Shown here in pieces: positions 1-33,747 of a stretch of 33,747 nucleotides of DNA. A model generated the notes under the pieces. That model was not told the DNA's origin. It did no database searches and saw nothing but the letters and a program-made list of their open reading frames with translations. Positions within the stretch are counted from its first letter, which is position 1. The number at the start of each line of letters is the position of its first letter. Source of the DNA: Candidatus Methanomethylophilaceae archaeon (GTDB lineage: Archaea > Thermoplasmatota > Thermoplasmata > Methanomassiliicoccales > Methanomethylophilaceae); NCBI GenBank assembly GCA_017461225.1, contig JAFTYV010000031.1, positions 1 through 33,747 on the forward strand. The letters run 5' to 3'. A program made the translations under genes and the position numbers.

Positions 1-348
1 TAGGCGTCTGCGACTGTGCTCTCTTCCTAGGGCCGTATGCCCTAGATCCTCTCTTGGGACGTCTTCTTTGCGGCATATTTTACACATACCTGCGAGGGTC
101 TCTTCGCTAACCTCGCGATTTATCAGACGAACGTCTTAATGCTCCGACCGTGACGCCTTAATCGCCTCCAGAATCATGTTGAATCGAGGCTGACGTGGGT
201 TGCGACTCCGCATTGCCCGGTGCGTCTGGTCGGACACTATTATGTCCAATCTAGGCTGTCGTATACGGGTCTAGTATATAAACCTACCCTCGCGCCTTAT
301 AATAATAAATACGCGAGGGATAGGGATGAAAAAAACGGGGAAGCCGTT
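1..348. other. Left-edge stretch without a secure gene
   Basis: No convincing complete gene lies here. On the minus strand a frame stays open from an ATG at 85-87 to the window edge (29 codons, beginning MCKICRK, a CxxC pair), so the 5' end of a leftward gene is possible but unproven. A 7-bp inverted repeat (CTAGGGC/GCCCTAG, 27-45, 5-nt loop) and a 5-bp one (GGACA/TGTCC, 232-247) are visible. An archaeal TATA-like element (TATATAAA on +, TTTATATA on -) at 275-282 could serve that leftward transcript. The run of seven A at 329-335 is a T7 tract on the minus strand just past the stop at 349 and probably ends the leftward operon from 1669. Confidence 0.4.
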
Positions 349-672
349 TCAGAGGGTCCCTTCCTTGGCCTTCTTCTGGGCCCTCTTCATGCGGGTCTTC
401 GCATCGAACCCCGTGGCCTTCTCCGCGAAGAGGTTGAGCCTCCTCTTGCTGTCGAGGATCTCGTCGTCGCCCGAGGGTCCGTCCCTGTTCACGGTCACGA
501 TCTCCATCTTGTCCTTGGCGAGGACGCGGACCTCGATGCGCGCGAGCACACCGTAGGACGACACGAGGAGCTCGCCCTCGGGGGTCACGTTCCCGAACAC
601 ATCCTCCATCATCTTCGCCAGGAGGTCCCCCTCGATGTTCTTGTACCATCCTCTCTTAATGTCGTAGTCCAT
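349..672 (-). CDS. Small conserved archaeal protein, DUF5611-like
   Basis: A 107-residue soluble protein with a charged C-terminus (KRAQKKAKEG). The N-terminus (MDYDIKRGWYKNIEGD) and the size resemble the archaeal family of unknown function DUF5611; that assignment is from memory and not certain. No signal peptide, membrane segment or metal motif is visible. The central part reads as alternating beta strands (VSSYGVLARIEVRVLAKDKM), which suggests a small alpha/beta fold. The start lies 4 nt after the stop of the RaSEA gene, and a GAGG Shine-Dalgarno sequence overlaps that stop, so the two genes are co-transcribed and a link with tRNA modification is possible. A T7 tract follows the gene. Confidence 0.8.
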   Translation of the reverse strand: MDYDIKRGWYKNIEGDLLAKMMEDVFGNVTPEGELLVSSYGVLARIEVRVLAKDKMEIVTVNRDGPSGDDEILDSKRRLNLFAEKATGFDAKTRMKRAQKKAKEGTL

Positions 673-676
673 GACC

Positions 677-1669
677 TCAAATCCTCAGTACTAACTCGTT
701 TTCGAAATCCCTGTCCAGGTCTGCGGGGGAACCGAGGATCTCCTCGGAACGCAGGTACGCCCTCCAACGGTCGACGCACCCGCAGCTGACGTCGAGGTCG
801 GCCGGATCCTGCGTGTAGCAGAAGCGCTCGATAGCGTCCAATGCGGCCCTGTCGCAGGAACCGCAGTTGTGCACCCCCCTCATCGCACCCCCGCCCGAGG
901 GCGAGGAGATCAGACGGGAACTGACAGTGCCAGACAGCTGCCTGAACACCTCTATCAGGGACCATATCCAGGGTGACCTGAACTCCCCCCTCTTCCACAG
1001 GCGTTCCACGTAGGTCGCCCTCTGGACGTTGAGGGGGTTGATGGATATCTCGTCGGAGAACGGGTCCGCGAAACGGGCGGACTCCACTGTGTCGGATATC
1101 GCCATGCTCTCCGTCATGAACGGCGGCTTGAGCAGGAGGTACGTCCTGACGCCGAGGCCGCTGTCCTTGAGGAGCGTGCCGGCGCGCTGTATGTCCGACG
1201 GCGTGAACCCCTTGTGGATCGATGTCTCCAGGACATCGGGGTTCGAACTCTCCAGACCGAGGGCCACGGTCACGTTGGATGGCAGACTCCCCACGGTGTC
1301 CGGGGTTATGAACTCGGGACGGCTCTCGAAGATCACGCGCTTGCAACCGGAGAACGCGTCGAGGATCCTCTCCCTCATAGCGGGCGGGACCTCGTTGTCG
1401 TCCAGGAAACTGCCGGACGTGTACATCTTGACGAACGGTTCCCCCTTGTAGCGTGACAGGGCCTGGTCCAACTGCCTCTGCAGATCGTCCTCGGTCACGT
1501 TGCTGAGGGAAGCCTCACGGTAACCGCACATGGTGCAACCCCCGTGTTTGACCCAGTGGCAACCGTTGGTGCGCATGATCATGACCATCGCATCGACTCT
1601 CTCACCGCCGGCCATGTCGCTCTCCTTCCAGAGCGCCTCAAGCTGTGATGGGGACCTCTTCTCCTTCAT
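677..1669 (-). CDS. raSEA: Archaeosine biosynthesis radical SAM protein RaSEA
   Basis: A 330-residue radical SAM enzyme. In this family RaSEA works with ArcS on tRNA position 15: ArcS attaches lysine to preQ0 in tRNA, and RaSEA cleaves the adduct to leave archaeosine (G+). The visible cluster motif is C37-x7-C45-x2-C48 in NGCHWVKHGGCTMCGY, typical of this family. Elp3-like core segments follow (MYTSGSF near 85, FESRPEFI near 115, GLESSNPDVLETSIHKG near 138). The C-terminus holds more cysteines (HNCGSCDRA, CGCVDRW), perhaps for a second metal or tRNA site. It is the first gene of a leftward pair with the DUF5611-like gene. The GTP cyclohydrolase MptA, which could feed preQ0 synthesis, is 2.3 kb away. 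Confidence 0.85.
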   Translation of the reverse strand: MKEKRSPSQLEALWKESDMAGGERVDAMVMIMRTNGCHWVKHGGCTMCGYREASLSNVTEDDLQRQLDQALSRYKGEPFVKMYTSGSFLDDNEVPPAMRERILDAFSGCKRVIFESRPEFITPDTVGSLPSNVTVALGLESSNPDVLETSIHKGFTPSDIQRAGTLLKDSGLGVRTYLLLKPPFMTESMAISDTVESARFADPFSDEISINPLNVQRATYVERLWKRGEFRSPWIWSLIEVFRQLSGTVSSRLISSPSGGGAMRGVHNCGSCDRAALDAIERFCYTQDPADLDVSCGCVDRWRAYLRSEEILGSPADLDRDFENELVLRI

Positions 1670-1822
1670 TCAGCTACCATCCTGTGGATACGTTATCCCA
1701 GTCGGGGATTTAACCCCTTGCACGGCTGTTTGGACCCCGCAGCGACCACGTTTCACAATGTGCCAGCATCTGTGAATCGACACGGGGCGCCCGCTCCCGC
1801 CCGCGCGCCTGCTCTTCAAAAG

Positions 1823-1835
1823 CTTAATAATAAAT
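1823..1835 (+). promoter_or_regulatory. TATA-like promoter of the flavoprotein gene
   Basis: The AT-rich element CTTAATAATAAAT stands in GC-rich sequence about 28-40 nt before the ATG at 1863. A start site some 25 nt downstream would give a leaderless or very short-leader mRNA, as seen repeatedly in this window. The rest of the 193-nt divergent spacer (1670-1862) shows no gene. Confidence 0.55.
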
Positions 1836-1862
1836 GGGCGGATACGAAGGCGGGTAAGCCAA

Positions 1863-3215
1863 ATGGCTAAAAACGTTATTGTTATCGGATCCGGGGCGGC
1901 GGGGATGACCGCCGCATCGACTGCCAAGGAGAGGGATCCCGCATGCAAGGTTACAGTCTTCACCGAGGATGAGGACATCGCATACTCGCCTTGCGCGATC
2001 CCCTGGGGAATAGAGGGGAAGAGCGCATGGTCAGACATCGTCATGCACACGCCCGAGTTCTACTCGAGGGAGCGCGGCATAGACGTTCACATCCGCACCA
2101 GTGTCGAATCCGTGGACGAATCCGCGAAGACCGTCACCGCGGGCGGGGTGCAGTACCCTTACGATTCGCTCGTCATCGCCACCGGGGGCAAGGTCTTCGT
2201 CCCACCTGTCGAGGGTGCATCGCTCGGCAACGTGTTCGTCGTGAGGACGATCAGGGACGGGAAGGCCATCCAGTCTGCCCTCGACGGTGCCGCCAACGTC
2301 GTCATCGGAGGAGCCGGGGTCATCGGCCTCGAACTCGCGGTCTCCCTGAAGGACATGGGCAAGGACGTCACCGTCGTCGAGATGATGGACCAGGTCATAC
2401 CCCGCATAGCGGACAAGGACATGGCGGACGCCATCCAGTCCCATCTGGAGGATCTCGGCATCAGGTTCGTGATGGGGGCGCCGCTGCAGTCCGTCAACGG
2501 ATCCGGGAAGGTCGAGAGCGTCACAGCCGGAGGGGTCACGTACCCCTGCGACGTCATGGTGTTCGCCACCGGCGTCCGTGCAAACCTGGACATACCGAGG
2601 GCGCTCGGCCTCGACATCGGCGTGCTCAACGCAGTCGTGGTCTCCCCCACCCTCCAGCCCTACAGGAGGGGACGCATCGTCCCCGACATCTACGTCGCCG
2701 GGGACCTGGTCCAATGCGAGTCGGCGATAATGCCGGGACCGACCATGAGCCAGCTCGGTTCAACCGCGGTGAAGCAGGGTTCCGTGGCCGGCAACAACGC
2801 GGTCTCCGGGGAGAAGATGCTCTTCGGCCCGGTCGCAAGTCCATGGGTCAGTGTCATCGGGGAGAAGCAGATCGCCGGAACCGGACTGTCCACCAGCCTG
2901 GCGGCATGGTACGGTATCGACGTCGTCGCCGGCAAGGCGACCGGACTCACCCGTGCAAGGTACCACCCCGGAGGAACGGAGCTCACCGTGAAGGTCCTGG
3001 CCGATGCCACCACCCACAGGATCATCGGAGCGCAGATCATAGCGGGTGAGGAGGCCACGGGCCGCATCGACTGGCTGACCGCCGCCGCCATCAACGGCAT
3101 GACCGCGGAGGACTTCGCCTACCGCTCGGAGAACGCCTACTGTCCCCCGACATCCATGGTCCAGGACGTGGTGATCTCCGCCGTCAGGGACCTCTGCAGG
3201 AAACTCCACCAGTGA
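1863..3215 (+). CDS. FAD/NAD(P)H oxidoreductase, CoA-disulfide reductase / NADH oxidase family
   Basis: A 450-residue flavoprotein of the pyridine nucleotide-disulfide oxidoreductase class. The FAD-binding GxGxxG is at residues 9-14 (GSGAAG). The single redox cysteine is Cys44 in YSPCAIPW, the position used by CoA-disulfide reductases and NADH oxidases of this class. The NAD(P)H Rossmann motif lies near 148-157 (VIGGAGVIGLE). The second FAD signature is near 277-282 (DIYVAGD), followed by a dimerisation domain ending in the family-typical YCPPTSMVQD. Likely roles are reduction of CoA-disulfide, polysulfide or O2 with NAD(P)H in oxidative stress or thiol balance; sequence alone does not fix the substrate. 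The next gene starts 4 nt after the stop, so the two are one operon. Confidence 0.85.
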   Translation: MAKNVIVIGSGAAGMTAASTAKERDPACKVTVFTEDEDIAYSPCAIPWGIEGKSAWSDIVMHTPEFYSRERGIDVHIRTSVESVDESAKTVTAGGVQYPYDSLVIATGGKVFVPPVEGASLGNVFVVRTIRDGKAIQSALDGAANVVIGGAGVIGLELAVSLKDMGKDVTVVEMMDQVIPRIADKDMADAIQSHLEDLGIRFVMGAPLQSVNGSGKVESVTAGGVTYPCDVMVFATGVRANLDIPRALGLDIGVLNAVVVSPTLQPYRRGRIVPDIYVAGDLVQCESAIMPGPTMSQLGSTAVKQGSVAGNNAVSGEKMLFGPVASPWVSVIGEKQIAGTGLSTSLAAWYGIDVVAGKATGLTRARYHPGGTELTVKVLADATTHRIIGAQIIAGEEATGRIDWLTAAAINGMTAEDFAYRSENAYCPPTSMVQDVVISAVRDLCRKLHQ

Positions 3216-3219
3216 TACG

Positions 3220-3990
3220 ATGAAATACGAGGAATACAAAGAGCTGTACAACAGCCTCAGGACCGTGAAGGACGTCAGGGCGCTCTCCGGCAGATACGAC
3301 GAGAGGCTCCTGGACACCCTGTTCACGCAGAAGACCAGCAGGGAGGTGAAGAAGAGGTTCTACGTGGTGAAGCAGAACACCCCCCGCATGCTGAAGGAGT
3401 GGACCAAGGGCAGGTCGATATTGGAGCTATCGGAGAAGTACAGGTTCCCCCCGATCCTGACCGCGATGTTCATCTTCCTCGAGGACGGCGCCTCCAAGAA
3501 GGAGTTCTGGAGCTACATCAACGACCCGGACCTCCTGGAGAGCGAGGAGACCGCCGCAGAGGTGCGCGAGGCGATAGAGAACGACATAGTGTACTCCCCC
3601 TCGGCCAACGACAGGCAGAGGGAGCGCGGGATCTGGGGGGAGGACCTCCTGCACCAGTGGCTGGACGGCCAGGGGATCACGTACCGCACGGAGAACGACC
3701 TCCGCGGAACGGAGTTCACCAAGACCCCGGACTGCCTCCTGGACGAACCCGTCATGTACAAGGGACATAAAATCTACTGGGTGGAGAGCAAAGCCTCCTT
3801 CGGGGACAACACGGAGTTCAAGTACAACTCGCGCAAACAGCTGGTCCCCTACACCCAGCTTTTCGGACCCGGACTCGTGGTTTACTGGGTCGGATGCCTC
3901 GACGACCTCGAGTGCCCCGAGGACGTCTACGTCTCGGACATATCCGTGATGGACGTCGAGCTCGGTAGAATCGACGGGGAGGGGGAGTGA
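3220..3990 (+). CDS. CDIN1 (C15orf41)-like PD-(D/E)XK nuclease
   Basis: A 256-residue archaeal homologue of human CDIN1/C15orf41, the codanin-1-interacting nuclease. Residues 1-115 are helical and basic and probably hold the two helix-turn-helix units of the family. The nuclease core shows E141 (RGIWGED), the family-defining TPD motif at 169-171 with catalytic Asp171, and E189-x-K191 in WVESKASFGD. The next block (LFGPGLVVYWVG, 214-225) also matches the eukaryotic protein closely. All residues expected of an active PD-(D/E)XK enzyme are present; the natural substrate is unknown. The gene follows a flavoprotein gene by 4 nt. Its TGA stop lies in the loop of a strong hairpin that faces mptA. 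Confidence 0.85.
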   Translation: MKYEEYKELYNSLRTVKDVRALSGRYDERLLDTLFTQKTSREVKKRFYVVKQNTPRMLKEWTKGRSILELSEKYRFPPILTAMFIFLEDGASKKEFWSYINDPDLLESEETAAEVREAIENDIVYSPSANDRQRERGIWGEDLLHQWLDGQGITYRTENDLRGTEFTKTPDCLLDEPVMYKGHKIYWVESKASFGDNTEFKYNSRKQLVPYTQLFGPGLVVYWVGCLDDLECPEDVYVSDISVMDVELGRIDGEGE

Positions 3991-3997
3991 TCTCCCC
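3982..3997. terminator. Hairpin around the stop codon, between convergent genes
   Basis: GGGGAG (3982-3987) pairs with CTCCCC (3992-3997). The loop TGAT contains the TGA stop of the nuclease gene. With one bulged G the stem extends outward (GGGAGG/CCTCCC) to about 10 bp. It lies 18 nt before the stop of the convergent mptA gene, so it may act on both transcripts. Confidence 0.6.
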
Positions 3998-4014
3998 TCC
4001 CATCCCGTCTGAAA

Positions 4015-4899
4015 TCACATGTTTTCTGCACGGAGTTCGCCGAGGGTCGATTCCCTCTCCGCGAACGCGTTGTGCTTGTGGATGGATTCCTCGGACTCGC
4101 TGAGGACGTCCACATAAACCTCGTCCGGGAGGTCGGGGTACCTCTCCACGAAGCGCTCCAGCACGCCCCTGACCACATCCTCCACGAACTTGGTGTTCCT
4201 GTGTGCGTTGATGATCACCTGGCCCTCGTCGGGCCTCTTGAGGAGCTCGTACGTGGGTGACGAGAAAGAATCCTGGACGAGGTCTATGAGCTCGTCCGCC
4301 TCCATGCTGTGTTCCTCGGGGAGGGTGACGTTCAGGGTGCACACGTTGCGCTGGTTGTGCGTCATTACGGGCATGGATCCTTCGAACTCCATCATCTCGG
4401 TGACGGTCTGCTGTCCGCAGGGGCACGCCGTCATGCCCAGGACCTTCACCCCGATCCTCTTGGACAGCTTCCCGTCGCGCTGGATCCTGCCACCGGCCAT
4501 CAGGGTGTACATCTCGTACGTGTCCTTGCCGAGGGGGGTCTTGGAGTTGCGGAAGTACTCCGCGGTTATGCTCACCTCAGCGTTCTGCGCGTACTCGTGG
4601 TGGACCAGGAGCTTCCTGCACATGTCGGCGGCCATGTCCTCGAGACCGACGATGGGGTTGCGGACACTCTCCTCCACGACCTCGTTGAGGACCTCCACGT
4701 TCCTCGACATGTGGGATCCCTTCTGATCCGCCGGGAGATCGACGAAGATGTCTATGGAACAGTTGAGAGCGTTGTTGAGGGTGCTGTTGATGCCCTCCCT
4801 TGTGACGAGGACCGGTTTGCGGACGCCCCTGACTCCCACACGGGTGAGTTTGAAACAGGCCTCTCCCCTACCGTACTGGAGATCGCATTTCAATGACAT
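4015..4899 (-). CDS. mptA: GTP cyclohydrolase MptA (FolE2 / type IB-IV)
   Basis: A 294-residue enzyme of the FolE2/MptA family, which opens GTP to 7,8-dihydroneopterin 2',3'-cyclic phosphate, the first step to pterins in archaea. The family signature DLPADQKGSHMSR is at 54-66. Metal and active-site cysteines are visible at 159 and 161 (TACPCGQQ), and a conserved His/Asn block occurs near 182-186 (THNQRN). The length is normal. In classical methanogens the product feeds tetrahydromethanopterin. If this is a Methanomassiliicoccales, which lack the H4MPT methyl branch, folate-type cofactors or preQ0/archaeosine are likelier end products. It is divergent from rnhB and shares an AT-rich promoter region; the mRNA leader would be very short. 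Confidence 0.92.
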   Translation of the reverse strand: MSLKCDLQYGRGEACFKLTRVGVRGVRKPVLVTREGINSTLNNALNCSIDIFVDLPADQKGSHMSRNVEVLNEVVEESVRNPIVGLEDMAADMCRKLLVHHEYAQNAEVSITAEYFRNSKTPLGKDTYEMYTLMAGGRIQRDGKLSKRIGVKVLGMTACPCGQQTVTEMMEFEGSMPVMTHNQRNVCTLNVTLPEEHSMEADELIDLVQDSFSSPTYELLKRPDEGQVIINAHRNTKFVEDVVRGVLERFVERYPDLPDEVYVDVLSESEESIHKHNAFAERESTLGELRAENM

Positions 4900-4925
4900 G
4901 ATGGGGGGCGTATCATCAGGTTAAC

Positions 4926-4960
4926 TTAAATTATATAGACCTACCACGATATCGGTAGGT
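4926..4960. promoter_or_regulatory. Divergent mptA/rnhB promoter with inverted repeat
   Basis: TTAAATTATATAG (4926-4938) reads as a TATA box in both directions, about 27 nt from mptA and about 35 nt from rnhB. Directly downstream on the rnhB side lies a perfect 7-bp inverted repeat, ACCTACC (4939-4945) and GGTAGGT (4954-4960), around CGATATCG. This is where an operator would overlap transcription start. A nearly identical TATAGACCT-C-ACGATA stretch occurs at the gatC promoter (7381-7397). Confidence 0.55.
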
Positions 4961-4970
4961 GGTGCATTAA

Positions 4971-5615
4971 GTGGTGTTTTGTGGTGTCGACGAGGCCGGA
5001 AGGGGGTCCGTCATGGGTCCGCTCGTGGTCGGTGCCGTGTTCGTGGAGTCCGACGAGGACCTGCGCGAGCTGGGGGTCAGGGATTCCAAGAGGCTCACCC
5101 CCCGTGCGAGGGAGAGGATGTACGAGGCGATAACCTCCAACACGGAATGGCACGTGGAGATCGTCTCGGCGGAGGACATAGACCTGTTGAGGAAGGAGAT
5201 GTCCCTGAACGACATCGAACTGAGGATGTTCGCGGACGCCGTATCCCGGAGGGAGTGCGACACCGTCTTCGCGGACTGCCCCGACGTGAACGAGGAGGGT
5301 TTCGGCAGGCGCCTGTCCGCATCCCTGGGCGGACACGGCGGGGTGACGGCAAGGCATAAAGCGGATGACACATACCCCGTGGTATCCGCTGCATCCATCG
5401 TGGCGAAGGTGACACGTGACCGGATGATCGAAGACATCCGGGCCGAATACGGATGCAACATCGGAAGCGGGTACCCTAGCGACCACTACACCATGGACTT
5501 CATCCGCGGATGGATCGAATCCAACGGCCGCGCACCTGCACACGTCAGGTGCTCATGGGAGCCCGTCAGGCAGATGCTCTCCAGAAGGGCCAACACTAAG
5601 ATAAGCGATTGGTGA
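4971..5615 (+). CDS. rnhB: Ribonuclease HII
   Basis: A 214-residue RNase HII that cuts the RNA strand of RNA-DNA hybrids, including single embedded ribonucleotides and primer remnants. The signature VDEAGRG has Asp7 and Glu8. Asp102 (FADCPD) and Asp150 (ASIVAKVTRD) complete the expected acidic metal site. SGYPSDHYT near 166-174 is typical of archaeal and bacterial HII. The start is a GTG at 4971; an adjacent in-frame GTG at 4974 is equally possible, and there is no ATG before the DEAGRG motif. A TATA element 35-45 nt upstream implies little or no leader. It is co-transcribed with the SCP2-like gene, 4 nt downstream. Confidence 0.93.
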   Translation: MVFCGVDEAGRGSVMGPLVVGAVFVESDEDLRELGVRDSKRLTPRARERMYEAITSNTEWHVEIVSAEDIDLLRKEMSLNDIELRMFADAVSRRECDTVFADCPDVNEEGFGRRLSASLGGHGGVTARHKADDTYPVVSAASIVAKVTRDRMIEDIRAEYGCNIGSGYPSDHYTMDFIRGWIESNGRAPAHVRCSWEPVRQMLSRRANTKISDW

Positions 5616-5619
5616 TAAC

Positions 5620-5952
5620 ATGAGTATGCAGGACGACATCCAGTCCCTGGTCGACCGGTTCCACAGGAAGGTCGACGGGGACGAGAACCTCAGGAAGGAG
5701 ATCGAACACCTCGACAAGAAGTTCAACATCGACCTCGGGACGGAGGGTTACTCCATGGTCCTCAGGAACGCCAGGGTGGAGAGCCTCGAGCCCAACCTCA
5801 GGGACGACGCTGACCTCACCATAACGACAACCCCCGAGAACTTCCGCGGCCTCATCGACGGCACCCTCAGACCCATGAGGGCATATGTCATGAAGAAGGT
5901 CCAGATCAAGGGGAAGATTGACGATCTGATGTTCCTGAAGAAGTTCTTCTGA
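5620..5952 (+). CDS. SCP2 sterol-binding-fold protein
   Basis: A 110-residue single-domain protein of the SCP2 fold, which binds hydrophobic ligands. The family pattern is visible: amphipathic N-terminal helices, a strand pair (YSMVLRNARVESLEP), then DADLTITTTPENFRGLIDGTLRPMRAYVMKKVQIKGKIDDLMFL, which carries the family-typical ADLTI...L.G...P..A...GK..I.G layout (positions about 65-105). Small archaeal members are soluble and their ligand is unknown; a role with lipids is only a guess. It starts 4 nt after rnhB at ATG 5620 (a second ATG at 5626 is possible) and precedes the initiator tRNA gene, which has its own promoter. Confidence 0.8.
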   Translation: MSMQDDIQSLVDRFHRKVDGDENLRKEIEHLDKKFNIDLGTEGYSMVLRNARVESLEPNLRDDADLTITTTPENFRGLIDGTLRPMRAYVMKKVQIKGKIDDLMFLKKFF

Positions 5953-5968
5953 GGGGATTGTTCAAAAA

Positions 5969-5980
5969 CCTTTTATATTA
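5969..5980 (+). promoter_or_regulatory. TATA box of the initiator tRNA gene
   Basis: CCTTTTATATTA is a clear archaeal BRE/TATA element centred about 27 nt before the tRNA 5' end at 6003. Confidence 0.75.
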
Positions 5981-6002
5981 CATCTACTTTGCACGGTTTG
6001 AT

Positions 6003-6080
6003 AGCGAGGTGGGGTAGCCAGGATATCCCGTCGGGCTCATAACCCGGAGATCGGTCGTTCAAATCGACCCCTCGCTACCA
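6003..6080 (+). tRNA. Initiator tRNA-Met (CAT)
   Basis: The acceptor stem AGCGAGG pairs with CCTCGCT (6070-6076), the discriminator is A6077, and CCA is encoded at 6078-6080. The anticodon CAT is at 6038-6040 in the loop CTCATAA. The A1-U72 pair and the three G-C pairs flanking the anticodon loop (GGGCTCATAACCC) are the hallmarks of the archaeal initiator and argue against elongator Met or Ile2. A T-rich run follows the gene. Confidence 0.93.
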
Positions 6081-6230
6081 TCTCTTATCACTCTGTTTGT
6101 TTCGCAGTACGTTTCCGATCCCCATCGTCCCGGGATCACGGTATCGCCATCCTATCTCGATCGGACATTGTGACCGCATCGATCGTTGGTGCAGAAGAAT
6201 ACGGCACTGTGGCCGTCGGTGGAGTGGGAA

Positions 6231-6243
6231 GGGGCGGTGCCCC
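6231..6243 (-). terminator. Hairpin after the TPR gene
   Basis: GGGGC (6231-6235), loop GGT, GCCCC (6239-6243), with further partial pairing outside (GGA/TCC). It begins 6 nt past the stop of the leftward TPR gene. The rest of 6081-6230 shows no gene or clear RNA. Confidence 0.5.
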
Positions 6244-6249
6244 CTCCGA

Positions 6250-6762
6250 TCAGAGAAGCGTCTTGGCTTCCTCGACATCCATGTCGAGTGCCTTGAGCAT
6301 GTAGGTCAGCGCCTTCTTGCCGTACGGGGCACGCGCCTTGGGATCCTCCATGATCTCACCGTACGTGGCCATGACGTTGTTGTAGTACTCTATCGCGAAC
6401 TCGGAGTACAGGGATGCGGACATGGACTCGTCCATCTCGGCGGCCTCGCAGTACGCCTTCTCCGCCTCGTCGTACTTGTTCACGGAGATGCAGAACAGTC
6501 CGTACGACTGGTAGTAGTCGACACGCTCACCGTCGAGTTCGATGGCCTTCTTGTAGGCATCCATGATCTCCTGGGTGTCCACCTTCGCCCCGAACATGCC
6601 CGATGCGTAGTTCCCGCACTCGGCCTTGTAGTACCAGCACTCCGCGTTGTCGGGCACGTCTACGACGAGCTTCTTGAACGCCGTGTAAGCCTTTTTGAAA
6701 TCCCCCTCGTCCATCGCCTTGATCGCGTTGGCGATTTTCTTCTCGGGTGTTGCCTCTGCCAT
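6250..6762 (-). CDS. TPR-repeat protein
   Basis: A 170-residue soluble protein built of tetratricopeptide-like helical pairs. Units are visible near 8-40 (DEGDFKKAYTAFKKLVVDVPDN), 42-75 (AECWYYKAECGNYASG...DAYKKAIELDGE) and 82-115 (YYQSYGLFCISVNKYDEAEKAYCEAAEMDES), with a further helical pair to the end. TPR domains bind protein partners; no catalytic motif and no signal peptide are present. It is monocistronic: a TATA-like GCATTTAAG lies on the minus strand roughly 25 nt upstream and a hairpin follows. No partner can be named from the sequence. Confidence 0.8.
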   Translation of the reverse strand: MAEATPEKKIANAIKAMDEGDFKKAYTAFKKLVVDVPDNAECWYYKAECGNYASGMFGAKVDTQEIMDAYKKAIELDGERVDYYQSYGLFCISVNKYDEAEKAYCEAAEMDESMSASLYSEFAIEYYNNVMATYGEIMEDPKARAPYGKKALTYMLKALDMDVEEAKTLL

Positions 6763-6835
6763 ACGGATAGCATTTATGAGCGTGACTTAAATGCTTGCGG
6801 AAACCCTTATAAATATTCCATAACAATGTTGATTC

Positions 6836-7372
6836 ATGGAGAAATGGCGGGCCGCGTTGTCGACCAAGTTGTTCGAGGACTACACCATCAGGGTCGGTCC
6901 CGTGCCCACCTACGACCCGGAGAACCACGTGGTATGCAGGTCGAAGTGCGAGGAGAACCTGTGCGGTTGCTACGGGACGAACTGGGCGTGCCCCCCTGGG
7001 TTCTCCATGGACATCGCCGACCTGTACGGCAGGACCGACTACGTCCTGGTCGTCCACCGCACGTTCTGCCTGGATGTCCAGGACCAGGAGGTCGTGGAGG
7101 CCACCTGCCATGAGATGCAGAAGATCGTCAGGATCATGTCGCGCGAGCTCAGGAGCAACGGCCTCGACTGCATGGGCTTCGCCGACGGTGGATGCAAGTA
7201 CTGCGGCGTCTGCGCGTACCCCGAGCCCTGCCGCTTCCCGGATATGATGACCCCCTCTGTGTCCTCACTGGGACTGGATCTCAAGGACTACCTCGGGTCC
7301 ATGGGGGAGCCGTTCTACTTCTCGGACACCTGCATGACCCTGTACGGTTTGATATTCATCCTCAAAGGATAA
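6836..7372 (+). CDS. DUF2284 cysteine-rich metal-binding protein
   Basis: A 178-residue protein of the DUF2284 family (predicted metal-binding). It carries about a dozen cysteines in two groups: CRSKCEENLCGCYGTNWACPPG (starting near 34) and GGCKYCGVCAYPEPCRFPD (near 118-136), followed by the family-typical SVSSLGLDL. The pattern suggests iron-sulfur clusters or zinc, but which metal cannot be told. No signal peptide is present. TTATAAATA at 6807-6815 gives a start about 20 nt upstream of the codon, so the leader is short. It is the only gene here that ends in TAA. The next operon, gatCAB, begins 44 nt downstream with its own TATA box. Confidence 0.82.
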   Translation: MEKWRAALSTKLFEDYTIRVGPVPTYDPENHVVCRSKCEENLCGCYGTNWACPPGFSMDIADLYGRTDYVLVVHRTFCLDVQDQEVVEATCHEMQKIVRIMSRELRSNGLDCMGFADGGCKYCGVCAYPEPCRFPDMMTPSVSSLGLDLKDYLGSMGEPFYFSDTCMTLYGLIFILKG

Positions 7373-7374
7373 CA

Positions 7375-7412
7375 TTATTTTATAGACCTTCACGATAGCC
7401 ACGGGAAGGTCT
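7375..7412 (+). promoter_or_regulatory. gatCAB promoter with 8-bp inverted repeat
   Basis: A TATA element TTATTTTATAG (7375-7385) is followed by AGACCTTC (7384-7391) and its exact inverse GAAGGTCT (7405-7412), separated by 13 nt and ending 4 nt before the gatC ATG. The first arm and spacer (TATAGACCTTCACGATA) match the rnhB promoter but for one indel and one base. It could be a repressor site or an mRNA hairpin that masks the gatC start. Confidence 0.5.
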
Positions 7413-7416
7413 GAAC

Positions 7417-7689
7417 ATGGACAGGGAAACCATTGAGAGAGTGGCCCGTGCCGCACACATAAAACTCACGGATGACGAACTTGAGAGGTACAGCAGGGAC
7501 CTCGGTGAGATCCTCACGTACTTCGAGCTCCTGGACGAGGCTCCGGGATGCGATGACTACGGCGTCAACCCCGTCGAGGTCGCGGACATCCTCAGGGACG
7601 ACGAACCCTCCATCCGCATCGATCCGGATGAGCTCCTCAGGGACATGAACACCTACGAGGGATACGTCAGGGGGCCGAGGCTCTCATGA
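7417..7689 (+). CDS. gatC: Asp-tRNA(Asn)/Glu-tRNA(Gln) amidotransferase subunit C
   Basis: A 90-residue GatC, the small clamp that wraps GatA and GatB together. The N-terminal helices carry the family pattern (VARAAHIKLTDDELERYSRDLGEIL) and the C-terminal strand lies in NTYEGYVRGPRLS. It is the first gene of gatCAB; its TGA overlaps the gatA ATG by 4 nt (ATGA), which suggests coupled translation and equal subunit supply. In archaea GatCAB makes Asn-tRNA from Asp-tRNA(Asn), since GatDE handles Gln-tRNA. Confidence 0.9.
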   Translation: MDRETIERVARAAHIKLTDDELERYSRDLGEILTYFELLDEAPGCDDYGVNPVEVADILRDDEPSIRIDPDELLRDMNTYEGYVRGPRLS

Positions 7690-9008
7690 GATCCTACGGA
7701 CTGTCCGAGATAAGGGCCATCAACGGGAAGTACTCCATGTTCCACGCGATGACCGAGGAGGAACCGTCCGAGGGACGCTTCCACTTCTCCGCGAAGGACA
7801 ACCTCACATCCAAGGGGATGGAGACCTGCTCCGGATCGAGGATCCTCGAGGGCTACAGACCGGCCTTCGATGCGACATCCATCGAGAGGATGAAGGCGGC
7901 CGGAGGCGAACTCATCGGGAAGACCAACATGGACGAGTTCGGTTTCGGTACGTTCTCCACCAACTCGGGACTGGAGGTCCCCCGCAACCCCTTCGACCTG
8001 GAGAGGGCGTGCGGAGGTTCGTCCGGAGGATCGGCCTGCGCCGCCGCCGTGTTCGAGGACCACGTCTCGCTCGGGGTCTCCACCGGGGGATCCATCTGCT
8101 GTCCCGCCTCGTTCTGCGGGGTCTACGGCATCGCACCCACCTACGGGCGCGTGTCCAGATACGGACTCATCGACTACGGGAACTCCCTCGACAAGATAGG
8201 TGTCCTCTCCTCGAAGGCGACAGACCTCAGGAAGTACATCGGCGTCATGGCCGGAAAGGACGAGAGGGACCCCACATCCTGCGCCCAGCCCGAGCTCGGT
8301 GACTCGCATGTGAAGCTCGGATCCGTCGCCGTGCCCATGGAGGGCGTGGAGGGGCTTTCCAAGGATGTCGAGGCCGCGTTCCGCTCCGCACTGGTCGAGC
8401 TCGAGAGGATGGGCGTCGACGTCGAATACGTCAACATGCCGTCCCTGAAGTACGCCATGCCCGCATACTACGTCCTCGCGACGTCCGAGGCCTCGACCAA
8501 CCTCGCCAGGTACGTCGGTATGAGGTACGGACAGCAGGAGGGCGACCTCTCGCTCAAGTTCGATGACTACTTCACATCCTTCCGCTCCGAGTACTTCGGT
8601 GACGAGGCCAAGAGGAGGATCCTCCTCGGGACGTTCACGAGGATGGTCGGATTCAGGGACAGGTACTACGCCAAGGCCCTGCAGGTCAGGAAGGTCGTCA
8701 TAGACGACTACAAGAGGGTCCTCGCGGACCACGACGCCGTGCTGGCGCCCACGATGCCGTTCACGGCACCCCGCTTCGACGACATCTCGAAGATGTCCGC
8801 GCTCGACTCCTACAAGGCGGACTACCTCACGATCCCCGCCAACATAGCGGGCACCCCCCACATGTCGGTCCCCTGCGGATACGACTCGGACGGCATGCCC
8901 ATCGGCATGCAGTTCGTCGCGGACCACTGGAACGAGGAGGTGCTGTTCTCCATCGCGGAGGACTGGGAGAGGGAGTTCGAACTCAGGAGACCGGAGGTGG
9001 TAGCATGA
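7686..9008 (+). CDS. gatA: Asp-tRNA(Asn)/Glu-tRNA(Gln) amidotransferase subunit A (amidase)
   Basis: A 440-residue amidase-signature enzyme that frees ammonia from glutamine or asparagine and passes it to GatB. The catalytic triad of the family is present: Lys37 (SAKDNL), cis-Ser in GGSSGGSA (Ser112 or Ser113) and the nucleophile Ser136 in STGGSICCPASFCG. The N-terminus is about 40 residues shorter than in bacterial GatA, leaving little before the catalytic Lys. The usual Arg-Gln or Arg-Cys after GGSI is Cys-Cys (138-139), and the preceding Asp is Ser132, an unusual local variant. It overlaps gatC and gatB by 4 nt each. Confidence 0.93.
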   Translation: MRSYGLSEIRAINGKYSMFHAMTEEEPSEGRFHFSAKDNLTSKGMETCSGSRILEGYRPAFDATSIERMKAAGGELIGKTNMDEFGFGTFSTNSGLEVPRNPFDLERACGGSSGGSACAAAVFEDHVSLGVSTGGSICCPASFCGVYGIAPTYGRVSRYGLIDYGNSLDKIGVLSSKATDLRKYIGVMAGKDERDPTSCAQPELGDSHVKLGSVAVPMEGVEGLSKDVEAAFRSALVELERMGVDVEYVNMPSLKYAMPAYYVLATSEASTNLARYVGMRYGQQEGDLSLKFDDYFTSFRSEYFGDEAKRRILLGTFTRMVGFRDRYYAKALQVRKVVIDDYKRVLADHDAVLAPTMPFTAPRFDDISKMSALDSYKADYLTIPANIAGTPHMSVPCGYDSDGMPIGMQFVADHWNEEVLFSIAEDWEREFELRRPEVVA

Positions 9009-10342
9009 AGATCGGATTGGAGATCCACGTCCAGCTGCCCACCAGGTCGAAGATGTTCTGCTCGTGTCCCACCACCGACGCGGAGGCACCCAACACCCAT
9101 GTGTGCCCCACATGCCTCGGCATGCCGGGATCCAGGCCCGTCCTCAACAGGAAGGTCCTCGAGTACGGCATCATGCTCGCGAAGATGCTCGGGTGCAGGG
9201 TTGCGGACACGACCTGGTTCTCCAGGAAGACGTACTTCTACCCGGACATGTCCAAGAGCGTCCAGATCACCCAGTACGACAACCCCGTCGGAGAGGGCGG
9301 GGTCTACTACCTCAACGGGAAGAAGCCCATCAGGATCACCAGGATCCACATAGAGGAGGACCCTGGTAAGACGAAGAGGGTCGGAGACCAGTCGTCCCTC
9401 GTAGACTACAACAGGTCCGGGATCCCCCTGGCGGAGATCGTCACGGAACCCGACATCGCCACCCCCGCGGAGGCCAGGGAGTTCCTCGGACAGCTCATCG
9501 CCGACATCAGGCACGTGATCGACCTCCCCGGCGACGGGGAGAGGAGCATACGCTGCGACTGCAACATCTCCGTCGGGAAGGAGAGATGCGAGGTCAAGAA
9601 CGTCACCGGACTCAAGAACGTGGAGAGGGCCCTGACCTTCGAGATGGTCAGGCAGACCAAGATCCTGAAGGCCGGAGGGAAGATCGAGCGCGAGACCAGG
9701 CGCTTCGACGAGGAGAGGGGAGTCACCATCTCCGTCAGGAAGAAGGAGTTCGAGGCCGACTACGGATACATCGACGAACCCGACCTGGGGGTCTACCACA
9801 TCAGGGAGCTCGCCGACTCCATCAGGATCAAGGAGAGCCCCCTCAAGATGACGCTGAGACTCTCGGACCAGTACGGCATCGACCAGAAGATGTCCAAGCA
9901 GCTCGTGACCACATCCGTCGGCCTGGCCGAGATGTTCGAGACCGTGGCGAGGGACGTCGACGTCCCCAACGCGATCAAATGGGTCGCCGGACCCATCAGC
10001 GCCAACTGGAGGTCCCTGGAGAGCAGGGGCGCCGACACCGAGACCCTCGTGGGGATCATAAGGAGGTTCGCATCCGGGGAGATCACCGACACCGAGTGCG
10101 GCATGGAGATCAAATGCCACATGACCGGGGAGGACCGTGATTCGGTCCAGGGTGCATCCGAGGGACTCGACACCCTCATCAACCAGTACCTCGACGAGAA
10201 CCCGGCGGTCGTCACCGACTACCAGAAGAACGAGAAGGCGGCCAACAAGGTCATCGGGTTCGTCATGAAGAACTCCGGTGGACAGTACTCCTCCGCGGAG
10301 GTCGTGGAGGCCACCAAGAGACTCATAGAGTCCAGAATCTGA
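9005..10342 (+). CDS. gatB: Asp-tRNA(Asn)/Glu-tRNA(Gln) amidotransferase subunit B
   Basis: A 445-residue GatB, the ATP-dependent kinase/transamidase subunit that activates the side-chain carboxyl of mischarged tRNA. GLEIHVQL opens the cradle domain. The zinc site is visible as CSCP (near 19-22) and CPTCLGMPG (near 36-44). Conserved blocks SRKTYFYPDM and RIHIEEDPGK follow. The last ~150 residues form the helical and YqeY-like tail that contacts the tRNA. It is the last gene of gatCAB; a 10-bp stem-loop 18 nt past the stop ends the operon. Confidence 0.95.
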   Translation: MKIGLEIHVQLPTRSKMFCSCPTTDAEAPNTHVCPTCLGMPGSRPVLNRKVLEYGIMLAKMLGCRVADTTWFSRKTYFYPDMSKSVQITQYDNPVGEGGVYYLNGKKPIRITRIHIEEDPGKTKRVGDQSSLVDYNRSGIPLAEIVTEPDIATPAEAREFLGQLIADIRHVIDLPGDGERSIRCDCNISVGKERCEVKNVTGLKNVERALTFEMVRQTKILKAGGKIERETRRFDEERGVTISVRKKEFEADYGYIDEPDLGVYHIRELADSIRIKESPLKMTLRLSDQYGIDQKMSKQLVTTSVGLAEMFETVARDVDVPNAIKWVAGPISANWRSLESRGADTETLVGIIRRFASGEITDTECGMEIKCHMTGEDRDSVQGASEGLDTLINQYLDENPAVVTDYQKNEKAANKVIGFVMKNSGGQYSSAEVVEATKRLIESRI

Positions 10343-10359
10343 AAACGGGACGTATCCCA

Positions 10360-10383
10360 GTCCGGACGGATGACCGTCCGGAC
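10360..10383. terminator. 10-bp perfect hairpin after gatB
   Basis: GTCCGGACGG (10360-10369), loop ATGA, CCGTCCGGAC (10374-10383). A pyrimidine-rich stretch (TTCTTCTCTCCCTTCTTC) follows on the + strand. It lies between gatB and the end of the small leftward ORF, so it may stop transcription from both sides. Confidence 0.65.
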
Positions 10384-10390
10384 GGTACGT

Positions 10391-10444
10391 TCAACACTTC
10401 TTCTCTCCCTTCTTCACCTTGATGTTCCTGACTCCCATGATCAT
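10391..10444 (-). CDS. Possible 17-residue peptide gene under a DtxR-like box
   Basis: A short ORF encoding MIMGVRNIKVKKGEKKC. It is preceded by GGTGA at Shine-Dalgarno distance and by a TATA-like TTTAAATA (10474-10482), which would place transcription start about 10 nt before this ATG. A metal-repressor-like palindrome lies just upstream and the gatB hairpin just downstream. The peptide is basic and ends in Cys. Size alone makes it doubtful; the promoter layout is the reason to list it. It could be a real small protein, a leader peptide or the remnant of a longer gene. Confidence 0.25.
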   Translation of the reverse strand: MIMGVRNIKVKKGEKKC

Positions 10445-10480
10445 GGTCTCACCGAAGGTCCATCGTCGTCATGTTATTTA

Positions 10481-10508
10481 AATTAGGTCTTCCTAAATTT
10501 AATTAGGT
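10481..10508. promoter_or_regulatory. DtxR/IdeR-like operator cluster
   Basis: TTAGG (10483-10487), 4 nt, CCTAA (10492-10496) has the arm and spacer layout of the DtxR/IdeR core box (TTAGG-N4-CCTAA). A second AATTAGGT (10501-10508) repeats the first (10481-10488) at exactly 20 bp, two helical turns. The cluster lies directly upstream of a minus-strand TATA element and the 17-codon ORF. Regulation by Fe or Mn is an inference from motif similarity. Confidence 0.45.
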
Positions 10509-10576
10509 ATTTTGAAAAACACATCCGCGGACGAGGATGTGCGGTGATGTGATACTACGGGCAGGAAAATGGGATG

Positions 10577-10598
10577 ATGACGGGCCGGAGCCCGTCAT
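10577..10598 (-). terminator. 9-bp hairpin after aspS
   Basis: ATGACGGGC (10577-10585), loop CGGA, GCCCGTCAT (10590-10598), perfect pairing, 8 nt beyond the aspS stop. A short T-rich run follows on the minus strand. Confidence 0.6.
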
Positions 10599-10606
10599 GT
10601 TGGTTT

Positions 10607-12427
10607 TCACTCGATCTCTTCGATCTCGTCGAAATCGCCGAGGTCGAAATCCCCTGCGAGGGAGATGATCTGGAGCTCCTCGAGCTTGTCGTCATCGATC
10701 TTGGAGGGCGAACCGTCGAGGAGGGACATGGCCCTCTTGTTCTTGGGGAACGCGATGACCTCCCTGATGGTGTCCTTGCCGAGGAGGATCGCACAGAGCC
10801 TGTCGATTCCGATGGCGATACCGCCGTGGGGAGGCGCGCCGTAGCTGAGCATCTCCACGAAGTACCCGAAGCTCCTCTCGATCCTCTCGTCGTCCATGCC
10901 GAGCTTGCGGAAGACCGCCTTCTGCATGTCGACGTTGTGGATACGGAGGGAACCGGAACCGAGCTCGTTGCCGTTGAGACAGAGGTCGAAGCACGCACCT
11001 CCGACGTACTCGTCGTCGAGGTCGTTCTGGGGGAGGACGAACGGGTGGTGGAACGCGTCGTACTTGCCGGAGACGGGGTCGATCTCGAACATGGGGCACT
11101 GGTCCATCCAGAAGAACTGGAACTCGTCCTCGGGGACGATGCCGAGGTCCTCGGCGATCTTCTTCCTGAGGAATCCCGCACTCTCGTAGGTGGCCTTCCA
11201 GGGACCGGCGACGATGAACAGGAGGTCGCCCTCCTCGACACCCATCGCGGTCTTGATATTCTCGAGGATCTCGGGGGTGAAGTACTTCACGATGTTGCTC
11301 TCGAGCTGACCGTTGACGCACCTCATCCAGGTGAGTCCTCCGAGCCCGACCTTCTTCGCGTAGTTGATGTAACGGTCGACATCGTTCCTTCCGACCTTGT
11401 CGCCGGCGATGTCGGCCTTGAGGTTCATCCCCGCGACTATACCGCCCTCGGCGAGGATGTTCTGGAAGATCTTGTACGGGGCGTCCCTGACGACATCGGT
11501 GAGCTTCACGAACTCGAGTCCGTACCTCATGTCGGGCTTGTCGGATCCGAACCTCTCCATCGCATCGCGGTAGGCGATGTGGGGGAACGGGGTCTGGAGG
11601 TCCTTGCCGTAGATGCCCTTCCAGATGTGGGAGACCATGCCCTCCATCATCTCCTGGAGGTCCTCCATGTCGACGAAGGACATCTCGAGGTCCAGCTGTG
11701 TGAACTCGGGCTGCCTGTCCTTCCTGGAGTCCTCATCGCGGAAGCACCTGGCCACCTGGTAGTAGCGGTCCATGCTGGCGACCATGAGCATCTGCTTGAA
11801 CTGCTGGGGGGACTGGGGGAGCGCGTAGAACATGCCGGGGTGGACCCTGGACGGGACGACGTAGTCCCTCGCCCCCTCGGGGGTGGACCTTCCGAGGATG
11901 GGCGTCTCGATCTCGAGGAACCCGTTCTGGTCCAGGTACTGCCTGGCGAGGTGGACGAGCCTGCTCCTGAACTCCATGGCCTGGATCATCTCGGTCCTCC
12001 TGAGGTCGAGGTACCTGTACTTCATCCTGACGTCCTCGTTGGGGAGCACACCCTCCTTCTGGTCACCGAGCTCGAAGGGGGGTGCGGCGGACCTGTTCAG
12101 GAGCTCCGCATCCGTGATGAGGACCTCGATCTCCCCGGTGGGGTTCCTTCCGTCCTCGGTGCCCTCGACCCTCTTCCTGACGACACCGTCGATGGAGACG
12201 ACGGACTCACGGGTGAAAGTCCTCATTGTGTCCGAGATGCGTGCAATGTCTGTCCCCTCGGGGAGGTCTTCGGGATCGAAGACGATCTGGGTTATACCGT
12301 ACCTGTCGGCGAGATCGATGAACGCGACGCCGCCGTGGTCCCTGGAGAACCTGACCCAGCCCTGGAGACATACCTTCTTTCCGAGGTCCTCTGCCCTCAG
12401 ATCGCCACAGGTGTTTGTCCTTCTCAT
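10607..12427 (-). CDS. aspS: Aspartyl-tRNA synthetase, bacterial type, probably non-discriminating
   Basis: A 606-residue class II synthetase. It is the long bacterial form (OB-fold anticodon domain 1-105, catalytic core, GAD insertion about 290-420, C-terminal extension), not the ~430-residue archaeal/eukaryotic form. Motif 2 lies in YYQVARCFRDEDSRKDRQPEFTQ (222-244), motif 3 in GIAIGIDRL near the C-terminus, and GMFYALPQSPQ (198-208) is typical of bacterial AspRS. His31 in RDHGG is the residue linked to tRNA(Asn) tolerance in bacterial enzymes, where discriminating forms such as E. coli have Leu. With gatCAB converging on it, indirect Asn-tRNA synthesis is likely. The acidic C-terminal tail is unusual. 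Horizontal transfer is inferred from the type. Confidence 0.93.
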   Translation of the reverse strand: MRRTNTCGDLRAEDLGKKVCLQGWVRFSRDHGGVAFIDLADRYGITQIVFDPEDLPEGTDIARISDTMRTFTRESVVSIDGVVRKRVEGTEDGRNPTGEIEVLITDAELLNRSAAPPFELGDQKEGVLPNEDVRMKYRYLDLRRTEMIQAMEFRSRLVHLARQYLDQNGFLEIETPILGRSTPEGARDYVVPSRVHPGMFYALPQSPQQFKQMLMVASMDRYYQVARCFRDEDSRKDRQPEFTQLDLEMSFVDMEDLQEMMEGMVSHIWKGIYGKDLQTPFPHIAYRDAMERFGSDKPDMRYGLEFVKLTDVVRDAPYKIFQNILAEGGIVAGMNLKADIAGDKVGRNDVDRYINYAKKVGLGGLTWMRCVNGQLESNIVKYFTPEILENIKTAMGVEEGDLLFIVAGPWKATYESAGFLRKKIAEDLGIVPEDEFQFFWMDQCPMFEIDPVSGKYDAFHHPFVLPQNDLDDEYVGGACFDLCLNGNELGSGSLRIHNVDMQKAVFRKLGMDDERIERSFGYFVEMLSYGAPPHGGIAIGIDRLCAILLGKDTIREVIAFPKNKRAMSLLDGSPSKIDDDKLEELQIISLAGDFDLGDFDEIEEIE

Positions 12428-12462
12428 AGGAGTGCCTCTTTAATTGCGCACGCATTGGAGAA

Positions 12463-12476
12463 GGGATATAAAATGG
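12463..12476 (-). promoter_or_regulatory. aspS TATA box
   Basis: On the minus strand CCATTTTATATCCC lies about 36-49 nt before the aspS ATG. It overlaps one arm of a GGGCGG/CCGCCC hairpin (12475-12497) that abuts the stop of the upstream regulator gene, so the terminator of one gene and the promoter of the next are interleaved. Confidence 0.65.
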
Positions 12477-12497
12477 GCGGGGTCGGAGCCGCCGCCC

Positions 12498-12956
12498 TCA
12501 GAATATGTGCGGGACGAACTCGTACGGGTCCTTCTTGATGTCCAGGATGATGGACGTGTTGGTCTTCCTGACGTTCGGGATGGCGTTTATGCTCTTCACG
12601 ACCGACGAGAACTCCTCGCGGTCCACGCACGCTATCCATGCGAGGCAGTCGCTCTCCCCCGTGATGTCGAAGACGGCGACCACCTGGGGGATCTCGCAGA
12701 GGCGCTCCTGCACGGACAGGACGTTGTCGGCGTATATGTTCACCAGACCCATGTAGTCGAAACCCAGCCTCTGGTAGTCCATGTGGGCACGGTACCCTCT
12801 GATGTAGCCCTTCGTCTCGAGGTTGTTGACCCTCTGGATGATCGTCGTCGGATGCACGTTGAGCTGCTTGGCGACCTGCCTGTATGACTCGTTGCAGGAC
12901 GTGCTGAGGATCTCGAGAATGCGTTTGTCCAACTCGTCGAGTTCCTTAAAAGACAT
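12498..12956 (-). CDS. Lrp/AsnC-family transcription regulator
   Basis: A 152-residue feast/famine regulator. The N-terminal helix-turn-helix is in residues 5-55 (LDELDKRILEILSTSCNESYRQVAKQLNVHPTTIIQRVNNLETKGYI), followed by the RAM ligand/oligomerisation domain (about 65-140; VFDITGESDCLAWIACVDREEF). These proteins form dimers to octamers and often sense amino acids. The start at 12956 (MSFKELDELD) is preferred over an in-frame ATG 48 nt upstream, because the TATA element at 12984-12994 would put transcription start almost on it. Divergent alaX is a natural candidate target, but no operator repeat is obvious. Confidence 0.88.
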   Translation of the reverse strand: MSFKELDELDKRILEILSTSCNESYRQVAKQLNVHPTTIIQRVNNLETKGYIRGYRAHMDYQRLGFDYMGLVNIYADNVLSVQERLCEIPQVVAVFDITGESDCLAWIACVDREEFSSVVKSINAIPNVRKTNTSIILDIKKDPYEFVPHIF

Positions 12957-12983
12957 ATGAACCACTCGGTCATCCCAAATGAT

Positions 12984-12994
12984 GTTTATTAACC
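12984..12994. promoter_or_regulatory. Shared divergent TATA element, lrp-like gene / alaX
   Basis: GTTTATTAACC can serve as a TATA box in both directions: about 28 nt before the regulator ATG (12956) and about 31-41 nt before the alaX ATG (13025). The alaX side also has a strong Shine-Dalgarno run GGAGGAG at 13011-13017. Confidence 0.5.
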
Positions 12995-13024
12995 CTTTCA
13001 CCATAGGGTCGGAGGAGCGATAAG

Positions 13025-14209
13025 ATGACGGACGAGATATTCAGACAGGACGGGTACGCATTCGAATTCGAGTCCATAGTGGAGTCGGTGGAAGGGGACG
13101 AGGTCATCCTCACGAGCACCGCGTTCTACCCCGGTGGCGGAGGACAGGTGTGCGACACCGGCTACATACGCGGCTTCCGTGTCGAGGAGGTCCGCTACAA
13201 GGGGGACGACATCGTGCACATCGTCCCCGGGAACGACCTGGAGGTCGGCGAGAGGGCCTGGTGCAGCGTGGACTGGGAGAGGCGCTACGACCTCATGATG
13301 GGACACACCGGGGAGCACCTGCTGTTCTGCTCCCTGAAGAGGCAGTGCCCCGACCTCGAGATCACCAAGATATTCATCTCACCCGAGAGCAAGTACGTCA
13401 TCGTGAACCACGACCTCACATGGGAGCAGATCGGTGCCGCACTGGAGTTCGCCAACCAGGCCATACGCGACAACCACCCCGTGACGAAGAGCATCATGGA
13501 CCGCGACGACCCCGAGCTCGAGAACGTCAGGATAAAGCTCGACAGGATCGCGGAGGACGAGCAGATCTCCGTCGTCGCCATAGGCGACATAGACCTGTCC
13601 GCCTGCAGCGGGATCCACGTCATGGAGACCTCCGAGCTGGAGATGATCACCGTGGACCGCAAGGTATCGGCCGGGAAGGACGGGATAACCATCGAGTTCA
13701 AGGTGGGCGACGAGGCCAAGAGGTCCGCCAACGGGCTCGCGATGTCCGCACTAGGGATCGTGGAGACCGTTGGATGCAAGGCGGCCGATGTCACGAAGGC
13801 CGTGTCCAACATGAGGTCCGAACTGGAGCTGGACAGACGCCTCCTCAAGGAAGCGGTCCGCATGATAACGTCCATGGTCATACCCGTGACCGTCGGCGGA
13901 TGCGACGTGCACATCGCCAAGCTCCCCGCCGCCGACCGCTCGGTCGCGGCGGAGGCTGCGGAGTCGGTCAAATCGAGGGGGGGTGTCGCCGCCTACGTGT
14001 CCGTCGGGGACTCCCTCTCGGTCATGGTGGCATCCGGTGACGGACGCGTCGACTGCAGGAGGGTCCTGTCCGATGTCCTGACCGCGTTCGGCGGGAGGGG
14101 TGGCGGGAAACCCGACTTCGCCCAGGGCGGCGTCCAGGACACATCCGTTGCGGACGATGTCGTGGCTGCGCTGTCCGCCGCACTGACAGGTGCACTGGGA
14201 CGCGAATGA
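13025..14209 (+). CDS. alaX: Alanyl-tRNA editing protein AlaX-L
   Basis: A 394-residue stand-alone editing enzyme that hydrolyses Ser (or Gly) from mischarged tRNA(Ala). It contains the N-terminal beta-barrel of AlaRS (AFYPGGGGQ, 33-41), the editing core with zinc ligands H94 and H98 (GHTGEHLL) and C194/H198 (CSGIHV), and a C-terminal DHHA1-like domain with GGRGGGKPDFAQGG at 356-369. Presence of the last domain makes it the long form. All four zinc ligands are present, so it should be active. It is transcribed away from the Lrp-type regulator and followed after 54 nt by nac, which may have its own weak promoter (AACGTTAAAGTAAC near 14230). Confidence 0.92.
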   Translation: MTDEIFRQDGYAFEFESIVESVEGDEVILTSTAFYPGGGGQVCDTGYIRGFRVEEVRYKGDDIVHIVPGNDLEVGERAWCSVDWERRYDLMMGHTGEHLLFCSLKRQCPDLEITKIFISPESKYVIVNHDLTWEQIGAALEFANQAIRDNHPVTKSIMDRDDPELENVRIKLDRIAEDEQISVVAIGDIDLSACSGIHVMETSELEMITVDRKVSAGKDGITIEFKVGDEAKRSANGLAMSALGIVETVGCKAADVTKAVSNMRSELELDRRLLKEAVRMITSMVIPVTVGGCDVHIAKLPAADRSVAAEAAESVKSRGGVAAYVSVGDSLSVMVASGDGRVDCRRVLSDVLTAFGGRGGGKPDFAQGGVQDTSVADDVVAALSAALTGALGRE

Positions 14210-14263
14210 CGTCCGCGCGGGGCTGAAAAAACGTTAAAGTAACTGAATGGGGATTGACGTGGC

Positions 14264-14632
14264 ATGGCCGGTGGAATGAGAATGAACGATCGCCAGATGA
14301 AGCAGGCGATGAAGAAGATGGGTATCAAGCAGACATCCATCGACAACGTCACCGAGGTCATCATCAGAACGAAGAGCAACGAGATAGTCATCACCGATGC
14401 CGAGGTCGTGTGCGTCGAGATGGGGGGCAGCAAGAACTACCAGATCGCCGGAAACGAGTTCACCAGGGAACTCGGCGCCGGAGGGGACGCGCCCGTTGCC
14501 GTGGGCTTCCCGGCGGAGGACATCGAACTCGTCATGTCCCAGACCGGATGCGACAGGGACAAGGCGGTCGAGGCGCTCACGGCGGTAGACGGTCAGCCCG
14601 CAGAGGCGATCCTCAGGATAATGTCGGAGTGA
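14264..14632 (+). CDS. nac: Nascent polypeptide-associated complex protein (archaeal NAC)
   Basis: A 122-residue homologue of NAC-alpha, which in archaea forms a homodimer at the ribosomal tunnel exit and shields nascent chains. The NAC domain spans about 20-75 (KQTSIDNVTEVIIRTKSNEIVITDAEV; the strand VVCVEMGGSKNYQIAG). A UBA domain fills 82-122 (PAEDIELVMSQTGCDRDKAVEALTAVDGQPAEAILRIM). The Met-rich basic start (MAGGMRMNDRQMKQAMKKMG) is typical and contacts the ribosome in this family. Three ATGs lie in frame at the start; the first at 14264 is chosen. hypC follows 4 nt after the stop. Confidence 0.92.
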   Translation: MAGGMRMNDRQMKQAMKKMGIKQTSIDNVTEVIIRTKSNEIVITDAEVVCVEMGGSKNYQIAGNEFTRELGAGGDAPVAVGFPAEDIELVMSQTGCDRDKAVEALTAVDGQPAEAILRIMSE

Positions 14633-14636
14633 TAAC

Positions 14637-14867
14637 GTGTGCCTTGCAATACCCGGTAAGATCGTCAGCATCGACGGTGACGTCGGAGACGTGGATTTCG
14701 GAGGCGTCATCAGGAAGGCCAACCTCTCCATGGTCGAGGCGACCGTCGGCGAGTGGGCGGTGGTCCATGCGGGGTTCGCGATCCAGATCATGGACGAGGA
14801 GGACGCGCAGGAGACCATCAGGCTCTGGAACGAGGTCCTCGACAGCGATAAAACCGAATTCAACTGA
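14637..14867 (+). CDS. hypC: Hydrogenase maturation chaperone HypC/HybG
   Basis: A 76-residue HypC. The mature N-terminus must begin MCLAIPGK, because Cys2 carries the Fe(CN)2CO unit during [NiFe]-hydrogenase assembly; this fixes the GTG at 14637 as the start. The short beta-barrel (VGDVDFGGVIRKANLSMVEATVGEWAVVHAGFAIQIM) and the C-terminal helix (DEEDAQETIRLWNEVL) match the family. It implies that the organism makes [NiFe]-hydrogenase. No other hyp gene is nearby; it rides on the nac transcript with a 4-nt gap. Confidence 0.93.
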   Translation: MCLAIPGKIVSIDGDVGDVDFGGVIRKANLSMVEATVGEWAVVHAGFAIQIMDEEDAQETIRLWNEVLDSDKTEFN

Positions 14868-14869
14868 GG

Positions 14870-14889
14870 GTGTGGCCGTACGGCCACAC
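14870..14889. terminator. 20-bp perfect palindrome between hypC and the DUF2188 gene
   Basis: GTGTGGCCGT and ACGGCCACAC form a perfect 20-bp palindrome. It fills the space from 2 nt past the hypC stop to the base before the stop of the convergent gene, so a single element seems to serve both transcripts. Confidence 0.65.
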
Positions 14890-15189
14890 TCACAACTTCT
14901 TCTGGATCTTCCCATCCTTCTTCTTACGGACCACCGACGTGCCCTGGTTCTTGGCGACCTGCTTCGCGTACGCATCCGCCTCCGCCTTCGTCGGGAACCT
15001 CTTCAGCGCCTTCTGTGCCTTCGCCCTCTTGACCTGCCATCCCCCGTCGGGATGGGGTTGGACGAAGTACGCCCCGTTCCCCTTCGGTGACGGTTCCGAT
15101 CCGGACACGTCCCCGGCGGGTGCCTTGGCGGCTTCTGCTTCCTTGCGCTCCTGTTCAGGTTCCTTCGCCTTCCTGGTGATGAGACCCAT
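14890..15189 (-). CDS. DUF2188 domain protein
   Basis: A 99-residue protein. The N-terminal half (about 1-40) is a charged, Ala/Glu/Pro-rich linker. The C-terminal half is a DUF2188 domain, recognisable from YFVQPHPDGGWQVKRAKAQ, FPTKAEADAYAKQVAKNQGTSVV and RKKKDGKIQ. The family is widespread, small, basic and of unknown function; nucleic-acid binding is a guess from charge. The start at 15189 (MGLITRK) is chosen over an upstream ATG because a TATA box (CGTTTATATT on the minus strand, 15211-15220) would place transcription start next to it. Confidence 0.82.
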   Translation of the reverse strand: MGLITRKAKEPEQERKEAEAAKAPAGDVSGSEPSPKGNGAYFVQPHPDGGWQVKRAKAQKALKRFPTKAEADAYAKQVAKNQGTSVVRKKKDGKIQKKL

Positions 15190-15274
15190 GATACCGAATC
15201 CATTGGAGGGAATATAAACGGAATCCAGGGTTTCGCGGACCGCACAGTGAGACCGATTCACGGCCATGTAGAAA

Positions 15275-15285
15275 AATTTAAATAG
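15275..15285 (+). promoter_or_regulatory. TATA box of the 5S rRNA gene
   Basis: AATTTAAATAG is centred 26 nt before the predicted 5' end of the 5S rRNA. Confidence 0.65.
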
Positions 15286-15305
15286 TTTGCAGATATCCTG
15301 AGTTT

Positions 15306-15432
15306 TGGTAAGACGGCCAAAGCGGCGGGGTCACACCCGGTCCCATTCCGAACCCGGCAGTAAAGTCCGCCCGCGTACCTGTCTGTACTGTAGTGCGCAA
15401 GCCTACGGGAACTCAGGCACGCTGTCTGCCAC
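15306..15432 (+). rRNA. 5S ribosomal RNA, solitary
   Basis: The conserved 5S core is plain: AGCGGCGGGGTCACACCCGG, TCCCATTCCGAACCCGGCAG and AGTAAAGTCCGCCCGCGTAC in order, then GTACTGTAGTGCGCAAGCC. The termini pair (AGACGGC near the 5' end with GCTGTCT near the 3' end, continued by TGG/CCA with one bulge), which sets the ends to within 1-2 nt. T5 follows at 15433-15437. No 16S or 23S is adjacent, as in Thermoplasmata with scattered rRNA genes. Confidence 0.92.
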
Positions 15433-15517
15433 TTTTTCATCTTCATCTCATGGCCGAGAGGCTTTTCCATCCCACCCCGGGTCAACCCTTAAAATAAAGG
15501 AAACCATGGAGGAACCA

Positions 15518-16288
15518 ATGATACTGATCAAGCTGGGTGGCAGCGTCATCACAGACAAATCGGAGTACAGGAAGTTCCAGAGGGAGCAGGTCGCGAGACT
15601 GTGTCGCGAGATCGCGGATTCCGGAAGGAACGTCATGGTCGTCCACGGTGCCGGTTCATACGGACACGTCATCGCCAAAAGGTACTCCCTGTCCAGGGGA
15701 CTCGTCGACTTCTCACAGATCCCCGCTGTCGCCCAGGTGCAATACGATGTCCGCGAACTCAGCTCGCTCGTGGTCAGGGAGTTCCTGGGTGCCGGGATCC
15801 CCTCCGTTTCCGTGCCCCCCGGCTCCTGCTTCGTGATGGAGGATGGCAGACTCGTCGCGGAGGACACGGAGGCCATCCGCGCACTCGCCCACATCGGCGT
15901 CATGCCCATCCTCTTCGGAGACGTGGTCATGGACCGCAGGAAGGGCTTCGGGATATGCTCCGGGGACCAGCTGATGGAGCTCATGTCCGACATGTTCAGG
16001 CCCGAGAGGATCGTGTTCGTATCCGATATAGACGGCCTCTACAGCGCGGACCCGAAGACCGATGCCGGAGCGGAGTTCTACCCGGAGGTCGACAGGGGCA
16101 TCCTCGAATCCGTATCATCCGGATCCACGGTCGACGATGTCACCGGCGGGGTCGTGAACAAGATGGAGGCCATGCTCAGGATGTGCTCGGAGGACAGAGA
16201 CTGCGTCCTCGTCAACGGCACGGTCCCGGGAAGGCTTCTGTCCCTCCTGCGGGGTGAGGACGTACCCTGCACCAGAGCCAGGTTGTGA
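15518..16288 (+). CDS. ipk: Isopentenyl phosphate kinase
   Basis: A 256-residue amino-acid-kinase-fold enzyme that phosphorylates isopentenyl phosphate to isopentenyl diphosphate, the last step to IPP in the archaeal mevalonate pathway. Nucleotide-binding KLGGS is at 5-9. The family-defining HGAGSYGH is at 43-50, and His50 corresponds to the His that positions the substrate phosphate. [13 protein letters not shown] and [13 protein letters not shown] complete the family pattern. ATG 15518 is chosen: it has GGAGG 5 nt upstream, and a TATA-like CTTAAAATAAAGG (15488-15500) fits a near-leaderless start. ATG 15506 would add MEEP. First gene of ipk-fni-idsA. Confidence 0.93.
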
Positions 16289-16292
16289 TCCC

Positions 16293-17348
16293 ATGACACA
16301 GATCGGAAACAGGAAGGCCGACCACATCAGAATTTGCAAGGACGAGAGGATAGCACCCGGATACTGCTACTGGGACGACATCAGGTTCGTCCACAACGCC
16401 CTTCCGGAGGTGGACCTCGACGACATAGACACCCGCTGCGTCCTGTTCGGGAAGGAACTGGAGTTCCCCCTGATCGTGACCGCCATAACCGGCGGGTTCG
16501 ACGGGGCCGTGAAGATCAACTCGAACATAGCCGAGGCCTGTGCGGAGCTCGGCATCGGGATGGGTGTCGGAAGCGAGCGTGCAGGGGTCGCGGGGGTGTC
16601 CCCGGAGAGCTACTCCGTCATCAAGGAGTTCGACGTACCCCTCGTCATAGGGAACGTCGGGGCCCCCCAGCTCGTCGGACAGCACAGCAAGGACAGGTTC
16701 ACATCCGAGATGGTGGGTCAGGCGAGGGACCTCATCGATGCGGACATCGTGGCGATCCACCTCAACTTCCTCCAGGAGGTCGTGCAGCCCGAGGGGGACA
16801 CCAACGCCGAGGGGTGCCGCGATGCGATACGCGAACTCGCGCTCGAACACCCCATCATGGTCAAGGAGACCGGAGCCGGGATATCCAGGGACGTCTGCGA
16901 CCGCATCAAGGGCATCGGGATAAGGGGACTCGACATCGCCGGCATGGGCGGGACCAGCTTCTCCGCCGTGGAGCTCTACAGGGCGATGGACTCCGGGGAC
17001 CGGATCAGGACCTGCATGGGCGAGTCCTTCTTCGACTGGGGCATCCCCACCCCGGTGTCGCTCTCGCAGTGCACCGGTTCCGGACTGCCCCTCATCGCGT
17101 CCGGCGGTGTGCTGGACGGGATACACGTCGCCGCGTCGATCGCCATGGGCGCCACCGCGGCGGGTGTTGCGAACATCGTCCTCGGCGAGGCGACGCAGTC
17201 CGCCGAGGCCGTGATCGAGAAACTCACAGTCATAAGGGAGGAGCTCAGGGCAGCGATGTTCCTGACGGGTTCCAGGAACCTCTCCCAGCTGGCCAGGGCG
17301 AAGCACGTCGTCCTCGGCGAAACCAGACAATGGATGGATCAACTATGA
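16293..17348 (+). CDS. fni: Type 2 isopentenyl-diphosphate delta-isomerase
   Basis: A 351-residue FMN- and NADPH-dependent IDI-2 that interconverts IPP and DMAPP. The N-terminal RKADHIRIC (7-15) is the family start block. The TIM barrel shows TAITGG (64-69), GIGMGVGSERAG, GNVGAPQ, HLNFLQEVVQPEGD, KETGAGIS and the FMN phosphate site IASGGVLDG. The start MTQIGNRK at 16293 lies 4 nt past the ipk stop; an earlier in-frame ATG inside ipk is rejected. The stop overlaps the next ATG by 4 nt. The substrate supply and the product use are both encoded in this operon. Confidence 0.95.
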   Translation: MTQIGNRKADHIRICKDERIAPGYCYWDDIRFVHNALPEVDLDDIDTRCVLFGKELEFPLIVTAITGGFDGAVKINSNIAEACAELGIGMGVGSERAGVAGVSPESYSVIKEFDVPLVIGNVGAPQLVGQHSKDRFTSEMVGQARDLIDADIVAIHLNFLQEVVQPEGDTNAEGCRDAIRELALEHPIMVKETGAGISRDVCDRIKGIGIRGLDIAGMGGTSFSAVELYRAMDSGDRIRTCMGESFFDWGIPTPVSLSQCTGSGLPLIASGGVLDGIHVAASIAMGATAAGVANIVLGEATQSAEAVIEKLTVIREELRAAMFLTGSRNLSQLARAKHVVLGETRQWMDQL

Positions 17349-18331
17349 TAGACGCAAAGGAATATCTCAAGAGAATGTCCGCCGAACTGGATGCCCCCAT
17401 AAGGAGCTACATCGGCGACGAGGAACCCGACAACCTCATGGAGGCCTCCAGGCAGTACCCTTACGCCGGGGGCAAGAGGATGCGCCCCGCGATGGCGGTG
17501 GCCTGCTGCCGTGCGGTCGGAGGGGACGCCTCCAAGGCGGTCCCGCTCGCGGTCGCCATAGAGTACATCCACAACTTCACCCTGATCCACGACGACCTCA
17601 TGGACGGGGACGAGAAGCGCAGGGGCATGGACACGATCCACATAGGGTACGGGATGCCCACCGCCATCCTCGCCGGGGACGCCCTCTTCGCGAAGGCGTT
17701 CCAGATCATCTGCGACCTGGACATCCCCGCCGAGGGTATGAGGGACGTCCTCAGGTACGTGAGCCAGGCCGTGTGGGACCTCGCCCGCGGACAGCAGATG
17801 GACGTCAACAACGAGGGGCAGATCGTCACCGAGGACGTGTACATCGAGACCATCAAGCTCAAGACCAGCGTCCTCTTCGCGGCGGCGGCCGCCGGGGGTG
17901 CCATCATCGGAGGCGCCGACGAGGCGACCGTCAGGGCGATCAACGAGTACGCACTCGAGCTCGGACTGGGATTCCAGATGTTCGACGACTACCTCGGGGT
18001 CGCAGGCGACTCGTCCAAGACCGGGAAGTCCGTCGGGAACGACATCCGCAAGGGGAAGTGCACGTGCATGATCACGCATGCCATGCGCACCATAGAGGAC
18101 GAGGCCGTCCTCGAGGAGTTCAAGGGCATCCTCGGCAACATGGACGCCACCGACGAGCAGTGCCTGCGTGCGAGGCAGATCCTGGAGGAGTCCGGATCGA
18201 TCCAGTACGCCCTGGACCTCGCGAAACAGAAGGTCGACAACGCCATCGCGAAGATCGCATCCCTCCCCGAGAGCGAGGACAAGGAGTTCATGATCGCACT
18301 CGCGAGGTTCGCGATCGACAGGGATGTCTGA
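17345..18331 (+). CDS. idsA: Short-chain polyprenyl diphosphate synthase (GGPP/FPP synthase)
   Basis: A 328-residue trans-prenyltransferase that condenses DMAPP with IPP units to give C15-C20 diphosphates for archaeal ether lipids. GGKRMRP is at 42-48, the first aspartate-rich motif DDLMD at 83-87 and the second FDDYLG at 213-218. Phe78, five residues before the first motif, is the chain-length position; an aromatic residue there is what archaeal geranylgeranyl diphosphate synthases use. ATG 17345 overlaps the fni stop (ATGA). The gene meets radB tail to tail, with both stop codons in one palindrome. Confidence 0.93.
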   Translation: MIDAKEYLKRMSAELDAPIRSYIGDEEPDNLMEASRQYPYAGGKRMRPAMAVACCRAVGGDASKAVPLAVAIEYIHNFTLIHDDLMDGDEKRRGMDTIHIGYGMPTAILAGDALFAKAFQIICDLDIPAEGMRDVLRYVSQAVWDLARGQQMDVNNEGQIVTEDVYIETIKLKTSVLFAAAAAGGAIIGGADEATVRAINEYALELGLGFQMFDDYLGVAGDSSKTGKSVGNDIRKGKCTCMITHAMRTIEDEAVLEEFKGILGNMDATDEQCLRARQILEESGSIQYALDLAKQKVDNAIAKIASLPESEDKEFMIALARFAIDRDV

Positions 18332-18342
18332 TTCAGACATCC
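18322..18342. terminator. 21-bp palindrome spanning both stop codons of idsA and radB
   Basis: GGATGTCTGA (18322-18331), one central T, TCAGACATCC (18333-18342). Each arm codes Asp-Val-stop at the end of one gene, so the two proteins end alike (RDV and EDV) and the transcripts end in mirror-image hairpins with TGA at the tip. Confidence 0.65.
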
Positions 18343-18998
18343 TCTATACCGGTCTCGGTTATACGGTACAGGGCCGACCTCCCCTCGGGGAGGCTCCTGT
18401 GCTTCATTATGACGGCCGCACGGCGGCCGTCACCCCTTTTGTCCAGACGGATTATGGTCTTGGCGTTGTGATGGAGGGCGTGTCCGCCCAGGAACTCCAC
18501 TCCCCCGCTGGAGAGGTTGGAGTACACCTGGGACGTGACCATGATCGCTATCTCGTACTGACGCGCGGTGTTGAGCAGGACCTCGGTCTGCCTTATGAAG
18601 TCGTTGCGTGCGGCGGTGTCGTCATGGTTCAACCTGTAGAACATCGTGAGAGAATCGATGACGACCAATGAGATCATGCCGTTGGCGGCGAGCTTCTCAA
18701 TCTTGTCTATGCGGTCGGACTGCTCCGCGAAACCGTGGACCTGGAAAACTAGCAGGTTGCGTATGGCCCCCTCGTTACCCGCGAAGAGCTGGGCTATGCG
18801 GTCGGAGGACAGTCCCTCCGTGTCTATGTAGGCCACCTTGGATCCGCCGATGGCGACGTTGCGTGCCAGCTGGAGGCAGACGTTCGTCTTGCCCGCACCG
18901 GCCTCCCCGTACAGCAGCGTCACGCTCCCGCTCTCGACCCCTCCCCCCAGGAGGCGGTCGAACTGCGGACATCCCAACGGAATCCTGTTCACGGTCAC
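18333..18998 (-). CDS. radB: DNA repair and recombination protein RadB
   Basis: A 221-residue RecA-fold RadA paralogue found in Euryarchaeota, which assists RadA in recombination. Walker A is GEAGAGKT (31-38) and Walker B LVVIDS (111-116). The N-terminal HhH domain of RadA is absent, as expected for RadB. MVTSQVYSN and the L2 region follow. The start is GTG at 18998: no ATG lies near the family N-terminus, and a TATA-like TTTTTATCA on the minus strand about 15-25 nt upstream implies a leaderless mRNA. Convergent with idsA. Confidence 0.9.
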   Translation of the reverse strand: MTVNRIPLGCPQFDRLLGGGVESGSVTLLYGEAGAGKTNVCLQLARNVAIGGSKVAYIDTEGLSSDRIAQLFAGNEGAIRNLLVFQVHGFAEQSDRIDKIEKLAANGMISLVVIDSLTMFYRLNHDDTAARNDFIRQTEVLLNTARQYEIAIMVTSQVYSNLSSGGVEFLGGHALHHNAKTIIRLDKRGDGRRAAVIMKHRSLPEGRSALYRITETGIEDV

Positions 18999-19102
18999 CG
19001 GTATGCAGGTGTGTGATAAAAACCATGATGACAGGGGACGGCTGTGTGAATCCCATAAATACCCATGAGCAGATGGGGAACCAGTCGTTACGGTGATACA
19101 AC

Positions 19103-19720
19103 ATGTTGGATTCCGATGATGCCAGGGGAGCCGAGGCGGTGGTCTCGGGATGCGAGTACCATGGTCGCAGGGCCGTAGTCAAGGTCCGTCCCCCGAAGAC
19201 GTACAGGCATCCGGAGCTCGACCTGCACATAAGGACCACCAGGACCCGCAACGAGGCCCGTCTCCTCAGGGAGGCACGCGATGCGGGCGTCCGCACCCCG
19301 TGCATATACGATGTCGACATGGCATCCTGCTCCATCACCATGGAGCACGTGCCCGGGGGTTCGGTCAAGGACCTCCTGGACTCCGACCCGGGATCGGCGG
19401 AGAGAGTGTGCGGGATGATCGGCGAGACCGTGGCGAGACTCCATTCCGCATCGGTGTGCCATGGGGACCTCACCACCTCCAACATGATACTCACAGACGA
19501 CGGGATATGCCTCATAGACTTCTCCATGGGATGCTCCAAGGCCAGCCTGGAGGACATCGGCGTGGACATCCGCCTGCTCGAACGGGCGTTCACATCCGCC
19601 CACACCGAGCTCTCATCCGGTTTCGACGCCCTCATGGAATCCTACTACTCCGGCATCGACGATCCGGACGCCGTCAGGAGGAAGGTGGAGGACATCAGGA
19701 ACAGGGGAAGGTACACATGA
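19103..19720 (+). CDS. bud32: KEOPS complex kinase/ATPase Bud32
   Basis: A 205-residue minimal kinase-fold protein of the KEOPS complex, needed for t6A37 on ANN-decoding tRNAs, where its ATPase activity supports Kae1. Lys27 (VVKVRPPKTYRHPELD) is the ATP lysine, HGDLTTSN at 120-127 the catalytic loop, and Asp139 in LIDFS the metal site. RTRNEARLL near 47-55 is the family helix. Kae1, often fused or adjacent in Euryarchaeota, is not here, so Bud32 is a separate protein. CCCATAAATACCC 35-50 nt upstream serves as TATA element, and GGTGATA as ribosome site. It overlaps rdgB by 4 nt. Confidence 0.93.
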   Translation: MLDSDDARGAEAVVSGCEYHGRRAVVKVRPPKTYRHPELDLHIRTTRTRNEARLLREARDAGVRTPCIYDVDMASCSITMEHVPGGSVKDLLDSDPGSAERVCGMIGETVARLHSASVCHGDLTTSNMILTDDGICLIDFSMGCSKASLEDIGVDIRLLERAFTSAHTELSSGFDALMESYYSGIDDPDAVRRKVEDIRNRGRYT

Positions 19721-20274
19721 AGCTCAAGGTCATCACATCCAACGCGGGAAAGGTCGCGGAGTACCAGAGGTCCCTCGGGGACCTCGGAATCGAGATGGAG
19801 CACTACAGACTGCCATACGACGAGGTCCAGTCCTCGGACCTGGAGGAGGTCGTGTCCAAGGGCATGGACGCGATAGTCGCCCAGGGGATCAGGGACTTCA
19901 TCATCGACGACTCGGGACTCTTCGTGGACGCGCTGAAGGGGTTCCCCGGCGTCTGGTCGGCGTACGCCCAGAAGACCATCGGCAACGACGGGATCCTGAG
20001 GCTGCTCGAGGGATCCGCGGACCGCGGTGCTGAGTTCAGGTGCTGCATCGGATGCGACATCGCAGGACAGAGGATCATAGTCACAGGGGTCTGCCGCGGC
20101 ACCATAACCGGGGAGCAGACCGGTGACGGGGGGTTCGGATTCGACCCCATATTCACACACGACGGGGGACCCACGTTCGCGGAGATCCCCATGGAGCTGA
20201 AGAACAGGGTGTCCCACAGGGGCATAGCCGTGGGACTGCTGGTCGATGAGTTGAGGAAGAGGGGCCTGGTCTGA
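19717..20274 (+). CDS. rdgB: XTP/dITP diphosphatase (Ham1/RdgB)
   Basis: A 185-residue house-cleaning pyrophosphatase that hydrolyses dITP, XTP and related deaminated purine nucleotides. Family motifs are complete: TSNAGK (7-12), DDSGLFVDALKGFPGVWSAY (64-83), GDGGFGFDPIF (137-146) and SHRG (166-169). Length is normal. The ATG at 19717 overlaps the bud32 stop. The TGA stop lies in the loop of a 7-bp hairpin. Confidence 0.95.
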   Translation: MKLKVITSNAGKVAEYQRSLGDLGIEMEHYRLPYDEVQSSDLEEVVSKGMDAIVAQGIRDFIIDDSGLFVDALKGFPGVWSAYAQKTIGNDGILRLLEGSADRGAEFRCCIGCDIAGQRIIVTGVCRGTITGEQTGDGGFGFDPIFTHDGGPTFAEIPMELKNRVSHRGIAVGLLVDELRKRGLV

Positions 20275-20281
20275 GACCAGG
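20265..20281. terminator. Hairpin with the rdgB stop codon as loop
   Basis: CCTGGTC (20265-20271) pairs with GACCAGG (20275-20281). The three loop bases are exactly the TGA stop. GGGCCC-rich flanks and a TTTC run follow; the convergent membrane-protein gene ends 28 nt further on. Confidence 0.6.
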
Positions 20282-20308
20282 GCCCTTTCGGGTTTCAGAA
20301 CACCGGGA

Positions 20309-20686
20309 TCAGAGGATCTCGGTGAAGGGCGGGTTGATGCCGACGACGCATACACCGAGGGCCAGCATCAGGAAGATCAGGTAGTTCCCGAGCATGGACT
20401 TGGGCTCGAGCATGTCGGGCCTGAATCCCATCAATGCGAGGATCTTCGACATCGCCGCGCATACCGCGAACGAGATCAGGGTCGCTACGACCCATCCGTA
20501 CTGGTCCACGTGGTTGCAGAGGACGGCTCCGATGACTCCGACGATCAGGCCGAGAACCATCACCACCGCGAACACCCTGGTGCCGTACACGTCCTTGAGG
20601 ATGAACTCCCTCTCGTTGAACTCGGTGGGGGTGAACTCGTACTCCTCCTCCGGTTCCTCGACTATACGCCTTTTCTTCTTTGCCAT
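20309..20686 (-). CDS. Small membrane protein, three predicted TM helices
   Basis: A 125-residue protein not assigned to a named family. The N-terminus is cytosolic-looking and charged (MAKKKRRIVEEPEEEYEF). Hydrophobic helices follow at about 39-58 (VFAVVMVLGLIVGVIGAVLC), 66-85 (WVVATLISFAVCAAMSKILA) and 100-118 (GNYLIFLMLALGVCVVGI). ATG 20686 is preferred over a GTG 9 nt upstream. AGGTTTAAATG on the minus strand (20707-20717) is a suitable TATA box for a near-leaderless mRNA. It lies downstream of pgk on the same strand but has its own promoter, so it need not be glycolytic. Confidence 0.7.
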   Translation of the reverse strand: MAKKKRRIVEEPEEEYEFTPTEFNEREFILKDVYGTRVFAVVMVLGLIVGVIGAVLCNHVDQYGWVVATLISFAVCAAMSKILALMGFRPDMLEPKSMLGNYLIFLMLALGVCVVGINPPFTEIL

Positions 20687-20732
20687 CGCGTACACATCCT
20701 GGTTTCACATTTAAACCTTTAGCAGTACCCCG

Positions 20733-20751
20733 ACGGAACGTCAGTTCCCGT
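20733..20751 (-). terminator. Hairpin around the pgk stop codon
   Basis: On the minus strand ACGGGAAC and GTTCCGT pair (one bulged base) around the loop TGAC, which contains the pgk TGA. The perfect inner stem is GGAAC/GTTCC (20735-20739, 20744-20748). Confidence 0.5.
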
Positions 20752-21982
20752 CCTTGGCGAACCTCTCCTTCGAGTACTTCAGCGCCTCTATGACGGGAAG
20801 GGGCTCTCCGAGGAGGAACGTCTCCAGCGCTCCACCGCCCGTGCTCACGTACGAGAAGCGGTCGGCGAGGTCGAACCTCTCCGCGGCACCGCCGGTGTGA
20901 CCTCCGCCTATGACGGACTGTCCGCCGCTGTCCACCATCGCGGACATGATGACGCGGGTCCCGATCTCGAAACCCTCCTTCTCGATCATCCCGGCAGGGC
21001 CGGACATGAAGCACGTCTTCGAGGACATGATGACCTTCCTGAACTTCTCGGCGGTGTCGTCGCCGATGTCGAGCGCGGGTTCGGCCGTGGGCATGTCCCC
21101 TATGTTGACGGAGACCCTGCGACCGTCCCTCTCCACCGCGACGTCCACGGGGAGGAGGACCCTCTGACCGTACTTCGCGAGGATGTCCTTCGCCGCCTGG
21201 AGGTTCTCGGGAGTCAGCTCGTCCTGGAGGACCTTCGTGCTGGCCTCCCCGATGTCGACTCCCCTCGCGAGGAGGTACGCGTTGCCCGCGAGACCCACGA
21301 GGATGACCGTGTCGGCGACCCCGTTCCCGAGGACGCGGTCGATCATCTCGGACACGTCCCCGAACTTGGCACCGCCGAGGATGAACACGGACGGCCTGCG
21401 GGGGTTCTCGAATATCGCCTTGAGTGCGAACATCTCCTTGGCCATGAGCCTCCCGGATGCGGAGGGTACCCTGACGGGGAACCCGACGAGGGAGCACTGC
21501 GACCTGTGGGACGCTCCGAACGCATCGCAGACGTAGTAGTCTATCATAGGGGCGAGCCTCTCGACGATCTCGCCCTCGGAGTGCATGAACATGTCGCCCT
21601 TGGCGGTCTCGCTGTCTATGCCCCTCACGTTGCCGAGGAGCAGGAGCTCGCCGGGTCCGAGTCCGGAGATCGCCGCCGCTGCCTCCTCCCCCAGGACGTC
21701 GTCGACGTACCTGACGGGTGCGTTGAGGTGCTTCGAGAGGTGGTCGGCGTGCTGCTCCAGGTTGATGAAGTCCCAACCGCCCTTCCTGCTCTGGTGGGCG
21801 AGCATGACGACCTTGGCCCTCTTGCCCATGAGCTCCCTGACGGTGGGGACGATGCGCCTTATCCTGGAGTCGTTCACGATCTCCAGGGTCTTCTTGTCCA
21901 GCGGGCAGTTTATATCGACCCTGAGGAGGACGGTCTTGTCCCTGTAGTTGAAGTCCTCGAGGGTGTTGAAGTCCTTGGACGT
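20741..21982 (-). CDS. pgk: Phosphoglycerate kinase, apparent ACG start
   Basis: A 413-residue PGK if translation begins at ACG 21980-21982. The reading SKDFNTLEDFNYRDKTVLLRVDIN... continues with NDSRIRRIVPTVRELM, and the conserved substrate block KTVLLRVDIN needs this upstream start. The first conventional start in frame is a GTG at 21875-21877, which would delete residues 1-35 including that block. Other family marks are present: AHQSRKGG, DAFGASHR, ILGGAKFGD, GGGHTGGA. The enzyme transfers phosphate between 1,3-bisphosphoglycerate and ADP. It follows gap by 9 nt on the same mRNA. The TGA stop is in a hairpin loop. Confidence 0.9.
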   Translation of the reverse strand, partial: TSKDFNTLEDFNYRDKTVLLRVDINCPLDKKTLEIVNDSRIRRIVPTVRELMGKRAKVVMLAHQSRKGGWDFINLEQHADHLSKHLNAPVRYVDDVLGEEAAAAISGLGPGELLLLGNVRGIDSETAKGDMFMHSEGEIVERLAPMIDYYVCDAFGASHRSQCSLVGFPVRVPSASGRLMAKEMFALKAIFENPRRPSVFILGGAKFGDVSEMIDRVLGNGVADTVILVGLAGNAYLLARGVDIGEASTKVLQDELTPENLQAAKDILAKYGQRVLLPVDVAVERDGRRVSVNIGDMPTAEPALDIGDDTAEKFRKVIMSSKTCFMSGPAGMIEKEGFEIGTRVIMSAMVDSGGQSVIGGGHTGGAAERFDLADRFSYVSTGGGALETFLLGEPLPVIEALKYSKERFAKDGN

Positions 21983-21993
21983 GGTCCCACCTC
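21980..21993 (-). promoter_or_regulatory. Shine-Dalgarno sequence and ACG start of pgk
   Basis: GAGGTG (21988-21993, minus strand) is fully complementary to the CACCTC of the archaeal 16S 3' end and overlaps the gap stop codon. After a 5-nt spacer (GGACC) comes ACG, one base from ATG, then the PGK N-terminus. No ATG, GTG or TTG lies in frame between the gap stop and the conserved PGK sequence. Confidence 0.7.
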
Positions 21994-23014
21994 AGAGGGT
22001 CTTGGAGATCCCGAGGGATGCGTCGGTCTTCGCGACGGATGCGGATGCATCCTGCTCCATCTTGCACATCGACCTGATGCAGTCGATGTTCTCGGGGATG
22101 ACGTCGGACTCCTGGTGGACCGCCTGGTAGAAGTAGAGGGTGTTGCCGACGACCTTTATGCCGTCCTCCCAGACGATGATCTCGTACATGTCGGACCTGT
22201 CGCGGCCGAGGTCCCTGGCCAGCTCCATGACCTGGGCGGTGGTCTTGATGCCGTCCTTGCTCCTGACGAGCCTCACACGGGGGGCGTCCCTCAGGATCGC
22301 CACGATCTCCTCGGTGGTGGTCTCCTCTGCGAGCTGGGCGACGACGGTGTGGAGGTGCATGAGGGTGGTGGACGCCTTCACGGCCATGGTGTTGATGTTG
22401 AGCCAGGGCATGATGCTCTGGACATCGGGGCCGTGGTGGGTGGGCAGCTTGACGGAGGGCTCGAGGCCGTTGATGGGTCCGTTCTTGCTGTCCCCGGGAT
22501 CCGCTGCGCGCCTGACTATGGTGACGAACGCGTTCTCGATCTTGAACCTCTTGTCGATGGGGTTGAGTGTCCTCAGGAGTCCGGTCGTGTTGCACGAGAC
22601 GACACGGGAGAGCTGCGCTCCCCAGGACTCGGAGTAGTTGGCGGTCGAGTTGAAGGAGATGCCCGTGAGTCCGTGGTCCTCCCCTCCCTGGAAGATGGCC
22701 TTGACACCGGCCTCGACGTACTGGTCCCTGTACATCTCGCCCACGTTGCCGGGGGTGCAGTCCACGACGATGTCGACCTTGCCGTACATGTCCCTGAGGG
22801 TACCGGCGATCTCGACACCGGCGTCCTTGAACGCCTGGACGCTGTCGTCGGGGACGTAGAGGTCGTAGCCCTTGGCCAGGGCCGCCCTGGCCTCGAACGT
22901 GGGCCTCGTCTTGGTGACCCCGACCAGCTCCATGTCGTCCTGCGCTGCGACAGCCGACGCGACCCTCTTACCGATAGTACCGTAACCGTTTACTCCAACC
23001 CTGATCTTCGACAT
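21992..23014 (-). CDS. gap: Glyceraldehyde-3-phosphate dehydrogenase, archaeal type II
   Basis: A 340-residue archaeal (class II) GAPDH. The Rossmann motif is VGVNGYGTIGKR (6-17). The catalytic Cys141 lies in SCNTTGL, the archaeal signature. FQGGEDHG and RRAADPGDSKNGPINGLEP are typical archaeal blocks. It interconverts GAP and 1,3-bisphosphoglycerate with NAD(P). The start MSKIRVGVNG at 23014 is supported by a TATA element (ATTATTTTAATTGG on the minus strand, 23042-23056); an in-frame ATG upstream would add 39 unlikely residues. It is the first gene of gap-pgk, which in methanogens mainly serves gluconeogenesis. Confidence 0.95.
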   Translation of the reverse strand: MSKIRVGVNGYGTIGKRVASAVAAQDDMELVGVTKTRPTFEARAALAKGYDLYVPDDSVQAFKDAGVEIAGTLRDMYGKVDIVVDCTPGNVGEMYRDQYVEAGVKAIFQGGEDHGLTGISFNSTANYSESWGAQLSRVVSCNTTGLLRTLNPIDKRFKIENAFVTIVRRAADPGDSKNGPINGLEPSVKLPTHHGPDVQSIMPWLNINTMAVKASTTLMHLHTVVAQLAEETTTEEIVAILRDAPRVRLVRSKDGIKTTAQVMELARDLGRDRSDMYEIIVWEDGIKVVGNTLYFYQAVHQESDVIPENIDCIRSMCKMEQDASASVAKTDASLGISKTL

Positions 23015-23129
23015 AGTATAACCTTGCCACACGTAAGTTGCTCCAATTAAAATAATGTTACCCGCGCGGATGCACGCGTGCGTCCCCACATGCGAATAGT
23101 ATTCAAATCCCGATACGCATACCAGTCCC

Positions 23130-26100
23130 ATGGGATTGGAAGACGACCTCTACAGCGAGCTCCTGGCACTCAGGGACACGCTCAGATCGGAGAAGAGGAT
23201 GGCGAACGGCAGGATACCCACCGTTTGCTCCGACGAGGCACTGCGCGAGATGGCGCAGCGCGTGCCCACGAAGGTCGACGACTTCTCGGCCATAGTGGGC
23301 GTCGGTCAGAGGTTCGTCGAACTGTACGGGGAGGACTTCCTCAGCGTGACGCGCAAGTACGCGATAACCGCGGCCAACGGATCCAACATCGACGAGGAGG
23401 CCGCCAGGACCCTGAGGGAACTGGAGAAGAAGCTCATCAACATCAGCAGGGGGAACCGCCTCCTGTACCAGGGGAAGATCTCCCGCAAGAACACCTTCGA
23501 CCTGATGTCCCTCCCTGGGGTGGACGTCATGGGCCTCCTGTTCGGGAGGAAGAGGATCCTCAAGCTCTGCGACTCGGCGAAGAGCCCCGAGGAGATGAGG
23601 GTGTACAAGCACCTGAACGAGATCATACGCGAGGTCAACAGGGAGCTGAGGGACAAGGGACAGTACGACCTGTACATCGGATACCCCTTCGTCCAGGGCA
23701 GGATGCCCAACGAGGACTTCGACGTGCGTGCACCCCTCGCCCTGTTCCCGGTCATCCTGGAGAAGGACTCGAGGACCATCACGCTCTCGTACGACGGCTC
23801 CCGCGATCCCATGTACAACAACACGCTCATACTGGCGTACATAAAGTCCAGCGGCAACAACAGGCCCCTGCCAAACAACATCATCGAGGACTACTCCGGG
23901 GAGACGTTCATGAGCGACCTGGTGGAGTTCTACGCGTCCAGCGGCATCCCGCTCGGCTGCAACTACGGCCTGCCGTCCCAGTTCGTCGACTACAGGGCGG
24001 GGGAGTTCCCCCGGTACCTCCCGGGCGACATGGAGGTCGTCCCCAACGTGGTACTGGGCAAGTACCCCACGTACTCCAGTTCGATCCAGAGGGACTTCGA
24101 CGGCGTCCTCGCCGGACGCGAGATCAACGGGATCCTCAACGACCTCGTCGTGGACCTCAACAAGACTGACTTCCTGTCGGACCTCCCCGCACCGCTCACC
24201 GAGGAGGAGATCAGGGACAAGGGCATGGCGGCGTCGGAGAGGGACCTGGTGTACATCAACTCCCTCAACAGCGCCCAGGAGAACATCCTGACCGCCATCG
24301 AGCACGGGGACGAGGTCGTCGTCCAGGGACCCCCGGGAACCGGCAAGTCCCAGGTCATCACCGGACTCATCACGTCCGCGGTGACCAAGGGCAAGACGGT
24401 CCTGATGGTCTCGGAGAAGAAGACCGCCCTCGACGTGGTCTACTCCCGCCTCGGGAACCTGGCCCGCTACTGCCTCCTAATCGATGACGTCGGTAACAAG
24501 GACCTCTTCTACAGGCAGCTGGAGAGCATGCTCTCCGCCGGATCCCCCAAGAGGGGCGTTGACCTGGACCAGGTGTCCGACAGCATCGACAGGGACGTGG
24601 CCCTGCTGGACAACATCGCCAGGGTGATGTACAGTCCCTGCGACTTCGGCATCGAGCCGTACAAGCTCTACTCCATGGACAGGTGGCTGGACGCCAAGGA
24701 CTCCCGCCACATCGACGAGTACAGGGTGCTCAAGGAGAGCATCGACCCGTCGCTGATGGAACTCCGCTACCCGGAGGTCACGGAGCTCCACAGGAGGTTC
24801 GGCGACAGGACCCTGATGAGGAACTTCAACGAGTACATCGACATGGTGAACAGGTACCCGTGGATGACCATGATGAAGCCCGACCTGTCCGAGTACAACA
24901 TCGGCGAGATGAGGGCGGACCTGCTGGACCTGGAGAAGCAGATGATAGAGTGGCGCTCCAAGGGCTTCGTCGGCAGGCTGTTCTCCAAGGGGAAGGTGTC
25001 ACGCGAGGCCACCGCCATGACGGACAGGTACTTCGCGAACTACAACGAGCACACGATCCAGATGATCATGGACGACCCCCGCAGGGTGTTCGAGGGACTG
25101 GACGGGTACGACCTGTTCTCCGCCAGGGAGACCGTGTACAGCAAGCTCTCAGAGGAGGAGAGGACGTACGGCTGCGACATCCGCGAGGTGTCCACGGCGA
25201 CCGGGATGCAGCACTCGGACAGCAACGACAGGATCTACGACTGGATCCTGAACGAGCACCTGCAGAGGTTCGATGCCGAGCACAAGGGCATCATGCAGGA
25301 GATCTGGGACTTCGACAGCATCATCGCCGACATGGACAGGAAGATCAACGACAAGAGGGCGCTGACCCGCGACAAGGTCGAGGAGGTCTTCCAGGAGAAC
25401 CTGAAGTACATAACGGAGTCCAAGAGGCGCGGCGACATAAACAGGATCATCGAGTCCAAGAGGAAGTGGAACCTGAACAAGTTCATCAACCGCTACGGGT
25501 ACGAGCTGTTCAAGGGTGTGCGCGTCTGGCTGCTCACCCCGGAGGTCGTGTCCGAGATCCTCCCGCTCGAGATGGGCATATTCGACCTGCTGATCTTCGA
25601 CGAGGCGTCGCAGATGTACGTGGAGAAGGGAATACCATCCATATACCGCGCCAAGAAGGTCGTCGTCGCAGGTGACCACAAGCAGCTCCGCCCGTCGAGC
25701 CTGGGGATGGGCAGGATGGAGTTCGAGAGCGACGAGGACGACATGGAGGATGTGGTGTCCGCCGCCCTCGAGGAGGAGTCCCTGCTGGACCTGGCGAGGG
25801 CGAGGTACGACTCGATCCTCCTGAACTTCCACTACAGGTCGAAGTACGAGGAGCTCATCGCGTTCTCCAACTACGCGTTCTACGGCGGCAGGCTCTACGT
25901 GTCGCCCAACGTCATCGATCCCCCCAAGCCCCCCATCGAGGTGTTCAGGGTGGACGGACTGTGGGAGGACAAGTCCAACCGCGCCGAGGCGGAGAAGATC
26001 GTCTCGCTCCTCAAGGAGTTCTTCATCAACAGGAGGAACGGCGAGACCGTGGGCATAATCACGTTCAACGTGTCCCAGAGGGACCTGATCAACGACGTGC

Positions 26101-26849
26101 TCGACGAGGAGTGCGCCAACGACCCCGGCTTCGGCAAGCTGGTGGCGGACGAGATGAAGAGGTTCGACAACGGGGAGGACGTGGGACTGTTCATCAAGAA
26201 CATCGAGAGCGTCCAGGGTGACGAGCGCGACGTCATCATGTTCTCCATCGGGTACGCGAGGAACTCCGAGGGCAAGCTCATGCAGAGGTTCGGGTGGCTC
26301 AACAACCGCGGCGGGGAGAACCGCCTCAACGTCGCCATATCCCGTGCGAAGCAGAAGATCTGCATCGTCACGTCCTTCGATCCCGAGGACCTCCAGGTCG
26401 AGGAGACGAAGAACGAGGGGCCCCGCATCCTCAAGAAGTACCTGCAGTACGCCAACGCGGTCAGCAGGGGCGACAGGGAGATGGCGGACTCCATCCTCCA
26501 CTCCTTCGGCGACGAGAGGTGGCTCAATGCGGAGGAGTACGACTCCGGCAGGATCGCCGACAGGGTCTACAACACGCTCACCCGCAAGGGCTACACGGTC
26601 GAGAGGAACGTGGGCATAGGCGGCTACCAGATAGACCTGGCCGTGAAGCAGAACGACAGGTACATCCTGGGCATAGAGTGCGACAGCCGCCTCTACGAGC
26701 TGTCGTCGTCCACCAGGGAGAGGGACTACCACAGGCAGAAGTACCTCGAGTCCAGGGGATGGAGGATCCACAGGGTGTGGACCCCCGGCATGTGGAAGGA
26801 CCCCGAGAAGGAGATCTCCCGCATCATATCCGCCATAGAGAGGAACTGA
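23130..26849 (+). CDS. HRDC-DUF4011-SF1 helicase with C-terminal REase_MTES_1575 nuclease
   Basis: A 1239-residue multidomain protein. Residues ~33-80 form an HRDC domain (DEALREMAQRVPTKVDDFSAIVGVG). ~95-330 is DUF4011-like (LEKKLINISRGNRLLYQGK). The SF1 helicase core has Walker A GPPGTGKS (400-407), DEAS at 824-827, motif III AGDHKQLRPS near 847, NFHYRSKYEEL near 900 and the motif V/VI blocks ESVQGDERDVI and RLNVAISRAKQ. The C-terminus is a PD-(D/E)XK-type nuclease with D1169 (YQIDLAV), E1183 and D1185 (GIECDS), then RERDYHRQKYLESRGWRIHRVW, matching REase_MTES_1575. Roughly 415 residues between Walker A and B are a large insertion with coiled-coil character. It is a single-gene unit. DNA repair or defence against foreign DNA are both possible. 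Confidence 0.88.
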   Translation: MGLEDDLYSELLALRDTLRSEKRMANGRIPTVCSDEALREMAQRVPTKVDDFSAIVGVGQRFVELYGEDFLSVTRKYAITAANGSNIDEEAARTLRELEKKLINISRGNRLLYQGKISRKNTFDLMSLPGVDVMGLLFGRKRILKLCDSAKSPEEMRVYKHLNEIIREVNRELRDKGQYDLYIGYPFVQGRMPNEDFDVRAPLALFPVILEKDSRTITLSYDGSRDPMYNNTLILAYIKSSGNNRPLPNNIIEDYSGETFMSDLVEFYASSGIPLGCNYGLPSQFVDYRAGEFPRYLPGDMEVVPNVVLGKYPTYSSSIQRDFDGVLAGREINGILNDLVVDLNKTDFLSDLPAPLTEEEIRDKGMAASERDLVYINSLNSAQENILTAIEHGDEVVVQGPPGTGKSQVITGLITSAVTKGKTVLMVSEKKTALDVVYSRLGNLARYCLLIDDVGNKDLFYRQLESMLSAGSPKRGVDLDQVSDSIDRDVALLDNIARVMYSPCDFGIEPYKLYSMDRWLDAKDSRHIDEYRVLKESIDPSLMELRYPEVTELHRRFGDRTLMRNFNEYIDMVNRYPWMTMMKPDLSEYNIGEMRADLLDLEKQMIEWRSKGFVGRLFSKGKVSREATAMTDRYFANYNEHTIQMIMDDPRRVFEGLDGYDLFSARETVYSKLSEEERTYGCDIREVSTATGMQHSDSNDRIYDWILNEHLQRFDAEHKGIMQEIWDFDSIIADMDRKINDKRALTRDKVEEVFQENLKYITESKRRGDINRIIESKRKWNLNKFINRYGYELFKGVRVWLLTPEVVSEILPLEMGIFDLLIFDEASQMYVEKGIPSIYRAKKVVVAGDHKQLRPSSLGMGRMEFESDEDDMEDVVSAALEEESLLDLARARYDSILLNFHYRSKYEELIAFSNYAFYGGRLYVSPNVIDPPKPPIEVFRVDGLWEDKSNRAEAEKIVSLLKEFFINRRNGETVGIITFNVSQRDLINDVLDEECANDPGFGKLVADEMKRFDNGEDVGLFIKNIESVQGDERDVIMFSIGYARNSEGKLMQRFGWLNNRGGENRLNVAISRAKQKICIVTSFDPEDLQVEETKNEGPRILKKYLQYANAVSRGDREMADSILHSFGDERWLNAEEYDSGRIADRVYNTLTRKGYTVERNVGIGGYQIDLAVKQNDRYILGIECDSRLYELSSSTRERDYHRQKYLESRGWRIHRVWTPGMWKDPEKEISRIISAIERN

Positions 26850-26874
26850 GGTCCGGACCGCCCCCGCATCCATG

Positions 26875-26894
26875 TTTAGGCACATCTAAATAAC
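26875..26894 (+). promoter_or_regulatory. copZ-copA promoter with inverted repeat
   Basis: TTTAG (26875-26879) and CTAAA (26886-26890) form a 5-bp inverted repeat with 6-nt spacer that overlaps the TATA-like TCTAAATAAC (26885-26894). It lies about 22-41 nt before the copZ ATG. A metal-sensing repressor binding over the TATA box is a reasonable guess. Confidence 0.4.
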
Positions 26895-26915
26895 ACGGAC
26901 TCGGATTCGCTCCCC

Positions 26916-27137
26916 ATGACCAAGACCACTCTGAAGGTAGAGGGAATGATGTGCGAGGGCTGCGTCGGCAACGTCCGTGCCGCCCTGCAGGCCGTACCCG
27001 GTGTGACATCCGTCGACGTCGACCTCAAGAAGGGGACGGCGAAGGTGGAGCACGGCGGGTGCACAGACGAGGCGCTCATCGGGGCCGTCGTCGACGCGGG
27101 GTTCAGGGCATCCGTCAAGCGCGGGCTGTTCTCATGA
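26916..27137 (+). CDS. copZ: CopZ-like heavy-metal (copper) chaperone
   Basis: A 73-residue single HMA domain with the ferredoxin-like beta-alpha-beta-beta-alpha-beta layout. The metal site is GMMCEGC (10-16; Cys13 and Cys16), the second Met replacing the usual Thr. [27 protein letters not shown] is the typical core. It should carry Cu(I) to the ATPase encoded next, whose ATG overlaps this stop by 4 nt. The promoter is just upstream, and the mRNA leader would be very short. Confidence 0.9.
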
Positions 27138-29341
27138 TCGCGAGGACGCTCCGAGTCGGCGGGATGACCTGCTCCGCATGCACGGGACGCGTCGAGTCCG
27201 CGATCCTGTCCGTGGACGGGGTCGTCTCCGCCGAGGCCAACATAGGGAGCGGCACCGCCACGGTCACCTTCGACGAGGGGGTCGCGGACGAGGCCGCGAT
27301 AGCCGCCGCGATCGGATCCGCGGGCTACACCGTCATAACCGGCGGCAGGGACGAGGTGTCCCGCCGGGAGGAGCTTGACATAGAGACGAGGTTCAGGGAC
27401 CTGGTCCTCGCCGCCGTCTTCGCGATCCCGCTCGCCATCGTCTCCATGGGACCCATGTTCGGCATGGACATCCCACTGGGGCCCCTGCACATGTGCATCC
27501 TCCAGATCGCACTGTGCGTCCCCATCCTCTATGCCGGGAGACGCTTCTACAGGAAGGGTTTCCCAGCGCTGTTCTCCAGGAACCCCACCATGGACTCGCT
27601 CGTCGCGCTGGGCACCTCCGCGGCGCTGTGCCTGGGGCTGTACAACACGTACCTCGTCGCCTCCGGCGACCTGCACGCGGTGCACTCGCTGAGCTTCGAC
27701 TCGATGGGCATGATCATCACGCTCGTGAGCGTGGGCAAGTTCCTGGAGGCGAGGTCCAAGCACCGCACCAACGAGTCCCTGAGGGGGCTCCTGTCCATGG
27801 CCCCCGACGAGGCGACCGTGATCAGGGACGGACGGGAGGTCCGCATCCCCGCAGGGGAGCTCGTGCAGGGCGACACCGTGGTGGTCCGCCCCGGCGAGAG
27901 GATCCCCACCGACGCCACGGTGACCTGGGGCGAGTCCGATGTGGACGAGTCCATGCTCACCGGCGAGAGCATGCCCGTGCACAAGGTGCCGGGCGACACG
28001 GTCTACGGTGCGACCGTGAACGGGTCGGGGAGCATCAGGGCCAACGTGGAGAGCGTCGGCGAGGACACCGTCCTGTTCCAGATCGCGAGGATGATGGAGA
28101 TGGCCCAGGGCACGAAGGCCCCCGTGGCCAACATCGCGGACAGGGTCGCATCGGTGTTCGTGCCCGCGGTCATGCTGATCGCGCTGGCCTGCCTCGTGGG
28201 ATGGGCCGTCGCGGGACGCGACCTCCAGTTCTGCCTCACGATAGCGATCTCCGTCCTCGTCATCTCGTGCCCCTGCGCACTGGGCCTCGCGACACCGCTG
28301 GCCATAGTCGTGGGCACCGGGAAGGGCTCCCAGCACGGCATCCTGTTCAAGACGGCCGCCTCGCTGGAGGCCGCCGCCAGGGTAGACACGGTCATCCTCG
28401 ACAAGACGGGGACGGTGACCACGGGTGTACCCGAGGTCACATGGGTCCGTGCCGAAGACGGGACCGTCGCGATGGCGGCTGCGGCGGAGTCCGCATCCGA
28501 GCATCCCCTCGGCAGGGCTGTGGTGGATTATGCGGGATCGAAGGGACTGGCCGTACTGGACCTGGACGGTTTCGAGAGCATCACCGGACAGGGGGTACGT
28601 GCGTACATCGGCGGCCACCGCGTCCTCGTGGGCAACCCCAGGCTGATGGACGGGGAGGGTGTCGACATATCCTGCGCGGAGCCCGTGCCGGACGAGTGCA
28701 CCGCCGTCCACATCGCCGTCGACGGCGTGTACGCGGGAACGGTCGGGATCTCCGATCCGCCACGTCCTGAATCACCATCGGCGGTCGCATCGCTCCGCAG
28801 GGACGGCATCCGCACCATGATGGTCACGGGGGACCGTCGCGAGACGGCGGAGTCCATCGCATCGCGCACCGGAATCGACGAGGTCGTTGCCGAGACGCTG
28901 CCCGGGGACAAGCTCTCCAAGGTGAAGTCGCTGCAGGTCGCCCAGGCACGCGTGGCCATGGTCGGTGACGGGATAAACGACGCCCCGGCGCTGACCCAGG
29001 CCGACGTCGGGATGGCCGTCGGGTCGGGAACGGACATCGCCATGGAGTCGGCGGACATCGTCCTGATGAACGGGGACCTCAGGAGCGTCCCCGCCGCATT
29101 GGAGATCGGTCGCGCCACGCTCCGCAACATCAAGCAGAACCTCTTCTTCGCGTTCTGCTACAACACCGTGTGCATCCCCATAGCCGCCGGACTCCCGATA
29201 CTGCTGGGGTTCGAAGGGCTCGTGATGCAGATGCCCATGCTCTCCGCGGCGGCGATGTCGCTGTCGTCGGTGTCGGTGGTATCCAACGCGCTCAGGCTCA
29301 GGGGGTTCGAACCCCTCAGTCTGCGCGGAGGGAGGCCCTGA
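27134..29341 (+). CDS. copA: Copper-exporting P1B-type ATPase
   Basis: A 735-residue P1B-1 ATPase that pumps Cu(I) (possibly Ag(I)) out of the cell. One N-terminal HMA domain has GMTCSAC (10-16). Eight membrane helices are expected: four before the actuator domain with TGES (LTGESMP), CPC in [12 protein letters not shown] (Cys379, Cys381), the phosphorylation motif DKTGT (423-427), the HP motif SEHPLG, and GDGIND (611-616), then two last helices with YN (FCYNTVC) and MxxSS (MSLSSVSVV), both class P1B-1 marks. The last 26 nt overlap dph6 on the other strand, and its terminator-like hairpin lies inside dph6. Confidence 0.95.
29302..29315 (-). terminator. Palindrome abutting the dph6 stop, inside copA
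   Basis: GGGGTTCGAACCCC is a perfect 14-bp palindrome directly next to the dph6 stop (29316-29318) and within the copA 3' coding region (codes GFEP). Confidence 0.45.
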
Positions 29342-29987
29342 CGACATCCATGGTCCCGCTCCCGCGGGACCAGCGGATGTCGGATTCATCGATGGATAGG
29401 GGACGGGAGTGCATGGGCGAGTCCAACGTCAGGGACTCGTACTCCCCTCCCTCACCCATCACGCTTATACCGTACCTGTCGCGGAGGGCGCGGAGCTCGT
29501 CCACGGCCCCGCGGTCGATCCTCCGTCCGAGCCACTCCCTGCCGAGCCCCTCCGCGTAGCATCCGACGATGACCGCCTCGATGCCGGACGACAGGAACTC
29601 CTCGATGACCAGGTCCTGGTCCTTCCTCCACAGCGGGGAGAACACCTTCAGGCCCAGGTCGCCGCACACCATGTTCATGCGGTCCCACTGGTAGTCGGAC
29701 CACACCGCCCCGGTGACGACACCGTCGACATCCAGCCCCTCCAGAGCCCTGCGGAGGCCCTCCATGTCCCCCTCCTCGGTCCCCGTGCTCGGCGCGGTGA
29801 CCAGTTCCTTCCCCATGGACTCCGCCATGAGGGGTATCAGCGAGAGGTTCGGCGTGTGGAATATCCACGACGCCTCGTCCTCGGGCATGATGCAGACGAG
29901 GTACGGGACCTCGTGACCCATCTGCTCCGCGAGGTACAGTGCGAACGTGGAGTCCTTTCCACCCGAGTACAGGGAAGCCAATCTCAT
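29316..29987 (-). CDS. dph6: Diphthine--ammonia ligase (Dph6)
   Basis: A 223-residue ATP-pyrophosphatase that amidates diphthine to diphthamide on elongation factor 2, the last step of that modification. The PP-loop SGGKDS is at 8-13. [31 protein letters not shown] and [14 protein letters not shown] are conserved family blocks; the last is diagnostic. The length is that of the archaeal stand-alone form. It is convergent with copA with a 26-nt overlap and divergent from crcB (52 nt apart). Confidence 0.92.
29351..29372 (+). terminator. 9-bp hairpin after copA, inside dph6
   Basis: TGGTCCCGC (29351-29359), loop TCCC, GCGGGACCA (29364-29372), perfect pairing, 9 nt past the copA stop. It lies in the coding 3' end of dph6 (codes WSRGSGTM). 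Confidence 0.5.
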
Positions 29988-30039
29988 GGCCGTGCGGATG
30001 CGCTGTGGGATGATATCGGTTGCGGAGGTTTGAAATCAC

Positions 30040-30423
30040 ATGGGGTCCGTCCGAGTCGCCATGATCCCCGCGCTCCAGTTGCTGGCCGTGGCCGCCGGCG
30101 GTGCCGTCGGCGCCGTGCTGAGGTACTCCGTGTACCGCGTGGTGGAGACCGGGTTCCCATGGGCGACGTTCATCGTCAACATCGCCGGATGCATGCTGGC
30201 ATCGTACCTGATGTTCTCCGACGGGGACCTGGCGGCGGGGACCTGGCGGCTGTTCCTGTTCGTGGGGCTGTTCGGGGCGTTCACGACGATGTCCACGTTC
30301 TCCATCGAGACCGTGGGGCTCCTCGCAGACGGGGAGACCGCGGCCGCGACGGTCAACATCGTGCTGAACTCGGTCGTCTGTGTCGCGGGTGCGGCGATCG
30401 GACGCCACCTCGCCCTCCTGTGA
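30040..30423 (+). CDS. crcB: Fluoride channel Fluc (CrcB)
   Basis: A 127-residue membrane protein with four predicted helices, the size of a Fluc subunit, which works as an antiparallel dimer to let fluoride leave the cell. GGAVGAVLRY (20-29), Asn47 in FIVNIAG and GAFTTMSTFS (79-88), with the pore Phe and polar-track residues, are conserved. Only one subunit gene is present, so it should be homodimeric. GGAGG about 10 nt upstream supports ATG 30040; ATG 30061 is possible. I see no fluoride riboswitch in the 52-nt spacer to dph6. Confidence 0.9.
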   Translation: MGSVRVAMIPALQLLAVAAGGAVGAVLRYSVYRVVETGFPWATFIVNIAGCMLASYLMFSDGDLAAGTWRLFLFVGLFGAFTTMSTFSIETVGLLADGETAAATVNIVLNSVVCVAGAAIGRHLALL

Positions 30424-30495
30424 CGCACGTAACACGGGGAGTAAGTCTTTTAGCGGTCCCGTGCATGGGGTTGTACCCCCAGTGGAGGAAATGGA

Positions 30496-31194
30496 ATGAC
30501 CCTCGACGCATCGGCCATGAAGAAACTCGTAGCAGAGAAAGCAGTCAACACATACGTCAAGGACGGCATGAACGTCGGCCTCGGAACCGGATCCACGGCG
30601 TACTTCGCCATCAAAAGGATCGGGGAACTGGTCGCAGAAGGCTACGACCTGACCTGCGTCGCCACATCCGTGCAGAGCGAGCAGCTCGCCCGCGAGTGCG
30701 GCATCAGGGTGGTCGACCTCGACGAGGTCGACAAGCTGGACGTCACCATAGACGGCGCCGACGAGGTGGATCCCAAGATGCAGCTCATCAAGGGCCTCGG
30801 AGGGGCGCTCCTCAGGGAGAAGATCGTCGCCGCCGCGACCGAGAGGGAGATCATCATCGCCGACGAGTCCAAGATCGTCGAGAAGCTCGGGACGAAGGCC
30901 CCCCTCCCCGTGGAGGTCCTGGTCTTCGGCCACCAGCACACCAGGTACGCCCTGGAGAGGCAGGGTTGCAAGGCGGAGCTCCGCATGAGGGACGGGGCAC
31001 CCTTCGTAACGGACGGGGGCAACTACATCTACGACTGCAGGTTCGACGGCATAGACAACCCGTTCTTCCTGGAGTCCAGGATCGACGTCATCCCCGGCGT
31101 CGTCGAGAACGGGATGTTCCTGAACACCGCATTCGACGTGCTCATATCCAGACCGGACGGCAGCGTCACCAGGATGGCGGAGCAGCTCAGGTGA
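30496..31194 (+). CDS. rpiA: Ribose-5-phosphate isomerase A
   Basis: A 232-residue RpiA that interconverts ribose 5-phosphate and ribulose 5-phosphate. Motifs: GLGTGSTA (28-35, phosphate loop), DGADEVD (86-92), GGALLREK (102-109) with catalytic Glu108 and IIADESK (119-125). It supplies ribose for nucleotides in archaea that lack the oxidative pentose phosphate route. Start at ATG 30496 follows GGAGG by 7 nt; an ATG at 30491 is out of frame and meets a stop at once. A short GGGG/CCCC hairpin lies in the 72-nt gap after crcB, and a larger one follows the gene. Confidence 0.95.
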   Translation: MTLDASAMKKLVAEKAVNTYVKDGMNVGLGTGSTAYFAIKRIGELVAEGYDLTCVATSVQSEQLARECGIRVVDLDEVDKLDVTIDGADEVDPKMQLIKGLGGALLREKIVAAATEREIIIADESKIVEKLGTKAPLPVEVLVFGHQHTRYALERQGCKAELRMRDGAPFVTDGGNYIYDCRFDGIDNPFFLESRIDVIPGVVENGMFLNTAFDVLISRPDGSVTRMAEQLR

Positions 31195-31201
31195 GCTGTC
31201 C

Positions 31202-31242
31202 GGCTCCTAGATAACTATTAATAGTAGAGTATTAAAGGAGCC
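31202..31242. terminator. Nested inverted repeats after rpiA
   Basis: Outer arms GGCTCCT (31202-31208) and AGGAGCC (31236-31242) are exact inverses. Between them lies a perfect 12-bp palindrome ACTATTAATAGT (31214-31225). The whole ends about 12 nt before the TATA box of the ribosomal cluster, so it may end rpiA transcription, regulate the next operon, or both. Confidence 0.5.
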
Positions 31243-31253
31243 ACTAATACCTT

Positions 31254-31263
31254 TTTATATAAC
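31254..31263 (+). promoter_or_regulatory. TATA box of the rpl44e cluster
   Basis: CCTTTTTATATAACC includes a near-consensus TTTATATAAC about 43-52 nt before the rpl44e ATG. GGTGA just before the ATG is the ribosome site. Confidence 0.7.
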
Positions 31264-31305
31264 CTCGTTATTAGCACGTCCCGATTCATTCACAAGGTGA
31301 ATATC

Positions 31306-31584
31306 ATGAAAATGCCCAGGACAATCAAAAGGTACTGTCCCTACTGCAAGACCCACACCGACCAGGAGGTCGAGAGGGTCAAGAAGAAGAAGGCCAGTGA
31401 GCTCAAGTGGGGTCAGAGGAGATTCAGAAAGGTGACCGCAGGTTACGGAGGTTTCCCCAGGCCCAAGCCCGAAGGAAGAGAGAAACCCACCAAGAGGATC
31501 AACCTCAGGTACAGATGCAGCCAGTGCAAGAAGGCAAACCTCGCGCCCTGCATTCGTGCGAAGAAGTTCGAGCTCACGGAGTGA
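31306..31584 (+). CDS. rpl44e: Large-subunit ribosomal protein eL42 (L44e)
   Basis: A 92-residue zinc ribosomal protein of the E-site region of the 50S subunit. Zinc ligands are C11-x2-C14 (CPYC) and C71-x2-C74 (CSQC). The basic KKKKASELKWGQRRFRKVTAGYGGFPRPKPEG stretch is highly conserved. ATG 31306 (MKMPRTIKRYC) is preferred over a GTG 9 nt upstream because GGTGA is placed correctly for it. It heads a conserved archaeal cluster; rps27e follows 4 nt after its stop. Confidence 0.96.
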   Translation: MKMPRTIKRYCPYCKTHTDQEVERVKKKKASELKWGQRRFRKVTAGYGGFPRPKPEGREKPTKRINLRYRCSQCKKANLAPCIRAKKFELTE

Positions 31585-31588
31585 TCAC

Positions 31589-31756
31589 ATGACCGGAGAT
31601 TTCATCAAGATTAAGTGCCCCGACTGCGCAAACGAGCAGATCGCTTTCAGGAAAGCAGCCACAAAGGTTTCCTGCCACGTGTGCGGATCCACCCTCATCG
31701 TCCCCAAGGGCGGCGTCGGCGAGATCAAAGGCGAAGTGCTCGAGGTCGTTGGCTGA
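31589..31756 (+). CDS. rps27e: Small-subunit ribosomal protein eS27 (S27e)
   Basis: A 55-residue zinc-ribbon ribosomal protein with C10-x2-C13 (CPDC) and C29-x2-C32 (CHVC). MTGDFIKIKCPDCANEQIAF is the usual archaeal start. Its length matches archaeal S27e, which lacks the eukaryotic N-terminal extension. The TGA stop overlaps the aIF2-alpha ATG by one base (TGATG), which suggests coupled translation. Confidence 0.95.
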   Translation: MTGDFIKIKCPDCANEQIAFRKAATKVSCHVCGSTLIVPKGGVGEIKGEVLEVVG

Positions 31757-32538
31757 TGTCCAGAGTCAGGGGCTTTCCCGAGCACGGCGAGCTCGTCGTC
31801 TGTACCGTCAAGAACGTGAAGAACTTCGGTGCCTTCGTTACACTCGACGAGTACGATGACAAGGAGGGCTTCGTCCACGTCAGGGATGTTGCCACTGGCT
31901 GGGTCAAGTACATCAGGGACTTCATCAGAGAAGGCCAAAAGATCGTCTGCAAGGTTCTGGGCGTAGATTCATCCAAAGGTCACATCGACCTTTCCCTTAA
32001 ATCTGTTAACGAGCACCAGAAGAGAGAGAAGATCCAGCAGTGGAAGAACGAGAAGAAGGCCGAGAAGCTCGTCGAGATCATCGCCGAGAGGATGTCCATA
32101 TCCATCGACGACGCCTACGACATGTTCGGCAACGAGCTGCTGGAAGTGTACGAGACACTCTACGGTGCCTTCGAGTCCGTGGTCTCCGAGCCCGAGGAGT
32201 TCCTCGAGGAGTTCTCAGGCGAATGGATCGAGACCTTCATCGAGGTCGCCAGGGAGAACGTCGCGCCACCCATGGTGCAGATCGACGGTATCCTCGAGAT
32301 GAGTTCCTCCGCCCCCAACGGCATGGAGCTCGTCAGGAACGCCCTGGTCAAGGGACTCGAAGCCGCTGAGGACGATGATGTAGAGATCACCTGCGTCGGA
32401 TGCCCCAAATACAGGGTCGTCGTGAATGCGAGCGAGTACAAGGAGGCAGAGGAGATCATGAAGAGGGTCTCCGCCGCCGCAATTGACGATCTCATCTCCA
32501 ACGGCGGCAGCGCTGTTCTCAAGCGCGAGAGCAAGTGA
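31756..32538 (+). CDS. Translation initiation factor aIF2 subunit alpha
   Basis: A 260-residue aIF2-alpha, part of the heterotrimer that delivers initiator Met-tRNA to the small subunit. The S1 (OB) domain spans about 10-83 (GELVVCTVKNVKNFGAFVTL, GFVHVRDVATGW, HIDLSLKSV). A helical domain follows (about 85-170), then the alpha/beta C-terminal domain (175-260), which binds the gamma subunit. The segment where eukaryotic eIF2-alpha carries the regulatory Ser51 reads VHVRDVATGWVKYIRDFIREGQ, with no Ser at that site. It shares an operon with eL42, eS27 and Nop10; an initiator tRNA gene also lies in the window. Confidence 0.95.
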   Translation: MSRVRGFPEHGELVVCTVKNVKNFGAFVTLDEYDDKEGFVHVRDVATGWVKYIRDFIREGQKIVCKVLGVDSSKGHIDLSLKSVNEHQKREKIQQWKNEKKAEKLVEIIAERMSISIDDAYDMFGNELLEVYETLYGAFESVVSEPEEFLEEFSGEWIETFIEVARENVAPPMVQIDGILEMSSSAPNGMELVRNALVKGLEAAEDDDVEITCVGCPKYRVVVNASEYKEAEEIMKRVSAAAIDDLISNGGSAVLKRESK

Positions 32539-32539
32539 A

Positions 32540-32728
32540 ATGAAATCAGAACTCAGGCGGTGCATGAGATGCAGGAGGTACACCCTCCTGCCGACATGCT
32601 CCGCCTGCGGTTCGGAAACACACTGCCCGGTTCCCCCGAAATATTCTCCGGAGGACCGCATGGGCGATTACCGTAGGAAGACCATTCTCGAGAGGTACGG
32701 TGAAAATGGCAAACATAATCACCTATGA
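32540..32728 (+). CDS. nop10: H/ACA ribonucleoprotein protein Nop10
   Basis: A 62-residue Nop10, the small scaffold bound to Cbf5 in H/ACA RNPs that make pseudouridine in rRNA. The zinc ribbon has C8-x2-C11 and C20-x2-C23 (RRCMRCRRYTLLPTCSACG). The C-terminal part PPKYSPEDRMGDYRRKTI is highly conserved. ATG 32540 comes one base after the aIF2-alpha stop. Its last 23 nt overlap the next gene in another frame. Confidence 0.95.
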   Translation: MKSELRRCMRCRRYTLLPTCSACGSETHCPVPPKYSPEDRMGDYRRKTILERYGENGKHNHL

Positions 32729-33452
32729 TTCCAAACCCGAACTGCACGACCCCGTCCTGATAGAGGGACTCCCGGGAGTCGGCAACGTCGGGAAGATCGC
32801 GGCGGATTTCGTCAGTGGGAAGCTCAATGCGAGGAGGATGGCACGCATCCTCTCCGAGGACCTCCCTCCGCAGGTCATACTGGACGACGAGTGCGTCGTG
32901 AGGATGGCATGCCACGAGCTGTGGGTCGCGGAGGACATCGGCGGACACGACCTCGTGTTCCTCCTCGGAGACTACCAGGGCACCACGCCCCAGGGGCAGT
33001 TCCTGCTGTCCCAGTGCGTCGTCGACATGCTCCTGCCCCACGGCCTCTCCATGATCGTCACACTCGGCGGATACGGCACCGGAACGGTTGTCACGGACCC
33101 CCGCGTCCTGGGGGCCGTCTCGGATGCCAAGATGAAGTCCAGGATGGAGACGTACGGTGTCCAGTTCAGTCCCGGTGAACCCCGTGGCGGCATCGTCGGT
33201 GCGGCGGCCGTACTCGTGGGACTCGGTCAGAACCTCGGCATAGAGTCGATCTGCATCATGGGCGAGACCTCCGGCGTCATCGTCGACCACAAGAGCGCCA
33301 GGTGCGTCATCGAGGTCCTCGGAAGGATGTTCGGAACGGAGTTCGACACGTCCGAGATGCAGGAGTTCATCGACAACATAGACCAGCTCAACAGCCAGAG
33401 CCAGGTCCAGGCGGTGGAGGCACCTCCGGAGGACCTGTCCTACATAGGTTGA
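32706..33452 (+). CDS. PAC2-family proteasome assembly chaperone
   Basis: A 248-residue protein of the PAC2/PbaB ATP-grasp-like family, which helps assemble archaeal 20S proteasomes. Family blocks: PVLIEGLPGVGNVGKIAADFV (17-37), LLGDYQGTTPQGQ, ITLGGYGTG-type IVTLGGYGTGTV, RGGIVGAAAVLVGL and ICIMGETSGVIVDHKSA. The C-terminus EDLSYIG has a Tyr near the end, similar to tails of members that dock on the proteasome, though not an exact HbYX. ATG 32706 is chosen, with GGTGA 3-7 nt upstream, inside the nop10 end. Last gene of the translation cluster; a 7-bp hairpin wraps its stop. Confidence 0.9.
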   Translation: MANIITYDSKPELHDPVLIEGLPGVGNVGKIAADFVSGKLNARRMARILSEDLPPQVILDDECVVRMACHELWVAEDIGGHDLVFLLGDYQGTTPQGQFLLSQCVVDMLLPHGLSMIVTLGGYGTGTVVTDPRVLGAVSDAKMKSRMETYGVQFSPGEPRGGIVGAAAVLVGLGQNLGIESICIMGETSGVIVDHKSARCVIEVLGRMFGTEFDTSEMQEFIDNIDQLNSQSQVQAVEAPPEDLSYIG

Positions 33453-33464
33453 GGGCACAACCTA
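33445..33464 (+). terminator. Hairpin around the PAC2 gene stop
   Basis: TAGGTTG (33445-33451), loop AGGGCA, CAACCTA (33458-33464). The TGA stop (33450-33452) bridges stem and loop. A further TAGGTT at 33478-33483 could pair with the same CAACCTA, so two structures compete next to the tRNA promoter. Confidence 0.5.
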
Positions 33465-33479
33465 CCGGAGTGACAGATA

Positions 33480-33489
33480 GGTTTATATA
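33480..33489 (+). promoter_or_regulatory. TATA box of tRNA-Tyr
   Basis: GGTTTATATAAC is a near-consensus archaeal TATA element centred about 30 nt before the tRNA 5' end at 33515. Confidence 0.75.
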
Positions 33490-33514
33490 ACTCATCTGCA
33501 TCCTCCGATTCAAT

Positions 33515-33627
33515 CCCCACTTAGCTCAGACTGGCCAGAGCGGCTGACTGTAGAGTGTTTTCGGAAGAAATCCGATACAGCCGCTGAAATCAGCAGGTCC
33601 CCTGTTCAAATCAGGGAGTGGGGACCA
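33515..33627 (+). tRNA. tRNA-Tyr (GTA) with intron
   Basis: The acceptor stem CCCCACT (33515-33521) pairs with AGTGGGG (33617-33623). Discriminator A and encoded CCA follow. The C1-G72 pair is the archaeal Tyr identity mark. The anticodon GTA is at 33550-33552; the anticodon stem GCTGA (33543-33547) pairs with TCAGC (33590-33594). Removing 35 nt between positions 37 and 38 gives the normal loop CTGTAGA, the canonical place for archaeal introns. Confidence 0.92.
33554..33588 (+). other. Intron of tRNA-Tyr (position 37/38)
   Basis: The intron is 35 nt and holds its own hairpin TCGGA-AGAAA-TCCGA (33561-33575). The bulge-helix-bulge expected by the splicing endonuclease is relaxed here (one U-U in the 4-bp helix). 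An 8-bp alternative helix AGCGGCTG/CAGCCGCT links the 5' exon with the intron. Exact ends could shift by one base because A flanks both sites. Confidence 0.75.
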
Positions 33628-33747
33628 TCCCCTTCCAGTTCTTCTGGCGACACGCTGTTTAACTCTCACTCGGATTTTTTGCACAGTACCACCTAGGCGG
33701 GTTCGTTTTGCCCGGTGTGGAACCTCCGTCATATGGAGATCCTGGGA
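33628..33747. other. Right-edge stretch without an assignable gene
   Basis: A T6 run at 33676-33681 may end the tRNA transcript. An ATG at 33733 opens a frame (MEILG) that runs off the edge; nothing else supports it. Confidence 0.3.

Follow-up and report, generated by a model that had tools for sequence, protein, structure and literature searches.

The locus raises the question of whether a protein that joins a domain known from repair helicases to a core known from anti-phage proteins, and that is encoded among housekeeping genes of a gut methanogenic archaeon, is a resident repair factor or a stable solitary defence gene. The window, meaning the whole stretch of 33,747 nucleotides that was analysed, is contig 64 of a 1.52-Mb assembly from a Methanomethylophilaceae archaeon, and it carries on the plus strand an intact ORF (23130-26849) with an ATG start and no internal stops. 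The 1239-residue product unites an HRDC domain, with which it starts, a partial DUF4011 region, an Upf1/Dna2-like SF1 helicase and a MTES_1575 (Vsr-like) nuclease, with which it ends. The original prediction had read this architecture from the sequence, and its domain calls were right, the Pfam matches all lying above the gathering cut-offs: HRDC (23145-23348, residues 6-73, PF00570, E=3.3e-11, 43.4 bits, cut-off 23.8), DUF4011 (23595-23828, residues 156-233, PF13195, E=8e-8, 32.8 bits, cut-off 22.2) and MTES_1575 (26559-26837, residues 1144-1236, PF18741, E=1.5e-28, 99.1 bits, cut-off 38.2). Failure of the HRDC or MTES_1575 profiles had been named as one outcome that would count against the prediction, and both match. 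The helicase is covered by AAA_11 (E=1.8e-17) and, in the second RecA domain (25782-26375, residues 885-1082), by AAA_12 (PF13087, E=6.4e-20).

The active sites are well conserved among homologues. The Walker A motif GPPGTGKS (24327-24350, residues 400-407) keeps K406 and S407 in 77/77 sequences, the Walker B motif DEAS (25599-25610, residues 824-827) keeps D824 and E825 in 76/76, and the nuclease residues D1169, E1183 and D1185, all present in the window protein as had been proposed, are kept in 72, 73 and 74 of 74 homologues, respectively. The DUF4011 match covers only the second half of the profile (75-154 of 158), the conserved block spans approximately residues 121-345, and the motifs G-x3-LYxxYPF and APLxLxP are invariant. 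An insertion of about 415 residues between the Walker motifs had been predicted; their spacing is indeed about 418 residues, but the true insert in the first RecA domain is shorter, about 300 residues (24540-25439, residues ~471-770). It varies more than any other part of the protein, and in most pairs its dN/dS is also the highest. Structure prediction, which had also been suggested as a check, succeeded for the helicase-nuclease part: the AlphaFold2 model of residues 346-1239 has a mean pLDDT of 81.7, the insert is predicted to be all-helical, and the fold matches Aquarius, Senataxin, IGHMBP2, Upf1 and Dna2. For the N-terminal third, a low-confidence model (mean pLDDT 60) gave no significant fold matches against the PDB and a BLM match at a probability of only 0.35, so that the HRDC call rests on sequence profiles, among them a family profile of 14 homologous N-termini that matches solved RecQ HRDC structures (2rhf, 7.5e-8; 1wud, 4.7e-7). 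The domain is acidic (pI 4.85), and DNA binding by it is therefore not obvious.

The right flank of the gene is conserved. In seven genera (g1, g3, g4, g19, g21, g22 and g26) it directly adjoins the cluster (copZ-copA)-dph6-rpiA-L44e-aIF2alpha-nop10-PAC2, represented in the window by copZ (26916-27134, plus strand), copA extending to about 29338, and the dph6-like gene (29328-29987, minus strand). At this locus copZ is present in g1, g19, g22 and g26; a functional link to copper genes was rejected, since copZ-copA is missing there in g3, g4 and g21. The predicted position between gap and copZ holds for the window, where the divergent gap gene starts near 23015 and pgk and gap stand between ham1 and the helicase gene (20741-23128), but none of the other genomes examined has this arrangement. 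The window genome and G032 have a common left flank, on the ham1 side, which is also found in genomes without the gene, while most of the genus has another one, rrp42-L37ae...tyrS-tctA. The pgk/gap placement is thus a local rearrangement, and the gap adjacency reflects local history and carries no functional information. In g5, the gene is located elsewhere, in up to two copies.

The translation genes of the right flank bear on a first alternative, in which an Upf1/Senataxin-like motor would work on RNA or R-loops and be tied to this neighbourhood. Such an RNA-directed enzyme would fit the adjacency of L44e and aIF2alpha as well as the top structural matches, which are the RNA helicases Aquarius, Senataxin, IGHMBP2 and Upf1, but the nuclease belongs to a DNase family (Vsr), HRDC is typical of DNA helicases, and the g5 copies lack that neighbourhood, which makes this alternative improbable.

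The history of the gene is mostly vertical. In a tree of 77 homologues the sequences group largely by genus, and most pairs outside one clade have a dN/dS of 0.02-0.12 (G000-G005 reaches 0.18), which is similar to that of copA and equals or betters the constraint on flanking housekeeping genes; for the nuclease it is 0.016-0.057 in most of these pairs. The exception, clade B (G001, G002, G006, G018, G025, G026 and G029), forms a long branch, although flanking genes place it inside the genus. Its dN/dS is higher (0.15-0.23), and nuclease residues have been lost in some members (D1169 in G025 and G029, E1183 in G006) with the helicase motifs intact. Acceleration is the simpler reading of the long branch, compared with in-situ replacement of the allele by a foreign gene, because clade B keeps evolving faster in its tips too. 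Taken together, the seven-genus synteny, the presence in 31/31 genomes of the genus, the genus-wise tree and the strong purifying selection identify a resident, vertically inherited chromosomal gene, not a mobile island. The original prediction's guess of a stable resident gene was right, and the host-like composition that it had noted (~0.60 GC) was found as well.

These observations weigh heavily against a second alternative, namely that a defence gene, mobile or newly acquired, stands between housekeeping genes by chance. Kinship with mobile defence genes and the g5 copies at other places, one of them beside a transposase gene, would agree with it, but the synteny, genus-wide presence, tree and composition leave it very little probability. 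For the window's lineage, a gene of a mobile defence island is refuted by synteny and tree, the location not being variable and the presence not being patchy within the genus. The transposase gene in question is of the DDE type and adjoins one of the two out-of-place copies in G034 (L061, 11990-13666), a hint at how the gene moved; there were no PADLOC matches near either copy. In the search for defence context, a second copy in G006 had only a kinase-like protein beside it.

The close homologues are found in Candidatus Methanomethylophilaceae/Methanomassiliicoccaceae genomes, and the HRDC-DUF4011 N-terminus is present in 79/102 genomes of the family and in 9 of its 14 genera. The gene is dispensable, since several genera of the family cleanly lack it: g6, g23, g24 and most of g2 (e.g. 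G031) have the neighbours of the locus but not the gene. Among some 350 genomes from the rest of the phylum, none had the fusion, and every match outside the family in a 390-genome phylum draw covers either the DUF4011 part alone or the HRDC part alone. No fusion was found in viruses, phages or plasmids; relatives on plasmids (whose best matches begin no earlier than residue 99), in the one phage record and on viral contigs have the core without the HRDC part. One viral contig (L119, 562-4206) encodes a compact DUF4011-SF1-MTES_1575 protein of similar length, with 39% best-segment identity, which starts directly at the DUF4011 side with no HRDC found, and the same compact core, also with no HRDC found, occurs in G056, from another family of the order. 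The core module is thus widespread, while its fusion to HRDC was confined to a single archaeal family within the phylum draw and the plasmid, phage and viral sequences that were searched. The N-terminal HRDC addition, which the original prediction had singled out as undescribed, is real, and a literature search found no paper on the HRDC-DUF4011 combination.

In profile searches the closest relatives are the anti-phage proteins PDC-S37 (2.5e-161) and Hhe (1e-84), and among curated profiles ProA (1.1e-161) and Hhe (1.3e-114) match. The order DUF4011, SF1 helicase with insert, MTES_1575 is common to the window protein and ProA/PDC-S37 (NF058533, PDLC05009), but those profiles, of about 1550-1900 positions, extend further at the N-terminus and continue beyond the nuclease at the C-terminus, and the window protein does neither. 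The best stretch (residues 744-1238) aligns with positions 863-1340 of the 1550 of PDC-S37, short of full length, and the last 210 positions of the profile have no counterpart, the window protein ending earlier. Hhe (NF042953) comprises giant HEPN-transglutaminase-helicase-Vsr-wHTH proteins, e.g. MTES_1575 (PMC3710099). It has the same helicase and nuclease core, but its HEPN, transglutaminase and wHTH parts were not detected in the window protein; for HEPN, the 25 best Pfam families listed, with E values up to 1, included no match. The scores lie far below the curated cut-offs (540 bits vs 1500 for ProA, 384 vs 2000 for Hhe), which speaks against a defence reading. As it falls outside both, the protein, with DUF4011, SF1 motifs and MTES_1575 in one chain, is filed as a variant of the broad DUF4011 helicase-nuclease kind. 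A parallel is found in Pseudomonas aeruginosa, where a DUF4011 gene is present in every isolate and borders a defence hotspot (PMC10250203).

Other likenesses point towards genome maintenance. Dna2 and the Upf1/IGHMBP2 SF1B helicases have a common motor fold with the window protein, and Dna2 likewise combines motor and nuclease in one protein. The Dna2 nuclease is N-terminal, RecB-like and carries an Fe-S cluster, unlike the C-terminal Vsr-like nuclease seen here. HRDC is a feature of the RecQ and UvrD2 repair helicases (PMC2734928), mycobacterial UvrD2 being an SF1 precedent, but in these the domain is C-terminal and there is neither DUF4011 nor nuclease. A Dna2-like enzyme that processes flaps, stalled forks or broken ends and is made selective for structures by HRDC, as in RecQ, would accord with these features and with family-wide vertical inheritance, a fixed housekeeping locus and housekeeping-level purifying selection, and a repair role accordingly stays in play; the clean absence from several genera of the same family, the two copies elsewhere in g5, the loss of nuclease residues in parts of clade B and the anti-phage nature of the closest profile relatives make it a possible but not a favoured explanation.

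Some genomes encode a separate ProA/PDC-S37-like protein of about 2000 residues (PDC-S37 match, 1041 bits), present in 21/102 genomes of the family; each of the seven clade B genomes has it, as do four of g22. In most loci of the genus a gene for a PLD-family (NgoFVII-like) nuclease lies directly upstream of it; this gene was identified by a Pfam match in L150 (3677-10561) and by BLAST homology in L151, L154, L156, L157 and L158, and the pair is a possible two-gene system. The resident protein tends to evolve faster where the long relative is present: the ratio of helicase to marker distance is 1.78-2.52 in clade B and 0.67-0.95 in genomes without the long relative (with an outlier, G011, at 0.35, where the markers are unreliable), and within g22 it is 1.10-2.03 with it vs 0.68-0.89 without. 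The association is post hoc and its support modest: some six cases count as independent, and they agree in direction, with G013 (0.90) and G022 (0.89) being marginal; the rank tests treat related genomes as independent, and genome size may be a confounder. This faster evolution and the loss of nuclease residues in clade B suggest that the resident protein is partly redundant with the long, defence-type one.

Between repair and defence, which the original prediction had left side by side, the evidence tilts to a fixed defence or anti-mobile-element role, given the clean absence in several genera, the mostly anti-phage profile relatives and the faster evolution beside the long relative; judged from sequence, an anti-mobile-element role is more likely than repair. 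On the other hand, no defence neighbours were found at the resident locus, and a defence gene would not usually occupy a conserved housekeeping locus or evolve so slowly. An even chance may be given to a surveillance nuclease that is resident, always present and directed against the DNA of invaders (viruses, plasmids), single-gene, vertically inherited and chromosomally fixed. The HRDC-DUF4011 end would recognise particular DNA structures or a partner, the motor would translocate on one strand (usually 5'-to-3' in helicases of this group), and the nuclease would cut what the motor engages, the whole being a putative core-genome version of the ProA/PDC-S37/Hhe module minus their extra N- and C-terminal domains. 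A more speculative extension, which we hold only tentatively, is that the archaeal family has fixed this compact HRDC-armed enzyme at a housekeeping locus for permanent innate immunity, and that the enzyme decays where the longer two-gene version (PLD nuclease plus ProA-like protein) takes over the task.

The gene is a clear natural example of a core gene, fixed and slow to evolve, built on a module that is elsewhere known from anti-phage proteins and extended by an HRDC domain specific to the lineage. It also cautions against taking a profile match to a defence family as a sign of a mobile defence island. Whether it has a task in common with the long relative is made testable by their association. 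Some minor irregularities were seen in individual sequences. The resident copy of G029 (L064, minus strand, between ORFs 6490-7827 and 7924-10158) contains one in-frame TAG, a codon that the order of these archaea is known to read as pyrrolysine, and this could be readthrough, decay or an assembly error. In G070 (L160), which also has the long relative, motif V of the resident protein (residues ~1029-1032) carries substitutions (Q to R, G to A, E to R), which may reflect a local frameshift or decay. The compact helicase-nuclease gene on the viral contig L119 lies about 1 kb from an N6/N4 DNA methylase ORF (5176-6231).
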